Shown here: piece after piece, positions 1 to 64,000 of the stretch
How the letters are laid out: every line of letters starts with the position of its first letter
Numbering within the stretch: the stretch's first letter is position 1
From: Acidicapsa dinghuensis
Lineage (GTDB): Bacteria; Acidobacteriota; Terriglobia; Terriglobales; Acidobacteriaceae
DNA: 64,000 nt
Assembly: GCF_025685685.1 (NCBI RefSeq)
Contig: NZ_JAGSYH010000002.1
Span: forward strand, 668,768 to 732,767
Direction: 5' to 3'
Notes under the pieces: generated by a model
Seen by the model: only the letters and a program-made list of their open reading frames with translations
Databases searched by the model: none
Told to the model about the DNA's origin: nothing
Translations under genes and position numbers: made by a program

Positions 1-1147
1 GCTCTCGCTTGAATACCTCATGCTTCGCGTCGCTCATCTGCTCATCTTTTTCATAGCGGTAATGCTTCAACGCCTGGATGCCTTCGGCGCATTTCTCCGC
101 GTCAAACCAGCATCGGTTAAAGATCGCCCGGACAGCAGCCATGCCATCCACCAGGCTGAGCTGCGGCACAATCCTCACCCTATAGCCGCCGGCCTCGACG
201 AGCTGCTGCACGCTGCGTCCACCGGCAGCCAATGTCTTCGCACGCGCATCGTGCGGCAGAAACGCTTTGCCGTAGACATAGTCCCGCTTGCCGAGCTCCT
301 TCAGGTAAAAACTCACGTCCTTCAGCGAGTCCGAGACAAAGTCAATCAGCCGAAACTCGAAACCGATCGACTGCGCAAACCAGATCGAGACATTGTCGCC
401 GAAACCGAGATCCCAGAACGTGTCAACAGGCCGCGAAGCATCGTACGGCACACTCGTGATGCGGTTCGCCTTCTCTGCCGCGATCAGCTGCTCCTTGTAC
501 ACCGCTCCCTGCACCGCAGGCCTGCAAACACCCTCGTACACATGCTCAAACTCATCCGGATCGCGCGCCTTCAGATCTTCCATATCCTGCTTCAGCTCGT
601 CCGAGAGATACGGATTGTCGCGATAGCTCGTCTGTACCACTACTGCACCTTTCGGCGGATGCACCACAAAGCGCTGATACGTCTCATCGGTCGCCAGTAC
701 CGGATTAAAACTCGCCCAGATCTCCGAGCCCGGCTTGCGGATCGTCGGAACCACCGTGTTCCATGAGTTCTTCGTTACGTTCTGCGCCTCTTCCGCCCAC
801 AGGATGTCGACGGCCTCGAGCGACTTGATGTTGTGCACACTGCGATCTCGCAACCCGTGATACGTAAACGTCGATCCATTGCGCGCCCGAATCATCTTCT
901 TCAGCGGAAAGAAGAAGTCCTGCATCCCCAGCGCCGCGATCTGATCCTGCAGCAGCTGATGCACGCTATCATCGATCGACTTCATCGTCTCGCGCGCGCA
1001 GCCGATACGAAGCTTCCGGGATCGCGCCAACACCAGCAGAGCCCGCGCAATACTCCAGCTCTTCACGCCCCCGCGGCCGCCCCACATCACCTTGAATCGC
1101 GCCGGCTCAAACAGAAACCCCGCGCACTCCGGAATCTCGACGTTCAT
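1..1147 (-). CDS. Phage terminase large subunit (partial, runs off left edge)
   Basis: This is the ATPase/nuclease motor that cuts and packages phage DNA into the prohead. About 382 codons are visible; the C-terminus lies beyond the window. Near residue 20 the glycine-rich MWGGRGGVKS is a Walker A-type loop. VDILWAEEAQ fits Walker B with the catalytic Glu. TFWDLGFGDN and FLPHDA fit the RNase H-like nuclease domain of the PBSX/Terminase_3-6 type. The ATG at 1147 overlaps the terminase small subunit stop (ATGA), so the two are probably translationally coupled. The fold assignment rests on motif reading only. The reading frame is intact over the visible part. Confidence 0.9.
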   Translation of the reverse strand, partial: MNVEIPECAGFLFEPARFKVMWGGRGGVKSWSIARALLVLARSRKLRIGCARETMKSIDDSVHQLLQDQIAALGMQDFFFPLKKMIRARNGSTFTYHGLRDRSVHNIKSLEAVDILWAEEAQNVTKNSWNTVVPTIRKPGSEIWASFNPVLATDETYQRFVVHPPKGAVVVQTSYRDNPYLSDELKQDMEDLKARDPDEFEHVYEGVCRPAVQGAVYKEQLIAAEKANRITSVPYDASRPVDTFWDLGFGDNVSIWFAQSIGFEFRLIDFVSDSLKDVSFYLKELGKRDYVYGKAFLPHDARAKTLAAGGRSVQQLVEAGGYRVRIVPQLSLVDGMAAVRAIFNRCWFDAEKCAEGIQALKHYRYEKDEQMSDAKHEVFKRE

Positions 1148-1701
1148 CCCGCTCGCACAAGCGTCACAGTGATCTCACTGTTCGCTGGCAACCCTTGAGG
1201 TCCAGGGTTCATCTTGAGCCTCAACTCCGGATCACCGAAAAGCCCGAAGTACTTCCCAAGCCGCTCCAGGTTCTGACCCTTCTCGGCCAGCTTGATCCGT
1301 TGCTTGCGTTTGACAGTCTTGAGCGCTTCCGGCGCCGCCCCCGTCTTCGCTTCCAGCTTTGTAGCTTCGGTCGTCTCATCCTCGACATCGCACACGGCTG
1401 CGCGCGTCACGTCGTCCAGCAGATGCACCGGAATACGGTTCCCATCGAAGTCGTACAGGTTTCCGGCATCATACGTCGCGAGCTTATAAAGCTCATCCAG
1501 CACACGCTCAGCAGTGATTTCATACTTGGCGAGATTGCGCGCCTTCCAGGCCTCAACAGCTGCGGAAACATTAGCATTTCTTAGCATTCGGGCGCCGTCC
1601 ACGGCGGCACTCGCCTCCGACGATCCGCAGACACGCGAGGCGCGAGATGCATTGAAATCCTTGATGTATTCCCCGTACCACTTTGCCTGCTTCGGCGTCA
1701 T
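1144..1701 (-). CDS. Phage terminase small subunit
   Basis: Likely the DNA-recognition subunit of the packaging terminase (Terminase_2-like). From the ATG at 1701 the protein is 185 residues and opens MTPKQAKWYGEYIKD, typical of this family, followed by SRASRVCGSSEASAAVDGAR, which fits the helix-turn-helix. A lysine-rich segment (KTVKRKQRIKLAEK) precedes a C-terminal stretch that could contact the large subunit. The frame stays open 18 codons further upstream (to 1755), but that part overlaps the previous gene and has no family character, so 1701 is preferred. The large subunit starts inside its stop codon. Confidence 0.85.
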   Translation of the reverse strand: MTPKQAKWYGEYIKDFNASRASRVCGSSEASAAVDGARMLRNANVSAAVEAWKARNLAKYEITAERVLDELYKLATYDAGNLYDFDGNRIPVHLLDDVTRAAVCDVEDETTEATKLEAKTGAAPEALKTVKRKQRIKLAEKGQNLERLGKYFGLFGDPELRLKMNPGPQGLPANSEITVTLVRAG

Positions 1702-1705
1702 TCCT

Positions 1706-1966
1706 TCACCATCCCAGCGTACCCTGCGCCTCACGCACAGCAGCCAGCGCCTCACTGCTCTCCAGTCGCATCTCCGCGCGCGTGGCCTTCAATCCTCCAT
1801 CGCGTCGCGGAATAAGCTTCAGCAACTCCCGGCGCACAGCCGACTCTACCCACTCCTCGTCGCGATCCCATTCCGCTGCCAGCTCCGCGATCGACATGCC
1901 GCCAGCAAACTGCATGGCTGCCACCTCCGCGGCCAGCTCACCCTCATCAGGCGGATTGCTCGGCAT
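1706..1966 (-). CDS. Small phage protein with helix-turn-helix-like segment
   Basis: An 86-residue protein if it starts at the ATG at 1966; the frame is open further upstream but overlaps the preceding gene. The segment MSIAELAAEWDRDEEWVESA looks like a homeodomain or sigma region 4-type helix-turn-helix, so DNA binding is plausible. It ends 4 bases before the terminase small subunit start. A packaging accessory or late regulator role would fit the position, but this is inference. I do not recognise a named family. Confidence 0.55.
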   Translation of the reverse strand: MPSNPPDEGELAAEVAAMQFAGGMSIAELAAEWDRDEEWVESAVRRELLKLIPRRDGGLKATRAEMRLESSEALAAVREAQGTLGW

Positions 1967-2264
1967 ACTCCGGCTGTGCAAACCTGTTCGCCTCAACAGC
2001 GCGCGTACGCTGCAGGCGCGTGCCAGCCTCACGCCCAGCCGCAGGCCTGTACAACAGCCCAGGCAGCTCCGCAAAGGGCAGCGGCTCGCGCAGCCTTGCA
2101 GCCTCATTGCGCGCCCTCACAGCCTCAGCCGGCGTGAGCTTGCGAAACGACACACCCTTCACCACCCAGGCCAGCAGGCAGTCAGCCACCCGCTTCTCGA
2201 CCTGAGAGAACTTGAGCGTATATCGACCCTTCGAGTCGACATCGAAGACACGAGTATTTTTCAT
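1947..2264 (-). CDS. Hypothetical phage protein
   Basis: A 105-residue protein rich in Arg, Ala and Glu, with no signal peptide or membrane segment. It is largely predicted helical (KFSQVEKRVADCLLAWVVKG, then AEAVRARNEAARLREPLPFA). Its 3' end overlaps the next gene's likely start by 20 bases, in keeping with the compact cluster. An 80-base gap separates it from the XRE regulator upstream. Function unknown. Confidence 0.55.
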   Translation of the reverse strand: MKNTRVFDVDSKGRYTLKFSQVEKRVADCLLAWVVKGVSFRKLTPAEAVRARNEAARLREPLPFAELPGLLYRPAAGREAGTRLQRTRAVEANRFAQPEYAEQSA

Positions 2265-2344
2265 ATGTTTGGGGAGCCGAGCCTATCGGCGCTCGGAACC
2301 GTGAAGCGAGGAGAAACGCTTGCTTGGTTATTCCGAAGAAGAGA

Positions 2345-2617
2345 TTACAACGCTTTTTCGCTTTCAAGTGCAAAACGAACCTTCGATGGTGAATCTTGCA
2401 AAAAATCCTCGATTTTCGCGTCCATGGCTTGCGCGATTTTCCACAGCTGCAGGATTGTGGGCACCGTCAAGCCTGCTTCCGCCCGATAGATCGTGTTGCG
2501 ATGAACGCCGCTGCGAGCCGCTACCTCGATCTGCGTGATTCCCAACTCACCGCGCCGGAAATAAATCCGCGAGCCAATCCTGCGCCGAAGCATCTCCTCC
2601 TGGCGGTCATCGCTCAT
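2345..2617 (-). CDS. XRE-family helix-turn-helix regulator
   Basis: A 90-residue Cro/C1-type DNA-binding protein. The core residues LGITQIEVAARSGVHRNTIY then RAEAGLTVPTILQLWKIAQA match the HTH_3 pattern (helices 2 and 3 plus the hydrophobic helix 4). There is no C-terminal peptidase domain, so it resembles Cro or a small activator more than a LexA-like CI repressor. Its ATG overlaps the stop of the preceding replication-type gene (ATGA), so it is co-expressed with the cluster rather than divergent, which is unusual for a lysogeny repressor. Identification as XRE is solid; its role is inferred. Confidence 0.88.
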   Translation of the reverse strand: MSDDRQEEMLRRRIGSRIYFRRGELGITQIEVAARSGVHRNTIYRAEAGLTVPTILQLWKIAQAMDAKIEDFLQDSPSKVRFALESEKAL

Positions 2618-3474
2618 CGCATCACCCCCACGCTCGCTTCAGCATGCCGATCTAGCGCCCGCTTATCCCACGGCCAGCTCCCAGGGTTGCGCCAATGCCC
2701 GTCCCCAAAAAACTTTTCCACCCCGTACGGCGCGCAGCTGAAGAAACCTTGAGCCGCCGTAGCGGCTTGCTGCTTCCACGCCGCAATCATCGCCAGCGCA
2801 ACCGACGGCGCAGGCTCACCCTTGTCCACCTCCAGCTGAACCGCCCTTCGCAAAAGCGCTCGCACCCGCCTCCGCCCAAAACCACACCCCTGCATCACCT
2901 GGTCTACCGCCTGCTCAGTCACCGGGTTCATCACGGCAACGGCACGCATCGAAGCCAAGCCACCAGGCGCCGGCTGCTTCACGGCACCATCGCCCCCGCC
3001 TTGCGGGGGTTGGGGGAGTGGTTCTTTGTTGCTTTTGTTGTATTTGTTACTCAATATAGGGGACCCCGTTTTTGTCACCCTTCTGTCACCCTTCTGACAC
3101 CCTTCCTGCAAAAAAAGGGTGACAGATTGACACCCTTTCTCATCGGTTTCCACACCTCTTTCTTGCCGTTTTGAACCGCGTTCATCGAGCTCCGGAAAGT
3201 AGTAATACGTCAGCTTTCCGCGCCCTTTTCCGTCCGGCCACTCGCGCCGGATCACACCCTTGCGCTCCAGCTCCGCGAGGTTCCGCTGAAAGGTGCGCTC
3301 GCTCATCAGCGCGTCCTCAGCCATCGAGGGCACGCTCGGATACGTCTTCCTTTGCGCGCGCTGTTGATGGTTGTCTGCGAGAATCAACGCCGTGTACTTC
3401 TCCATCACCGTTATCAGCTCACCGTTCGGACACATCCGCAGTTCCCGAACATATCCGCTAGCTCTGTCGCTCAC
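2614..3474 (-). CDS. Winged-helix replication-type phage protein
   Basis: Starting from the GTG at 3474 (preceded by an AAAGGGG Shine-Dalgarno-like run) the protein is 286 residues. The N-terminal half carries a winged-helix pattern, with MAEDALMSERTFQRNLAELE as the recognition helix region and an Arg/Gly-rich wing (GKGRGKLTYYYF). This matches HTH_36-type replication or plasmid-initiation proteins. A low-complexity linker with PQPPQGGG follows, then a helical C-terminal part rich in Arg. A DnaT/DnaD-like or replication-origin-binding role is plausible but unproven. An alternative ATG at 3435 would remove only 13 residues. Confidence 0.6.
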   Translation of the reverse strand: MSDRASGYVRELRMCPNGELITVMEKYTALILADNHQQRAQRKTYPSVPSMAEDALMSERTFQRNLAELERKGVIRREWPDGKGRGKLTYYYFPELDERGSKRQERGVETDEKGCQSVTLFLQEGCQKGDRRVTKTGSPILSNKYNKSNKEPLPQPPQGGGDGAVKQPAPGGLASMRAVAVMNPVTEQAVDQVMQGCGFGRRRVRALLRRAVQLEVDKGEPAPSVALAMIAAWKQQAATAAQGFFSCAPYGVEKFFGDGHWRNPGSWPWDKRALDRHAEASVGVMR

Positions 3475-3928
3475 CTCGAACCCCTTTAACCGCTGAACCC
3501 GAAGCAAGCTCGATTGAACTTGGCACGTCAAACAAACCCGGCATGCCGCGCCAGGGCACCGGCAGCGCAAACGCCACCGGATTCGCAAGCTGGAAACCAA
3601 ATTTCCCTTCGAACCACGGCGATGGGCTCTCCCTCACGCAGCCAACGATGTCGACCTTGCCCACGATGCAGCCGGCCGCGCACTTCAGATTCATCACAAA
3701 CGGGACAAAGTTATTCGAGTCGATCGCATCTGCTCCCGGAAGCTTCACGCCAGGCATGCGGTTGAAGATCGTCCACAGATCCTCGACAATCTCCTCATAC
3801 TCAAACGTCTTACCGACATGCAAGTACACCGTGCCGCGATAGTTCGTCGGCCAACTGCGGTTTTCGATGTCTTTGTAGCCATGCAAAATAAACCACCACC
3901 ACGGTGGCAACACACTCAGCGCTTTCAT
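3458..3928 (-). CDS. ASCH/PUA-like domain protein
   Basis: A 156-residue protein beginning MKALSVLPPWWWFILHGYKD, then IENRSWPTNYRGTVYLHVGK. This is the typical start of ASCH-fold proteins, which resemble PUA RNA-binding domains and sometimes act on modified nucleobases. A GAGGGG Shine-Dalgarno lies just upstream of the ATG at 3928, making that start better than the longer frame to 3988. Small ASCH proteins are common in phages. Possible roles are RNA binding or an N4-acetylcytidine-amidohydrolase-type activity; neither can be decided here. Confidence 0.75.
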   Translation of the reverse strand: MKALSVLPPWWWFILHGYKDIENRSWPTNYRGTVYLHVGKTFEYEEIVEDLWTIFNRMPGVKLPGADAIDSNNFVPFVMNLKCAAGCIVGKVDIVGCVRESPSPWFEGKFGFQLANPVAFALPVPWRGMPGLFDVPSSIELASGSAVKGVRGERQS

Positions 3929-4025
3929 TCCCCTCACCCTGCTACCCTTCCAAAATCGCCGCTCGCGCGGAGCCATCGCCCTTAACACTCAGCCCACTTT
4001 CACCACTACCCTCCGCCACTTGCTC

Positions 4026-4574
4026 TCAAACACGCGGGATCGACTTTCCCCCCTCGGACGGCGGCGCTGATATCAATTCACCTACATCCACATAACCCAC
4101 GCGCTTTGAAACCTCATCAAACTTCGCACCCACAGCTTCGGCCGTGCTGGCCCCCAGCTGCGACAGCATCAGATCCGCATAGATGATCACGTCAGCGAGC
4201 TCGTCAATCACAGCCTGGCGCGCCTGCTCGTAAAACGGACCATCCAAAAGAAATCGCTCATCCGTCGCAAGCGCGCGCCGGTTCTTCTTCAGCAGGTTGC
4301 ACAGCTCACCGGCTTCACCGACCAGCGCCACGGCCCAGTCGTTCAGTGACCAGTCGTTACACGTCGGAAACGCAATACGCGATCGCGCTATATTCCTTCG
4401 CTGAAACTCAGCAAAGGTCATCTCAGCTCTTGACATCCTCTCCTCCCAAAATTCCCGATGATCCCGCACAATCTTCGCCGCGATCATGTAGCTGTCTGCA
4501 TAGCAGATCTCGCCGCCCGTCCCGTCAATCACCCGCCTGGCATCGCGCGGATCCACGCTCCATCTCACGAGCAA
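4026..4574 (-). CDS. MazG-like nucleotide pyrophosphohydrolase with short N-terminal extension
   Basis: The C-terminal part carries the all-alpha NTP-pyrophosphatase signature: VALVGEAGELCNLLKK (EAGE, first metal-binding Glu pair) and VIDELADVIIYADLML (ExxD second pair). Such phage enzymes hydrolyse dNTPs or alarmones. Two starts are possible. The ATG at 4436 has a strong GGGAGGAGAGG ribosome-binding site and gives 136 residues. The longer form from 4574 adds 46 residues with a pattern (GEICYADSYMIAAKIVRDHR) often seen in separate small phage proteins. The extension overlaps the upstream gene by 10 bases. Both products may be made from one frame. Confidence 0.8.
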   Translation of the reverse strand: MLVRWSVDPRDARRVIDGTGGEICYADSYMIAAKIVRDHREFWEERMSRAEMTFAEFQRRNIARSRIAFPTCNDWSLNDWAVALVGEAGELCNLLKKNRRALATDERFLLDGPFYEQARQAVIDELADVIIYADLMLSQLGASTAEAVGAKFDEVSKRVGYVDVGELISAPPSEGGKSIPRV

Positions 4575-5026
4575 AAGTATTCTTCGGCTGATTTATCCAA
4601 ACTCACCACGCTGTCCGAATGAAAGTGCAGCAGCCCCGCTAGCTCCAGATACAAAGCATCCTTGCGCATGAGCCAGAAGACATCTCCTTTCCCGGCATTC
4701 ATCGATATATCGATCCATCCGGGGTGCCCCGACACCACCGTGCCGCGACTTACGATGGAGGACAGCGCCGAGCGCACTGCGATGTCAGCCGCCAGGTTTA
4801 CCGCCCGCATATCTTCGCCTGGATCCACCGGCGCCGGCGGCATCCCCTCGATCGAGACACCATCGCCCAGCCGATCCTTCAGCACTACCCACTCCGCAGC
4901 CGCGTCGCTGGCCGACTGCTTGCCGTTGAAAATCCAAAAGCGATCGCCAACCTGCACACCCCACACCGGCTCATTGAGCGAGTACCGCCGCCGCACACGC
5001 GGCAAATCCTTTCGCTCCTCACCCAC
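4565..5026 (-). CDS. Hypothetical phage protein
   Basis: 153 residues from a GTG start at 5026, overlapping the stop of the LRV-repeat gene by 8 bases. The N-terminal SLNEPVWGVQVGDRFWIFNG suggests a small beta-rich domain, followed by an alpha-helical middle. No motif is recognised and no signal peptide or membrane helix is seen. The tight overlaps on both sides argue that it is a real member of the prophage transcription unit. Confidence 0.6.
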   Translation of the reverse strand: MGEERKDLPRVRRRYSLNEPVWGVQVGDRFWIFNGKQSASDAAAEWVVLKDRLGDGVSIEGMPPAPVDPGEDMRAVNLAADIAVRSALSSIVSRGTVVSGHPGWIDISMNAGKGDVFWLMRKDALYLELAGLLHFHSDSVVSLDKSAEEYFCS

Positions 5027-5606
5027 ACGTCACCCCCGCAGCTACCCGGCGCAAGCTCACCCGTGCAGCGCGAGTTACATCCGCCACGGTGTCTGTGGCC
5101 AGCTGCCGCAGCGTCGCCGGCGGCGTGGCAGCATTCTCCGCAACGCCCCAACGCACATCCGCCACGGTGTCTGTGGCCAGCTGCTGCAGCGTCGCCGGCG
5201 GCGTGGCAGCATTCTTCGCAACGCCCCAACGCACATCCGCCTCGGTGTCTGTGGCCAGCTGCCGCAGCGTCGCCGGCGGCGTGGCAGCATTCTTCGCAAC
5301 GCCACAACGCACATCCGCCTCGGTGTCTGTGGCCAGCTGCCGCAGCGTCGCCGGCGGCGTGGCAGCATTCTCCGCAACGCCACAACGCACATACGCCACG
5401 GTGTCTGTGGCCAGCTGATCGAGGACGTCAGAAATTGTGCAGTGTTCAGCCAGCCACCTATACCAATCCATGCGATGGTCGCGGAGGTCGGCAAAGCTTC
5501 GCGGCTTCTTACGCAACCAGCTCAAGCCCGCTTCGCACGCATCGTTGATCTCACAGTTCTCTATCACTTTTTCGTCGATAACCGATTCCACAGTCAGCAC
5601 GCTCAT
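5019..5606 (-). CDS. LRV/HEAT-like tandem-repeat phage protein
   Basis: A 195-residue protein from the ATG at 5606, which has a GGGAGAGG ribosome-binding site and overlaps the previous stop (ATGA). After about 70 unique residues come four to five copies of a 26-residue unit, LATDTxADVRxGVAxNAATPPATLRQ. This matches the leucine-rich repeat variant (LRV) pattern LAxDxxxxVRxxVAxNxxTPxxxL, an alternating alpha/3-10 helix solenoid thought to serve in protein or nucleic-acid binding. The copies are nearly identical in DNA as well as protein, implying recent expansion. Function in the phage is unknown; a binding or decoy role is speculation. Confidence 0.8.
   Translation of the reverse strand: MSVLTVESVIDEKVIENCEINDACEAGLSWLRKKPRSFADLRDHRMDWYRWLAEHCTISDVLDQLATDTVAYVRCGVAENAATPPATLRQLATDTEADVRCGVAKNAATPPATLRQLATDTEADVRWGVAKNAATPPATLQQLATDTVADVRWGVAENAATPPATLRQLATDTVADVTRAARVSLRRVAAGVTCG
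5077..5420. repeat. 78-bp coding tandem repeat (about 4.4 units)
   Basis: Unit boundaries marked by ACATCC/ACATAC fall at 5077, 5155, 5233, 5311 and 5389, an exact 78-bp period (26 codons). The first four units are complete and the fifth is about 30 bp. Differences between copies are few substitutions and no indels. The repeat encodes the LRV solenoid of the surrounding gene. Its near identity should make it prone to copy-number change by recombination or slippage. Confidence 0.95.
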
Positions 5607-5782
5607 TCCTCTCCCTCCCCTGCTTCGCTCTCGTGATCTTCCAGATCGCAATAGCACGTTTCGCCACACTCCGGACATGTGTGCTCATGCCCTCCTGCCA
5701 GGCCACCGAAGCCGGGCGTTCCCTTCCCTCTCGCGATACACGGGGGTGCGAGTTGCCTCAAGATGGCCTGGCAGCAGGGCAC
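5603..5782 (-). CDS. Small zinc-ribbon-like phage protein
   Basis: A 59-residue frame from a GTG at 5782 to a TGA that overlaps the LRV gene's ATG (ATGA). The C-terminal half reads HEHTCPECGETCYCDLEDH, with a CPxCGxxCxC cluster plus His, likely to bind one zinc. The N-terminal part is basic and has a further Cys pair (CCQ). The start is weakly supported because no strong ribosome-binding site is seen. The acidic C-terminus (ESEAGEGEE) and the coupled stop support a real gene. Confidence 0.5.
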   Translation of the reverse strand: MPCCQAILRQLAPPCIARGKGTPGFGGLAGGHEHTCPECGETCYCDLEDHESEAGEGEE

Positions 5783-5809
5783 AGCCCCGCTGGCTCAAAA
5801 CAGATCCAC

Positions 5810-6106
5810 TCAATGAGCAGTTGGCATAGATGGAGAGCACCTCCTTTGGTTTGGATTGACTGCAACAACATCGTCGAGCGCGTGCGGCGGCTCGCTGGCT
5901 CCGGAGTCATCAAGCACCTTGTGCAGATGCGTAGGGCAAAAGTGATACCCGCGCCCTGCATCCGTCGCGCACACCTCGCAGATCGGCGCGTCGCACGCCT
6001 GGCTGTCGTGCGCGCCGTAATCGCAGGTCAGCGTGGCATATCGTCCGCACGCGCAAAACACTTTCTGCCCGGTGCTCAGGTGAACCATCGGCCCCGTGTA
6101 GCTCAT
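5810..6106 (-). CDS. Cys-rich (zinc-binding) hypothetical phage protein
   Basis: 98 residues from the ATG at 6106, which overlaps the stop of the upstream gene (ATGA). It has an ordered Cys/His set: FCACGRYATLTCDYGAH, then ACDAPICEVCATDAGRGYHF followed by CPTHLH. This looks like a double zinc-binding B-box or ribbon-type fold. The C-terminal tail is low in structure. Role unknown; it is one of several Cys-rich small proteins in this element. Confidence 0.65.
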   Translation of the reverse strand: MSYTGPMVHLSTGQKVFCACGRYATLTCDYGAHDSQACDAPICEVCATDAGRGYHFCPTHLHKVLDDSGASEPPHALDDVVAVNPNQRRCSPSMPTAH

Positions 6107-6357
6107 CGCTTCGCCTCCCTCTTCAGCAGCTTCGCGCGCTGCCCATCCCTGATCTCGCGCAGCCTGCCCAATAACTTCGGCATGCTTCCGTCCCACAACC
6201 GATCATGCACATCCAGTACATCGATCTGCTCATCCACTGCCAGCGCCCCATCCTGCGGCCGAATCACCACAACAATCAGCGCATCCGATTTCTTGCGCAG
6301 CCATTCCGCCGCGGCCTCCAGCGAATGCGTGCTCGTCAGATCCCATTCCCGCGCCAT
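6103..6357 (-). CDS. Hypothetical phage protein
   Basis: An 84-residue protein with a small alpha/beta look: an N-terminal helix (LEAAAEWLRKKSD), a strand (ALIVVVIRP), an acidic segment and a basic C-terminal helix (IRDGQRAKLLKREAKR). It starts 9 bases after the preceding gene stops and ends in an ATGA overlap with the next. No family is recognised. Confidence 0.6.
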   Translation of the reverse strand: MAREWDLTSTHSLEAAAEWLRKKSDALIVVVIRPQDGALAVDEQIDVLDVHDRLWDGSMPKLLGRLREIRDGQRAKLLKREAKR

Positions 6358-6366
6358 CGCAAAGCC

Positions 6367-7251
6367 TCAGATAACCAGGTTGGCCGCAACGATCTTCGCC
6401 TTCGCAGCCAGAGACAACGTGCTCCACCAGGCATCCACACCCAGCGGAGTAAACCGCACCGCGATCTCAATGCACTGCGCGTCTTCAGGAGTAGGCGCGG
6501 GCCTCGGTGCAGGAGCCGCCGTGAGCGCTACCGGCGCTTGCGCTGCCTTAGGTAGCTTGGTCGCAGACTTCGATGGTTTGCTCGCAGCCTTCGGCGTCAG
6601 ATATCCGGCTTTGACGGCGGCACGCTGTTGCCGAAACTTGTCGCGCTGGTACCAGCAAGCCGGCTCATTGATGCCCAACCGTCTAGCCAGGGCTGCGGTT
6701 GTCTCACTCGCCGGAGCGATACGAATCGCCTCCAGCTGCTCATCTGTCAAAAATGTCGGCTGCTTCACGCACTCCTCCGTAAACTCGTCAGGCGTCGTCG
6801 GCGACGCCTTGCTCAAAACGTTTTGCCCATGCCGCTCGATCCTTGGCTTCGCCTTCGGCGTGCTCACCGCACCCGGCATAGGCTCGTAAGGCAGCCGCCG
6901 TACCGGCGCAGCTTCCTTCACCACACGGTGCGCTGGGTCGATCGGGATACGTCGCACCGGAGCCACTGGATGATCCGGCCGGACCGGCCCAAGCTCCTCC
7001 ATGAGGTCCTTCTCGATGCCGCGCAACTTCGCTCTCACCACATCGCAATCCACCCCATTGGCACATGCACGGCAGATCGGCTCGTCACTGCCGCGATAGC
7101 ATTTCGCGGCGCACCAGTGTCCCATCGAGCGGCAAGGAACACACGCCGTCCCCGCCGGTGGCACATCGTCGCTGGCGAGATCCAGCCGCGCCCTATCCGC
7201 AAAGACCGGCGCGGGCTCGTTCTCGTCGAAGTCCATCAGCGCGTCAGGCAC
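6367..7251 (-). CDS. Hypothetical phage protein with N-terminal Cys cluster and HTH-like region
   Basis: A 294-residue protein. The N-terminus has a Cys-rich block (TACVPCRSMGHWCAAKCYRG, then ICRACANGVDC) that could bind one or two zinc ions. The middle is proline- and arginine-rich. Residues around 180-200 (ETTAALARRLGINEPACWYQ) look like a helix-turn-helix. An Ala/Pro/Lys-rich linker leads to a short helical C-terminus. The arrangement suggests a nucleic-acid-binding protein; that is inference. The start at 7251 overlaps the upstream stop by 8 bases; an ATG five codons later is possible. Confidence 0.6.
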   Translation of the reverse strand: MPDALMDFDENEPAPVFADRARLDLASDDVPPAGTACVPCRSMGHWCAAKCYRGSDEPICRACANGVDCDVVRAKLRGIEKDLMEELGPVRPDHPVAPVRRIPIDPAHRVVKEAAPVRRLPYEPMPGAVSTPKAKPRIERHGQNVLSKASPTTPDEFTEECVKQPTFLTDEQLEAIRIAPASETTAALARRLGINEPACWYQRDKFRQQRAAVKAGYLTPKAASKPSKSATKLPKAAQAPVALTAAPAPRPAPTPEDAQCIEIAVRFTPLGVDAWWSTLSLAAKAKIVAANLVI

Positions 7252-7648
7252 AAACCGTCTCCACCGAAGCCACTGGCATCTTCCTCGGGCCGCGCCTGCG
7301 CGACGTCATCACGCGGATGCGCTCCAGCAGCTCCAGGCTGCTATGACCAGCACCATGAAAACCGTCAGCGGCATGCGTACGCTTCTCGCCCATTCCCTTC
7401 TCGCTCACGAGAAGCACGGGCAACTCCGGATACGCCGCCTTCACCCTCGCGCCAAACTTCCAGCCATCGAGCTGCTTCGAATCGCAATCCACCAACGCCA
7501 CATCTGCCTGGGGAAACTCCAGCTCACGCAGCCGATCGCAGCACAACTCGGCATACACTCGAAACCCGCGCGTCTCCAGCACAAACCGCAAGCCGCTCAA
7601 CCATTCCTCGCTCGACGAAATCAGCAGTATCCGTCTTTTCGGTCGCAT
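7244..7648 (-). CDS. Degenerate response-regulator receiver-domain protein
   Basis: 134 residues with a CheY-like fold pattern: strand RRILLISSS, helix, strand ADVALVD with Asp54 at the phospho-acceptor place, DG at 61-62 exactly seven residues later as in CheY, and strand PVLLVS with Ser82 at the conserved Thr/Ser site. The acidic Mg-binding pair after strand 1 is replaced by Ser residues, and the Lys-Pro after strand 5 is not evident, so phosphorylation is doubtful. No output domain follows; the tail is basic. A pseudo-receiver that binds a host partner is a reasonable inference. Confidence 0.7.
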   Translation of the reverse strand: MRPKRRILLISSSEEWLSGLRFVLETRGFRVYAELCCDRLRELEFPQADVALVDCDSKQLDGWKFGARVKAAYPELPVLLVSEKGMGEKRTHAADGFHGAGHSSLELLERIRVMTSRRRGPRKMPVASVETVCA

Positions 7649-7831
7649 TCCCTCATCCCTTTTCTGTGCGGCGCCCTGGAGTCATCGAATCGGCTCCACT
7701 CGTCCAGGACTGCCCTGCGCTGTGTTCCCGCGAGGTCTATGGGCGAGCTGCCTCGCCGATCTCCCGCAAGTCAAGCCGGCGGCCGCGCCGCACATCCCGG
7801 CCCCACGGACTGGCGCCGGAAGCTCGAAACG

Positions 7832-8074
7832 TTAGAAGTTCTCAGACGCCACGCAATAGACGCCCAGGCTTTCGTCGTACTCTTCTTCGAGAGTGGTGAG
7901 CTCATCGGTTGGCTCATCGTTCTCGTCGCTGACACGCATCTTCTGAGTGCCGGGGACCTCGAATGCCCCTGCAATATCGAAGTCATCGGAATCAGCTTGC
8001 ATCTGCGCGAGCACCGCTTCTTTCGACGGCCCTCCGTAGATATCCCCACCACCCGTATCCATAAAAATCGCCAT
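7832..8074 (-). CDS. Hypothetical acidic phage protein
   Basis: An 80-residue acidic protein (many Asp and Glu, e.g. ENDEPTDELTTLEEEYDESL) starting MAIFMDTGGGDIYGG. An AGGGGAA ribosome-binding site precedes the ATG at 8074. No family recognised. The roughly 180 bases that follow before the next gene hold no convincing coding frame. Confidence 0.55.
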   Translation of the reverse strand: MAIFMDTGGGDIYGGPSKEAVLAQMQADSDDFDIAGAFEVPGTQKMRVSDENDEPTDELTTLEEEYDESLGVYCVASENF

Positions 8075-8089
8075 GACAGTTCCCCTTTC

Positions 8090-8498
8090 TCACTTCAAAG
8101 CAAACGCCGACTTCGCCGGCGCAAATTCCACCCACAATCGCGTGAAGGCAAAGCGCTTCACGAAACTCCAAACCTCATCCGCGGCTGGGATCGCGATCGC
8201 TACCCACAGTTCCGTCAACTTTTCGTTGCGCGTGAAACGAAGATCTTCGAGATCGACAGCAACAAACGTGAAGAGCTCCTCTTTGCTGTCGGCCAGCGGA
8301 AAGAAACGGCACCGCTGGTCCAGCATCATCACGTCGATCGATAACGCAGTAATGCGGTGGTCGACCGTCTCGATCGCTACCCAGTTGGTTGCGATGATGT
8401 CGCTGCATTTCGCAATCTCTTCCGGCTTGCACGTAATCGCAAAGTTCAGATGCCAGAGGATAGTGCCCGTCTTGTTGTCTTTTTTTTAGGCGCGCCAT
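8090..8498 (-). CDS. Hypothetical phage protein, frame broken at an A8 run
   Basis: Protein-like sequence runs in one frame from the stop at 8090 back to a TAA at the poly-A run (plus-strand T8 at 8480-8487), where no good start exists. The only plausible ATG (8498, MARLKK) is in another frame, directly before the run. Losing one A, or a +1 shift there, joins MARLKK to DNKTGTILWHLNFAITCKPE and restores about 135 residues. The downstream part is rich in aromatic residues and has the look of a compact beta protein. A sequencing indel, phase-variable tract or programmed slippage are all possible. Without a shift, a GTG at 8332 would give only the last 80 residues. Confidence 0.5.
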
Positions 8499-8552
8499 GA
8501 AAGTAGAACTCCGGACGCACGCCCTCAAAGAACGCCTTGTCGTCTGCCGGCA

Positions 8553-8849
8553 TCAGCGGCTTCCTCGCTTTGTCACCTTCGGAAAGTTGCGGTGCAGACA
8601 GCCATTCCTATCGCGGTAATAGAGCCCCTGCATCGACCTGGAGAGCGCGAGCGCATGCTCCTTCATCCGCAGATCATCCAAGGCCTTCGCAGCTTTGAAT
8701 GCACTCGAAAGCTGCTGCCGCATAGACTTCGCCTTCGCTTCCGATACTTCACGCACCCATCTGAAGATGCGTCCATTGCGCGCAGGCCAAAGGGATCGAT
8801 TGTACGGATCCGGATTGCGCTCCAAACTCTCACCCATCACACTGAACAT
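8553..8849 (-). CDS. Hypothetical basic phage protein
   Basis: 98 residues from the ATG at 8849, which overlaps the upstream stop by one base (TGATG). The protein is basic and helical (VREVSEAKAKSMRQQLSSAF, KAAKALDDLRMKEHALALSR) with an aromatic C-terminus. The frame is open further upstream but there overlaps the preceding gene. No known domain is recognised. Confidence 0.55.
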   Translation of the reverse strand: MFSVMGESLERNPDPYNRSLWPARNGRIFRWVREVSEAKAKSMRQQLSSAFKAAKALDDLRMKEHALALSRSMQGLYYRDRNGCLHRNFPKVTKRGSR

Positions 8850-9097
8850 CAATTCCCTCCCGTCAAAAACTGCACCACGAAATACGCGAACAACACGAAC
8901 ACCACCGCCGCGCCCGCGTAGTAAATCCACTGTGCCCGCGCAGGCCTCGCTACTTCGCGATCGCACCGCCCGCGCCTGAAATACATGGCATTCAGCGCAG
9001 CCACTTCCTCCGCGCACTTCGCACACATCCCCTCACCAGGCACCGCACGCCCGCAACCGGCGCTGCATCGATACCGCGTTACAACCGCGTGACTCAT
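8849..9097 (-). CDS. Zinc-finger-like protein with C-terminal membrane helix
   Basis: 82 residues. The N-terminus holds RYRCSAGCGRAVPGEGMCAK followed by CAEEV, a four-Cys cluster (CxxxC...CxxC) suitable for one zinc. The C-terminus has a single hydrophobic helix (WIYYAGAAVVFVLFAYFVVQ) near residues 58-77. Topology would place the zinc module on one side of the membrane with almost no tail beyond the helix. The ATG at 9097 overlaps the previous stop (ATGA). A lysis- or membrane-associated role is possible but unsupported. Confidence 0.6.
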   Translation of the reverse strand: MSHAVVTRYRCSAGCGRAVPGEGMCAKCAEEVAALNAMYFRRGRCDREVARPARAQWIYYAGAAVVFVLFAYFVVQFLTGGN

Positions 9098-9351
9098 GCC
9101 GCCTTCTTCTTTCTGCGCGCTTGCCGGCGCGCCTTCCGCTCCACCGCCGCATTCCTCCGGCCGGCGAGATAGCCATCCCATCCAACCCTCTGCGCGCGCT
9201 CCTGGTCGCTCAGGTATTGCCCGCGGCATGGGTCATTCGTACACACCGTGCGCTCCTGGTTAAACCAGGCGCAGGGCTCTCCCGTGCTGCAGGTGCATGG
9301 ATCGCTCTCCGTGCACCTGCAGTACTGGCAGCGCCCCGGCTCGGCACTCAC
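9094..9351 (-). CDS. Cys-rich basic phage protein
   Basis: 85 residues from a GTG at 9351 (GGTGGG ribosome-binding site; the GTGA overlaps the upstream stop). It has CQYCRCTESDPCTCSTGEPC followed by a WFNQERTVCTNDPC segment, nine Cys in about 45 residues. This is close to the small Cys-rich phage proteins that carry a CxxCxCTxxxPC signature. The C-terminus is strongly basic (ERKARRQARRKKKAA), which suggests nucleic-acid contact. Confidence 0.6.
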   Translation of the reverse strand: MSAEPGRCQYCRCTESDPCTCSTGEPCAWFNQERTVCTNDPCRGQYLSDQERAQRVGWDGYLAGRRNAAVERKARRQARRKKKAA

Positions 9352-9536
9352 GTCCCACCGCCCGGCCGATAGTTTCCATCCGGATATTTCGCCAGGAACT
9401 GCTTGCACGAAGCCCAGCCCTCCTGCCGCCCGCGCACATAGCCCCAGTTCCAGCCCAGCCACCACACGAGATAGCCGCACAGGCCAAGCACGGGCACAGC
9501 AATAGCCAGAGGCACACGAAAGAGTTCATGCATCAT
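9348..9536 (-). CDS. Small single-pass membrane protein
   Basis: 62 residues with one hydrophobic segment (PLAIAVPVLGLCGYLVWWLG) near the N-terminus and a polar C-terminal tail. The ATG overlaps the ParB-like stop (ATGA) and the stop overlaps the next GTG. A holin or lysis-accessory role is possible from size alone, but one transmembrane helix in an early cluster is weak evidence. Confidence 0.5.
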   Translation of the reverse strand: MMHELFRVPLAIAVPVLGLCGYLVWWLGWNWGYVRGRQEGWASCKQFLAKYPDGNYRPGGGT

Positions 9537-11344
9537 CGGCGCACCGCCTTCTTCTTCGCGGCCTTTTTCGCGGGCTTTGCGACTGCTTTCTTAGGCGTCG
9601 CCGTCGCCGCCTGCTTCTTAGTGGGGGCTGCAGCCTTCGCAGGCGTGACGGCCTGTTTCATCACCTTCTTCGGGGTTGCTTTAGCAGCAGAGGGCGCAGC
9701 AATCGACGCGCGGATGGATGCGTAGTCCAGGCCGAGAAGCTTCGCCACCTTCTCAAAACCTATCTCCTCTTTCCTGCCCCCCTGTACATCATGCTCGTGA
9801 ACTGTGAGCTCGTTGACTTCCAATCCGACAAGAGCAATCCTGATCGCGTCGGCCGGAGTCAGCGACATAAGCTTCGCCGCGCGCGCCTTTTCGCCGCGCC
9901 AGCTGAAGATGTCCTTGTCCCATCCCAGAGCCTCGGCAAATTGCGCTTCTTTCGTGCTGTCGATTCGAGTGAAGGCAAACATGACCAGCGCCCGCACCAA
10001 ATCCGCCGATGGCAGATCCGGAACCGGCTTTGCGATCAGCTCCTTGAAAAGCCGGAGGCGATAGTCTTTCTCAACTTTCACTTTTGCCAGCAGCGCTTTG
10101 CGATCAGCCTTCTGCTTCTCGCTCGATACAGCGCGCGTCGATCCAGAGCTCCGCGATCCGTGCACCTTGCATTCCGGCCCGATGCAGATCTCGACTACCT
10201 TCCCGATACTGCGGCCATCCACATGGATCGCCTCGACCAGGAACCCGCATCGCTTCCCGCCAGCCTCCCTGAGGCCGTTGTAGAGGTAGTGAACCTGCGG
10301 GCCTTTCTTGTTCCACTCTTCGGTGATCTGATGGAGCGGCTTCTTCGCTGCCTTCGCCTCAGCCATCTTGCGCGCGACGAACGCCTTGACCTTTGCGTCA
10401 AAACAAGCGCGGTCAGTGCAGACATCCTCTCCCTCGACGTCGCTGAAGAGGAGCTGATTCGCGCCGCTGCGTTTAAGGCATGGCCCACAGCTGCCGGCCT
10501 CTGATACAAGGTCACCGTCGTTTGGATCGAACGGCGCCTCTCCGAGCACGCGAAGCGTTGTCTGGCTGATGTACCTGCGAAGTTCGTGCAGTGACTTGGA
10601 AGTTTGCCGAGCGCCTGCCCGAGACAGAGGACCAGGCTCTGGCTCTTCGCCATCGACCTCTTCGTCGTCGAACTCTTCGTCGTCTTCCTCATCTTCCTCG
10701 CGGTCATCAGGCGCGACGTAGCCAATATCCAGATACGCGAGCAGCCGTTCCTGTTCTGATTCGGAAAGCCGCGCGAGTTCGAGAGCGTGCTCGACGCCGA
10801 TAAGGCCGTTCCTGAGCGCGTCTTGTACATCTGGGGTCGCGTCGAGAAGCGTGAGACGGCGGCTGATATACACGGGAGACTTGCCGAGACGCGCAGCGAG
10901 ATCCTGAACGCTGAGCATGCGATTCTTTGCCAGCGTCATGGCATCATTGAAACCCTGCGCTTCTTCCAGCGCCGGAAGCTCCTGGCGCAGAAGGTTCTCG
11001 ACGATCTGCAATTCGCGAGCTTCGTCGTCCGTCAGTTCCCTTCGAATCGCGGGAATAGTTGTCTTGCCGGCAAGTTTTGAGGCCTCCACGCGCCGGTGGC
11101 CTGCGACGATTTCAAGCTTTACAATCTCGCCCTCGACCGGCAGCTCGCGGATGATGATCGGCTGCTGAACACCTCTCAGCCGGATCGACGCGGCAAGCTC
11201 TCCCAGGCTTTCGTCGTGGCGGATAACGCGGGCATTGAAGGGAGAAGGCTCTAGTTCGGCAAGTACTACTTCTTCGATCTCGCTTGCGAAGTCAGTCCAG
11301 TTGTCCTGTTCGGTTTGAGCGGCCACCGCCGCGGCGCCCGTCAC
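9533..11344 (-). CDS. ParB-like partition/nuclease-fold protein with lysine-rich tail
   Basis: 603 residues. Residues about 25-120 form a ParB/Spo0J N-terminal domain with GHRR (82-85) at the CTP-binding box II position. A helix-turn-helix follows (LSVQDLAARLGKSPVYISRR). After a very acidic linker (DDREEDEEDDEEFDDEE) comes a Cys cluster with CGPCLKRSG and CTDRACF, seen in plasmid and phage ParB-like proteins. The last 50 residues are Lys/Ala/Pro repeats (TPKKAVAKPAKKAAKKKAVR) resembling histone H1. No ParA partner is visible. It may act in element maintenance or as a DNA-bridging regulator. It starts at a GTG overlapping the previous stop (GTGA). Confidence 0.85.
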   Translation of the reverse strand: MTGAAAVAAQTEQDNWTDFASEIEEVVLAELEPSPFNARVIRHDESLGELAASIRLRGVQQPIIIRELPVEGEIVKLEIVAGHRRVEASKLAGKTTIPAIRRELTDDEARELQIVENLLRQELPALEEAQGFNDAMTLAKNRMLSVQDLAARLGKSPVYISRRLTLLDATPDVQDALRNGLIGVEHALELARLSESEQERLLAYLDIGYVAPDDREEDEEDDEEFDDEEVDGEEPEPGPLSRAGARQTSKSLHELRRYISQTTLRVLGEAPFDPNDGDLVSEAGSCGPCLKRSGANQLLFSDVEGEDVCTDRACFDAKVKAFVARKMAEAKAAKKPLHQITEEWNKKGPQVHYLYNGLREAGGKRCGFLVEAIHVDGRSIGKVVEICIGPECKVHGSRSSGSTRAVSSEKQKADRKALLAKVKVEKDYRLRLFKELIAKPVPDLPSADLVRALVMFAFTRIDSTKEAQFAEALGWDKDIFSWRGEKARAAKLMSLTPADAIRIALVGLEVNELTVHEHDVQGGRKEEIGFEKVAKLLGLDYASIRASIAAPSAAKATPKKVMKQAVTPAKAAAPTKKQAATATPKKAVAKPAKKAAKKKAVRR

Positions 11345-11889
11345 AGATCCACCGCCCCTCTGAATTCATGCAGCCAGGGAAGAGCGCGGCACAGGTACTG
11401 GATCTCCTCAAACCGCACACGTTTCGAACTGGCCAACGGCAACTGCCTTTTCAAAATGTCCGTGGGAATACCGGCGCAAAAACTGATGCAAATCGCAATC
11501 CGCTTGCGGGCCTCGATCGCCGCGTCGCTCAAATCACGCGAAGCCTCGGTCGCCGCCCCCTGAACCTCTTGATCCACCGACCGATCTTCCGAGGCAGTAG
11601 GCTCCTCAAAAGCCGCCGCCAGGATCTTGTCGAGAATGCGCTCAACGCGCTGCACCTTGCATTCGCGACCATGCACAACCGATAAGCCGTCCATGGACGT
11701 CCCACCGCAATGGGCGCACCGCCGATACCTTCCTTCCAGGCCATGAACGTAGCAATCATTTGCCAGATCGCGAGTCGCAAATAGCAGCTCGGCTAACAGC
11801 CCTGCCGGTACTCCAACTCCATCGACAGCGGCAGGCATCGGCGGCCGAGAATCGGCAGCCGGAAAATGAGCGGTCCGTGTTTCGCCCAT
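11341..11889 (-). CDS. Hypothetical protein, first gene of the prophage cluster
   Basis: 182 residues. A short Cys/His cluster (CAHCGGTSMDGLSVVHGREC) in the first third could bind zinc, and the remainder is helical. The ATG at 11889 has a GGAG ribosome-binding site. It is the first gene after the tRNA-Thr and probably the first of the long minus-strand transcription unit. Its GTGA overlap with the ParB-like gene suggests coupled translation. No named family is recognised. Confidence 0.6.
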   Translation of the reverse strand: MGETRTAHFPAADSRPPMPAAVDGVGVPAGLLAELLFATRDLANDCYVHGLEGRYRRCAHCGGTSMDGLSVVHGRECKVQRVERILDKILAAAFEEPTASEDRSVDQEVQGAATEASRDLSDAAIEARKRIAICISFCAGIPTDILKRQLPLASSKRVRFEEIQYLCRALPWLHEFRGAVDL

Positions 11890-11960
11890 GATGGTTCTCC
11901 AGATAGTGAATTGCCAATCCAGAGAGCAGGCCGCAGGCTTTCACGCAGCGCGCCAGACCA

Positions 11961-11977
11961 ACTGTTTTGAGAACAGT
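11961..11977. promoter_or_regulatory. 17-bp palindrome upstream of the prophage cluster (candidate operator)
   Basis: ACTGTT and AACAGT flank a 5-base centre, about 70 bases upstream of the first prophage gene. It lies where an operator controlling the minus-strand cluster would be. The spacing CTGT-N7-ACAG is one base short of the gamma-proteobacterial LexA box, so LexA is not claimed. A phage repressor or the XRE protein at 2345-2617 are candidate binders; this is inference. Confidence 0.35.
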
Positions 11978-12011
11978 CGCTCCAGCGCCGAGAGGTGACC
12001 AGAAATGCAAA

Positions 12012-12053
12012 AAGCGCCTGAACAACGGTCAGCAGACAGTTGTTCAGGCGCTT
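12012..12053 (-). terminator. Strong hairpin terminator downstream of tRNA-Thr
   Basis: A perfect 15-bp stem (12012-12026 with 12039-12053) and a 12-base loop. On the minus strand it is followed by TTTTGC, giving a rho-independent terminator about 66 bases after the tRNA-Thr 3' end. It may insulate the tRNA from the prophage cluster. Confidence 0.75.
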
Positions 12054-12118
12054 ATTTGACTCGAATCCGATGCACATCCTGCGATAACTCCAGCAGAATG
12101 AACAAGCCTTCAGAAGAC

Positions 12119-12194
<76 letters not shown>

Positions 12195-12300
12195 GGGTCC
12201 AAGTGCGATTTTACAGGGATCGGGAACGAAGGTAAAGACAAGCAGGGAGCGTTGATCGTTCTCCTCCACTGCACTTTGTTTTTTTTGACCGAGCCTCGTT

Positions 12301-12579
12301 TCATTTTCGGATCAGCTTTCGATACCAAAGACGATTTTTCTCTTCCGAAGAATTTCGAAAATCGCCACGATAGAGTTGGCTACCGTCCCTGCCCCAGACC
12401 CAGATGTTGTTCCATGAGCACTCGAGACGATGCGGTAGTAGCAGGTTTTCGAAATCGATGCAGGCTTTGAGGCTGCGGTTTTGGTTTCTACGTTCACCGC
12501 GATGAGCGAGCTGTTTGTCGACTTTGGCACTGGAAGTTCCAGTAATAGCAATGAATGGACGACGAGTGGAACGGCTCAA
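12301..12579 (-). CDS. Conserved small basic hypothetical protein
   Basis: 92 residues from a TTG start at 12577-12579 that has a good AGGAG site six bases upstream. The N-terminal pattern MSRSTRRPFIAITGTSSAKV, followed by DKQLAHRGERRNQ, and the C-terminal WVWGRDGSQLYRGDF...RKLIRK match a widespread family of small uncharacterised proteins (MSRSxRKTPI...EKxDKxxxNRxxRR...RKxxRK). It may bind nucleic acid, given its charge. It lies outside the prophage, just upstream of the tRNA-Thr. Confidence 0.65.
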   Translation of the reverse strand: MSRSTRRPFIAITGTSSAKVDKQLAHRGERRNQNRSLKACIDFENLLLPHRLECSWNNIWVWGRDGSQLYRGDFRNSSEEKNRLWYRKLIRK

Positions 12580-12697
12580 ATTATTCTCCTGGTCGCGAAT
12601 GCGTACCTAGGTCATGGCGTCCTCCTATGTGAATTAAGCAGCCGAACAGAATAGCGGAAAATCAGGCGCGGTGAGCTTGAACGCTGGCTCAGGCACG

Positions 12698-12727
12698 AAA
12701 AAGCCGCCCTTTCGAGGGCGGCTTTTT
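12698..12727. terminator. Bidirectional rho-independent terminator
   Basis: A 13-bp stem including AAGCCGCCCT/AGGGCGGCTT with a TTCG tetraloop, flanked by A- and T-runs that would serve both strands. No gene ends immediately beside it on either strand; the DUF6599-like gene ends about 350 bases to the right on the minus strand. Confidence 0.85.
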
Positions 12728-13077
12728 CTTTAGGGAGAATAGTTCCAACGGAGGCAAGGCCATCAGAACTTTCTGGCTGCATAGTAGGTGCGGGGGATGG
12801 CGGTGTCAAGGAGAAATCCATCCAGAAATAAGTGCCATTCCATCAGTGGTTTACAGAATTGATTCCGGCTGGGCGGCATGTGCTTTTATTCGCCTGATGT
12901 TCGCCACGCAAGCTCGGGTTTATTTCCAGTTGTGGCCGGATTTTACCGGGTTTTGTACCGTATTTTCCACAGGATTTTCCTCCGATTGCAGCCGTTGTCA
13001 CTTCCGCGATACGGTGGGCTTGATGAGTGGCGACGCCAGTGTCGTAGGTTTTCTTCCTGCGCGGCTATTCCTTCAAG
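12728..13077. other. Intergenic stretch, no feature seen
   Basis: About 350 bases between the terminator and the 3' end of the DUF6599-like gene. An open frame on the plus strand (12846-13088) lacks a ribosome-binding site and has phage-free, Cys/Phe-rich composition typical of chance. I see no convincing gene or RNA here. Confidence 0.5.
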
Positions 13078-14346
13078 TCATTCCTTAAGATCCAGCCGGA
13101 TGAAGTCGTCGTCATTCATCACGGAGGCGGGCTTGCCACGCATCACACGAAAGATGGCGCGGCCGCTGCCGAGGGAAATTCCGATGACGACGGCTATGCC
13201 GAACATAACGACGACGAGGAGAACGATGCCGAGAATGAGGTGCGCGTAGTTCTGGATTTCATTGGTGGGTGAGCCGGGTATGGCGGACATCTCGACTTCG
13301 TAGTGAACGCTCTGGAGAAGCTTCATTGCGTCGTCTTTGATGGGGTCGCCGCTGACGATGGCAACTAACGGTCCACTGCGGCGCACGGCAACGGCTGTGG
13401 GATTGGAATCCTGGAGTGGTTTAGTCCAGGGGTGTTGCGGTGTATTGCCTGCGTGGATGTAGTCGGAGATGAGCTTTTCCTGCGCTTCGGCGATCTGCGG
13501 GGTTGGATAGCTCAGAAGCGTGAGGGTAGCGGGGCCTGAGGTTAGGGCGTAGCCGGCGGTTATGGCTTCAGCTCCGTGATCGAAGCCGATGAGCGATACC
13601 GGGAGAACAGCGGGCGAGGCGGATTGCGCCGCAGGACCGGTGTAGCCAGCGGGACCAAGGGCGTAGTGCGTGGACTGGCCCTGGATGTCGCGCTGTGGAA
13701 GGTCGCCGAGGATGGGTGGGGGAAGGTTCCGGGTTCCGGAGGGGATGGGCAGCTGGCTGGCCATGTCCCGCAGTTCGGAGGCGGTCATGGCGGAAACCTG
13801 GGAGAAATTGGCGTCAATGAGGATGTTGCCGGTCCAGAAGAGAACGCGCTTATTGTCGGAAGCGGCTCCAGCACCGATTTCGACTTTGGGCCAGGCGGAG
13901 GCGCGATAGAAGCTGTAGGCTCCGTATGCGCCGCTGGCGTCGGAGAAGCGAAGCGCGCGGATAGTGACGGTTTCGCTGCCGCGGGAGTAGTTACCGAGCA
14001 GGCCATCGGTAAAGCCGTATTCCTTGAGAGCGGCGGCGTTGGCGCTGTCAGCGTGAGATGAGTCTGTGAGTGCCTGCGGCGAGCCCGACTGCTGCCAGCC
14101 GGCAAAGACGGCCGGTAGCAGCGGGGCATTGGCACGAGCGGCGTCGGCATCAACGGCGGATTTGGCGGATGCCTTGACGGATTTGTCAGCCTTGACGGTC
14201 TTTGCGCCTTTGGGAAGTTCGTGGACTGTGGTGACGGAGACCTGCGCGGTGGCAACTGGGGAAAACGCGAAGATGCCCGCTGCGAAAAGGATGGCGGGGA
14301 TTGCGATTATGCGTGTGAGGGCTGGGAAGGTAGCGGAATTCTTCAT
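13078..14346 (-). CDS. DUF6599-like membrane-anchored exported protein
   Basis: 422 residues from the ATG at 14346. An N-terminal signal sequence (about residues 1-35: a hydrophobic run then FSPVATAQ) precedes a large extracytoplasmic part with the DUF6599 pattern. Diagnostic pieces are YGFTDGLLGNYSRGSETVTI, GAYGAYSFYR, and a repeat-like second half (FDHGAEAITAGYALTSGPAT). A single membrane helix lies near residues 370-392, then a short cytoplasmic basic tail. The family is mostly acidobacterial and its function is unknown. A GTG three codons upstream is an alternative start. Confidence 0.75.
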   Translation of the reverse strand: MKNSATFPALTRIIAIPAILFAAGIFAFSPVATAQVSVTTVHELPKGAKTVKADKSVKASAKSAVDADAARANAPLLPAVFAGWQQSGSPQALTDSSHADSANAAALKEYGFTDGLLGNYSRGSETVTIRALRFSDASGAYGAYSFYRASAWPKVEIGAGAASDNKRVLFWTGNILIDANFSQVSAMTASELRDMASQLPIPSGTRNLPPPILGDLPQRDIQGQSTHYALGPAGYTGPAAQSASPAVLPVSLIGFDHGAEAITAGYALTSGPATLTLLSYPTPQIAEAQEKLISDYIHAGNTPQHPWTKPLQDSNPTAVAVRRSGPLVAIVSGDPIKDDAMKLLQSVHYEVEMSAIPGSPTNEIQNYAHLILGIVLLVVVMFGIAVVIGISLGSGRAIFRVMRGKPASVMNDDDFIRLDLKE

Positions 14347-14512
14347 TCGGATCACTTTTCAGCGTATACCCCGGTCACTAAGACTGTCAGTGTCCGGACA
14401 GAGACGGCTTTTGAGTTCTTTGATTTAGACACCGCAGAGACGAAATGTGGCCGAAATGTCAGAAGGATGCCAGACGCTTACGCGTTTATGATCGCCGCAG
14501 GAGGAGGACACG

Positions 14513-15112
14513 ATGGCGAAGGCAAAGCTTTTGATGATTGTGGGCGACTTTGTGGAGGACTACGAGGTGATGGTGCCGTTTCAGGCGCTGCAGATGGTGG
14601 GCCACACGGTGCATGCTGTCTGTCCGAACAAGCGGGCTGGGGAGACGGTGCGGACGGCGATTCATGACTTCGAGGGCGACCAAACGTATTCGGAGAAGTC
14701 GGGGCACAACTTTCATCTGAACGCTACTTTCTCTGAGATTGAGATTGAGGATTACGACGGGCTGGTGTTGCCGGGTGGCCGCGCGCCGGAGTATCTGCGG
14801 CTAAATGAGAAGGTGCTGGACGCCGTGCGGTATTTTGACCGCGTGGATAAGCCTATTGCCGCGATCTGCCATGCGACGCAGATGCTGGCTGCGGCGGGGA
14901 TTGTAAAGGGCAAAGAGGTGAGCTGCTATCCGGCATGCGCGCCGGAGGTGAAGCTGGCGGGTGGGCGATATGCGGAGATTGCCATCGATGGTGCGGTAGC
15001 CGATGGGAAACTTGTGACTGCTCCTGCGTGGCCTGCGCATCCGGCGTGGCTTAGGAAGTTTCAGGAGGTGCTAGTGGCGCACCTGGCGGAGCCGAAGCGG
15101 ACGCAGGTCTAG
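14513..15112 (+). CDS. DJ-1/PfpI family protein
   Basis: 199 residues of the class I glutamine amidotransferase-like fold. AICHATQ holds the nucleophile Cys119 on the elbow, GDFVEDYE places a conserved acidic residue near 15, and [14 protein letters not shown] is the family's oxyanion-loop region. Members act as stress-linked glyoxalases, deglycases or peptidases; which one applies cannot be said. An AGGAGGAGG ribosome-binding site sits 5 bases before the ATG. It appears to be transcribed alone or with the AsmA-like gene 125 bases downstream. Confidence 0.88.
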
Positions 15113-15237
15113 TTTGAGCCGATGCGATCATTTGGTTTTGAATGGGATGGCGTCAGCGGGCGCAGGCAGCCAATGCTGCGTGAAATGCGTCCTATCGTGA
15201 TGATCTGCAGCGGGATGCGACGGGATCGGAGCGAACG

Positions 15238-17202
15238 ATGACAGAACCGGGAATGGGGCCGGAAACAAATCCTGAGACAAACGCCGAGCACGGATCGATG
15301 GAACCGGCGACTGTACCTCCGGCTGCAGCCACACCCGGCGCACCTCGACGCAGGCGGCGGTGGACGCGGTGGCTGATGTGGGTTGGCATCTGCGTTGCCG
15401 TGATTCTGGTGGTGCTCGGAGTTATTGTTGCTGTGCTCTTGGAGCGAGCGCAGCCGATGCTGAAAGCAGCATTGATCGATGCGCTGGAAAAGCGGTTCCA
15501 CGCGAAGGTGGAACTGGACGACCTGCGCGTTTCAGTAATGAATGGGTACGAGGTTGAGGGGCGCGGTTTGCGGATCTGGCTGCCGAAGCAGGCGGTCGAT
15601 GAGCTATCGGCAGAAAATGCAGCGACAACGCAGCCGAAGCCGAGTCCGTCTGGAAAGACCGCAGCTGGACAGACCGCTGCTGCTGAAGCTGCGACCATGG
15701 CCGCTCCTACAGCTTTTGAAGCGTGGCGCACTGAGCCGTGGATTGTGGTGCAGCAGATCAAGTTTCGCGCGACCTGGGAGATACTCTCAGGGAAGCCCAT
15801 CAACATACCGGTGATTCATGTAGTGGGTGTGCGCGTGATCCTGCCGCCTAAAGCAGAACGCCCTCACCTGAAGTTCTCAGACGAACAGAAAGAAGCGGAG
15901 GCTGACGCACAATCGCAAGAGCAACCGATGTCCCCGGATAACAACACACCGGCAGATAACAGCTCTTCTGGCAAATCAAAGCTATTTAAGATTCCGGCGG
16001 TGATGGTGCGGCGTGTTGAATGCTCGGGCGCATTACTGGAAATCACACGCGCACAACAGCCGGGCAAACCCGCGAAGGTACCGCTGGACTTCACGTTTCA
16101 GAACATCGTGGTGATCCCTGACCTACATGGCGGGCCGATGGGATTCACGGTGGACATGGTGAACGCAAAGCCGGTGGGAGATATTCACTCGACAGGCAAG
16201 GCGGGACCGTGGACAGCGGGCGATCCAGGCGCGCTACCGGTGGAGGGCGATTATAGCTTCAAGAACGCGGACCTGAGCACGATCAAAGGGATCGCTGGAA
16301 CGCTTTCTTCCACTGGCCACTACGAGGGCACACTGCGAGCAATTACCGCCGACGGAGACACGCGGACACCCGATTTCAGACTGGAGCGGGTAAGCCCGAA
16401 TGCTGGCGAACTGTTGACGACGCACTATCACGCGCTGATCGATGGGACGAATGGAGATACATGGTTGCAGCCTGTGAATGCCATGCTGGGCAACACGCAC
16501 ATTCTGGCGAAAGGCAAGGTGGTTCGCGCTGAGGATGCAACCGGCCAGAAGCATGGGCACGATATTCAGCTTGATGTGACAGTGGATCGCGGGAATATCG
16601 AAGATATTTTGAAGATCTCTGCCGATCAACAGACTCCATTTGTAATCGGCAATCTGACGCTGCACACGGATTTTCATCTGCCACCAGGTCAGCAGAACGT
16701 GATCGACAAGCTCGAATTGAACGGGCAGTTTCACCTGGCGCAGGCAAAATTTACGAGTGACAAGATTCAGGGGCGAATTGAGGAGTTGAGTTTGCGTGGA
16801 CAGGGCAAGCCAGACGAGGTGAAATCGACGGACCCTACGACGGTACTGTCGGAGATGCAAGGTCACTTCAAGCTTGGCGACGGACAACTTGACCTGCCGG
16901 ATCTGGATTACAACGTGCCGGGCGCGGAGATCAAGGTTCACGGCAGTTATGGAATGCAGCAGGGCAGCCTCAACTTTCAGGGAGATGCCAAGCTGCAGGC
17001 GTCGCTGTCACAGGTTGTGGGCGGATGGAAGGGATTTTTGTTGAAGCCGGTCGATCCGCTGCTGCACAAGAATGGAGCTGGCACCGATGTCCCAATTCAC
17101 GTGGAAGGAACACGGCAGGATCCAAAGTTTGGCGTGGATTTCGGACGAATCGGAAAAACGGATAAGACAAATAAAACGGAAGATCAACCGAGTCCCCAAT
17201 AA
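15238..17202 (+). CDS. AsmA-like single-pass membrane protein
   Basis: 654 residues. A proline- and arginine-rich cytoplasmic N-terminus is followed by one membrane helix (about 44-69). Then comes LKAALIDALEKRFHAKVELD, the entry to an AsmA/DUF748-type periplasmic domain of long beta-strands. The C-terminal half repeats beta patterns (GNLTLHTDFHLPPGQQNVID, YGMQQGSLNFQGDAKLQASL) typical of bridge-like lipid transporters. An outer-membrane lipid homeostasis role is inferred from the family. The flavin reductase-like gene starts 2 bases after its stop. Confidence 0.75.
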   Translation: MTEPGMGPETNPETNAEHGSMEPATVPPAAATPGAPRRRRRWTRWLMWVGICVAVILVVLGVIVAVLLERAQPMLKAALIDALEKRFHAKVELDDLRVSVMNGYEVEGRGLRIWLPKQAVDELSAENAATTQPKPSPSGKTAAGQTAAAEAATMAAPTAFEAWRTEPWIVVQQIKFRATWEILSGKPINIPVIHVVGVRVILPPKAERPHLKFSDEQKEAEADAQSQEQPMSPDNNTPADNSSSGKSKLFKIPAVMVRRVECSGALLEITRAQQPGKPAKVPLDFTFQNIVVIPDLHGGPMGFTVDMVNAKPVGDIHSTGKAGPWTAGDPGALPVEGDYSFKNADLSTIKGIAGTLSSTGHYEGTLRAITADGDTRTPDFRLERVSPNAGELLTTHYHALIDGTNGDTWLQPVNAMLGNTHILAKGKVVRAEDATGQKHGHDIQLDVTVDRGNIEDILKISADQQTPFVIGNLTLHTDFHLPPGQQNVIDKLELNGQFHLAQAKFTSDKIQGRIEELSLRGQGKPDEVKSTDPTTVLSEMQGHFKLGDGQLDLPDLDYNVPGAEIKVHGSYGMQQGSLNFQGDAKLQASLSQVVGGWKGFLLKPVDPLLHKNGAGTDVPIHVEGTRQDPKFGVDFGRIGKTDKTNKTEDQPSPQ

Positions 17203-17203
17203 A

Positions 17204-17827
17204 ATGCCTGATCACGAATTCTGCACAATTGAGCCGAAGATTCTGTACTTTGGAACGCCTGTGGCATTGATCAGTTCCCTGAACGAAGATGGGAGCACAA
17301 ACCTCGCGCCCATGTCGTCGTTCTGGACGCTGGGATGGACGATGATGCTTGGATTGCTGGACGACACGAAGACAGCAGAGAATCTGAGCCGGGTTCCGGA
17401 GTGCGTCGTTAATCTGCCATCTCCTGAGATGTGGCAGCAGGTGGAAAAGCTTGCACCACTCACGGGAAAGACTCCGGTGCCGGAGAGCAAGGCTAAGCAA
17501 TTTCGTTTCGCGGCGGATAAGTTCGCCGCAGCGAACCTGACTCCATTGACAAGTGAGGCGGTTGGGCCTGCACGGGCGCAGGAGTGCCCTGTACAGATGG
17601 AGGCGCGCGTAAACAAGATGCACCGCATGCATGGCGAGCGGTTGGAGCGGCTTGGCGGTGGTCTTGCTGCTGAAGTAGAGGTTCTGCGGGTATATGTATC
17701 TAAGGAATTCGTATTGAGCGACAGTTATGTCAATCCAGCAAAGTGGTCGCCGCTTATCTATAACTTTCGCCACTACTTTCGATTAGCCGAAATCGAGCTC
17801 GGAAAGACTTTCCGCGCAGAAAAGTAA
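17204..17827 (+). CDS. Flavin reductase-like domain protein
   Basis: 207 residues from the ATG at 17204. The FMN-binding split-barrel pattern is visible: TPVALISSLNEDGSTNLAPM, then SSFWTLGWTMMLGLLDDTKT and ECVVNLPSPEMWQQVEKLA. Members are NAD(P)H:flavin oxidoreductases or flavoenzymes of the DIM6/NTAB group; the substrate is not predictable. The longer frame upstream overlaps the AsmA-like gene and is not used. It is probably co-transcribed with that gene. Confidence 0.85.
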   Translation: MPDHEFCTIEPKILYFGTPVALISSLNEDGSTNLAPMSSFWTLGWTMMLGLLDDTKTAENLSRVPECVVNLPSPEMWQQVEKLAPLTGKTPVPESKAKQFRFAADKFAAANLTPLTSEAVGPARAQECPVQMEARVNKMHRMHGERLERLGGGLAAEVEVLRVYVSKEFVLSDSYVNPAKWSPLIYNFRHYFRLAEIELGKTFRAEK

Positions 17828-17986
17828 TGGTTTTCATTTCTAACAAGAGGTTTCCGGTAGCGGTCCGCGCTAACATTTGCATATACAAAACGGAACAAAT
17901 GCATTAGTTTGACTGCTGTCACACCTCTGCCGGCAAACAGCCTATCCTCAGGCACGAGCAGCGGGCGACACTACGGAGGAAACAGA

Positions 17987-19789
17987 ATGAACCGCAAGTG
18001 CGTTACTGCACTTCTAGCGGGTGGGCTGGTGTTTGCCCTGTCGCTTGGAGTGGTGGCCCGTCCCGCAGCCAGCCAGGCACCCGATCCCTCAGAAAAAATG
18101 CAAAGAGACTCTGCCAGTGCGGAAGAAAACTGGTGGAAGAATGCTGTGATCTACGAGATTTATCCGCGCAGTTTTCAGGATTCGAATGGAGACGGTGTAG
18201 GCGACCTGAACGGTATTACGTCGCGGCTGGATTACCTGCAGAAGCTGGGCGTGGATGCGATCTGGCTGACGCCGTGCTATCCCTCGCCGCAGGTGGATTT
18301 CGGTTACGACATCTCGGACTACGAAGCAATCGATCCGCAGTATGGAACGATGGCGGATTTTGACCGGCTGGTGGCCGAGGCTGGCAAACGCCATATTCGC
18401 GTGATTATGGACATGGTGATGAACCACTCGTCGGACAAGCACAAGTGGTTTCTCGAATCGCGCAGTTCTCGCGACAACCCGAAGCGCAACTGGTATGTGT
18501 GGAAGGACGGCAAGGGAGAGACGGAGACGAGCAAGGGCGAGCCGCCAAACAACTGGCAGTCGGATTTTGGTCACTCGGCCTGGGAGTGGGACGCGAAGAC
18601 GCGGCAGTACTACTATCACAAGTTCTATATTCAGCAGCCGGACTTCAACTGGAACAATCCGGCGGTGATGAAGGCGTTTGACGATATCTCACGCTTCTGG
18701 CTGAACAAGGGAGTGGCTGGGTTCCGGTTCGATGCGATTACGACGCTGTTTGAAGATCCAAACTGGATTGACGACAAGCCGCTGCTCGACAAGAACGGAC
18801 ACACATTCCTGAACCCATACGGCGATATAGCGCTGGACGATGCACGAACGAACAATCTGCCGGGCGTGTATCCCGTGATGGCGCACTACCGCAGGCTTTT
18901 CGACAGCGTGAGTCCGACAGTGTTTCCGGGGCGGCGGGTGATGATCGGAGAGACATATGTGCCGACAATCAACGATCTGCTGAAGATGTATGGTCCTGCG
19001 GACAAACCGGAGTTTGAGCTGCCAATGGATACGCAGCTTGGGTTTATCAACAAGCTGGATGTGGATACCTTCCGCAACAAGCTCGCGGATGTGGAAACGA
19101 AGATCGGCGACAACGTGCCGATGCTGGTCTTTGATAACCACGACAACCCACGCATCGATGCGCGTTACGGCGATGGCGTACATGACACAGAGATCACGCG
19201 GGTGATCTCGACGATCCTGTTTGCAAGCAAGGGCGCTTCCCTCTTCTATTACGGCGCGGAGCTGGGCATGAAGACTACGCCGCCGACGCGCAAGGAAGAT
19301 GTGAAAGACCCAGTCGGACTGACAGGATGGCCAAAGGAAAAGGGCCGTGACGGAGAGCGCACGCCGATGCAGTGGGATGAATCGGAGTATGCGGGATTCT
19401 CAACGGCGAAGACGTGGCTGCCGGTGCCGCCGAACAAGGCCGAGATTAATGTGAAGGCCGAGGAAGCGGACCCGAACTCACTGTTGCACTGGTATGAGGA
19501 GCTGATTCATTTGAAAAAAACAAATTCCTCATTGAAACTTGGGTCTACGGTGATGATTGATCCGTCGAACAAACAGGTACTTAGCTGGCTGCGCAAGGGT
19601 CCTGGCAGAGATGAGGTTGTGGTTTCGGTGAATTTCACGGCGGAACCTCAGACCGTAAAGCTAGCTTCCCCCGAAGTGCGTGGCAAACAGGCTCAAACGT
19701 TGCTCAAGTCGCCCGGAACTGCTGACCCGGCAAGCCTTGAATCAGTGGCGTTGCCGCCATTTGGTGTTTACATCGGTGAAGTGAAGTAG
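17987..19789 (+). CDS. Exported GH13 alpha-glucosidase
   Basis: 600 residues from the ATG at 17987 (GGAGG site, 8 bases upstream). A signal peptide covers about residues 1-29 (hydrophobic run, then ARPAASQA). The GH13 regions are all present: DMVMNHSSD, GFRFDAI with nucleophile Asp249, GETYV with acid/base Glu322, and FDNHDNPR with Asp386. Region V, QPDFNW, places it with oligo-1,6-glucosidase/alpha-glucosidase subfamilies. Ala rather than Val after the nucleophile points to alpha-1,4 rather than alpha-1,6 preference (inference from the family rule). It probably degrades malto-oligosaccharides in the periplasm. Confidence 0.9.
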   Translation: MNRKCVTALLAGGLVFALSLGVVARPAASQAPDPSEKMQRDSASAEENWWKNAVIYEIYPRSFQDSNGDGVGDLNGITSRLDYLQKLGVDAIWLTPCYPSPQVDFGYDISDYEAIDPQYGTMADFDRLVAEAGKRHIRVIMDMVMNHSSDKHKWFLESRSSRDNPKRNWYVWKDGKGETETSKGEPPNNWQSDFGHSAWEWDAKTRQYYYHKFYIQQPDFNWNNPAVMKAFDDISRFWLNKGVAGFRFDAITTLFEDPNWIDDKPLLDKNGHTFLNPYGDIALDDARTNNLPGVYPVMAHYRRLFDSVSPTVFPGRRVMIGETYVPTINDLLKMYGPADKPEFELPMDTQLGFINKLDVDTFRNKLADVETKIGDNVPMLVFDNHDNPRIDARYGDGVHDTEITRVISTILFASKGASLFYYGAELGMKTTPPTRKEDVKDPVGLTGWPKEKGRDGERTPMQWDESEYAGFSTAKTWLPVPPNKAEINVKAEEADPNSLLHWYEELIHLKKTNSSLKLGSTVMIDPSNKQVLSWLRKGPGRDEVVVSVNFTAEPQTVKLASPEVRGKQAQTLLKSPGTADPASLESVALPPFGVYIGEVK

Positions 19790-19962
19790 TAGGGGTTGAT
19801 TTCAGCCTCTCTGACTGAAATCTCTCGCGCTTCGAAACACAAACGGATTCCTGAACTTTCGTTGTGCAGTCGACAACCTGTAGTGCTTGGCGGGGAAATG
19901 CCGTATCGCGAGTCCGGCGTGACTTCCCCGCCATTTCTTTGTCTGCAATCGATTGGGCATAA

Positions 19963-21714
19963 TCAAGGTGCGTTAGGCAGCAGACCCTGCTGGACCAGTA
20001 CTGGTGGGTGGCGGTAGTGGGTGTGCTGCTCGTAGTCGTAGGCCCAGCTGAGCAGGTCGCCGTCATGCCAGGGGCGGGTTGAGATTTCAAGGCCAAATGG
20101 CAGGCCACCGGGGTACCAGCCGCCTACAACGACCACTGCAGGAACGCCGATGATGTTGGCCCAGCTTGTCTCCGAGTGCGGGCCGCCGCTGATGCCGCCG
20201 TCCTGGGGCATGGTTTCATCTGGTGGAGGCATCTGCGTGGCCGGGTAGACGTAGGCGTCGAGGTGATAGCGATCCAAGGTATCGAGATAGATCTGGAGGG
20301 TCTTTTCGCGAGGGTCGTAATAGTTGGCCTGGGCTGATGGGTCGGATTCGAGCAGGGACGGTGGCTGAGCAGGCAGGCCGCGGCGGTCAGTGGTTTGCTG
20401 ATAACCGGAGATGACCTCGGGGATCTTGTGGCCCGTGAACTTCTCATACTCTTCAATGGAGTGGTAGTACGACGGGCCGTAGTTTTTGAGGAAAGATTCG
20501 GTGCCTTCGCGGATGTAGGGTAAGGTGCCGACACGGCTGGCGGTCTTAGCGAAAGAGTCGGGGAGGAGATTGTCGTCGAAGACGATCTCCGCTCCGGCTG
20601 CCCGCAGGGCTTCAATAGATTTGAGGAAAGCGGCGCGGGTTTCAGGACGTAGCGGAGTGGTGTCGTGTTCTTCCTCTGTCTCGGCGGCGTCTGCGGAGAC
20701 TGTGGCGGCCAGTCCCTGAAATGGGACATCTCTGCCATGCAGGATGAAGGACGGAACGCCGAAGCGTTTGCCTTTCAAGGAACCGGGCTTCAGGTAGTTG
20801 GTGTATGGACCGCGCTCGGCTTTGGTTGCTGAGTCCGCAGTGCGAGGGTCGGCTGGGTCGGGCGTGGGATGGCCGCTGGAGCCGATGCCTGCCATCACGT
20901 CGAGTGCGATGGCCGCGTCGGTGACGTTACGCGCGATGGGGCCAGTGTTGTCGAGGAGCCAGTCTAGTGGGGCGATGCCGGCGGTGCTGACGAGGCCGCG
21001 CGTGGGGAATACTCCGATGACCGCCGACGTGGCTGAAGGCATGCGGATAGAGTTGCCGGTGTCGGTGCCGTTGCCGAGAACAGCCATGTCGGAGGTGACC
21101 GCCGTGACGGTGCCTCCGGAAGAGCCGCCAGGAGAGAAGCGAACATCATAGGCGTTGCCGGTGCGGCCGAAGGAGCTGGAGCGATTGGTGTCGCTGGCGG
21201 CAAAGTCAGGCATGTTGGTGTGGCCGATAAGGATAGCTCCGGCGGCGCGCAGGCGGGCGACTACGGTTGCGTCCTGCGGGGCGATGAGTTGCTTGCGGGG
21301 GATTATGTAGCCGGCCCAGCCGTCTGTGGTGATCTGGCCTTTGATGCTGGTGTTGGCCTTGATCACGATGGGAATACCCCAGAGCGGTCCATGCGAAGCA
21401 GATGACGATTCGGCGTCTTCCTTCGCGGCCTGCGCGAGAGCATCTTTTTCCATCACAGTTTCGACGGGGCGGTAGATGCCGTTATAGCGATGGATGCGGG
21501 CGAGGTGCCACTCGACTACCTGCGTGATGGTGTACTTATGTGCGGCGTAGAGGGACTCAAGCTTTGGGACTGTGACTTCGAAGAGGTCTCTATCGATTTG
21601 CGTTGGGGCGATTTGCGTTGGAACGGGCTTCGAGGATTGTGCCGAGGACAAAGAAGAAACACCGATGGCGATGAGAGTAAACAGACTCGATTTCCGCATG
21701 AGCCATCTTCGCAT
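19963..21714 (-). CDS. Exported amidase (amidase signature family)
   Basis: 583 residues with a signal peptide (about 1-26, ending SLSSAQS). The Ser-cisSer-Lys triad is visible: Lys119 in GIPIVIKANT, cis-Ser in SPGGSSGGT (about 198), and the nucleophile Ser222 in GTDTGNSIRMPS. The C-terminal part has the usual amidase tail (GVPAVVVVGGWYPGGLPFGL). Secreted amidases of this type cleave small amides or peptides; the substrate is unknown. It converges with the GH13 gene, leaving about 170 bases between. Confidence 0.88.
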   Translation of the reverse strand: MRRWLMRKSSLFTLIAIGVSSLSSAQSSKPVPTQIAPTQIDRDLFEVTVPKLESLYAAHKYTITQVVEWHLARIHRYNGIYRPVETVMEKDALAQAAKEDAESSSASHGPLWGIPIVIKANTSIKGQITTDGWAGYIIPRKQLIAPQDATVVARLRAAGAILIGHTNMPDFAASDTNRSSSFGRTGNAYDVRFSPGGSSGGTVTAVTSDMAVLGNGTDTGNSIRMPSATSAVIGVFPTRGLVSTAGIAPLDWLLDNTGPIARNVTDAAIALDVMAGIGSSGHPTPDPADPRTADSATKAERGPYTNYLKPGSLKGKRFGVPSFILHGRDVPFQGLAATVSADAAETEEEHDTTPLRPETRAAFLKSIEALRAAGAEIVFDDNLLPDSFAKTASRVGTLPYIREGTESFLKNYGPSYYHSIEEYEKFTGHKIPEVISGYQQTTDRRGLPAQPPSLLESDPSAQANYYDPREKTLQIYLDTLDRYHLDAYVYPATQMPPPDETMPQDGGISGGPHSETSWANIIGVPAVVVVGGWYPGGLPFGLEISTRPWHDGDLLSWAYDYEQHTHYRHPPVLVQQGLLPNAP

Positions 21715-21765
21715 CTGGCATCGCCGCGACGGATGGAATTTGTGAGACCCCCAGCCGATGGAGGA

Positions 21766-22983
21766 TTACGAGGCGGCCGTGAGGGAATGGCAAAGATTTT
21801 CGGGCAGGATGCTTTCGTAACCCGCGTAGACGCCTTCGAAGACGGAATCCCAGGAAGCGGTGAGGGCGTAGGCGCGGGCGGCGTTGCGCATGGTCTGGTG
21901 TTGGGCGGGATTTGTCAGGACGCTGAGGATTGCGTCGGTGAAGCCTTCGTCGGGAGCGATGCGACCGGTGGCTGATTCATCCTGCGTGTCGCGGACGATG
22001 TAGCGCGGGCCGCCGTCGGGGGTGACGATGGCGGGAACGCTGCTGGCGAGCGCTTCGAGAACAACGTTACCGAAGGTGTCGGTGTGAGAAGGGAAGACGA
22101 AGAGATCCATACTGGCGTAGGCCTGCGCCAATGCTTCGCCGTGGAGGACTCCAGCAAAATCGGCCTGTGGCATGCGCTCGCGGAGCCAGGCTTCTTCCTG
22201 TCCATGGCCGATGATGAGAAAGCGGAAGTTGGTGAAGCCGCGGGCGATCAGCTCATCATGAATGGCCGCGAGATGGGTGACGTTTTTCTCGATGGATAGA
22301 CGTCCGCAGAAGCCGAGGATTGCTGGCGCATCAGGACGGAATTCGGGGCGCCTTGCAGGCGAAAAGAGTACAGTATCGACGCCACGCGGCATGAGATGGC
22401 AGGTGCGGCCGGTGGCAGATTCGAGAAGTTCGCAGAGCTCGCGGTTGGGCGCGTAGAGGACCTTGGCGATGGAGTAAAAGCGGGCGGCTGCGGCGAGGGT
22501 GAGATCCTGGATCTTTTTGCCGGTCGATTGCGAATGCTTTTCGGGGAGCAGGCGCAGGAGCCAGTCAGAACGTCGGGCCAGGTATTCGTGGACGTTGGTG
22601 TGCCACGAAGCAGCTAGTGGTAGCTCGCGATGATAGGCAAGGCCAGCGCCGAGCATGCCGACTTCGCTGGGGCCAGTGATGTGGATGAGATTAGGCTGAA
22701 AGCGGTCGAGGACCTCGTGCATGATGGGAATGTGGCGCGGGAAAGCGGGATCGAAGCGTAGGTCTTTCTCAAGCGCGAAGGAGAAGATGCCGCGCGGTAA
22801 TTCGAGAGTCCAGACGTTACCGTCTTGCTGGAAGCTTTCTGTGCGGTCGCCCGCCCGGATGCAGAGAAATGGTATGTCGCGGCGGCGCGCGAAGGCTTCG
22901 AAGTGGCGGCTGGTGTGCGCCACTCCGTTCACCTCATGAAAAGAGTCAGGAAAATACGCTACTCGTGGTGGGGTTGATTGCAT
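21766..22983 (-). CDS. GT4-type glycosyltransferase (GT-B fold)
   Basis: 405 residues. The N-terminal Rossmann half starts RVAYFPDSFHEVNGVAHTSR and contains GPSEVGMLG and SWHTNVHEYLARR. The C-terminal donor-binding half has LGFCGRLSIEKNV, FLIIGHGQEEAWLRERM, and the EX7E-type SHTDTFGNVVLEALASSVPA. It is closest in look to mannosyltransferases of the MgtA/PimB group, which use GDP-mannose, but the donor is not proven. It runs on the same strand as the amidase with a 50-base gap and may add sugars to a membrane lipid. Confidence 0.85.
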   Translation of the reverse strand: MQSTPPRVAYFPDSFHEVNGVAHTSRHFEAFARRRDIPFLCIRAGDRTESFQQDGNVWTLELPRGIFSFALEKDLRFDPAFPRHIPIMHEVLDRFQPNLIHITGPSEVGMLGAGLAYHRELPLAASWHTNVHEYLARRSDWLLRLLPEKHSQSTGKKIQDLTLAAAARFYSIAKVLYAPNRELCELLESATGRTCHLMPRGVDTVLFSPARRPEFRPDAPAILGFCGRLSIEKNVTHLAAIHDELIARGFTNFRFLIIGHGQEEAWLRERMPQADFAGVLHGEALAQAYASMDLFVFPSHTDTFGNVVLEALASSVPAIVTPDGGPRYIVRDTQDESATGRIAPDEGFTDAILSVLTNPAQHQTMRNAARAYALTASWDSVFEGVYAGYESILPENLCHSLTAAS

Positions 22984-23067
22984 GTTCTAGACAGATAGAC
23001 GGCGCGGCAACTACAAGGAAATGAATAACTGCTGATTGTTCCCTCGCTCTGTATCGACGAGCCAGGC

Positions 23068-24222
23068 TTATTGATCTCCGAGTTCAAAACGAAGTTGAGT
23101 AGAGTCGTCCCAAGCATATCGCAGGCTGCTTGAGACAGGCCCTTTCCCCATCATACGTATCATGGCGAGCAGCGCTGAAAGTACGCGCGGGGGACGGTTG
23201 TTAGGCCAGAGTTCGCTGAGCGGGCGAACGTCGCCTTTGCTATCGGGATGGAAGACACGCTCATCCCAGGTGCGGGAGCCTTGCGGGAACTCGGGGTAAT
23301 TGCGGATAGCATCCATGGTGGACTGCAGGATGCGGTGCTTCCATGGCTCGGCGTACTGATTCATGAAGAGCACAGAGCTGCGGCGCTCTTTGCGGATCTC
23401 GTTGACAAACTCATTGAAGCTGGTGGCGCCGGTGAGGTTGATGTTCGCGTTGGGCTCGACACCGTGACGGTCGCCGCCGGAGATAAGCACCATGTTCCAG
23501 CGCTCGGCGAGACGGCGGACCTTGCGATTCTCTTCCCAGTTGCGCAGGCCGTTGAGTTCGAGCGCGTGGAGATAGGCGCCGTTCTTCTGCAGGAATTCAT
23601 TGACAAGAAACTCGTGCTTGTCCTGGCCGATGCGGTAGAGATCCCACAGCGGATGGTTGAAGATGACGAGGACGTTGGACTCCTGGTTAAGAGCGACGAG
23701 AAGCTCCGATAGGCGCGCGTCCGAGGGATTGGCCGTGAAGTCGTTGAGCGTGGCCATCCACTGTGAGGCGCGGGCACTGGGCAGATTGTGAATGCCGAGG
23801 TGGAAGGACTGTTCGCCGCCGTAAGGTGCGCTCCACTCAACGGAGATGGGAATGTGACGCGTGGAGGGCACAGAGCGCAACAGTAGCGGAGCGTTGATGT
23901 TGTCGTGATCGGAGACGGAGACAAGCGGCGCGAGATTGAGCTTTTCGATCTGGCGGCTCTCAAGATCGAAGGCCAGCTTCGGAGTCAGAGGTGGGGTCCA
24001 GTAGCTGCGCGCCCAGTTAATTTGAATGCCGTGTTTGCCGGGCGAGCGGCGCTCAAGGCGGTTGAGTAAAGGACGGATGAGCTTGTACTGCGCGCCCCAG
24101 TCAGCTACGAAGTCGAGAGTCTCCTGTGACTGATTGGTATGGCTGTGCAGCGAAACCCCGGTCTGATACGTGCATGCCGCGCGAGAATCGCGCCACAGGT
24201 AAGAGATCGTTGAGTTTGGCAT
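23068..24222 (-). CDS. PHP-superfamily metallohydrolase-like protein
   Basis: 384 residues. Metal-ligand motifs in the order of the PHP fold are present: SLHSHTNQS (about 24-32), SVSDHDNINAP, VIFNHPLW and ISGGDRHGVEP. These resemble histidinol-phosphate phosphatase and PHP domains, which hydrolyse phosphoesters with two or three metals. The protein is longer than a minimal PHP domain. Its start MPNSTISYLWRD has no signal peptide, so it is cytoplasmic. Substrate unknown. It lies about 80 bases upstream of the glycosyltransferase in the same direction. Confidence 0.78.
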   Translation of the reverse strand: MPNSTISYLWRDSRAACTYQTGVSLHSHTNQSQETLDFVADWGAQYKLIRPLLNRLERRSPGKHGIQINWARSYWTPPLTPKLAFDLESRQIEKLNLAPLVSVSDHDNINAPLLLRSVPSTRHIPISVEWSAPYGGEQSFHLGIHNLPSARASQWMATLNDFTANPSDARLSELLVALNQESNVLVIFNHPLWDLYRIGQDKHEFLVNEFLQKNGAYLHALELNGLRNWEENRKVRRLAERWNMVLISGGDRHGVEPNANINLTGATSFNEFVNEIRKERRSSVLFMNQYAEPWKHRILQSTMDAIRNYPEFPQGSRTWDERVFHPDSKGDVRPLSELWPNNRPPRVLSALLAMIRMMGKGPVSSSLRYAWDDSTQLRFELGDQ

Positions 24223-24455
24223 ATACGCTCCTGTCCCCGCTCAAGTTCTGGGAATGCTGCTACAGTATGCCCAGTTACCGGTAAATATGCTGTGAAAACG
24301 GTGCGAATGTCGGTTCAAAAGCGCTAGGAATCAAGGAAATAACGTTTATGTAATAAGCAAGGCTTTATATGCTCTGAGTCGAGCATGGGAAACCCGGTTT
24401 TCGATTGTGGTTCTATGCCCTTGAATCTGCGGCTGTAAGGCTGGTCGCGCAATAA

Positions 24456-25493
24456 CTATCTGGTTTTAGCAAACTCAGGGCCTGCCTGCTCTTCAGAAGC
24501 GGGCAATTGGGTGGATTCCTGCGCGATATTCGTTTTTAGTTGGGCCGACTGGAGATGGTGCTCGGTAAGGCCTTGCTTCAGAATCTCAAAGGCTTGTTCC
24601 GGGGTGTCCGCGAAGTGGAAGAGATCTACGTCGCCGGGTGAGATGGCGCCGGTGTCGATGAGCCATTGGAAGTTGAAAACTTTCTTCCAATAGTCAGAGC
24701 CATAGATGACAACGGTGATGTTTTTGGCGAGCTTGTGGGTCTGCACAAGAGTGAGGATCTCGAACATTTCGTCGATGGTTCCGAAGCCGCCGGGGAAAAC
24801 GACAAGCGCCTTGGCCAGATAGGCAAACCAGAGCTTGCGCATGAAGAAGTAGTGAAACTCGAAGTTGAGCGCCGGGGTGATGTAGGGGTTGGGGCGCTGC
24901 TCGAAGGGCAGACGGATGTTAAGGCCGATGGTTTTGCCGCCGGCTTCGTGCGCGCCGCGGTTGGCTGCCTCCATAATGCCGGGGCCACCGCCGGAAGTGA
25001 TGACGAAGCGATGGCGTTTGTTTCCATTGGAAGGAATGGTCGCCGCCCAGGTGGTGATCATGTGCGCAAGGCGGCGGGCGTCTTCGTAGTAGCGGGCCAT
25101 TTCGACAGCGGCGACGGCGCGACGGCGGCCAAGTTCACTGGCTTTGCCCTCAAGAATGTCGGGAATGGACGCTGGCTGCTCATGGGGTGGCGCTGGAGTG
25201 GCAGAACCGGTGTTATCGAGCAGTTCGAGCGCATGATCGGCCTCGGCCTTACTGTGAAAGCGCGCAGAGCCGAAGAAGACCACGGTGTCCTGGATGTGTT
25301 CTCGGCGAAAACGGGAGAGAGGCTCGGTGTATTCGGCGAGGATACGGATGACGCGACCGTCGGAACTGTTGAGAAAAGCCGGGTTCTCATAGGCAAGGAG
25401 GGCTTGCTCAAGCGCGGCTGGGATCGGGTCGGAATCGGATGCGACAGCAGACGGGGTAGCGGTAATAATTTTGTTTTCCGGTAGATCGCTCAT
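24456..25493 (-). CDS. LOG family (lysine decarboxylase-like) protein
   Basis: 345 residues. The core has TSGGGPGIMEAANRGAHEAG and PGGFGTIDEMFEILTLVQTH, the PGGxGTxxE motif of cytokinin riboside 5'-monophosphate phosphoribohydrolases (LOG) and of nucleotide-monophosphate nucleosidases such as PpnN. About 110 extra N-terminal residues make it one of the longer bacterial members. The expected reaction is cleavage of an NMP to base and ribose 5-phosphate. The FFGSARFHSK segment is the family's first strand. Neighbours give no hint of pathway. Confidence 0.88.
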   Translation of the reverse strand: MSDLPENKIITATPSAVASDSDPIPAALEQALLAYENPAFLNSSDGRVIRILAEYTEPLSRFRREHIQDTVVFFGSARFHSKAEADHALELLDNTGSATPAPPHEQPASIPDILEGKASELGRRRAVAAVEMARYYEDARRLAHMITTWAATIPSNGNKRHRFVITSGGGPGIMEAANRGAHEAGGKTIGLNIRLPFEQRPNPYITPALNFEFHYFFMRKLWFAYLAKALVVFPGGFGTIDEMFEILTLVQTHKLAKNITVVIYGSDYWKKVFNFQWLIDTGAISPGDVDLFHFADTPEQAFEILKQGLTEHHLQSAQLKTNIAQESTQLPASEEQAGPEFAKTR

Positions 25494-25636
25494 GTTCTGT
25501 CTCGATAAGTCAACTCAACACATCAACGGGCAGAGCGGACTTGCCGCTCAAAAAGATGCCCGGATGATGAGTGTAACCGGTCTGGGCTGGATTGGCAGAG
25601 CAGAAGGGGATGCCGGAAGGGGCGGACGAGATTACT

Positions 25637-26089
25637 TTAGCGCGGGCCAGGGCGGTAGGGGCCGCCGATGGCGTCGCGGATGGCGATCCAGAGATTGAGA
25701 AGGCCAAGGCCGGAGATCAGACCGCGCACGGCTCCATGGGCGATGAAGGCCTGTAGCGAGGGTGAGGTGGAGAAGAGCGGGTTATTGTCCCACGCGGGCG
25801 GATACCAGGGAGCACAGCAAACGAGAAGTCCGAGATACATGCGAACGATGACGCGCAGGAAGCGCTCAGCCTGCTGTAGCCAGTAAGGAATGCGATGCGG
25901 AGAAGCGACAGGTTCTGCCTGGATGGGCAATGGTGGTGGAGGCGGAGGAATAGCGGGTGCGGTTGGCATTCCTGGATTTACTGGCGCCCGCTCACCGGCT
26001 TGTCCGTTCGCCGTCTCCGGGTCGAAGAGCGGAGGATATGACTCGGTAGGCTTGGGCAAACTCTCGGGCATTCCTGATTGATGGGACAC
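25637..26089 (-). CDS. Proline-rich hypothetical membrane protein
   Basis: 150 residues. A long proline-rich N-terminus (including a run of eight prolines around residue 50) is followed by amphipathic and hydrophobic segments (RVIVRMYLGLLVCCAPWYPP and GAVRGLISGLGLLNLWIAIR). These probably form two membrane helices. This organisation recurs in acidobacterial hypothetical proteins as far as I recognise. Function unknown. Confidence 0.55.
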   Translation of the reverse strand: MSHQSGMPESLPKPTESYPPLFDPETANGQAGERAPVNPGMPTAPAIPPPPPPLPIQAEPVASPHRIPYWLQQAERFLRVIVRMYLGLLVCCAPWYPPAWDNNPLFSTSPSLQAFIAHGAVRGLISGLGLLNLWIAIRDAIGGPYRPGPR

Positions 26090-26260
26090 CGCTTACGCGG
26101 CGCCCATAAGTGAACGGTACCATACCGGCTGCTGATGGGTCTTCCGAAACCCGGCTACTGAGGTCCTTCTCAGAGATCTCTGCCACCCCAACGACGAAGA
26201 CCTGCTGCTGGGAACCCGTACAGCGCACCTCGGGTGCCCAGAGATGAGAAAAACACTACT

Positions 26261-28072
<1,812 letters not shown>

Positions 28073-28417
28073 GGGCGTAGCGGTTCCTTTTGTTTCTAAG
28101 CCTTTGGGCTATGTCTGGAGTGAATTTCTGGTGGCCGAATGTGCGGCGGACGCCGGAAGGGCATCGTGCTGCGATGCGCTACCGCTCCCATTCGAGCGGG
28201 ACGAACGCGCGGCCCGAGTAACGGGCGCGACCAAAGCCAGCTTTGCTCATGTTGCGAACGAACAAAGACTGGGATGATGCACAGTACGGCATAATTCCAT
28301 TCTACCAGTTTGTGCAAATGCGGTTTGTTACCGGGAGTTGAATCGGCTTTTTCACCACTGGGTTCGTCCTATGATCAGGTTTTTGTGTAATCGTTTACAA
28401 ACAGTGCGGAGGAAGCG
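28073..28417. other. Divergent intergenic region between typA and the GH43-like gene
   Basis: 345 bases serving as upstream region for both genes. The only structure I can support is the LacI-type palindrome near its right end, annotated separately. No RNA gene or extra coding frame is convincing. Confidence 0.6.
28386..28399. promoter_or_regulatory. LacI/GalR-type operator upstream of the GH43-like gene
   Basis: TGTAATCGTTTACA is a 14-bp near-perfect palindrome (six of seven pairs) with the central CG step that LacI-family helices insert into. It lies 18 bases before the GTG start, in position to block ribosome entry or promoter clearance. No LacI gene is in the window, so the regulator is unknown. 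Confidence 0.55.
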
Positions 28418-29494
28418 GTGAGCTTATTTGCCTCGGTGGGTCTGGGAAAATCTGTCGAACGGCTGGAGAGATGTCGGAGAGTGGTTTCGCGTAATTGGGT
28501 AGCTGCGACTCTGATGATGGTGCTGCTGGGAGTCGGGGGTGCCATTGTGCGGGCGCAGGCGAGCGGCGATGGATCCATTAAACCGGGAGCAGCGTGGCTT
28601 GATGATCGCGGGCAGGTGATTCAGGCGCATGGTGGGGGCATCCTTTACTGGCACAAGACCTACTACTGGTTTGGCGAGGATCGGTCGCAGAGCAACGATC
28701 CGGAGAAGCGCTATGTTGCCTGCTACTCATCGAAAGACCTGACGCATTGGAAGTATCACCGGCAGGTGGTGGCGATGGCTGATCCGGAGCCATGGGGTGC
28801 GCATTATGTGCTGGAGCGGCCAAAGGTTTTCTACAACCGAAAGACGAAGAAATTTGTGATGTACGTGCATCTGGACGATGCCCGCTACGGCGAGGCGCGG
28901 GTCGGAGTACTGGTCAGCGACAAGGTGGATGGGGATTACAAGTATCAGAGGAGTTTTCGGCCGCTCGACCAGGAGAGCCGCGATATCGGGCAGTTTGTGG
29001 ACGATGATGGATCGGCTTATCTGATTTTTGAGTCGAGGCCTACACATGGGTTCTTTATTGCGAAGCTTTCGGATGATTATCTGAATGTTGAGAAACAGGT
29101 GAGCTTTATCAAGGCTCCGCTGGAGGGTGGAGCGGTGGTGCACTATGGCGGCCTGTATTACGTGCTGGGGTCGCACCTGAGCGGGTGGAGTCCGAACCCG
29201 AATGTCTATGCGACGGCGCCGAGCCTTGCCGGGCCGTGGACGGAGATGCAGAATGTGGCTCCGCCGGAGACGAAGACGTATGACTCACAGTCGAGCATGC
29301 TGCTGAAGGTGACGGGAACGAAGAAGACGACGGTGATTTACATGGGTGACCGCTGGGAACCGAAAACGCTTTGGGACTCGCGGTATCTTTGGATGCCGCT
29401 GGAGATTGGGGATGGGAAGATGACGCTGCCCGAACCGCGGCCGTGGAAGATTGATGTGAAGACGGGAGAGACAACTAGAGGCAATGTCGAGTGA
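28418..29494 (+). CDS. Exported GH43-like glycosidase
   Basis: 358 residues from a GTG with a GGAGGAAG site. An N-terminal hydrophobic stretch (about 29-48, ending RAQASG) looks like a signal peptide. The body has five-bladed beta-propeller character: QAHGGGILYWHKTYYWFGED, CYSSKDLTHWKYHRQVV, ERPKVFYNRKTKKFVMYVHL and DDDGSAYLIFESR. This resembles GH43 enzymes of the galactan 1,3-beta-galactosidase group, which release galactose from arabinogalactan side chains. Substrate is inferred. The LacI-type operator in front suggests sugar-inducible expression. Confidence 0.78.
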   Translation: MSLFASVGLGKSVERLERCRRVVSRNWVAATLMMVLLGVGGAIVRAQASGDGSIKPGAAWLDDRGQVIQAHGGGILYWHKTYYWFGEDRSQSNDPEKRYVACYSSKDLTHWKYHRQVVAMADPEPWGAHYVLERPKVFYNRKTKKFVMYVHLDDARYGEARVGVLVSDKVDGDYKYQRSFRPLDQESRDIGQFVDDDGSAYLIFESRPTHGFFIAKLSDDYLNVEKQVSFIKAPLEGGAVVHYGGLYYVLGSHLSGWSPNPNVYATAPSLAGPWTEMQNVAPPETKTYDSQSSMLLKVTGTKKTTVIYMGDRWEPKTLWDSRYLWMPLEIGDGKMTLPEPRPWKIDVKTGETTRGNVE

Positions 29495-29562
29495 GGCAAT
29501 TCTCATGCAATAAATTGCTCCGTACACGATTTCCTAACGTGTACTCTGTTCTCTAAACCATC

Positions 29563-30009
29563 ATGAAAAAGCAACTGAAGATCGATGCAGTCAAGCAAGC
29601 TCCGCATCTTATTTGGAACTCATTTATCGATGTGATTGCTCGTAATTACTCAGAGATTGAGGATAATCAACGTTCCGCACATCTTGTTTTTCTCTATGAC
29701 GTCGAAGTGCAGAACGGTGGTCATATGCAGTACTTCGAAAACCATCGCGCGACACGACTGAACGAGACCATGCAAGCTCTCATGCTGCTTGGCGCCAACT
29801 GTCAAGCGACTATTTTGGAAGATGCTGGTAGGCAATTTTTGAGTAAGAAGCGAAAGATCATTCGATCTATTTTTGAGTATGTTGAAATCGCACGGGAAGG
29901 TGAGTTCAACCTATTCGACCAGCGATACCATCAGTGCACTCCCGACTTGACGCTTTGCCTCCAGGCGCATTTGCATAATCACCTGCCGGACTATATCGAA
30001 TTCGTTTGA
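29563..30009 (+). CDS. DMP19/DUF4375-like protein
   Basis: 148 residues. The segment FLYDVEVQNGGHMQYFENHR matches the DUF4375 pattern (E(V)xNGGxxQYF), the core of the DMP19 DNA-mimic family. The family member known from Neisseria binds a transcription factor in place of DNA; others are uncharacterised and often travel with toxin-immunity loci. Base composition is visibly more A+T-rich than its neighbours, and no partner gene is adjacent, so acquisition by transfer is plausible. Confidence 0.7.
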   Translation: MKKQLKIDAVKQAPHLIWNSFIDVIARNYSEIEDNQRSAHLVFLYDVEVQNGGHMQYFENHRATRLNETMQALMLLGANCQATILEDAGRQFLSKKRKIIRSIFEYVEIAREGEFNLFDQRYHQCTPDLTLCLQAHLHNHLPDYIEFV

Positions 30010-30423
30010 GTTTTTCGTTTCTCTCTGTTGAACCGCCGCGTTCGCTGAAACGATCCGGTTGCCAAACGCACATTTGTGGAGTACGGTCTTGTGCACTGCT
30101 GGCTGGACCGTTGATCTCCGCGGCCGATTGTTTGTAGGCAATACGGCAAGAGGCAAACAAGGCCAAAGTGCGGCGCTGCCGCTGATGGAACACGGGAGAT
30201 TCTCTTCTTTTTAGGGTTGTCCGGATCGATTGCGGGGCTGTGCTTGGCTGCGTTTCCGGCAACTTCCTTACCTCTCCTCCGTGTTTCCCTACCCTCTGCG
30301 CAATCAATCGATGCTCTTCCCGCGCGGCACAACGCTGCGGTGGATGGTTGTTGCCATTCAGATGCTCCTGTTGCCGGGCGGGGTGAATCTCACCTGCTCT
30401 GAACCCGGAAAGAAGGAGTTGCT
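30010..30423. other. Intergenic stretch before the Cys-ladder gene
   Basis: 413 bases. Short frames on both strands lack ribosome-binding sites and show no family character. The last 20 bases contain the GGAAAGAAGGAG ribosome-binding region of the next gene. No RNA gene or repeat is visible. Confidence 0.5.
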
Positions 30424-31812
30424 ATGTCTGATACATCTCAACAGGACAAGATCTCTCAGTTGCAGCAAACCGGTGAAGCGATGGGAAAGCTCGCCGCGGA
30501 TGAGGCTGCGTTTACACGAGCAGCGGAAGCATTTCGCGCCCAGAATGCCGCTGCATTTCAGGCGGAACTGAGCAGGATAGGACTGCTGCCACTCTGCAGG
30601 CTGGTCTGTAGCTGGTTTTGCAGCAAGCACTGCGTTTTCTACTGCCAGAAGCTATGCCCGCCGCCGGTTGCCACGGAAGCGGAGGTGCCAATCTCGGAGT
30701 GGCGCGATTTTGCGGTCGTCACGGCGAATCTGACGAAGAACCAGCCTCTGTTGGAGCAGTTTCTGGCAGCGGTTGAGGATGAAGACGCCAAGCAGTTCCA
30801 GGCGTTGCTGGCGCAGAACAAATGGCAGATCTATTGCCATCAGCTTTGCCACTTCCTATGCGGCGTACGCTGCCGGCTGGCATGCAGGCTGATGTGCCCT
30901 CCACCGCCGCTGATCACTGAGGTATCGGAGATTCCGGCGTCGCAGTTTACTCCCTCCGGACCGGGACTGGGCCTGGCATCGGGTCCGAGTTTCCCTCCGG
31001 GGCCGACTCCCACCGATAACAAGCCGGCAGGAGTCGGGGATCATCCGATTGGTGGCTTGTCGAACATCCAAGGAGTCTTTGAGATTGCATCTCCGTTTCA
31101 GTACAAGGTGGAGTTTGCAACCTCTACGGCTGGACCATGGACACCGATTCTGACGCCGATCAGTGACTACCGCTTCAATCCCGGATATCCGCCGCCACCG
31201 CTGTTTCTGTACTACTCGCGGGTTCCCGATGCGAGCGGGTGGTACAACGTTGCGGACATGGGATTGCTTGGGCCTAACTATCTGACGGACTGGAGCACTC
31301 CTGCAGCCGCCGCGAACGATCAGTACTATTTGAAGCTGACAGTGCGGAACCCGGCGCTGGCGGAGTTTGAGAGCCCGATCATTCCGGTCAGAGTTGACAA
31401 TCAGGCGCCGTCGAAGCCGGTGATCACGCTGCAGTTGCAGATGCCGGATGGATCGCGACGGACGCTCGGGTGCTGCGAGACGGTGAAACAGGGCGACGGG
31501 AACCTGGTGATCATTACGCTCCAGGCCTCGGACCCCAACTTCAGCGCGATCTCGGTGGAACTGCTCGGCGGATGCGGGGCGAGCTACGCCATCGTCGACA
31601 CTGGCGGCAACAGCCTTTCGAAGACCTATAACGGGAACATCAATGACACTGGCTATCCGGTGCCGACGGAGTTCAAGTGGAATCCGTGGGCGGCGAAGAT
31701 CAGCCCGTGCTGCTATCTGATCGACGTGCGTATCGACGATCGGGCCGTGGTCAACAATGCGTGGTCAGGTGGCCACTCGAACGGGAATTGGCAGTCGATT
31801 ACCATCGCGTGA
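30424..31812 (+). CDS. Uncharacterised protein with two (C-X3)5-C cysteine ladders
   Basis: 462 residues, no clear signal peptide. Six Cys at 58, 62, 66, 70, 74 and 78 are spaced exactly four apart, then PPP. A second set at 138, 142, 146, 150, 154 and 158 repeats the pattern, again followed by prolines; the two blocks are exactly 80 residues apart. Each follows a helical stretch rich in Ala, Gln and Glu, so the protein looks like an ancient duplication. On a helix, i+4 spacing puts all six thiols on one face, suggesting metal storage, a metal cluster or disulfide stapling. From about residue 180 the protein is Pro/Gly-rich, then beta-rich with further Cys (CC pairs near 350 and 430). I recognise no family. 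A GAAGGAG site precedes the ATG. Confidence 0.75.
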   Translation: MSDTSQQDKISQLQQTGEAMGKLAADEAAFTRAAEAFRAQNAAAFQAELSRIGLLPLCRLVCSWFCSKHCVFYCQKLCPPPVATEAEVPISEWRDFAVVTANLTKNQPLLEQFLAAVEDEDAKQFQALLAQNKWQIYCHQLCHFLCGVRCRLACRLMCPPPPLITEVSEIPASQFTPSGPGLGLASGPSFPPGPTPTDNKPAGVGDHPIGGLSNIQGVFEIASPFQYKVEFATSTAGPWTPILTPISDYRFNPGYPPPPLFLYYSRVPDASGWYNVADMGLLGPNYLTDWSTPAAAANDQYYLKLTVRNPALAEFESPIIPVRVDNQAPSKPVITLQLQMPDGSRRTLGCCETVKQGDGNLVIITLQASDPNFSAISVELLGGCGASYAIVDTGGNSLSKTYNGNINDTGYPVPTEFKWNPWAAKISPCCYLIDVRIDDRAVVNNAWSGGHSNGNWQSITIA

Positions 31813-31840
31813 TCTGCAGTCGTCTCATTTGTGCATTTGA

Positions 31841-31872
31841 GGAGTCCGGCGCAGGTTATCTCGCCGGACTCC
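31841..31872 (+). terminator. Hairpin terminator after the Cys-ladder gene
   Basis: An 11-bp perfect stem (31841-31851 with 31862-31872; GGAGTCCGGCG) with a 10-base loop, followed by GTTGTTCTTG. The T-tract is imperfect, so termination strength is uncertain. It separates the gene from the convergent Anbu gene. Confidence 0.65.
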
Positions 31873-31906
31873 GTTGTTCTTGAGAACGGTTGAATACTGA
31901 AATTGG

Positions 31907-32668
31907 CTAGATGAGAATCTTCTGCGAATCGTAGTCGGGGTGAGGTGTGAACGTCAGATCGGGCAGGTCTTCGACTGCGTTGCGCAGGGAGCGCTCCCAT
32001 AGAGCGTGGATGGTTTCAAGCTCGCGGTCGCCGGCGGGCAAGCGACGGTAGTTGTCCAGGTGGAAGCTGTCTTTGCGGTAGAGAAGAATCTCGATCGGCG
32101 GGCCGACCGTCACATTGGAGCGCATGGTGGCGTCGAAGCTGAGCAAGGCATATTTCGCGGCGGCTTTGAGGCTGGTTTTCTGATAGACGATGCCACGATC
32201 TAGGATGGGGCGGCCGTACTTGTATTCGCCTAGTTGCAGAAAGGGTGAGTCTTCGGTGGAGCTGAGTGGGTTTCCCTGCGGATAGATGAGGAAAGAGCGA
32301 GGCTCTTCACCGCGCACCTGTCCGCCAAGCAGCAGATGGACATTGAAATCGTACTTATCGCGTTCCAAGGCGGCACGATCAAGATCGGAGACCTGTCGGA
32401 CCACCTGGCCAACTTCTCGCGCAGCCTCATACATTGACGTGGCCTGGGCAATTCCCTCCCCTGCGTCAAAGCTGGCGCGCAGCAAGTTCATGATGGATTG
32501 CGAGAGCGAGAGGCTGCCGCTGGTGAGGATGACGAAGACGCGCTCGCCGGGCTGAACGAAGGTGTGCATCTTGCGGGCGATGTTGAGATCGTCGAAGCCG
32601 GCGTTGGTGCGTGAATCCGATGCCATGACCAGACCCTCACGCGTCATGATGCTCAAGCAATAGGTCAT
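31907..32668 (-). CDS. Anbu (proteasome-like) peptidase
   Basis: 253 residues from the ATG at 32668. The N-terminus MTYCLSIMTREGLVMASDSR, then TNAG, is that of COG3484 proteasome-type proteases. Thr2 would be the catalytic nucleophile after Met removal, with Asp18 and Lys33 completing the Ntn-hydrolase site. LTSGSLSLSQS is the conserved GxL loop. Anbu forms helical or ring assemblies; its substrate is unknown. The longer frame to 33166 overlaps the divergent gene and is rejected. It faces the transglutaminase-like gene head to head, a partnership known for Anbu loci. Confidence 0.9.
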   Translation of the reverse strand: MTYCLSIMTREGLVMASDSRTNAGFDDLNIARKMHTFVQPGERVFVILTSGSLSLSQSIMNLLRASFDAGEGIAQATSMYEAAREVGQVVRQVSDLDRAALERDKYDFNVHLLLGGQVRGEEPRSFLIYPQGNPLSSTEDSPFLQLGEYKYGRPILDRGIVYQKTSLKAAAKYALLSFDATMRSNVTVGPPIEILLYRKDSFHLDNYRRLPAGDRELETIHALWERSLRNAVEDLPDLTFTPHPDYDSQKILI

Positions 32669-32772
32669 GCCATCCCCGAAAATTTTGAATGACGAGCGAC
32701 GTTCTGCTTCCATCTTTCCACGGTGAGCTGCGGGCTGCAACAGACGACGTCCAAAGCGCATCCAAGACGAGC

Positions 32773-33600
32773 ATGCTGATTCGATTGGGCTACGATATGC
32801 AGTTCGATCTGCCTGCGCCGGTAAGCAGCATTGCCCAATTGCGAATCCATCCTTCGCGTATACAAGATCTGCGGGAAAAAGACGAATTACGCGTTGAAGG
32901 AAGCGAGGGAACGGTCGCGACTCGCGATTACATCGACGCGTACGGCAATATCTGCACCCGTTTTTATGCGCCGGCTGGCGAGTTGCGGCTATGGAACTCG
33001 ACCCTGATTGAAGATAGTGGGCTGACAGATGCCGTAAATGAGGAGGCTCTTGAGGTTCCTGCCCAGGATCTGCCGGACGATGTGTTGATTTATCTGCTAA
33101 GCAGCCGATATTGTGAGGTGGATTTACTGTCGCCGGTAGCGATGGATCTATTCGGAGAGACAGCACCGGGATGGCAACGGGTGCAGGCGATCTGTAGCTG
33201 GATTCACAGCAAGGTAACGTTCAATTACGCAACAGCGAGAGCAACGCGGACGGCGCTCGGTGTGTTCACAGAACGAGTCGGAGTGTGCCGGGACTTTCAG
33301 CATCTGGCGGTAACGTTCTGCCGGTGCTTGAATATTCCAGCTCGATATGTGGCGGGCTATCTGGGAGATATTGGCGTGCCCGCGACTTCTGCACCTATGG
33401 ATTTCAGTGCGTGGTTTGAAGCGTATCTGGACGGGCGATGGTGGACATTTGATGCCCGGCACAATGCTCCCCGGATTGGCCGGGTGCTGATGGCCACAGG
33501 ACGCGATGCAGCTGACGTGGCCTTTTTAACTTCATTTGGGGTCGCAAGCCTGCGAAGTTTTCAGGTAACTTCGGAGGAAGTTATGCCGGTTGCGGAATAG
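32773..33600 (+). CDS. Transglutaminase-like cysteine peptidase
   Basis: 275 residues if it begins at the ATG at 32773, where family alignment starts (MLIRLGYDMQFDLPAP); an ATG at 32689 would add 28 residues. The core holds TERVGVCRDFQHLAVTFCRC with the catalytic Cys, then MDFSAWFEAYLDGRWWTFDA with the conserved Asp. The expected His before AWFE reads Ser here, so either this subfamily uses a different His (the RHN just after) or activity is lost. Such proteins accompany Anbu in COG1305 loci. The usual alpha-E and ATP-grasp partners are not present. Confidence 0.85.
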   Translation: MLIRLGYDMQFDLPAPVSSIAQLRIHPSRIQDLREKDELRVEGSEGTVATRDYIDAYGNICTRFYAPAGELRLWNSTLIEDSGLTDAVNEEALEVPAQDLPDDVLIYLLSSRYCEVDLLSPVAMDLFGETAPGWQRVQAICSWIHSKVTFNYATARATRTALGVFTERVGVCRDFQHLAVTFCRCLNIPARYVAGYLGDIGVPATSAPMDFSAWFEAYLDGRWWTFDARHNAPRIGRVLMATGRDAADVAFLTSFGVASLRSFQVTSEEVMPVAE

Positions 33601-33843
33601 GCTTAGACAAAGAGAGAATTTACCGGCGATTGTTGGCGAAACCGTTGCAGCGTAAAGGTCTAACGGCGTAGTCTTGGGCCATGCCTCGATGTCGTTAGTG
33701 CCGTTTGGTGCTGAAGCCGAGGCGTACTTGCGCGGATTTCGGTCGTTCCTCTGAAATCCTTCCGCCGCAAGAATGGATAACCCGGCAAAATTCAGGACCT
33801 TGACACCGAGAGCATTCATCTTCTGGAGTGTGAGGGATTTGTC

Positions 33844-34815
33844 ATGAGCATTGCAGCGGACATAACCGAGTTGATCGGGAAAACACCCCTGGTTCGTCTG
33901 AATCGGGTCACGGCTGGACTGCCCGCCACAGTCGTAGCCAAGCTGGAAAGCCAAAACCCGATGAGCAGCGTCAAGGACCGCATCGGGCTGGCAATGATTG
34001 ATGCTGCCGAGAAAGAAGGCAAGATCAAGCCAGGCGAGACTGTGCTGATTGAACCAACGAGCGGAAACACCGGTATCGGCCTTGCATTTGTTGCCGCGGT
34101 GAGGGGATACCGCATCATCCTGATAATGCCGGAGACTGCATCGATGGAGCGGCGTATCGTGTTGCGCAGCCTGGGAGCGGAACTGGTTCTTACGCCGGGA
34201 GTAAACGGCATGAAGGGGGCCATCGCAAAAGCAGCGGAGCTTCTGGCCAAGACTCCCCATGGCTTTACCCCTGGGCAGTTTGATAATCCGGCCAATCCGG
34301 CGATTCACTACGCTACAACCGGGCCGGAGATCTGGAATGATACGGACGGCAATGCAGATATTCTCATCTCCGGTATTGGAACCGGCGGAACGCTGACGGG
34401 TGTGGCAAAGTACATCAAGGAGCGCAAGCCGGAATTCAAGGCAATCGCTGTAGAGCCCACAGACAGCGCGGTTCTGAGCGGAGGCAAACCCGGTCCACAC
34501 AAGATCCAGGGGCTGGGGGCCGGATTTGTTCCGTCGATTCTGGACACACACCTGATCGATGAAGTGATCACCGTAACCAATGAAGAGTCGATTGTCATGG
34601 CACGGCGGCTTCCTCAGGAAGAAGGTTTGTTTGTCGGCATCAGTTCAGGCGCAGCAGTACATGCGGCGTTGAAGGTGGCGGCGCGGCCAGAAAACGCCGG
34701 TAAGCTGATCGTGGTTGTCATCCCGAGCTTTGGCGAACGCTATCTTTCGAGCGTGCTGTTTGAAGCGATACGTGCAGAAGTGCAGGCACTGCAGCCGCAG
34801 TCGGTGAATCTGTAG
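33844..34815 (+). CDS. cysK: Cysteine synthase (O-acetylserine sulfhydrylase)
   Basis: 323 residues, a standard fold-type II PLP enzyme making cysteine from O-acetylserine and sulfide. Lys44 in SSVKDRIG binds [15 protein letters not shown] is the substrate loop, and [10 protein letters not shown] holds the phosphate of PLP. The next gene encodes the serine acetyltransferase, so both enzymes of cysteine synthesis are adjacent and can form the CysE-CysK complex. Confidence 0.96.
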
Positions 34816-34887
34816 AAGCAGGAGTGAGTGTGAAAGTGTGAGTGCGGTCAGCATTTACGCTTTTATGCGCTCTTAAGGGATCATTCC

Positions 34888-35637
34888 ATGGAGTGGCTTG
34901 CCAGAATTCGCGAGGATATTGACTCGGTGATGCAACGAGACCCGGCCGCGCAATCGCGACTGCAGGTCTTTTTGTGTTCTCCAGGGTTGCATGCGGTCTG
35001 GAGCCATCGACTGAACCATTGGCTCTGGAAGCATGGCTGGAGGTTTACCGCGCGGATACTCTCACAATGGACTCGATTCTTTACCGGTGTGGAAATTCAT
35101 CCGGGGGCATTGTTGGGGCGAAGGCTTCTGATTGACCATGGCATGGGGGTGGTGATCGGCGAGACATCCATTGTTGGCAGCGATGTTACGCTTTATCAGG
35201 GAGTTACGCTGGGCGGAACGGGGAATGCTGCGTTGGGGAAAAAGCGGCATCCAACGCTATGCGATGGGGTTTTCGTTGGAAATAATTCGAACATTCTGGG
35301 CGACATCACGATTGGCGCTAACTCTCGCGTGGGCGCGGGGTCTGTAGTATTGCGTGATGTTCCACCAAATTCGACGGTTGTTGGCGTTCCGGCGCATATC
35401 ATTTATAGAAACGGTCAAAGGGTGCTGATTACCGATCCGCACGAAGTAAAGGATCCTCTCTCGGATGCGTTAATTGCCTTGGCCGAACGAGTGGAAAGGC
35501 TGGAGCGGGCGGAAACTGGAGTGAACGAAACCCTTGCAGCAGCGCACGCGTTTGAGGCAGAAGAGGAAGAGCGCGAAGCGTACCGGCGGGAACTGGACCA
35601 ACTTCGCGATTATGTATCGATGGGTGAGGGTATCTGA
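34888..35637 (+). CDS. cysE: Serine O-acetyltransferase
   Basis: 249 residues. The left-handed beta-helix hexapeptide region is clear: IHPGALLGRRLLIDHGMGVV, IGETSIVGSDVTLYQGVTLG, KKRHPTLCDGVFVGNNSNIL and NSRVGAGSVVLRDVPPNSTV. It makes O-acetylserine from acetyl-CoA and serine for CysK. It resembles the shorter EpsC-type proteins. The C-terminus is unusual: a glutamate- and arginine-rich helix of about 60 residues replaces the usual short Ile-ended tail that docks into CysK, ending in MGEGI. It follows cysK by 72 bases. Confidence 0.94.
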   Translation: MEWLARIREDIDSVMQRDPAAQSRLQVFLCSPGLHAVWSHRLNHWLWKHGWRFTARILSQWTRFFTGVEIHPGALLGRRLLIDHGMGVVIGETSIVGSDVTLYQGVTLGGTGNAALGKKRHPTLCDGVFVGNNSNILGDITIGANSRVGAGSVVLRDVPPNSTVVGVPAHIIYRNGQRVLITDPHEVKDPLSDALIALAERVERLERAETGVNETLAAAHAFEAEEEEREAYRRELDQLRDYVSMGEGI

Positions 35638-35773
35638 GGCGGAGAAATGTACGTTGGTAACCGCTGATAGTCTCACCAGGTTGCTACTACCATCCCCCGA
35701 ATTTGGGATACAAGATTTGCGCTTTTTTCGCTACTCTTTGGCCATCTACTTCGGGAAGAATGATTTCCCGTCC

Positions 35774-38017
35774 ATGCGCAGCTTGTATCGCAAGTTTCTG
35801 CTGTTTTTTGCTTTGGCTCTCACCTCAGCCCCGTTCGCCGGGGCGAGGGTTTGGCCGGTTCCCGTCCCGCCTGAGTTACGCTCGACGCGTTTTACGGTGG
35901 CGGTTGACGGGAAGCCGGTAGACGTAGTGCATGCAGCCGCAAGCTACGACTACGTCAGCATTGAAACCAACTCCGCAATCAAGGTAACGATCACTGCCGC
36001 GCAGCAAGGTTTCTGGGATCGTGGAGTGGATGTGCAGCCGTGGCGGCTTGGATTGCGGCCGACACGCAAAGGGCAGACGATTGAGCTGGAGATCAAGGAT
36101 CCGGTTAAGCTGGCAATCTCGCGGCCGCAGGATTTCCTGAATCATGCGACGATGCTTTTCTTGTTCGTGACCAAGCCTACGGTCGAACCGAAGAAAGCTG
36201 TTACCTCGCTACCCAGCTATCACTACGTTGGGCCCGGAATTCATAAGGGAAGCATCAACCCAAAGAGTGGTGAGACGTGGCTTCTCGCGCCCGGCGCAGT
36301 GGTTCTCGGTAGCCTGAATCTATTTCACGTGCACGATGTCAATGTGCTAGGCCGGGGCGTGATCGTTTATAGCGGACCGCAGAACCCCGCAGACGATGAC
36401 GGGTGGATGCAGAAGCCGGACTGGCACTGCATCGGCGCGCTGGATGCACACAAGATCCACATTGAGGGAGTGACCTGTCTGGTGCGAAGCCGCACATGGT
36501 CAATCCAGATGAAAGACTCAACGGACTTCTCGTACGAGGATCTGCGAGTTATCGGCGGCAACCCCGGAAATGCGAATCAGGATGGAATGGATTGGCTTGG
36601 TGGAGGCAACACAACCGTCAAAGACTCGTTCTTCCGCACGTCGGACGATGTGTTTGCGATCCAGGGAAACTGGGATGGATATGGTCACGACAAGATGATC
36701 CTTCCGGGCCACGATGTGGCCAATATTCTGATCGAGAATTCCGAGCTTTCGACGAGCATCTCAAACATCATGCGCGCAGGATGGCCGGAGAAGATATTCA
36801 ACTCGCATAACGTGACCCTGCGGAACTCCGACGTCATGCATGGAGGAATCGGCTCATGCGGCCCGTCATTTGCACTATTTACTTTTTGGGGTGCGGATGG
36901 AGCAAAGGGCACGCATACCGGCTATACCTTTGAAAATCTTTGGCTCGATGACTGGTACACGCTCTTTCAGATTGAGCAGGAGCAGCCTGGGCTAAGCGGA
37001 TTTACGTTCCGCAACATATGGGCGCTGCAACAACCACCTTTGCTGTCATCGAATCTGAGGGGCCCCATTAAAAATGTGCGCATCGAGAATCTGAAGTTCG
37101 GACAGGGGGTAGTAACGTCGGATACACAGATTCCGTTGCGTGTTTCAGACGGGGCGCAGCAGCCTGTGATTACGCCTGGCGACAAGGACCTTCACGCGTC
37201 ATTTCAGTTTGAGCCTGCGTTCGTTCAGCCAAATACTCCCGTGATATTCAGCGCAGATACGGTCCTGGACAAGCATGCACGCTATACCTGGTATTTCGGC
37301 GACGGAACAACAGCACACGGGCAGCAGGTAAAGCATCGCTATGAGGATGCTCTCGGAACAGAATTAGATGGTACGGCGGCAAACGGGACGGGGCGTTTTC
37401 GTGTGCTGCTGGAAGTCGAGGACAAAAAAGGGAACCAAGATTGGTCAGAGCAAACAGTGGATGTGGTAAGCCACTTACGCGATCCAGGAGCACCGGGATA
37501 TAACAGCAAAACCGCGGCGCCTGGACTTGACTATCAAATCTTTCCGGGAACCTGGCCAGAGTTACCGACTTTTTCAACGCAGACGGCGGTGTTTCGCGGC
37601 GTTGCGTTGACCGTCGGCAAGGCTGACTCTCGTGGCTTTACGCGATATGCGGTGGAATATGGCGGATATCTGCATACACCCACGGATGGAGCATATACCT
37701 TCCATCTGCTGGCGCGAGACGGTGCCCGGCTGAGAATTGACGGACAGGTCGTAGCGGAGACGGGACCACCTTTCAGCGAAGTGTGTGGCTCTTCTGTCAA
37801 CGCCATGCGGTATGACTCAGGCTCAATTGCACTGCGCGAGGGCTATCACGTTGTCCAGCTTGATTCACTGGAGTCCATGAGTCCCGGCGCGCCGAGACTG
37901 ATGTGGAGCGGGCCTGGGTTCGCATTGCAGGAGTTACCGGCCAACGCACTCAGCCATGCGACAGGCAACTCGATTCAGACACGGCTATCAAGCGGAATCA
38001 GCACTTTGCAGCCTTGA
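35774..38017 (+). CDS. Exported multidomain beta-helix glycosidase-like protein (with PKD-like and PA14-like domains)
   Basis: 747 residues from the ATG at 35774; the longer frame overlaps cysE. A signal peptide (about 1-24, ending PFAGA) leads to an N-terminal beta-domain, then a right-handed parallel beta-helix. This contains NQDGMDWLGGGNTTVKDSFF and RTSDDVFAIQ, resembling the NTD/DD acidic pairs of GH28 and GH49 enzymes. The usual GHG motif of GH28 is absent. Near residues 485-560 a PKD-like segment (YTWYFGDGTTAHGQQVKHRY) follows. The last 150 residues contain a PA14-like pattern (GGYLHTPTDGAYTFHLLARD, GARLRIDGQ). A polysaccharide-degrading role is inferred; the substrate is unknown. Confidence 0.75.
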   Translation: MRSLYRKFLLFFALALTSAPFAGARVWPVPVPPELRSTRFTVAVDGKPVDVVHAAASYDYVSIETNSAIKVTITAAQQGFWDRGVDVQPWRLGLRPTRKGQTIELEIKDPVKLAISRPQDFLNHATMLFLFVTKPTVEPKKAVTSLPSYHYVGPGIHKGSINPKSGETWLLAPGAVVLGSLNLFHVHDVNVLGRGVIVYSGPQNPADDDGWMQKPDWHCIGALDAHKIHIEGVTCLVRSRTWSIQMKDSTDFSYEDLRVIGGNPGNANQDGMDWLGGGNTTVKDSFFRTSDDVFAIQGNWDGYGHDKMILPGHDVANILIENSELSTSISNIMRAGWPEKIFNSHNVTLRNSDVMHGGIGSCGPSFALFTFWGADGAKGTHTGYTFENLWLDDWYTLFQIEQEQPGLSGFTFRNIWALQQPPLLSSNLRGPIKNVRIENLKFGQGVVTSDTQIPLRVSDGAQQPVITPGDKDLHASFQFEPAFVQPNTPVIFSADTVLDKHARYTWYFGDGTTAHGQQVKHRYEDALGTELDGTAANGTGRFRVLLEVEDKKGNQDWSEQTVDVVSHLRDPGAPGYNSKTAAPGLDYQIFPGTWPELPTFSTQTAVFRGVALTVGKADSRGFTRYAVEYGGYLHTPTDGAYTFHLLARDGARLRIDGQVVAETGPPFSEVCGSSVNAMRYDSGSIALREGYHVVQLDSLESMSPGAPRLMWSGPGFALQELPANALSHATGNSIQTRLSSGISTLQP

Positions 38018-38283
38018 ACGCACCATTGCTGCTCATGTTCGAAATAGCTCATTAAGCAATGTTCCTGCTTTATTTGGAAAACAAATATCTGTTTTTGCTT
38101 TCCGAGTCAGGAAATAGCCTGAAGAGTTACATTTAGCTGCTGATGCTGATGTTACATACCAAGGCGCCAAGACTCGTTTTGAACAGCCCTTCTTTGCATA
38201 AAACAACGTGGCACTTGCCGCAAGCATCCATGTATCCGTTCGCTTCGTTCATAAAGCGGCGAGGCCTAACAAGGAGAAAAGCA

Positions 38284-38481
38284 ATGACACCAGCAACTAC
38301 GACAACTACAAGCACTCATGATCGCGTCGAGGGCAAGGTTCATGAAGTGAAGGGTGCGATCAAGCAAAAGGTCGCTGACGTCAAAAAGGATCCCAATCTC
38401 CATGATGAGGGAACTGCTGAGCGGATTGATGGAACCATAGAACGGAAAGTGGGCGATATTAAGAAGGTGTTCGATAAATAG
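38284..38481 (+). CDS. CsbD family stress-response protein
   Basis: 65 residues, all polar and helical, from the ATG at 38284 (AAGGAGAA site). The pattern VEGKVHEVKGAIKQKVADVK followed by a matching second half (RIDGTIERKVGDIKKV) is typical of CsbD-like proteins, which accumulate under general stress and whose biochemical role is unknown. A Thr-rich N-terminal tail precedes it. A hairpin terminator follows. Confidence 0.88.
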   Translation: MTPATTTTTSTHDRVEGKVHEVKGAIKQKVADVKKDPNLHDEGTAERIDGTIERKVGDIKKVFDK

Positions 38482-38510
38482 TCGCCATTTAGTTAAAAAT
38501 TCCGATTTAT

Positions 38511-38543
38511 ACAAAGGGGCTGGCTCTGCGCCAGCCCTTTTGC
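38511..38543 (+). terminator. Rho-independent terminator after csbD-like gene
   Basis: A GGCTGGC/GCCAGCC core stem extended by G-C, G-U and A-T pairs, with a TCTGC loop and a run of T (CTTTTGCTTT) on the right. It lies about 30 bases after the CsbD stop. Confidence 0.8.
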
Positions 38544-38619
38544 TTTACGAGGGGCGCGGGCGATACCGCTGAACTACGCTCAAGAGCGCGTCAGAAAAAA
38601 ATCTGCTGGAATCTTAGAG

Positions 38620-38694
38620 TGGTGGCCAGAGACGGGATCGAACCGCCGACGCCGGCCTTTTCAGGGCCGCGCTCTACCACTGAGCTATCTGGCC
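38620..38694 (-). tRNA. tRNA-Phe (anticodon GAA)
   Basis: Complete cloverleaf on the minus strand: acceptor GGCCAGA/TCTGGCC, D-arm AGCTCAGTGGTAGAGC, anticodon stem with loop CTGAAAA (GAA reads UUU/UUC), T-arm GGCGGTTCGATCCCGTC, and encoded CCA at 38620-38622. A possible partial tRNA-like fragment lies about 30-70 bases to the left. Confidence 0.96.
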
Positions 38695-38897
38695 TCAGGG
38701 TGATGGAGGTTGCTCAAATCTGCGCGGAACCGGGGTGGAGCTTCCCGGTTATCGGGACTTCCCATGGTAGGCGGGAGTACAGCGCTTGTGCAGCAACCTG
38801 AAACAGTATAGCAAGAGCCGGGCAAGCAGCCAAACGCGGGAGCTACAACTCTAAGACCTGACGGCTTCGCTAAATCGGATCGGTTCCACAGGGCTGT

Positions 38898-39887
38898 ATG
38901 CTCATCGATGTCATGAGTATGCGGAGATCGGAAAAGGCTGGCTCGCGAAAATCTGCGATCGCAGGACTGCTGTCTTTAAGTTTTCTGATGGCCCTGGGTC
39001 CGCTGCGGCGGGATCTGCTGCCCAATCTGACCGCAGCGCATGGCTTATCGGAAAATGCCAATCAGGCTGTCGTGCTGTCGCTTGTTGCTGTGACGACGTC
39101 TGTATTCGCGGGTTTACGGCGCATCCGTTGGCCGCGTGGGACAAATCTGCTTGAGTGTGGACTGATTGGACTTGGGCTATTTGTAGCGCCATCTCTGGCG
39201 CGAGCGATGCCGGAGCCAGTTCCTGCACTCACCGCCGTGGCACTGCTTGCTCTGGCGACGGTGTTCGCAGCCGTACTGGAGCCATATCTAAGGCGGTTCG
39301 AAGCACAGCCGAGTGGGCGTATTCTGCCGGCGATGGCGTGCGTTGGAGGAATGTTCCTGATCTTTCCGATAGCGACGCCGCGAACATTCGCGGCAGCCGA
39401 AGCGTGGATTGTCACCATCGTGGCTGCGGCGTGCCTGGCAGCGACGAATTGCGCAGGCGTGGCGCTGCTGCGGAAATCGGTGAATGAGAAAGCTCCAACA
39501 CTGGCTGTTGCTCCCGCGCTGGCTGTCGCTGCGGGAACGGGCGCGATGGCGTTTGTTCTTCTGGCGATATTTCGCGGAAATGCTCTGCAACGTCCACTGG
39601 AGTGGAGCGACATTGGAGTGAGTCTAGTCTGGCCGGTAATTGTTGATTTGCCTGCGATTTTTCTGCTCTTCTGGCTGATGCAGCGAATGGCAGCGGCGCA
39701 GATGACTTTGCGATTCGTGATGTGGCCATTGATGGCTGTGGTTATTGAAGCGCTCGTGTTGGCCCAACGCTTGACTCTGCAGACCTGGACTGGCCTGGCG
39801 CTTGTCACCGCAGGTTCATGGTGGGCACTGCGGAACCGTGTACCGTCGGTCGATTCGCAGGGGCTGTTCTCTACAGACGAGCCATGA
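38898..39887 (+). CDS. DMT/EamA-like multi-pass transporter
   Basis: 329 residues with about ten hydrophobic segments, e.g. AIAGLLSLSFLMALGPL, NQAVVLSLVAVTTSVFAGL and VWPVIVDLPAIFLLFWLMQR. The pattern of two five-helix halves fits the drug/metabolite transporter superfamily. A C-terminal helix with WTGLALVTAGSWWALRNRV is typical of EamA members. The start is unclear; ATGs at codons 6 and 8 are alternatives. Substrate unknown. Confidence 0.65.
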   Translation: MLIDVMSMRRSEKAGSRKSAIAGLLSLSFLMALGPLRRDLLPNLTAAHGLSENANQAVVLSLVAVTTSVFAGLRRIRWPRGTNLLECGLIGLGLFVAPSLARAMPEPVPALTAVALLALATVFAAVLEPYLRRFEAQPSGRILPAMACVGGMFLIFPIATPRTFAAAEAWIVTIVAAACLAATNCAGVALLRKSVNEKAPTLAVAPALAVAAGTGAMAFVLLAIFRGNALQRPLEWSDIGVSLVWPVIVDLPAIFLLFWLMQRMAAAQMTLRFVMWPLMAVVIEALVLAQRLTLQTWTGLALVTAGSWWALRNRVPSVDSQGLFSTDEP

Positions 39888-40000
39888 GAACCGCTCTGAA
39901 ATCGATCCCCGAATATTCTGGCTTCATGTCTGCTTGTTACGGCTTACTCATGATCTTCCGTTACACTTACTTTCATTCCTTTGACTTGATGTGAGGCTCT

Positions 40001-41578
40001 ATGCGCAATTTCCTATATCGATCGAGCGTGCTGATTGTTACTACTGCAGGATTGCTTTGTGGATGGCAAGGCACTGTCTCAGCGCAGGCCGTAAGAGACA
40101 TTGGTCAGGCGCGGGTAGAGCGGGCCTTTGAGGCTGCCAAGAAGCAGGGACCGCTGGCGTTGCGCGACTTTCTCGTGAACATGCCAAAGGGAGCCGATCT
40201 GCATGTGCATCTGAGCGGCGCGGTCTATGCCGAGAGCTGGATTCGTGCGGCAGGCGAGGATGGGCTATGCATCGACGAGAAGGGATTGAAATTCGCAAAG
40301 CCTGATACGGATGGATGCTCGAAGATCTCTGGTGAAATCGCAGCTTCAGACATGCTGACGCATATGCAGGTTCCGGCCAATCAGGATCTGTATGACAAGC
40401 TGATCGATGCGTTTTCGATGCGCAGCTATGTGCCGTATGCGGGATGGAGCGGACACGATCAGTTCTTCGCAACCTTTGCGCATTTTGGGGGCACGGACAA
40501 AAAACATACGGGCGAATGGGTGGATGAGGTAGCAACCCGCGCAGCCGCGCAGAATGAGCAGTATATGGAGTTGATGGATACTCCGCCATTTCAGCATGCA
40601 ACGGCGATTGCCAAGCAGATTGGATGGGACGCGAACTTTGCCGAGTACCGCCAGAAGCTACTGGATGCGGGACTCGATCAGGAATTGGATGCGGCGAAGG
40701 AGCGCGTGGAGTCGGCGCTGGAGTTGCGCAACCAGCTTGAACACTGCGGACAGCCGGATGCAGCACCCGCGTGCAAGGTTGAAGTGCGATTCATTTACCA
40801 GATACTGCGCGGCAATCCGCGGGAGCAGGTCTTTGCGCAGACGCTATTGGGGTTTGAAACGATCTCGAAGGTATCGGAGTTTGTGGGCATCAACTTTGTG
40901 CAGCCTGAAGACGGATATCTCTCGATGACCGACTACACGCTGCAGATGAAGATGCTGGATTATTTGCACTCTGTATATCCGAAGGTGCATATCTCGCTGC
41001 ACGCAGGTGAGCTTGCTCCGGGGGTGGTGCCGCCGGAGGGGCTGCGCTTTCATATACGGCAGGCGGTGGAAATTGGCCATGCGGAGCGCATCGGGCATGG
41101 AGTGGATGTGATGTACGAGGACCGTCCGCAGGAGTTGCTGAAAGAGATGGCTCAGAAGCACATCATGGTGGAGATAAACCTAACGTCCAATGAAGGCATT
41201 CTCGGCATCAAGGGCGTGGATCATCCGCTTCCCCTCTACCGCAAGGTCGGAGTGCCGATGGCTCTGTCGACGGATGATGAGGGTGTTTCACGTATCGATC
41301 TGACGCATGAGTATGTGAAGGCTGTCGAGGACTTCAACCTTAGCTATGCAGAGCTGAAGCAGATGGCGCGTACGGGGATGGAGCACGATTTTTTGCCTGG
41401 GAAGAGCCTCTGGGCGAAAGAAGATGTATTTGGTGCTCCGGTAAGTGAATGCGCAGGACAGCCGCTGGGGGGCGAGAAGCCGACGGCGAAGTGCACGGCA
41501 TTTCTGGGAGCAAATGAAAAAGCAGCAGCACAATGGGAGCAGGAGCGACGGTTTCGGGTGTTTGAGGCGAAGTGGTAG
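40001..41578 (+). CDS. Exported adenosine deaminase (ADGF-like)
   Basis: 525 residues with a signal peptide (about 1-29, ending TVSAQ). The metal and base-binding motifs of adenosine deaminase are complete: DLHVHLSGA near 66, SLHAGE (Glu as proton donor), GHAERIGHGVD and STDDEGVSRI. The length and the extra N-terminal region resemble the secreted ADGF/CECR1-type enzymes. It would convert extracellular adenosine to inosine for purine salvage. The next gene starts 45 bases later and may be co-transcribed. Confidence 0.92.
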   Translation: MRNFLYRSSVLIVTTAGLLCGWQGTVSAQAVRDIGQARVERAFEAAKKQGPLALRDFLVNMPKGADLHVHLSGAVYAESWIRAAGEDGLCIDEKGLKFAKPDTDGCSKISGEIAASDMLTHMQVPANQDLYDKLIDAFSMRSYVPYAGWSGHDQFFATFAHFGGTDKKHTGEWVDEVATRAAAQNEQYMELMDTPPFQHATAIAKQIGWDANFAEYRQKLLDAGLDQELDAAKERVESALELRNQLEHCGQPDAAPACKVEVRFIYQILRGNPREQVFAQTLLGFETISKVSEFVGINFVQPEDGYLSMTDYTLQMKMLDYLHSVYPKVHISLHAGELAPGVVPPEGLRFHIRQAVEIGHAERIGHGVDVMYEDRPQELLKEMAQKHIMVEINLTSNEGILGIKGVDHPLPLYRKVGVPMALSTDDEGVSRIDLTHEYVKAVEDFNLSYAELKQMARTGMEHDFLPGKSLWAKEDVFGAPVSECAGQPLGGEKPTAKCTAFLGANEKAAAQWEQERRFRVFEAKW

Positions 41579-41622
41579 CCGGATTCGTCCGGTAGCATGA
41601 GCGAGGAGAGTCCTGCGTACCC

Positions 41623-42924
41623 GTGCGAATCGTTCTTTCGAACATAGGCACCTTCGGCGACATCAATCCACTGATCGCAATCGCGCTGGAACTAAAACGG
41701 CGCGGGCATGAGCCGGTGATGGCGGTGCCGGGGGTCTATGGACCGAAGATCCTTCCGCTTGGCCTGGAGTTCCGGGCGATCCGACCTGACCTTGACCCCG
41801 CAAATACTCTATTGGCGGAGATGGTGTATGACGTACGCAAGGGGACGGAACGGGGCTTAAGGGAATTCTTGTTTCCTGCGTTGCGGCACACCTATGACGA
41901 CCTGCTGGGAGCCGCTTTGAACCCAGTACGGGCGGACTTGCTGCTGTTCGGCGAACTGAACTACGCCGGGCCGATTGTGGCGGAGATCACTGGAATTCCG
42001 TGGGCGAGCTATGTGCTGGCGCCGCTGTCCTTTTTTTCCGCCTATGATCCGCCGGTGCTGCCAATGTATCCAAGGCTGGCGCGGGCCGATAAAGCTGTGC
42101 CGGGAATGGGGCATGCGATCAGGCGGCTGGCGCGGCTGGTGAGCCGGAAGTGGCCGGAGCCGATTTACGAGTTGCGGCGCGAGCTGGGTCTGCCACGGGG
42201 ACGGAATCCTCTGTTCGTTGCGAAGCACTCGCCGAATATGGTGCTGGCGCTGTTTTCGCGAGTGTTGGGGCATGAGCAGCCGGACTGGCCCGAGAACACC
42301 CTGATTGCGGGATTCTGTTTTTACGACGCGGATGCTGGAAACACGGCGTTGCCGGAGCACCTAGAGAAGTTCCTTGCGGCTGGACCCGCGCCGCTGGTGT
42401 TCACGCTGGGATCTGCTGCGGTTCTGGCTGCCGGACGGTTTTACGAGGTGGGAGCCAGGGCTGCACAGCGGCTTGGGATGCGCGCGGTGCTGCTGATCGG
42501 CTCGGACGAGCGGAACCGGCCCAAGCACGCTCTGCCGGAATCGATCTGCGTGGCGGAATATGCGCCTTATTCTGCTCTGTTTTCACGGGCGGCGGCAGTG
42601 ATCCACCAGGGTGGGGTTGGGACGACGGCGCAATGCCTGCGGGCTGGAAAGCCGATGCTGATCATGCCGTATAGTCACGATCAGCCGGATAACGCGCGCC
42701 GGATGCGACGCTTGAAGGTCGCGCGAATCATCCGGCGGCAGGACTTTACGCCGCGCCGAGTGGTTCGGAAATTGAAGATATTGCTGGACGAGCCCGTTTA
42801 CCAGCGCCGTGCGGCCCAGGTAGGCCAACGAATTGCCACCGAGAACGGCGTGGTGACAGCGTGTGACGCGCTTGAAGATCTGCTGCGTAGAAAGACACTG
42901 CTGTCCGGCAATGCGGACACCTGA
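41623..42924 (+). CDS. UGT-type glycosyltransferase (GT1)
   Basis: 433 residues from a GTG at 41623 (GAGGAG site). GT-B fold: N-terminal SNIGTFGDINPLIAIALELK matches the acceptor half of macrolide/rhamnosyltransferase-like enzymes. The donor signature is AAVIHQGGVGTTAQCLRAGK, then PMLIMPYSHDQPDNARR (UGT/MGT motif). Similar bacterial enzymes glycosylate lipids, sterols or secondary metabolites; the acceptor is not predictable. Confidence 0.88.
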   Translation: MRIVLSNIGTFGDINPLIAIALELKRRGHEPVMAVPGVYGPKILPLGLEFRAIRPDLDPANTLLAEMVYDVRKGTERGLREFLFPALRHTYDDLLGAALNPVRADLLLFGELNYAGPIVAEITGIPWASYVLAPLSFFSAYDPPVLPMYPRLARADKAVPGMGHAIRRLARLVSRKWPEPIYELRRELGLPRGRNPLFVAKHSPNMVLALFSRVLGHEQPDWPENTLIAGFCFYDADAGNTALPEHLEKFLAAGPAPLVFTLGSAAVLAAGRFYEVGARAAQRLGMRAVLLIGSDERNRPKHALPESICVAEYAPYSALFSRAAAVIHQGGVGTTAQCLRAGKPMLIMPYSHDQPDNARRMRRLKVARIIRRQDFTPRRVVRKLKILLDEPVYQRRAAQVGQRIATENGVVTACDALEDLLRRKTLLSGNADT

Positions 42925-43033
42925 GAAGTGCTTTCAAAACGGGACAGATAAGGTCTAAGAGACCGGAGGATGCAGACAACACGCTGTGGCCCGCCGGTTT
43001 GCCGTGAGAAACCGCTCAGGAGCACCATAGAGC

Positions 43034-43065
43034 AAAAGGGTGAAGCACAGAGACCTCACCCTTTT
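43034..43065 (-). terminator. Terminator of the cold-shock gene
   Basis: A 10-bp stem (AAAAGGGTGA 43034-43043 with TCACCCTTTT 43056-43065) and a 12-base loop, about 40 bases downstream of the cspA-like stop on the minus strand. The A/T end of the stem supplies a short T-run. Confidence 0.75.
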
Positions 43066-43103
43066 GGATACTTCTTGGCAGATTCCGCCAGGAATGCCTG
43101 GGA

Positions 43104-43304
43104 CTAGAGCGGCTGAACGTCAGCAGCTTGCCAGCCCTTGGGACCCTTCACTACGTTGAACTGAACGGCCTGACCTTCTTGCAAGCTCTTGAAACCATTC
43201 GAGTTGATTGCCGAGTAATGCACGAAGACATCCTCGCCGTTCTGACGCGAGATGAAGCCGAAGCCCTTCGCGTCATTGAACCACTTCACAGTACCTTGTT
43301 CCAT
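43104..43304 (-). CDS. cspA: Cold-shock protein (CspA family)
   Basis: 66 residues, the OB-fold RNA/ssDNA chaperone. RNP1 is KGFGFIS and RNP2 is [16 protein letters not shown] is the usual start. It ends in QAADVQPL. The 220 bases upstream, up to the divergent decarboxylase gene, leave room for the long 5' leader that thermoregulates many csp mRNAs, but no structure is asserted. Its own terminator follows. Confidence 0.97.
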
Positions 43305-43527
43305 TTTGTTTCGTATTTCCTGAACTTTGAATTGCGCTGGAGTGAAACGGAGCGACCACTGGCAGAATCTTGCTCGGGTTTGGGCGAGTACTGCTCACGC
43401 CCGGTTCGGATCTAACGCTGAGGTCATCTTAGCATTGAACCGAAAATACCGGTAAGAAATTCTGCAACCGTTACTAACGGAATCGTTTTAGAACCAAGGC
43501 GATAGATCATGGTATGGTTTCCATCGT

Positions 43528-44931
43528 ATGCCTTCGGCGCTCGATCCCGATTCTCTTTTGAGGCTCCTGGAGTCACCCCTCCACCGGCTTGACCAACAAT
43601 TTGAGGAGCTTCCGGACGCAGTTTCTCCAGCGAATGAGCCCGCCGTGCAGAATGCAATGGCGAGTGTTCTGGAAGAGGTCGCCACGCGCATGGGCGATAA
43701 CTATCCCTACTTCCATCCGCTCTATGCCGGGCAGATGTTGAAACCTCCGCATCCGGTGGCGCGCGCAGCCTACATGCTGGCGATGGCCATCAATCCGAAT
43801 AACCATGCACGTGATGGCGGACGCGCCAGTTCGGAGATGGAAATTGAGGCGGTTGCCGAGATCGCGCGGATGTTCGGATGGGGTGAGCGCGGATTTCTGG
43901 GGCATCTGACTTCGAGTGGGACCTTCGCCAACCTGGAGGCTCTGTGGGTTGCCGGTCAGCTTGCGCCCGGAAAGCGGATTGTGGCGCAGGAGAATGCCCA
44001 TTACACGCACAGCCGTATCAGTGCGGTGCTGCACCTTCCCTTCTCCAAAATTGCAGCCGACCGGCAAGGGCACATGGATCTAAATGCACTTGAGAATGAA
44101 CTACGGCGCGGAGATGTGGGCACGGTGGTCGTTACGATGGGCACTACAGCGCTTGGAACGGTCGATCCACTGCCAGAGATTCTTGCGCTGCGGGATCGAT
44201 ATGGCTTCCGGGTACATCTGGACGCTGCCTATGGCGGTTATTTCCGACTGATCGCGGAGAATCTATCTCCTTCGGTACGAGCGGCTTACGAAGCGATGGG
44301 ACACGCCGATTCGATAGTGGTCGATCCTCATAAACACGGACTGCAACCATATGGATGCGGCTGCGTGCTGTTTCGCGATCCTGCGGTTGGACTGCTCTAC
44401 AAGCATGATTCTCCATATACATACTTCACATCCAATGAGTTACATCTAGGCGAGATCAGCCTGGAGTGCTCGCGGGCCGGCGCGGCCGCAGTGGCATTGT
44501 GGGCGACGCAAAGGCTGCTGCAGCTAGTGCCAGATGGCGAGTTTGCACGCGGTCTGACAGACGGGCGCAAAGCAGCCCTCGAGCTTGACCGGAGATTGCG
44601 GGAAGACGGGCGATTTGACCCATTCCCCATTCCTCCGGAATTGGATATTGTGGTCTGGCGGGTTCAGTCCGGCTCGGCCGAAGTGAGCTCAAAGCATGCT
44701 CAGGGAATTTTCGATGAGGCAGCCAAGCTGAATCTGCATTTGGCGCTAGTACAATTGCCCGGAGCGATGTTTAACGGAACCGTGTCCCCGGCGGCAAGCG
44801 AGCTGGCTGGTTCGCATGTTACCTGTTTGCGCTCGGTTTTGATGAAACCCGAGCATCGTGAGTGGCTTGAAGAAATTTGGCAACGGTTGGATGCAGCGGC
44901 GCATCGCATCCTTGACTCAACCGGGGTCTGA
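43528..44931 (+). CDS. PLP-dependent amino-acid decarboxylase
   Basis: 467 residues of the group II (glutamate/aromatic-amino-acid) decarboxylase family. Lys269 in DPHKHGLQPYG binds PLP, Asp232 in HLDAAYGG contacts the pyridine nitrogen, and GHLTSSGTFANLEALW is the phosphate loop. It is close to tyrosine/aspartate decarboxylase-like bacterial proteins; the substrate cannot be fixed. It sits directly upstream of the galactose genes with a repeat-hairpin spacer, but a metabolic link is not obvious. Confidence 0.9.
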   Translation: MPSALDPDSLLRLLESPLHRLDQQFEELPDAVSPANEPAVQNAMASVLEEVATRMGDNYPYFHPLYAGQMLKPPHPVARAAYMLAMAINPNNHARDGGRASSEMEIEAVAEIARMFGWGERGFLGHLTSSGTFANLEALWVAGQLAPGKRIVAQENAHYTHSRISAVLHLPFSKIAADRQGHMDLNALENELRRGDVGTVVVTMGTTALGTVDPLPEILALRDRYGFRVHLDAAYGGYFRLIAENLSPSVRAAYEAMGHADSIVVDPHKHGLQPYGCGCVLFRDPAVGLLYKHDSPYTYFTSNELHLGEISLECSRAGAAAVALWATQRLLQLVPDGEFARGLTDGRKAALELDRRLREDGRFDPFPIPPELDIVVWRVQSGSAEVSSKHAQGIFDEAAKLNLHLALVQLPGAMFNGTVSPAASELAGSHVTCLRSVLMKPEHREWLEEIWQRLDAAAHRILDSTGV

Positions 44932-44999
44932 AGACTGAACTGGAGTCTGAACCCGACTCATTGGAGTCTAAATCCAGACTCAACCGGGTCTGAACCCAG
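44914..44999. repeat. Imperfect GACTCA/GTCTGAACCC repeats forming small hairpins
   Basis: Four imperfect units of about 20-22 bases built from GACTCAACCGGGTCTGAA-type sequence, beginning inside the decarboxylase 3' end. Within them, GAGTC-N7-GACTC (44943-44959) and GAGTCT-N6-AGACTC (44964-44981) form two adjacent hairpins. It may shape mRNA decay or termination. Confidence 0.6.
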
Positions 45000-45014
45000 G
45001 CAGGGGATGTAAGC

Positions 45015-45992
45015 ATGGCAAGCTCGGTGGGTCCGATTGGCGATAACGCGGCTGCGGAGGAAAACGTTGTCATTTGCTCTGGCGGCTGTTCCGTCACCCT
45101 ACTCCCCGCATTCGGCGGCAAGATCAGCTCTATAGAAGTAGACGGGCAGGAACTACTGCAGACTCCGCTGAACCCTTACAGCGCGCGCGGTCCTGAGACG
45201 GGCTTTGAGGAGAGTGACGCGGGTGGCTGGGATGAATGCGTCCCTACAGTTGCGGCGTGCAGGGTCGAGTATCCGGACGGGGAACTGCATGCTCCAGATC
45301 ACGGTGATTTGTGGGGTATTCCGTGGCAGGTGCTTGAATCTGCAGCAGACTCGGCGACATTGCGCGCGCGCTGCACCTCGTTACCGCTGGAGCTAACCCG
45401 GTCATCGATTCTGACAGAAACCGATTCTGGATGGACGCTGCACTTGCTCTACACACTCGTGAATACCGGCAACGCGCGCGTGCCGTGGCTCTGGTCTGCG
45501 CATCCACTGTTTGCCGTTGACCCCGGAGACCGCGTGATCTTGCCAGAGGACGTTGCATCGGTGCGTGTCGAAGGTTCAATGGACGGGAAGCTGCGCGCAG
45601 GCCAGCAGATCTTATGGCCAGTGGCGGAGCAGACAGATGGCTCTCCAAGAGATTTGAGCGTAGCGCTCGATCCTGAAGCGAAAACAGGAGACAAGCTCTT
45701 CGCAGGACCGCTGCAGGATGGCTGGTGTGTCCTGGATCGCCGGCAATCAGGTCTTCGCCTGACGATGAGCTTTGAGAGTGCGATTACTCCGTGGCTTGGG
45801 CTTTGGCTTTGTTACGGAGGATGGCCAGAGCGGCCTGGGGCAAAACAAATATGTGTTGCCATCGAACCTACTACTGCTTCAACCGATTTGCTGGCCGCTG
45901 CCGGTGAATCGACGCGATGGCTGAGCCCCGGAGTCTCGGTTACGTGGCCTCTGGAGTTATGCATCGATCGAGTGACGAGGGAGACAGTCTAG
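45015..45992 (+). CDS. Galactose mutarotase-like protein (aldose 1-epimerase fold)
   Basis: 325 residues with the beta-sandwich features of GalM-like proteins: TLLPAFGGKISSIEVDGQEL near the start, DHGDLWG (His), WSAHPLFAVDPG and CVAIEPTTAS (catalytic Glu). It interconverts alpha and beta anomers of aldoses. Next to galK, galactose is the likely sugar, but divergence from classic GalM leaves room for another hexose. Confidence 0.82.
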   Translation: MASSVGPIGDNAAAEENVVICSGGCSVTLLPAFGGKISSIEVDGQELLQTPLNPYSARGPETGFEESDAGGWDECVPTVAACRVEYPDGELHAPDHGDLWGIPWQVLESAADSATLRARCTSLPLELTRSSILTETDSGWTLHLLYTLVNTGNARVPWLWSAHPLFAVDPGDRVILPEDVASVRVEGSMDGKLRAGQQILWPVAEQTDGSPRDLSVALDPEAKTGDKLFAGPLQDGWCVLDRRQSGLRLTMSFESAITPWLGLWLCYGGWPERPGAKQICVAIEPTTASTDLLAAAGESTRWLSPGVSVTWPLELCIDRVTRETV

Positions 45993-46030
45993 GATAATTA
46001 CAACTTTCTCTTCTCCAAAACCAAGAGCGG

Positions 46031-46040
46031 AAAACGTTTT
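46031..46040. promoter_or_regulatory. Candidate LacI-type operator before galK
   Basis: AAAACGTTTT is a perfect 10-bp palindrome centred on CG, 24 bases before the galK ATG. The central CG resembles LacI/GalR operators and the site before the GH43-like gene at 28386. The short length makes chance occurrence possible. Confidence 0.3.
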
Positions 46041-46063
46041 AACCCTTTGAGGAACAAAATGCG

Positions 46064-47218
46064 ATGAAGGACCCTGCCGCAGTTCGCACGTTGCACGAAA
46101 CGAAATATGGATCTGGAGCAAAGGTCTTTGTCGCTCCCGGACGCGTGAATCTAATCGGCGAACATACCGATTATGCGGAAGGGTTTGTAATGCCGGCCGC
46201 CATCGATTTTGCAACTGTAGCGGCCATCACGTCACGTAACGACAGCAAGATCGTGATTTACTCCGAAAACTTCCACGAAGAGCGGGTATTCGATGCCGAA
46301 TCGCTGCCTGCCACGAATACGGGCCACTGGAGTGATTATCCGCTAGGCGTGATGGTGTTGTTGCGCAGCGAAGGATTCACGGTGCCACCGTTGAGCATCA
46401 CGTTCTGGGGCGATGTGCCGGTAGCATCAGGATTGAGTAGTTCGGCCTCTGTTGAAGTAGCAACCGCGTCGGCGATCCTTGGCCTCACCGGCGAAACGCT
46501 TCCGGGCCCGAAGCTCGCGCGATTGTGCCAGCGCTCAGAGAACGAATTCGTCGGCGCGAACTGCGGCATCATGGACCAGTTCATCTCAGCAATGGGCGAG
46601 AAGGATCATGCGCTGATGCTGGATTGCCGTGACCTGAGCTACCTGCTGGCGCCGATTCCACATGACATCGACCTTGTGATCGCCAACACCATGGTCAAGC
46701 ATTCCGTAGCAGGCGAGGGGTATACAAGCCGAAGAGCGCAGGTAGAGGAAGCCTGCCGCATTCTTGCAACACATCGGCCTGAAATCAAATTCCTGCGTGA
46801 CGCAACGATGGCCGATATGGATGCGTGGGGACATGAGATTCCACCGGTCTCATTTAAGCGCGCACGCCACGTCATCACGGAAAACGAGCGCACCGTCGCA
46901 GCCGCCAATGCGTTGATAAGCGGCGACATGAAGACGCTTGGCCGTCTGATGCACGAGGCACACGTAAGCTACAGCAAGGACTTTGAGGCAAGCTGTCCGG
47001 AAGCCGACATTATGGTTGATCTCGCGCAGGATCTGCCGGGGCTTATGGGCGCACGACTCACGGGCGGCGGTTTTGGCGGATGCACCATCAATCTGGTAGA
47101 TAAGGCTCATTCAAAAGCCTTTGCACAGGCGTTGAAGTCCCATTACAAGAACGCGACAGGGATCGATCCTGAAATCCACATCTGTCACGCGTCACGCGGA
47201 GCGCATCCAATCGATTAA
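46064..47218 (+). CDS. galK: Galactokinase
   Basis: 384 residues, the expected size. The GHMP kinase motifs are present: PGRVNLIGEHTDYAEGFVMP (galactokinase signature), GDVPVASGLSSSASVEVATA (ATP phosphate loop) and GARLTGGGFGGCTINLV. It phosphorylates galactose at C1 for the Leloir pathway. It follows the mutarotase by 70 bases and probably shares its transcript. No galT or galE is in the window. Confidence 0.97.
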   Translation: MKDPAAVRTLHETKYGSGAKVFVAPGRVNLIGEHTDYAEGFVMPAAIDFATVAAITSRNDSKIVIYSENFHEERVFDAESLPATNTGHWSDYPLGVMVLLRSEGFTVPPLSITFWGDVPVASGLSSSASVEVATASAILGLTGETLPGPKLARLCQRSENEFVGANCGIMDQFISAMGEKDHALMLDCRDLSYLLAPIPHDIDLVIANTMVKHSVAGEGYTSRRAQVEEACRILATHRPEIKFLRDATMADMDAWGHEIPPVSFKRARHVITENERTVAAANALISGDMKTLGRLMHEAHVSYSKDFEASCPEADIMVDLAQDLPGLMGARLTGGGFGGCTINLVDKAHSKAFAQALKSHYKNATGIDPEIHICHASRGAHPID

Positions 47219-47608
47219 CAGGGTCAGTTGTAGAGGGATCACTACTTTCTTTGCGAGTGTCAATGGGTAATGACAACTCACAAATCGCTCTGCAAAGAGG
47301 ATTTGTACTACTATTTCGCTCCCGATGCTGTTTCATCTCATTGGACGCGAGATGACTGCACCATTGTGGGATGTGCGTTTCTGAGTACTTCGGTTACGCT
47401 CCCTACAGTCAGCCATCCGGACAGAATTCGCTATTCCTGAATTTTGTGTCTTGCTAAAATCGTTTGAGCTACCCGCTCGAAAGCAAGGCTTTCGGCAAAA
47501 CCGGCCGATATTACAAAACAGGTCAGGAATTGAAGAACCAGGCCGGTTAGAGGTTGCGATTGTGTGGAAGGCAAGCTCTTCCACTCGCGATTCGGAGACA
47601 ACCACATC
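47219..47608. other. Intergenic region between galK and the phosphorylase gene
   Basis: 390 bases. AACCGGCC (near 47504) and GGCCGGTT (near 47543) could pair across about 35 bases, but the hairpin is weak. A partly LacI-like TAAAATCGTTTGA is noted near 47456. I see no gene or RNA. Confidence 0.45.
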
Positions 47609-49402
47609 ATGTCCAACTCCTCTTACAGCAATTTCTCCTCATCCTCATCTGCGCGCCAAATCTCATACGAACCGTACATGCAAAGCGGCATCGTTGCGTA
47701 TTTCTCGATGGAGATCGCCATCAATCCCAGCATGCCCACGTATTCAGGAGGCTTAGGGGTTCTGGCAGGTGACACGCTTCGTTCGGCAGCGGATCTTGGC
47801 GTTCCGCTGGTGGCCTTCACTCTGTTGCATCGCAAGGGTTACTTCCGCCAGCATCTGGATGCAAACGGAAAGCAATCGGAGGAAGCCCAGCCTTGGACAG
47901 TCGGCGACTTCTGCACCGAAGAAGCCCCGCGCGTAACCGTAAATATCGAAGATCGCATCGTCACGCTGCGCGCCTGGCGTTACGACATGGTAGGCCGGTC
48001 GGGGCATACGATTCAGATTTATCTGCTCGACTCCGACTTGCCCGAGAATACGAATTGGGACCGTAGCCTGACCGATCATCTCTATGGCGGTGATTCGAAC
48101 TATCGCCTGCAACAGGAGATTATTCTCGGCATGGGTGGTGTACGCATGCTCAATGCGCTGGGCCATCGTGTAAACGTCTACCACATGAACGAAGGCCACG
48201 CCGCGTTGCTCACGCTTGCGCTGCTGGAAGCCCAGATGGGTGGCGGCCCGGCAAACAAAATCACAGAGCAGGACGTGAACATCGTGCGGCAGAAGTGTGT
48301 GTTTACAACGCATACTCCAGTGCCCGCTGGTCACGACCGCTTCGGCAAAGATCAGGCGATCCGCGTTCTCGGCAGCGACCGCTTTGGGCGGCTCGAATTG
48401 CTGGGCTGCTGCCATGAAAACATGCTCAACATGACTTACGTTGCACTGCGCTTCTCGCGCTATGTGAATGGCGTCGCGCTGCAGCATGGGAATGTCTCGC
48501 GTGAGATGTTCCCCGATTACGTGATTGATGCCATCACGAATGGCGTGCATGCGCCGACCTGGATTTCTGCTCCGTTTCAGGATCTGTTTGACAAGGGCAT
48601 TGCTCACTGGCGGCGCGACAATCTATATCTGCGCAACACCATCGAGATTCCGACCAGCGAGGTGCTCGCTGCACACGCCCAGTCAAAGGAAACATTGCTT
48701 GCCGAGGTTGCATCGCGCACTGGACTGGTGCTGAACCCCAAGGTGTTGACGCTTGGCTTTGCACGACGTGCCGCAACATACAAGCGCGCCGATCTGCTCT
48801 TTACTGATCCGGAGCGTCTGTTGCAGATTGCGCAGGCTGCCGGTGGATTGCAGATCCTGTATGCAGGCAAGGCGCATCCGCAGGACGAGCCCGGCAAAGC
48901 GCTGATTCACAGCGTGATTGAGAAGGCGCAGAGGTACTCAGGCTCAGACCTGCGCGTTGTGTATCTCGAAAACTACGATTGGGAGCTTGGCGCGCTGCTC
49001 ACCGCGGGCGTGGACGTTTGGGTGAACACGCCGCGGAGGCCGTATGAGGCCAGCGGCACCAGCGGCATGAAGGCCGCGTTGAATGGCGTGCCGAGCCTTT
49101 CAATCCTGGATGGATGGTGGATTGAAGGCTGCCTGGAAGGCTACACCGGCTGGGCCATCGAAGATGGCGAAGACGATGCTGCTGAAGCGAACTCACTCTA
49201 CGAGAAGCTGGAAAACTCAATAGTCAAGCTCTATAACAAGTCGCCCGAAGCTTGGGGCGGCATTATGAAGACTACGATCGCCTACAACGGTTCGTTCTTT
49301 AACACCAATCGGATGGTCAAGCAGTACATTCGTAATGCTTACTATCCGGTGACGATGGTGGAAGAAGCGAACGTGGAGGAGCCTGCGGCTGTCGGCCGCT
49401 GA
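47609..49402 (+). CDS. glgP: Alpha-glucan (glycogen) phosphorylase, short form
   Basis: 597 residues from the ATG at 47609; the longer frame (47564) adds 15 residues without support. It belongs to GT35, in the shorter bacterial/archaeal group, compared with about 800 residues for E. coli GlgP. Seen are IAYFSMEIAINPSMPTYSGG-like start residues (SMEIAINPSMPTYSGGLGVL), HMNEGHAALL, FTTHTPVPAGHDRF, AITNGVH and the PLP site EASGTSGMKAALNG with Lys488. It releases glucose 1-phosphate from glycogen or maltodextrin using phosphate. It lies near galK, but no other glycogen gene is present. Confidence 0.92.
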   Translation: MSNSSYSNFSSSSSARQISYEPYMQSGIVAYFSMEIAINPSMPTYSGGLGVLAGDTLRSAADLGVPLVAFTLLHRKGYFRQHLDANGKQSEEAQPWTVGDFCTEEAPRVTVNIEDRIVTLRAWRYDMVGRSGHTIQIYLLDSDLPENTNWDRSLTDHLYGGDSNYRLQQEIILGMGGVRMLNALGHRVNVYHMNEGHAALLTLALLEAQMGGGPANKITEQDVNIVRQKCVFTTHTPVPAGHDRFGKDQAIRVLGSDRFGRLELLGCCHENMLNMTYVALRFSRYVNGVALQHGNVSREMFPDYVIDAITNGVHAPTWISAPFQDLFDKGIAHWRRDNLYLRNTIEIPTSEVLAAHAQSKETLLAEVASRTGLVLNPKVLTLGFARRAATYKRADLLFTDPERLLQIAQAAGGLQILYAGKAHPQDEPGKALIHSVIEKAQRYSGSDLRVVYLENYDWELGALLTAGVDVWVNTPRRPYEASGTSGMKAALNGVPSLSILDGWWIEGCLEGYTGWAIEDGEDDAAEANSLYEKLENSIVKLYNKSPEAWGGIMKTTIAYNGSFFNTNRMVKQYIRNAYYPVTMVEEANVEEPAAVGR

Positions 49403-49439
49403 TTACAGAACGACCCATCTGACAATTCACGATAAATAA

Positions 49440-49499
49440 CATGCGCATCTGCGCGAAATCTCTAGCGAGATTCTGCGACGATGCGCATGCTTATGTCTG
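49440..49499. terminator. Long inverted repeat between phosphorylase and nadC
   Basis: A perfect 10-bp outer arm (CATGCGCATC 49440-49449 with GATGCGCATG 49490-49499) encloses an inner AATCTC-TAGC-GAGATT hairpin. It overlaps the last codons of nadC and sits between two convergent genes, where a bidirectional terminator is expected. There is no T-tract, so the terminator call is tentative. Confidence 0.5.
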
Positions 49500-50397
49500 C
49501 GGCCTTTGCCGAGTGCGTAAGCGCACCTACAGAGATGAAATCAACACTCGCAAGCGCGTAGTCGCGGATGTTCTCAAGAACAATACCGCCTGAGGCTTCC
49601 GTCGGAATCCAGCGTTTGGGTTTCGCGCCCGGCTCCAGGGCTGCGCCTTCGGCTTCCGCCTCTGCCTGATGAATGCGCGCGACACACTTCTCTATCTGCG
49701 CAGGCGTCATGTTATCGAGCAGGATCGCTTCTGCTCCATTCGCCAGCGCCTCATCCAACTCCTGCATGGTGCGTACTTCAATCTGCACGCGCTGGCCGGG
49801 CTTGCGTCCTGCGAGTGCTTTCTGCAGCGTCTGCTTCACGCCGCCACCGAGGGCAATGTGGTTGTTCTTGATGAGAATGCCGTCGGAGAGATCGAGGCGG
49901 TGATTGGTGCCGCCGCCGCAGAGGACTGCGTATTTGTCCAGAGAGCGCAGGCCGGGCACCGTCTTGCGTGTATCGAGCACATGAGCCTTGGTACCGGCGA
50001 GAGCATCGGCATATTGGCGGGTGTTCGTTGCAATACCGCTGAGATGCTGCATGAGATTGAGAATGACGCGCTCGCAACTCAGCAACGCACGGGCATTGTG
50101 GCGAATGACAGCAAGGGTCTGGCCATTGCGTGCGCGCACGCCGTCGAAAATCTCAGGATGGCTGATCACCTCAAAGCGTGTCTGCGCCGAGGTACGTTTA
50201 TCGAGCTTGCTAAAGATCTCGAGAAAACGCGGAATGCAGCCGAGGCCACAGACGACCAGATCCTGGCGCGCGATCACCGTGGCGGTGGCGCGCAGATCGG
50301 GATCGATGATGAGATTCGTGGTCGCGTCGCTGGCGGCCTTGTCTTCGACAAGAGCCAGTTCGAGAAGAGCGTCGATACGGTGATTTTTCCAGTCCAC
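49462..50397 (-). CDS. nadC: Nicotinate-nucleotide pyrophosphorylase (carboxylating)
   Basis: 311 residues, slightly long for quinolinate phosphoribosyltransferase. Visible motifs are LALVEDKAASDATT, ERVILNLMQHLSGIAT, DTRKTVPGLRSLDKYAVLCG and IQIEVRTMQELDEALANGAE-like residues (VQIEVRTMQELDEALANG), then ILLDNM. It converts quinolinate and PRPP to nicotinate mononucleotide in NAD synthesis. A loop near residue 250 (AEAEAEGAALEPGAKPKRW) is an insertion. It is 5 bases downstream of the J-domain gene, so they are likely co-transcribed with valS. Confidence 0.95.
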   Translation of the reverse strand: MDWKNHRIDALLELALVEDKAASDATTNLIIDPDLRATATVIARQDLVVCGLGCIPRFLEIFSKLDKRTSAQTRFEVISHPEIFDGVRARNGQTLAVIRHNARALLSCERVILNLMQHLSGIATNTRQYADALAGTKAHVLDTRKTVPGLRSLDKYAVLCGGGTNHRLDLSDGILIKNNHIALGGGVKQTLQKALAGRKPGQRVQIEVRTMQELDEALANGAEAILLDNMTPAQIEKCVARIHQAEAEAEGAALEPGAKPKRWIPTEASGGIVLENIRDYALASVDFISVGALTHSAKAADISMRIVAESR

Positions 50398-50402
50398 GTT
50401 GT

Positions 50403-51236
50403 TTATCGAACCACCTTGGGGGTTGAGTTGACTAGTCCTGACTCTTCGCGTTGAAACTGCTGTTTCTTACGCACGAGATAGCGATAGATAGCAGACTTGG
50501 CCTCATCGGTGACAAGGCCGGTAAGAGAGCAGAAGTGAGTTCCGTCACCACGGTAGAGATCAAGTGAGAATCGCTCTGGAACACCATGGAAATGTTCCGC
50601 GAGCGTGCTGACGATTCGCTCGCCAAGCTTATCCCAAAAACCACGTTTGGTATCTGATTCGCGATTGAGCAACTCAACCTGGCCAAAGTCTTCGTAACGC
50701 AGAAGTGCGACTTTGCCAAGTGAGTCTTTGAAAATGGCACCGTGCGAGGCAAGGAGAAAGAATCGGCGGAAGCTGCCGTCATATGCCAGATCGAAAATGG
50801 CATTTGGGTAATCGAAGAAACTCAGATGCTGGCTTACGACAGCGTCGGCTGATGGCGGGAGATCAGGTGGAACAAAACAGTTGGAAATGTTGGCGAAGAG
50901 CACCGAAGGCGCGATGGAGTTCCATTGGATACTCGGATTCGGCGCAGCTTCAGTTGCTTGCTCCTCCACGCTTTCAACATCGGCTGTAGCATCGTCGATC
51001 TCGGGCTCGTCCTGAGTTTCAGGATTATGCTCTGCCAGTTCACGATAGGCTGATTGAGCCTGCTTAAAATGCTCCTCTGCCTCATGCATTTTGCCTGGTT
51101 CACTGGCAAAGCGGTCAGGGTGCCAGGCCATTGCAGCGCGACGATAAGCCTGATGAATTGCTCGACGGGAAGCAGGGAATTTCTTCAGGCCCAGTGTGGC
51201 TCCATGAATGCGGCATTGGACACACGAGCAGGACAT
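50403..51236 (-). CDS. J-domain protein
   Basis: 277 residues. The N-terminal J-domain has helix II YRRAAMAWHPDRFASEPGK with the HPD tripeptide at 39-41 that stimulates DnaK. Three Cys precede it (MSCSCVQC), possibly a zinc or redox site. The remainder has no DnaJ Gly/Phe or Cys-repeat regions and is not a full DnaJ; it contains beta-rich sequence (FRRFFLLASHGAIFKDSLGK). A specialised DnaK co-chaperone is inferred. It starts 3 bases after valS ends. Confidence 0.82.
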   Translation of the reverse strand: MSCSCVQCRIHGATLGLKKFPASRRAIHQAYRRAAMAWHPDRFASEPGKMHEAEEHFKQAQSAYRELAEHNPETQDEPEIDDATADVESVEEQATEAAPNPSIQWNSIAPSVLFANISNCFVPPDLPPSADAVVSQHLSFFDYPNAIFDLAYDGSFRRFFLLASHGAIFKDSLGKVALLRYEDFGQVELLNRESDTKRGFWDKLGERIVSTLAEHFHGVPERFSLDLYRGDGTHFCSLTGLVTDEAKSAIYRYLVRKKQQFQREESGLVNSTPKVVR

Positions 51237-51239
51237 TCC

Positions 51240-54113
51240 CTACGCTTCCGGAGGTAAAGATGAGAGCGCGGCGCGAGCTTTTTCGAGAAGCTGCCGGTTC
51301 TCTTCGTATTGCTTTTTGAGGCCTTCAACAATGTTGGCCGGGGCCTTGGCGAGAAAGCTTTCGTTACCTAACTGCTTTTCTGCGGAGGCGAGATTCTTTT
51401 CGAGCTTGGCGATGTCTTTGGTTAGGCGGTCGCGTTCGGCTGCTACGTCGATGGTGCGCTCGTAGAGCACTGCCAAGTCGAAGTCTGGCGTCGAACGTTT
51501 GGTAAGCGAAGGAGAGATCTCGTCAACGAAACGAATCTCGCTCACGCGAGCAAGACGCTCAATGACGGCGCGATTTTCCTCTATCGTCGAGCTACTATCT
51601 GCACCAATACGCAACTCGATCGGCACTGTAGCCTTTTCTTCGACACCGCTTTCCTTGCGCAGCGCACGGACCTCGACAATGAGGTTTTGCAATTGCTCCA
51701 TAGCCCTATCCGCCTGTTCGTCGAAGTCCGGATCCTCGGAAACGGGGAAAGGCATAAGCGCGATGGATTTGACCGGAGGCCGGTCTTGATAATACGCATG
51801 CCAAAGTTCTTCGGTAAGAAAAGGCAGGAATGGAGAAAGTAAGCGAAGTGCCGATTCAAATACGGTAAGAAGAACCAGCAAAGCCAAAAGCTTTTCCGGT
51901 CCATCTGGTTTGACGGGATCAAGCGGGAGCTTGATGATCTCGAGATACCAATCGCAAAAATCACCCCAGAAAAACTGGTATACGACGGATGCCGCATCGT
52001 CGAAGCGATAGCTTTCAAGCGCAGCATTGACACCGGCTGAAGCGCGATGCAGACGGGAAAGGATCCATCGATGCTCTAACGGGGATTGGGACTCGCTGGA
52101 AGCAGGTGCTTCGGGATTGGCGGGATAGCCCAGGAGCACGGAGTTGTGCCGGTCTACCTTCGTCAAATCGAAGCGGTGAGACATCGCGCCACCAGTTTGT
52201 TCAAGGTAGCGATCACGGGTCATGAAGATGAATCGCGCGGCGTTCCAGATCTTGTTGGCGAAAGCGCGATAGCCTTCGGTTCTGGCTACGTTAAACGCGA
52301 TGTCGGTACCGGGTGAAGCCATCGAGGCCAGCGTGAAGCGCACGGCGTCGGTGCCGTACTGCTTAACGATCTCAATAGGATCGATAACGTTGCCTTTGGT
52401 CTTGGACATCTTCTCGCGGTTGGCGTCGCGCACCAGCGCGTGAATATAGACCTCGCGGAAGGGTACAGAGTCTTTCAGTGTCCGCTTCGATCCGTCGGCG
52501 AGCGGAACGTCCTGCGAGAACCAGCAATCGAGCATGACCATGCGCGCCACCCAGAAGAAGAGGATGTCGAAGCCGGTAACCAGCAGGCTTGTTGGGTAGA
52601 AGTTGTGAAAGTCCGCACTCGCAGTGCCGTCCGCGTCAGGCGCGAGGAATGGCCAGCCGAAAACGCTGACCGGCAGCAGGCCTGAAGAAAACCATGTATC
52701 GAGAACGTCGGTTTCCTGCGTGATCTCGGCGCTGCTGCAGTGTGTGCATGCGCTTGGATCGTGCGCGTCGCCGGGCTTGGGCACAGTAATCTGATGGCAG
52801 ACTGCGCAGTGCCATGCCGGAATGCGATGGCCCCACCAGAGCTGGCGGCTGATGCACCAGTCGCGAATGTTCGTCATCCAGTTGAGATAGGTTTTCTCAT
52901 ACATGGATGGCGTGAAGCGCATGGGCTGCTGGCCGTATTCATTAGCTTGCACAGCGGCAATGGCGAGCTCGGCCATCGAAACATCGCGGCCCTCGGGACG
53001 CTTGTTGACAGCGACGAACCATTGCGTCGAGAGGCGCGGCTCGATCACGTCCTTGCTGCGGTCGCAGCGGCCAACCGAGAGCTTGTGATCGTGAATGGCT
53101 CCTAGCAGCCCTTCGGCAGCGAGGTCATCGACGATGCGCTTGCGCGCTTCGTAGCGATCAAGGCCATCATACGGACTGCCCGGCAGCGCAATGCGCGCGC
53201 GGTCGTCCATGACGTTGATGGACGGAAGATTGTGGCGCTGGCCGAGCGCGAAGTCGTTGGGGTCGTGTGCTGGCGTGACCTTGACCGCGCCGGTGCCGAA
53301 GTCGCGGCTGACCCAGGTGTCAAGCACAATCGGAATCTCGCGGCCAGTTAGCGGCAGAATCAGCCGTTTGCCATGCAGATGCGTGTAGCGCTCGTCGTCT
53401 GGATGAATAGCCACAGCCACGTCGCCCAGCATGGTTTCGGGGCGTGTCGTTGCAATCGTGAGATATTCGCCATTCGAATGTACGACCGGATAGCGGATCT
53501 CCCACAGCTTGCCGAGCATTTCTTCGTGGACAACTTCGAGGTCGCTGACGGCGGTCTGGCAGCCGGGGCACCAGTTGACGACGTACGCGCCACGATAGAC
53601 CAGCCCCTCATGATAGAGGCGCGTGAAAGCTTCACGAACCGCAACCGACAGGCCTGCGTCCATGGTGAAGTATTCACGGCTCCAGTCGACCGAGGCGCCG
53701 AGACGCTTCATCTGGTCGAGGATGGCCTTGCCATACTGCTCGCGCCACTGCCAGACGCGTTTCTCGAAGGCCTCGCGGCCCAGTTGCTGGCGCGATGAGC
53801 CTTCGCTGGCAAGCTGCCGCTCAACCATCATCTGGGTGGCGATGCCGGCGTGGTCGGTGCCCGGAACCCAGAGGGCCTTTTCGCCGCGCATACGGTGCCA
53901 GCGGATGAGGATATCCATCTCCGTCTGGTTGAGCATGTGGCCCATGTGCAGGCGACCGGTGACGTTAGGCGGCGGCAGCAGGATAGTGAAGGCTTCCTGA
54001 CCGTCTTTCTCAGTCGGTGTATCGACGGCAAAGAGGTTTTCGCGGACCCAGTATTCGGCCCATTTATCTTCAATGGCGGTGGGGTCGTAGGCTTTGGGCA
54101 GGTCGTGAGGCAT
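51240..54113 (-). CDS. valS: Valyl-tRNA synthetase
   Basis: 957 residues, full length. The HIGH motif appears as HMGH (56-59) in PPPNVTGRLHMGHM, and KMSKTKGN is the KMSKS loop. The editing domain contains TTRPETMLGDVAVA, and the C-terminal coiled coil (ERDRLTKDIAKLEKNLASAE) contacts tRNA-Val. It charges tRNA-Val with valine and edits threonine. It heads the valS - J-domain - nadC set on the minus strand. Confidence 0.98.
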   Translation of the reverse strand: MPHDLPKAYDPTAIEDKWAEYWVRENLFAVDTPTEKDGQEAFTILLPPPNVTGRLHMGHMLNQTEMDILIRWHRMRGEKALWVPGTDHAGIATQMMVERQLASEGSSRQQLGREAFEKRVWQWREQYGKAILDQMKRLGASVDWSREYFTMDAGLSVAVREAFTRLYHEGLVYRGAYVVNWCPGCQTAVSDLEVVHEEMLGKLWEIRYPVVHSNGEYLTIATTRPETMLGDVAVAIHPDDERYTHLHGKRLILPLTGREIPIVLDTWVSRDFGTGAVKVTPAHDPNDFALGQRHNLPSINVMDDRARIALPGSPYDGLDRYEARKRIVDDLAAEGLLGAIHDHKLSVGRCDRSKDVIEPRLSTQWFVAVNKRPEGRDVSMAELAIAAVQANEYGQQPMRFTPSMYEKTYLNWMTNIRDWCISRQLWWGHRIPAWHCAVCHQITVPKPGDAHDPSACTHCSSAEITQETDVLDTWFSSGLLPVSVFGWPFLAPDADGTASADFHNFYPTSLLVTGFDILFFWVARMVMLDCWFSQDVPLADGSKRTLKDSVPFREVYIHALVRDANREKMSKTKGNVIDPIEIVKQYGTDAVRFTLASMASPGTDIAFNVARTEGYRAFANKIWNAARFIFMTRDRYLEQTGGAMSHRFDLTKVDRHNSVLLGYPANPEAPASSESQSPLEHRWILSRLHRASAGVNAALESYRFDDAASVVYQFFWGDFCDWYLEIIKLPLDPVKPDGPEKLLALLVLLTVFESALRLLSPFLPFLTEELWHAYYQDRPPVKSIALMPFPVSEDPDFDEQADRAMEQLQNLIVEVRALRKESGVEEKATVPIELRIGADSSSTIEENRAVIERLARVSEIRFVDEISPSLTKRSTPDFDLAVLYERTIDVAAERDRLTKDIAKLEKNLASAEKQLGNESFLAKAPANIVEGLKKQYEENRQLLEKARAALSSLPPEA

Positions 54114-54196
54114 GATCGTAAGGCGGCCACAGAGGTGTACGAAACGCAGGTATTTGCGCGCCGCAACGGGAGATTTTTCCGCTCAGGGCCAACTTT

Positions 54197-54520
54197 TCAC
54201 GATAGCACAGCAACATGTTCCAGATGAGCCGCGCCCCATACGGCGAGGGCATTCAATGCCGGCCGAAGGGTTTCTCCATAGGAGCTTAACCGGTACTCGG
54301 ACTGGAGCACTTTTTCGCCATAAACGCGCCGGGTAACTATATCGGCGCCCTCAAGCTGTCGGAGCTGTTCGGTCAGCACCTTGTGGCGGACACCTGGAAT
54401 GGCGCGCCGTAATTCACCAAATCGGCGAGGCCCATCCTTGAGCTCCCGCAGAATCAGAGGCTTCCATTTGCCACCAATGACGTCAATGGCGGATTTGACC
54501 GGGCAATCCTCGATACGCAT
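54197..54520 (-). CDS. HxlR-family transcriptional regulator
   Basis: 107 residues. The winged helix-turn-helix of the MarR/HxlR type is clear: IEDCPVKSAIDVIGGKWKPL then ILRELKDGPRRFGELRRAIP and KVLTEQLRQLEGADIVTR. Cys6 is in the place of the redox-sensing Cys of YodB/HypR, so it may respond to quinones or electrophiles. It is divergent from an oxidoreductase-monooxygenase pair that it probably controls through the palindrome between them. Confidence 0.92.
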   Translation of the reverse strand: MRIEDCPVKSAIDVIGGKWKPLILRELKDGPRRFGELRRAIPGVRHKVLTEQLRQLEGADIVTRRVYGEKVLQSEYRLSSYGETLRPALNALAVWGAAHLEHVAVLS

Positions 54521-54560
54521 GAACGTAGTTTAGCGCCCCGCGATTCACACCATCACCCGG

Positions 54561-54574
54561 GCACAAAATTGTGC
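54561..54574. promoter_or_regulatory. Palindrome in the HxlR/oxidoreductase divergent region
   Basis: GCACAA-AA-TTGTGC, a 14-bp near-palindrome midway between the divergent starts (54520 and 54634). It is a good candidate for the HxlR operator controlling both genes; the assignment is positional inference. Confidence 0.45.
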
Positions 54575-54633
54575 GTAATTGAGTGGTAAGCATGCCGCGC
54601 ACTATAGATGGGTTAGCAGTTTGGAGTGGGCTG

Positions 54634-55272
54634 ATGAAAATTGCAATTTTAGGGACGGGACACATCGGCAGTGCGCTGGCAGATCTATGGTTACGACACG
54701 GTCATTCGATCGTGCTTGGCGTTCGAGACAAAGGCAAAATTTCGGCTGCGGAGTCTTCGCATACAGGCGCAACTGCAAGCCTCGTGGCGGATGCCGCGCA
54801 GTATTGCGAAGTTGTTGTTCTGGCGGTGCCATGGGATGCGGCAGAATCTGTACTGCGGACAACAGGGGATCTTGCCGGAAAGGTTCTCATCGACACTACA
54901 AATCCTCTGAAGAAAGACCTGAGCGGACTAGAGAACCTCGGCGGCCGATCAGCTGCTGAGTTAGTACAGGAAGCGCAGCCGCAGGCACGGGTCGTCAAGG
55001 CATTCAACACAGTCGGAGCTCCGTTCCTTGGTCACGGTCAGGTGGGTGGCGCTGTGGCTGGCGGGTTCTACTGCAGTGACGACCTGGGAGCCAAGGCGAT
55101 CACCGCCGGGCTTGTGGAACAGGCGGGGCTTTTTCCCACCGATTGCGGCGCTCTGCGTAACGCGCGTTATCTGGAAGCGATGGCGATGCTGTGGATCGAC
55201 ATGGCTTTCGGGTCGCGGCGCGGCCAGCGCTTCGCTTTCCATCTTCTGAATGATAATCAACCACTCAACTAA
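54634..55272 (+). CDS. NAD(P)-dependent oxidoreductase, dinucleotide-binding (F420 reductase-like)
   Basis: 212 residues from the ATG at 54634. MKIAILGTGHIGSALADLWL is a GxGxxG Rossmann loop. IVLGVRDKGK replaces the usual acidic end of strand 2, suggesting NADP preference, as in NADPH:F420 oxidoreductase-like proteins. ARVVKAFNTVGAPFLGHGQV is the conserved family segment. True F420 use is uncertain; many homologues are plain NAD(P)-binding proteins. It pairs with the monooxygenase 27 bases on. Confidence 0.85.
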   Translation: MKIAILGTGHIGSALADLWLRHGHSIVLGVRDKGKISAAESSHTGATASLVADAAQYCEVVVLAVPWDAAESVLRTTGDLAGKVLIDTTNPLKKDLSGLENLGGRSAAELVQEAQPQARVVKAFNTVGAPFLGHGQVGGAVAGGFYCSDDLGAKAITAGLVEQAGLFPTDCGALRNARYLEAMAMLWIDMAFGSRRGQRFAFHLLNDNQPLN

Positions 55273-55299
55273 GAGCCCCAGTCCTTTACGAGGTCAACA

Positions 55300-55608
55300 A
55301 TGGTCGTTGAATATATCCGTTATACGGTCACCGATGCGGCTCGGCGCCAGGAACTGGTAGCCGCGTACAAAGAGGCTCGGGCGAGTCTGGACGCAGCTCC
55401 GGAGTGCCTTGCCTACGAACTCACCGAATGCGAGGAAGATGAGATCTCTGCCGTGCTGCGCATCGAGTGGATCTCGACAGAGGCGCATATGCAGGGATTT
55501 CGCAAAGGACCGCATTTTTCTTCGTTCTTCAAGGCAATCGGCGGCTTCGTGAAAGAAATCACGGAGATGCGGCACTATACCCTCACCGAAATCCACCATC
55601 GCAAATAA
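55300..55608 (+). CDS. Antibiotic biosynthesis monooxygenase (ABM) domain protein
   Basis: 102 residues of the dimeric alpha-beta barrel fold: VVEYIRYTVTDAARRQELVA, APECLAYELTECEEDE, SAVLRIEWISTEAHMQGFRK and a C-terminal strand. Related small proteins are quinol monooxygenases (YgiN) or heme-degrading enzymes. In this context, with an oxidoreductase and an HxlR regulator, a role in quinone or electrophile stress is a reasonable inference. Confidence 0.82.
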   Translation: MVVEYIRYTVTDAARRQELVAAYKEARASLDAAPECLAYELTECEEDEISAVLRIEWISTEAHMQGFRKGPHFSSFFKAIGGFVKEITEMRHYTLTEIHHRK

Positions 55609-55624
55609 GTTGATTCACAAAAAC

Positions 55625-55651
55625 ACATGCCGCCCGCGAAGGGCGGCATGT
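55625..55651. terminator. Bidirectional terminator between monooxygenase and aconitase genes
   Basis: An 11-bp perfect stem (ACATGCCGCCC/GGGCGGCATGT) and a GCGAA loop lie between two convergent genes. T-runs are weak on the right, so function on the plus strand is less certain. Confidence 0.7.
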
Positions 55652-55668
55652 CGCGTACAGTTACCGTT

Positions 55669-58512
55669 TTAATTCGCAGCCAACTGCCGCAATACATACT
55701 GCAGAATGCCGCCGTGTTCGTAGTAGGCAATTTCCTGCGGGGTATCGATGCGGACCTGGGTTGCAATCAACTTAGTTACGCCGTCCGTGGAAGTGACCTT
55801 GACGTGCAGGGTCTTGCCGTCGGCAAATTTTGAGTCAAGCATGGCTTTGAGACCAGAGAAGTCGTAGGTCTCTTCGCCAGTGAGGCGGTGAGATTCGACG
55901 GACTCCCCGGGCAAGAACTGCAGCGGCAAAATGCCCATGCCGACAAGGTTGGAGCGGTGAATGCGCTCGAAGCTTTCGGCAATCACCGCGCGGATGCCAA
56001 GCAGTTTAGGACCCTTGGCAGCCCAGTCGCGCGATGACCCGGAGCCGTACTCCTTGCCTGCGAGAATGATCAACGGCACTCCACGCTCGGCGTACTTCAC
56101 GCTGGCGTCATAGATCGACATCGTCTCGCCCTCAGGCAACAGGCGCGTGACGCCACCCTCAGTGCCGGGCGCAAGCTTGTTGCGCAGGCGCACATTGGCA
56201 AACGTACCGCGCACCATTACCTCATGATTGCCGCGGCGCGAACCGTAGCTGTTGAAGTCAGCTTTGGTGACGCCGTGGTCCGTGAGGTAAACGCCGGCAG
56301 GTCCGGCTGCTTTGATGGAACCGGCGGGCGAGATGTGATCCGTCGTGACGCTGTCGCCGAGAATGGCGAGCACACGAGCATTGGCAATGTCTTCGACAGG
56401 CGTGGGCTTAGATGTGATGCCGTCGAAGTAGGGAGCCTTGCGGATGTAGGTGGAATCACCTTCCCATCCGTAGGTGTCGCCAGAGGGAAACTTCAGCCCC
56501 TGCCAGTTTGCATCGCCGAGTGTGACGGTCGCGTATTCATGGGTAAAGCCTTCGCTGGTAACTCCGGCAGCGATGGCGTCGCTGACTTCTTTCTGCGAGG
56601 GCCAGATATCGGCAAGATAGACCGGCTGGCCTACTTCGTCGGTGCCGAGCGGCTCCTTGTCGAAGTCATGATCTATACGGCCGGCGATGGCGTACGCCAC
56701 AACCAGCGGCGGCGACATGAGGTAGTTGGCGCGCACGTCGACGTTGACGCGGCCCTCGAAGTTGCGATTACCGCTGAGAACCGAGACTGCGACAAGACCG
56801 TGATCGTTGATGGAATCGGAAACGTCAGAAGGGAGCGGACCAGAGTTGCCGATGCAGGTGGTACAGCCGTAGCCGACGACATTGAAGCGCAGCTTTTCGA
56901 GATACGGCAGCAGGCCCGACTTCTGGTAGTAGTCAGTCACGACGCGGGAGCCGGGCGCGAGCGATGTCTTGACCCACGGCGGAACGCTGAGGCCCTTTTC
57001 AACCGCTTTCTTGGCAAGAATGCCCGCGGCGATCATGACCGAGGGGTTTGAAGTGTTGGTGCAGCTTGTGATCGCGGCAATGACAACTGAGCCGTGGTCA
57101 AGATAGTCATCCGGATTGACGCCGAAGCGGCCCTTCACCGTGCCGTTGTGACCATTACCCTGTGCGACGGCCTTTTCGAAGCCGCGATCGAGGCCTTCGT
57201 TCGTACCGGCGGCAACCGCTGAGACAAGCTCGCTGTCCTGGAAGGGTGTACCGGCGGCCCAGCGCAGAGCGGCGCGCTCGCCGAGGGGCTTGGCGGCAGG
57301 TCCAAGCAGGCTTGGAAGCTGCTTGCGGAAGCTTGCGCCTGCCTCGGAGAGCAGAACGCGATCCTGCGGGCGCTTGGGACCGGCGATACTGGGCTGGATA
57401 GTCGAAAGGTCTAGCTCGAGAGTCTGCGTATACATGGCTTCGGGCGAGTCGGCCGTGTGGAAGAGCCCCTGGGCCTTGTAGTAAGCCTCAACGAGCGCAA
57501 TCTGCTCTTCGCTGCGGCCAGTGAGGCGCAGATAGCGGAGCGTTTCCTCATCTACCGGAAAGATGCCGCATGTCGCACCGTATTCGGGAGCCATGTTGCT
57601 GATGGTCGCGCGGTCGGCGAGGGGCAGTTCGCTGACGCCGGAGCCGTAGAACTCGACGAATTTGCCGACGACGCCAAGCTTGCGCAGCGCCTCGGTGACG
57701 GTAAGGACGAGGTCCGTGGCTGTTGCGCCCTCGCGCAGCTTGCCCGTGAGCCTGTAGCCCACCACCTGCGGAATGAGCATCGACACCGGCTGGCCAAGCA
57801 TGGCTGCCTCGGCTTCGATGCCGCCGACACCCCAGCCAAGAACACCCAGGCCGTTGATCATGGTCGTGTGGCTGTCCGTGCCTACGAGCGTATCTGGATA
57901 GGCGATGGACTCACCGTTTTCATCCTTGGTGAAGACGACGCGCGCAAGGTATTCGAGGTTGACCTGATGACAGATACCCATGCCCGGCGGCACGGCTGAG
58001 AAGTTGCGGAAGGCCGTCTGGCCCCACTTCAAAAACGCATAGCGCTCGCGGTTGCGCTGAAACTCGAGCAGCGCGTTTGCATCATAAGCGCGAGGCGAGC
58101 CAAACTCATCCACCTGCACGCTGTGATCGATAACGAGCTCTGCCGGAACGAGCGGATTAATCTTTTCCGGATCGCCACCAAGAGTTTTCATCGCGTCGCG
58201 CATCGCGGCCAGATCGACGATGGCCGGGACACCGGTAAAATCCTGCATCAGCACGCGGGCGGGCATGTAGGCAATCTCGCGGCTCGGCTCGGCCTCGGCC
58301 TTCCACGTTGCGAGGAAACAGATATCGCCTGCGGTGACATTCACACCGTCTTCGCGGCGCAGCAGGTTTTCAAGCAGGATCTTGAGACTGAAGGGCAGAC
58401 GGGCTAGATCGAAGCCTTGCGTGCCAACGGCGGGAAGGCTGAAGTAGGTATAGGTGCGCTTGCCGGATGCTGTCTGAACTTCGAGGGTCTTCCGGCTTTG
58501 GAAGGTGTTCAT
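55669..58512 (-). CDS. acnA: Aconitate hydratase A
   Basis: 947 residues from the ATG at 58512; the longer frame to 58668 adds a basic region without family character. AcnA/IRP-type signs are [50 protein letters not shown] and [13 protein letters not shown] (the [4Fe-4S] cysteines), and [20 protein letters not shown]. It isomerises citrate to isocitrate in the TCA cycle. It stands alone, with a 345-base upstream region. Confidence 0.97.
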
Positions 58513-58857
58513 CTTCAGATGCCTTTCTAAGGTTGCAAATTCTAGCTGGCAGGTGCGCGTCTTCGCAGCGGGCTGCAACCGGAGGACCGCACGGTGCCGC
58601 TTCTGGTTGCGAAACGCATTAGCTGCGGGAAAGCTTGGACCGGCTACTGCCACGATCAACGCGGCCAAACCGGAAGCGCTTGGGCCGCCGGACGGGTGAA
58701 ACGTAGCCGGCTTGGTAAATCTGGCTTGAAACAGCCTCGATAAGAAGAAATGCGGAGCACATACGACGCCAACATTTTAAGGCATTCCAGCAAGAGTTGG
58801 CTTGCGCGGCGCAGAGGGCTTTGAAACTCTAGCATCGCTACCAATTCATGAGAAAAG
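58513..58857. other. Upstream region of acnA
   Basis: 345 bases between acnA and the next minus-strand stop. A frame continuing upstream from acnA has no family character. Nothing else convincing is visible; the acnA promoter must lie here. Confidence 0.5.
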
Positions 58858-59946
58858 CTACTTCGCCGCACCTGGAGCAGGTGGTTGCGACGCATAGCCG
58901 GGTTGTCCTTTAAAAGGTCCATTGTTGTAGGTGATGATGAGCGTCTCTGCTACATCCACGGGCTGACCGTCGAGCTTGAATGGCTCATACTTCCAGCCAC
59001 CTACACAATCCGAAGCCGCCTCGTTCAGATCAGGAGGCCCGCCAAATCCGCCCCCATTGCTCTTGACGCTGCCATCTTTGTGGATCACAACGGGTACCAT
59101 GATGATGCCGCTCTCGTGATTAGTCTGAGCCGACATCGGATACTCGCACTCGCTAATGTGCGTCGATACCAATGGCGCATCGGTAGCCATGTGGTTGTAG
59201 GGCTCAGGCACTGTCTTTCCAGATGGAGCGACCTGCGCCTGATCTCCCGACGCCAACGGCTCCAGTGTGGTGATTTCAGCAGCAACATCCTGCTTGCCAC
59301 CGTAGTTCACATCCATCTTTGTTGCCACCGATCGATTACCAAGCGGTTTGAAATTGGCGTACGTGGTCAACCGGTAGGTCGTCTTGACGTAACGCAACGT
59401 CGAGTCTGTCTCATCGAAACACATCGTTGGGTAGAGCAGATCTGGATCGACTTTGCCGGCCAGTGAGGCTGCATTGCCGACTGTGAGACAGTCGAGCGTG
59501 AGGCCGCCGAAGGTTCCAGCTTGATTATTGAGATCCGCATTGGAGCCATAGTTGACCAGGTAGTACAGGGGATTTGTCAGAGGTGTTGCCACACGCGCAT
59601 CGAGCATCACGAAGTTCAGCTTAGCGCCCTTGGTCATGACGGCGTCGCCATGCTTCAGGCTCCACTCGCTACCGGCCTGCTTCTTTTCCGTGTAGACGCG
59701 ATGCCAGGTCCAGGGTCCGGAGGCCCATTCTTCCAGCGTGCCGGATTCTGACTCATTGCCGCGGTCGTAGAGTGTGTAATTGGCCTTGATATGGAATCCA
59801 GGTCCGTTGGCAGCGGTGAGTCCGGTGATGGCCACTCCTTTGTCGAGAATGGAGCGCGGTGTTGCCTGTCCATGAAGAAAGGCGGTGGCCAGGCAAAATG
59901 CGATCGATGAAAAGACGAAGGGGACGGCACGCCTCATAAATTGCAT
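58858..59946 (-). CDS. Exported protein with TonB-type C-terminal domain
   Basis: 362 residues from the ATG at 59946. A signal peptide (about 1-29, ending AFLHGQ) precedes a unique middle region. The last 90 residues resemble the TonB C-terminal domain as seen in acidobacterial proteins (GIIMVPVVIHKDGSVKSNGG, SDCVGGWKYEPFKLDGQPVD). There is no transmembrane anchor after the signal, so it is periplasmic or a lipoprotein-like variant, not a classic energy transducer. Confidence 0.68.
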   Translation of the reverse strand: MQFMRRAVPFVFSSIAFCLATAFLHGQATPRSILDKGVAITGLTAANGPGFHIKANYTLYDRGNESESGTLEEWASGPWTWHRVYTEKKQAGSEWSLKHGDAVMTKGAKLNFVMLDARVATPLTNPLYYLVNYGSNADLNNQAGTFGGLTLDCLTVGNAASLAGKVDPDLLYPTMCFDETDSTLRYVKTTYRLTTYANFKPLGNRSVATKMDVNYGGKQDVAAEITTLEPLASGDQAQVAPSGKTVPEPYNHMATDAPLVSTHISECEYPMSAQTNHESGIIMVPVVIHKDGSVKSNGGGFGGPPDLNEAASDCVGGWKYEPFKLDGQPVDVAETLIITYNNGPFKGQPGYASQPPAPGAAK

Positions 59947-60098
59947 GTTGGAAAGGCTCCTCGTAAGCGAAGAAAAGTGTATAACAACGAGCCCGCTGAA
60001 CGCGCTATCAAACCCTCTACACAATCGTTTTATCTCGGCTGCAGCAAAACGCTGCCCATCCTCCTTCAGATAGAGCCGGACGGGCAGCGAATGACAGG

Positions 60099-60866
60099 TT
60101 AGGCCTTCCCGAGAGCAGCTCGGATAAAGATCATCAGCTCCGGTTTGGGCATGTTCTTTTCGGCTTCTGGCGAGACCGTACCAGAAGGCCAGTTGGCGCG
60201 ATCGGCGTAGAGCTTATTCAACCCTTCAAGCACCGCCGGATTGCCGCCGGTGAAACCTTCCACCAGCTTCATCCAACGTGCCGCAAGCGCTTTGCCTTCG
60301 TCGCTAACGGGTTCGACGTTGCGGTCGATAGCGCTCTGCACATCGGCGTACATCTGCTGCCAATCGGCAGTGACCTTGGCCTGCATCTCTGGATTCCAGA
60401 GTGGCCGGCGCTCTTCGATTGCCTGTTGCGCTTCGGGCGAATAGTACTTCTGTGTCCAGTCTTGTGTTTCCTGCATGTGAATCTCCTCAAGGATGGTCTG
60501 GTAGAGGGACCAATCGGGCTTGTCGTTCTTCTTCATCGCAGTGCTTGCGCGGTCGATCGCGTGCAAGACGCGGTCGATACCGTCGCGCCGCTGGCGCAGA
60601 ACAGAGGCCTGGCGAGCGAGCGTTGCCGCGAGATCCTGTTCCGGAAGCTGAGCTCCGGTGGCGAGCAGGTCGGCAATTTCTCGCAATGAGATGCCCAGGT
60701 AGCGCAAGAAGAGAATGCGCTCAAGCTGGGCCAGATCTTCCATGCGATAGAGCCGGTAGCCGTTCGCAGAGCGGAGCGTGGGCGAAAGCAGTCCTATCCG
60801 GTCGTAGTGATGCAGCGTTCGGACAGTAACGTTGGCAAGTTTGGCGAATTGCTGGATACGGAGCAT
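60099..60866 (-). CDS. MerR-family regulator with TipAS-like domain
   Basis: 255 residues. The N-terminal winged helix is FAKLANVTVRTLHHYDRIGL with LSPTLRSANGYRLYR, then a coiled-coil helix. Residues about 130-255 match the TipAS antibiotic-recognition domain (YYSPEAQQAIEERRPLWNPE, EGKALAARWMKLVEGFTGGN). Such proteins sense thiopeptide or other drugs and activate their own promoter. A MerR-type promoter lies just upstream, so autoregulation is likely. No obvious resistance gene is adjacent. Confidence 0.92.
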   Translation of the reverse strand: MLRIQQFAKLANVTVRTLHHYDRIGLLSPTLRSANGYRLYRMEDLAQLERILFLRYLGISLREIADLLATGAQLPEQDLAATLARQASVLRQRRDGIDRVLHAIDRASTAMKKNDKPDWSLYQTILEEIHMQETQDWTQKYYSPEAQQAIEERRPLWNPEMQAKVTADWQQMYADVQSAIDRNVEPVSDEGKALAARWMKLVEGFTGGNPAVLEGLNKLYADRANWPSGTVSPEAEKNMPKPELMIFIRAALGKA

Positions 60867-60892
60867 GACCTGGTGTTCCTCTACTGAAGAGG

Positions 60893-60923
60893 AGTCTGCG
60901 TTATGACGTTACGTCAGGGTCAA
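60893..60923 (-). promoter_or_regulatory. MerR-type promoter of the TipAS regulator
   Basis: On the minus strand, TTGACC (60918-60923) and CAGACT (60893-60898) are separated by 19 bases, the long spacer of MerR promoters. The dyad TGACGT-T-ACGTCA (60904-60916) lies in the spacer. The -10 match is poor, as usual for activated promoters. It is 27 bases from the regulator's start. Confidence 0.6.
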
Positions 60924-60948
60924 GCGATAAAGCAAAGAAATCTCCGGT

Positions 60949-62100
60949 TCAGTGGATGTTGTACTGGAACCGGAAGCGAAGCTGCAGGTACGGACCGTGG
61001 AACTCTCGCGGCAACGGCGGGTAGTCGGCGCCTTCGATAGATCCCCAGGCCGCGCGGTCAAGAGCTACGTCGCCGGAGCGCCCGGTCAGGGTCATCGAAT
61101 GCGCCTGCACGCGCCCATTGGGCAGAATAGTGAAGACTATTTCGCACTGGCCGCGCTTCAGGATGGGTGGATTGACCTCTTCGGGAATCAGCGGATCCCA
61201 GGTGCGGTACGTCTCGCGAATCACTTTTTGCAGATATGGGTTGAAATCAACGCCCTGTGTATCGGAAAGCACCTGAACGCCGCCGTCCGCGCCGCTGTGC
61301 TGATTGAGTGAGGGGCCGCTTAATTGCCCACTATCACCTGGACGCATGGAGTCGCGCATCGCCTGGCGGAGCTGATCGGCTGGATTCTGTGAGCCGAGCG
61401 AGAAATTCGGCTTGGCCGGCACCGGCGCAGGACGCGGAGCTTCCGGGGTAATCTGCTGACTGGGCTGCGGCATCGGTGGAGGCGGAGTTACCGCAGCCTG
61501 CTGCTGTGGCTGGGGTTGTGGTTGCGGAAGAGGTGCAGATTGTTGCTGCTTTACTTCCGGCGCAGGCTCCTTGGGCTTCGGCTGCGCCTTTTCCATCGCC
61601 TTCAGTGCATCAAGTGTCTTTTTATCGACCATCGCCTCGTTTGGCTTAAGTGCCGGAGGCTTCGGTTTTAATTTCTGCGCCTGCTTGATCGCATCGGGAA
61701 GCTCGTCCAGGTATGTCAGGTCCTTACGGTTGCGAATCGCCTGAATCGGATCGATAAGCTGCACCTGATGAAAGACATAGCGCGGAATATACGCAATCCC
61801 CAGGAAAAGCAGGAAGTGCAGAATGATGGAGATCCATATGCCTTCGCGGATGCGCTGCCAGCGGCGCTCATCTTCGTACTGGGAGATCTTCTCCAGCAGT
61901 TCGTGGGTGTCGTAATCCACCCAACGTGAGCTCGAATAGCCATCTTTGTCGCGCGAATTTCCCCGCCCGGCTGCCTCGGCTTCTGAGCGGTCGCTTTCTG
62001 TGGGCTCCGGTTCTGCGAGCGCAACCCCAGTAGGCATAGAGTCGTCATGTTCACGATGCGAGGAAGGCGAATTCGAAGGCGGCTGGTTGGTTGGCATCAC
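60949..62100 (-). CDS. TonB-family energy-transducing protein
   Basis: 383 residues. A charged cytoplasmic N-terminus (about 1-88) is followed by one membrane helix (IWISIILHFLLFLGIAYIPR). A long Pro/Gln/Lys-rich periplasm-spanning region comes next, then a C-terminal domain with VIFTILPNGRVQAHSMTLTG-type residues (CEIVFTILPNGRVQAHSM). TonB carries proton-motive energy to outer-membrane receptors. The N-terminus is longer than in classic TonB. No exbB/exbD genes are near. Confidence 0.82.
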   Translation of the reverse strand: MMPTNQPPSNSPSSHREHDDSMPTGVALAEPEPTESDRSEAEAAGRGNSRDKDGYSSSRWVDYDTHELLEKISQYEDERRWQRIREGIWISIILHFLLFLGIAYIPRYVFHQVQLIDPIQAIRNRKDLTYLDELPDAIKQAQKLKPKPPALKPNEAMVDKKTLDALKAMEKAQPKPKEPAPEVKQQQSAPLPQPQPQPQQQAAVTPPPPMPQPSQQITPEAPRPAPVPAKPNFSLGSQNPADQLRQAMRDSMRPGDSGQLSGPSLNQHSGADGGVQVLSDTQGVDFNPYLQKVIRETYRTWDPLIPEEVNPPILKRGQCEIVFTILPNGRVQAHSMTLTGRSGDVALDRAAWGSIEGADYPPLPREFHGPYLQLRFRFQYNIH

Positions 62101-62448
62101 TTTAGGTACATGAAAAGCGGGTGGGCTGCGATGACCGTAGCTTCACCGGAACGCTCTTCAATCCAAAAATCTCCCGGTCTTCCGTTTATTCTCTCATTCT
62201 CTGGAATTAGGGCCAACCCGGACTTTATCGCTATCGGCGCTTGTAGTTGCCCAGCGTCGACGACGAAACCCCACACCGTAGAATGGCATCAGTCTAAAAG
62301 ACGTGTCCTAGAAGACGTGTCAAAGTCCGGCGCAGGACTCAGCCGATTAGACGAGTTCTGACCATGGTTGTTACAGCACAACAGGTAAGAAACACAGAAT
62401 CAAGCTGATCGCGCAGAAATATGTTTGAAGAGATCGAGAGATTCCTGA
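62101..62448. other. Divergent intergenic region
   Basis: 348 bases between two divergent genes. AGACGTGTC occurs twice (near 62298 and 62312), spaced by 13 bases, but the second gene is not known to be regulated, so this is only a note. No RNA or coding frame is convincing. Confidence 0.4.
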
Positions 62449-63093
62449 TTGAAACAACTGATTGTAAAGTGGATGTCCCGCTGGAACCTGGTGATCGTGC
62501 CGGCACTCATCAAGATGGGTTTCTGGGGCGTCGGCCTGATCGCCCTGGCCGATTCCAGCACCATTCCGGTCCCGATGGACGCGCTGCTGGCCGTCATGGT
62601 CTGGGAGAACAAGTCCCATTTCTTCATCTACTGCCTCGCCGGAGCCGCAGGATCGGCAATCGGTGGCCTGCTTCCCTATGGACTAGGCCGCGCTGGCGGC
62701 GAGCTTTTTTTGCTCAAACGTGTAAACCGTCAGCGCTTTGAGAGCATGCGCGACAAATTTGAGCGGCAGGAATTTCTGGCGGTCCTGGTGCCGAGCATGC
62801 TGCCCCCGCCGACTCCCTGGAAGGCCTTTGTTTTTGCTGCGGGTGTCTTTGAAATGCGGGTCTGGTCATTTGTGCTCGCAGTCTTCTGCGGTCGGATGAT
62901 CCGTTGGACAGTCCTGTCACTACTGGTGATGAAGCTGGGACCTGGCGCTGTTTCGCTGATGCAGAAGCTGATCAGCCAACATCTGATCCTCTTCCTGACA
63001 TGTCTCGTTTTGCTGCTTACAGCGATTGCGGTCTGGGCGGTACTGAAATTTCGGCGCAAGGGCGCTGCACAAACTAACGCAGCGGATTCGTAA
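62449..63093 (+). CDS. VTT-domain (DedA/SNARE-associated) membrane protein
   Basis: 214 residues from a TTG start; an ATG at 62473 would shorten it by 8. Four to five membrane segments include LIKMGFWGVGLIALADSSTI and FIYCLAGAAGSAIGGLLPYG, and PPPTPWKAFVFAAGVFEMRV is the conserved VTT loop. DedA-like proteins flip phospholipids or polyprenyl phosphates. The basic tail (KFRRKG) marks the cytoplasmic end. Confidence 0.85.
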   Translation: MKQLIVKWMSRWNLVIVPALIKMGFWGVGLIALADSSTIPVPMDALLAVMVWENKSHFFIYCLAGAAGSAIGGLLPYGLGRAGGELFLLKRVNRQRFESMRDKFERQEFLAVLVPSMLPPPTPWKAFVFAAGVFEMRVWSFVLAVFCGRMIRWTVLSLLVMKLGPGAVSLMQKLISQHLILFLTCLVLLLTAIAVWAVLKFRRKGAAQTNAADS

Positions 63094-63115
63094 ACAGCCG
63101 AGGTTATCGCCGGCC

Positions 63116-64000
63116 CTATGCGGTCAGGAGAATTGATACCTCGCTTCCGGGATGTAATTCCTCGCAATCCGAGGGAAGTACCAGCAGGCAGTTGGAGCGG
63201 GCATAGGCGGCCAGATCGCCCGAGCCATGCCATGGAACAAGCTCTACCTGTGGATTCAGACTGAAGTCGCAACGCGCCGGCAGAAAACGTGTGAGACCGG
63301 GCTTTCCGCGCCATTCGCTAGCGTAATGTGCCGCGGCAAAGCGAGGCACTGCGGCAGTGTTTCCTCCCAGCGCAGCCAACACCGGTGCAGCGAACAGATG
63401 AAAGGTTGCTGCGCTGGATATAGGGTTGCCCGGAAGCGCAAGAAACGGAACCATGCGTCCAGACTGGGGTAGTGGAACCTCGCCAACGACAACCGGCTTG
63501 CCGGGCTGCATCGCAACACCTGCGAACAGGATTCGTGCCCCTGCACGTTCCAACCCGCCCCTGCTGAAGTCAAAGCGACCAGCCGAAATGCCGCCAGTGA
63601 GCAACAACAAGTCGGGATGTTGGTGAAAAGCCGATGCCAACGCGGCATCGACCGCTGCTTCCTCATCACGAACTACCGGCAAAATGAGTGGCTGCCCACC
63701 CGCAGACGCGACGAGAGCGGCCAGCATCGGCGAATTGGAGTTGCGAATTTGGCTAAGTGCCGGTGTCTCTGCCACGGCAACGAGTTCGTCGCCCGAAGAA
63801 AGAATAGCTACGACCGGCATGCGAAACACGGTCAACTCCGGATAGCCGCATTGTGCGGCAAGCGCGATATGCTGCGCTTCCAGACGTGTACCGCGCGGGA
63901 TCACGAGTTCACCAGTGCGCGCTTCCGCTCCGGCCGGAACAATATTTTCTCCCTCGGCAATCTGGCGCGGCTCGCGCATGCGCACCGTGTTCCCGATCCG
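63116..64000 (-). CDS. moeA: Molybdopterin molybdenumtransferase (partial)
   Basis: 294 codons are visible; the N-terminus lies beyond the right edge. LLTGGISAGRFDFSRGG is the MoeA/MogA-type pterin-binding loop. PFLALPGNPISSAATFHLFA matches the LPGNPVS motif, and the C-terminal beta domain follows. It inserts molybdenum into molybdopterin for Moco synthesis. It converges with the VTT gene with 22 bases between. Confidence 0.92.
   Translation of the reverse strand, partial: RIGNTVRMREPRQIAEGENIVPAGAEARTGELVIPRGTRLEAQHIALAAQCGYPELTVFRMPVVAILSSGDELVAVAETPALSQIRNSNSPMLAALVASAGGQPLILPVVRDEEAAVDAALASAFHQHPDLLLLTGGISAGRFDFSRGGLERAGARILFAGVAMQPGKPVVVGEVPLPQSGRMVPFLALPGNPISSAATFHLFAAPVLAALGGNTAAVPRFAAAHYASEWRGKPGLTRFLPARCDFSLNPQVELVPWHGSGDLAAYARSNCLLVLPSDCEELHPGSEVSILLTA

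Follow-up and report, generated by a model that had tools for sequence, protein, structure and literature searches.

What kind of protein carries two long runs in which every fourth residue is a cysteine, and what would such runs be for? This question is raised by a gene at 30424..31812 (+) of the window, the whole 64,000-nucleotide stretch of Acidicapsa dinghuensis DNA analysed here, whose product has 462 residues, 17 of them cysteines, and no Sec or Tat signal peptide. The gene starts with an ATG at 30424, preceded by a Shine-Dalgarno-like AAGAAGGAG read directly from the sequence at 30410..30418 (+) and by an in-frame TGA at 30400, eight codons upstream. Together these fix the start and leave no room for a longer N-terminus that could hold a signal peptide. 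A DMP19-like gene (PF14300, 29563-30009) lies directly upstream on the same strand.

The two exact (C-X3)5-C ladders described in an earlier note on this DNA, at residues 58-78 and 138-158, are confirmed in the 462-residue reading frame. Ladder 1 (30595..30657, (+)) has its cysteines at 58, 62, 66, 70, 74 and 78, and ladder 2 (30835..30897, (+)) at 138, 142, 146, 150, 154 and 158. The claimed spacing of exactly 80 residues holds for the window protein but varies from 76 to 82 in its relatives. Likewise, of the proline triplets said to end each ladder, the one after ladder 1 is not conserved in relatives, whereas a PP after the last ladder is mostly kept. The window holds two copies of the corresponding DNA pattern, (TGY-N9)5-TGY, which did not appear once in 100 dinucleotide shuffles. 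A class-wide scan, however, showed that the bare pattern also matches low-complexity and simple-repeat DNA in many acidobacterial genomes, and we therefore take conservation in homologues, rather than the pattern itself, as the sign of importance.

The ladder gene is real and conserved: it has at least 14 relatives, spread over three or more acidobacterial lineages. When 300 genomes from its family were searched with the protein, nine matched, its own among them, and in one of these (G029) the similarity is confined to the C-terminal region. L015 (66% identical) and L016 (64% identical) came from a scan of the collection; both are labelled Acidobacteria, and the latter group 4. Profile searches added the carriers G413, G1044, G1014, G831 and G927; a weak match in G620 proved spurious. 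Two ladders are present in eight proteins (the window protein, L002, L003, L015, L016, L061, L094 and L095), while L004, L005, L006, L007, L018 and L063 have four, as does the partial L008. Homologues conserving all twelve cysteines, which the earlier note had named as support, were thus found: the window protein and its seven two-ladder relatives all retain 12 of 12. The proteins of the family are 450-760 residues long and share a large conserved beta region.

The gene is at the same time rare and patchy, occurring in about 1-4% of the genomes searched, and the closest relatives found of the window protein lie outside its own genus, a distribution that points to horizontal transfer or to frequent loss. 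Searches of plasmid, phage and IMG/VR sequences gave no relatives. We also note a stop-riddled remnant, L096 (G108), that resembles a ladder module (E 9e-4, five stops); it may be a pseudogene, in keeping with the gene having been lost repeatedly. The earlier note knew of no family for the ladder protein, and the profile searches agree: Pfam, PHROG and PDB sequence searches gave no family match, no NCBIfam model scored above its cut-off, and a literature search found no described bacterial Cys-ladder family. The family appears to be undescribed in the libraries searched. A Nif11-like leader, suggested by the helix sequence, was also considered and matched no Nif11 model.

Structure prediction bears out the proposal of two Cys-lined helices. 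The AlphaFold2 model of residues 1-166, built on a three-sequence alignment (pLDDT 85.7, pTM 0.81), consists of two modules, residues 6-78 (30439..30657, (+)) and 86-158 (30679..30897, (+)), each with three short helices followed by a ladder helix. The predicted helices of module 1 span residues 6-25, 27-38, 42-51 and 55-66/71-77, and those of module 2 follow the same pattern at 90-105, 107-118, 122-131 and 135-146/151-157. The full-length model shows both ladder helices unbroken, at 55-77 and 135-157. Modelling confidence is lower in the middle of the ladders. About 50 residues of helical sequence precede each ladder, and the profiles of the two modules align with an hhalign P of 1.4e-22, or 1.6e-12 with the ladders cut off. 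This alignment indicates that the modules are homologous and that the N-terminal domain is a tandem duplication, which has been duplicated again in the four-ladder proteins. Fold searches with this domain, modelled as eight short helices, turned up no clear counterpart (best Z 2.6; Foldseek E no better than 1.3), a result that is no proof of a new fold.

The N-terminal domain is followed by a Pro/Gly-rich linker (residues 159-204; 30898..31035, (+)) that is predicted to be disordered (pLDDT about 25), and then by a beta-rich, weakly Ig-like C-terminal region (31036..31809, (+)) for which the model has low confidence. In fold searches it comes closest to Ig-like domains, RbmA among them (Z 8.1, 101 residues), and the three further cysteine sites reported there are real, at 350/351, 384 and 429/430. 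The ladderless protein of 701 residues in G029 (L073:3025-5543) shares this beta region with the window protein, at 36% identity over residues 400-453.

The most informative evidence on the ladders comes from the members that have lost cysteines. We tabulated 20 ladder pairs, of which 13 are complete and seven incomplete; L094 and L095 add two complete pairs. In all seven incomplete pairs the missing cysteines are partners with i+i'=7, that is, Cys i of the first ladder is lost together with Cys 7-i of the second. The losses fall into three events: C3 to R with C4' to Y or F in L004-L008 (clade support 97/93), C5 to V with C2' to F or A in L018 and L063 (100/98), and C1 to A with C6' to A, confined to L063. 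The tree and the sequences place these independent events in separate branches, and the clades of the first and second events each retain the rungs lost by the other. Three partnered losses would arise by chance with a probability of about 9e-4 if each event hit any two of the twelve sites at random, 0.004 if it took one site from each ladder with random partners, and 0.018 when agreement in any one register is accepted, figures that rest on only three known independent ladder events. The replacements themselves (R with Y/F, V with F/A, A with A) are plausible contact pairs. The antiparallel arrangement of Cys-lined helices that the earlier note had expected is thus supported, indirectly, by co-loss in three events.

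Pairing extends beyond the ladders. Among the two-ladder proteins, all six variable cysteine columns form three pairs of identical distribution: 114/149, gained in L002 and L003; 252/281, gained in L015; and 351/384, absent in L002, L003, L094 and L095. Because changes come in pairs, the cysteine totals of these proteins are 15, 17 or 19 and never even, and the odd total leaves one cysteine without a partner. In the four-ladder proteins, L018 and L063 share a further gained pair (319/364), and several other cysteine changes are unpaired.

Since the ladder cysteines are lost as partners across two helices, one rung at a time, the pattern says that they work as cross-helix pairs in antiparallel register. 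Disulfides are the simplest common cause, because the cysteines of the beta region follow the same parity, and the six cross-links between the ladder helices are probably disulfides. A crude CA/CB model illustrates the geometry that this would demand: straight helices fail to bring together six rungs set at four-residue intervals, and a right-handed antiparallel supercoil with a pitch of about 40-60 Å brings CB-CB distances near 3.8 Å at all six rungs. The hydrophobic residues found just before most cysteines run parallel to the cysteine stripe, as is expected if the helices coil together.

We therefore favor, with a probability of roughly 0.6, a duplicated domain with pseudo-two-fold symmetry that is stapled by six disulfides between its ladder helices and carries a beta/Ig-like tail, in a protein with a structural or adhesive role. 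Each module would comprise three short helices and then a long one in which every fourth residue is a cysteine, and the modules would pack with pseudo-two-fold symmetry within the N-terminal 160 residues. This symmetry would make the ladder helices antiparallel, with Cys i facing Cys 7-i and proposed rungs at 58-158, 62-154, 66-150, 70-146, 74-142 and 78-138. Six disulfide rungs would form a covalent zipper, a very rigid stalk or cap. The C-terminal region, with disulfides of its own, probably has a binding function, for which reason the protein is most likely structural or adhesive. It would most likely reach the outside of the reducing cytoplasm by a route other than Sec or Tat. Conservation, duplication and the partnered losses are observed, the helices are predicted, and the disulfide chemistry, export and structural role are inferred from them. 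Several points weigh against the stapled domain: in a reducing cytoplasm disulfides would not form, and we identified no exporter and no Sec/Tat signal; paired loss also fits two-Cys Cu(I) sites; one carrier has its ladder gene close to a CusCBA-type operon; odd cysteine totals leave one residue over; the ladder middle is modelled less confidently; and the ladder losses amount to three independent events, beside several unpaired cysteine changes in the four-ladder proteins.

A more specific version of the stapled domain, which we hold tentatively and at somewhat less than even odds, is an antiparallel coiled coil zipped by six disulfide rungs on a strict four-residue repeat, built from a duplicated module that was perhaps once homodimeric, in a protein without a Sec/Tat signal. 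The strict four-residue repeat would impose an unusually tight right-handed supercoil. We know of no described counterpart to such an architecture and, if the rungs are disulfides, to our knowledge no longer disulfide zipper between two helices. Such a structure would show how an antiparallel helix pair accommodates a four-residue repeat, which would be of use to protein-fold theory, and would have potential as a rigid scaffold. Oxidation of a Cys-rich protein that lacks a signal peptide would then need explaining, and the partnered losses allow the pairing to be tested directly with one purified domain.

The main rival is metal binding. The twelve thiols would then remain in reduced form and hold Cu(I), Zn(II) or some other soft metal between the helices for storage, sensing or detoxification, by analogy with cytosolic Csp3. 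Its main argument is the missing signal peptide, which leads one to expect reduced thiols, and the Cys-lined helices do resemble Csp cores (PMC7558416). The loss pattern argues against Csp-like intra-helix CXXXC sites and against tetrathiolates formed by neighboring rungs, since single rungs are lost across helices rather than i,i+4 pairs within one helix or blocks of two rungs. Furthermore, the beta-region cysteines also change in pairs, the ladders show no conservation of His or Met, and the copper-binding four-helix bundle family PF03860 matches none of 13 sequences (Pfam scans of the window protein and 13 ladder units, E up to 5). Gene neighborhoods offer this rival two loci. A CusCBA-type RND efflux operon precedes one four-ladder gene (L058:3237-12028, G217) by about 260 bp, and a DUF1360 gene follows that ladder gene. 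Another four-ladder gene (L054:7135-11755, G109) has two adjacent ArsA-family ATPase genes upstream. The ladder genes of the other carriers, however, adjoin no metal genes, and among the carriers' neighborhoods no gene neighbor is conserved. We treat CusCBA, ArsA and DUF1360 as leads rather than as evidence for one function. Metal storage or sensing, among the functions put forward by the earlier note, is thus not borne out by the losses, the PF03860 scans or the neighborhoods; we consider metal binding unlikely, and metal storage less likely than a disulfide zipper. Genes with sigma-70 region matches adjoin two ladder genes, one directly upstream (L015:5160-5915) and one divergent (L055:11236-11847).

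A thiol-redox scaffold, in which the rungs are reversible disulfides and the domain switches between zipped and open forms as a redox buffer or sensor, would make use of the high density of equivalent cysteine pairs. Directly after two four-ladder genes and one ladderless relative (the 701-residue protein of L073, G029) comes a gene for DUF1360, a small protein of the membrane in which a DCFYC or DCFKC motif is conserved; in G029 the DUF1360 protein has a CxxC motif. Yet DUF1360 adjoins only two ladder loci, no thioredoxin-like partner was seen, and the strict retention of all rungs in most members suggests a structure rather than a switch, making this scaffold improbable. A DUF1360-like match also occurs in L077 (G269), beside a VgrG-like protein and a pentapeptide-repeat protein.

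We regard as very improbable a RiPP-like or toxin precursor, whose ladders would be CXXX core peptides cross-linked by a radical SAM maturase or released as a helical-hairpin toxin. In its favor are sub-threshold matches to CXXX-repeat radical SAM target families and to the halocin C8 domain. Against it, all of these fall far below curated cut-offs (TIGR04449, the halocin C8 domain, window unit 10.7 bits against 24, best E 0.007; TIGR04117, window unit 10.1 bits against 50; TIGR04118, best E 0.068 among 13 ladder units, not above the curated cut-off), 11 carrier genomes have no match above cut-off to the CXXX maturase TIGR04115, no maturase gene was seen next to the ladder genes, and the proteins, at 450-760 residues, include their large conserved beta region.

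Known Cys-rich helical systems share parts of this design. The CXXX-repeat radical SAM RiPPs (TIGR04117, TIGR04118) also have (C-X3)n repeats but are short peptides with a cognate maturase, in both respects unlike the ladder protein. The helical hairpins of CHCH or twin CX9C proteins and of the small Tims are antiparallel helices stapled by first-last cysteine pairing; they have two rungs and CX9C or CX3C spacing, are mitochondrial, and show no sequence match to the ladder protein. Csp1 and Csp3, four-helix bundles of the PF03860 type, likewise have helices lined with CXXXC cysteines and many thiols per domain, and cytosolic Csp3 also lacks a signal peptide (PMC7558416). The ladder protein differs from both in the eight short helices predicted for its two modules and in its attached beta tail, in the lack of a sequence match, and in co-loss pairs that lie between helices rather than within one.

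There is also a parallel with the alpha-hairpinins, whose CX3C and CX3CX3C motifs lie on antiparallel helices and whose four-Cys form pairs C1-C4 and C2-C3 (PMC10136942, PMC11591084). They too place a cysteine at every fourth residue of two antiparallel helices, pair first with last and come in multi-module precursors. Their CX3C on each of two segments corresponds here to (C-X3)5-C twice, and the co-loss of partners with i+i'=7 in three events would match their first-last pairing. Alpha-hairpinins, including the six-Cys form Nigellin-1.1 (PDB 2NB2), are plant peptides of under 50 residues with two or three rungs, a signal peptide and a short loop, whereas the ladder protein is bacterial, has 462 residues, six putative rungs, duplicated modules and no signal peptide, and matches none of them in sequence. 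The 4-20 residues that separate the cysteine segments of these short secreted peptides compare with 59 between the two ladders of the window protein. By analogy, the ladder domain may best be read as resembling an over-extended alpha-hairpinin.
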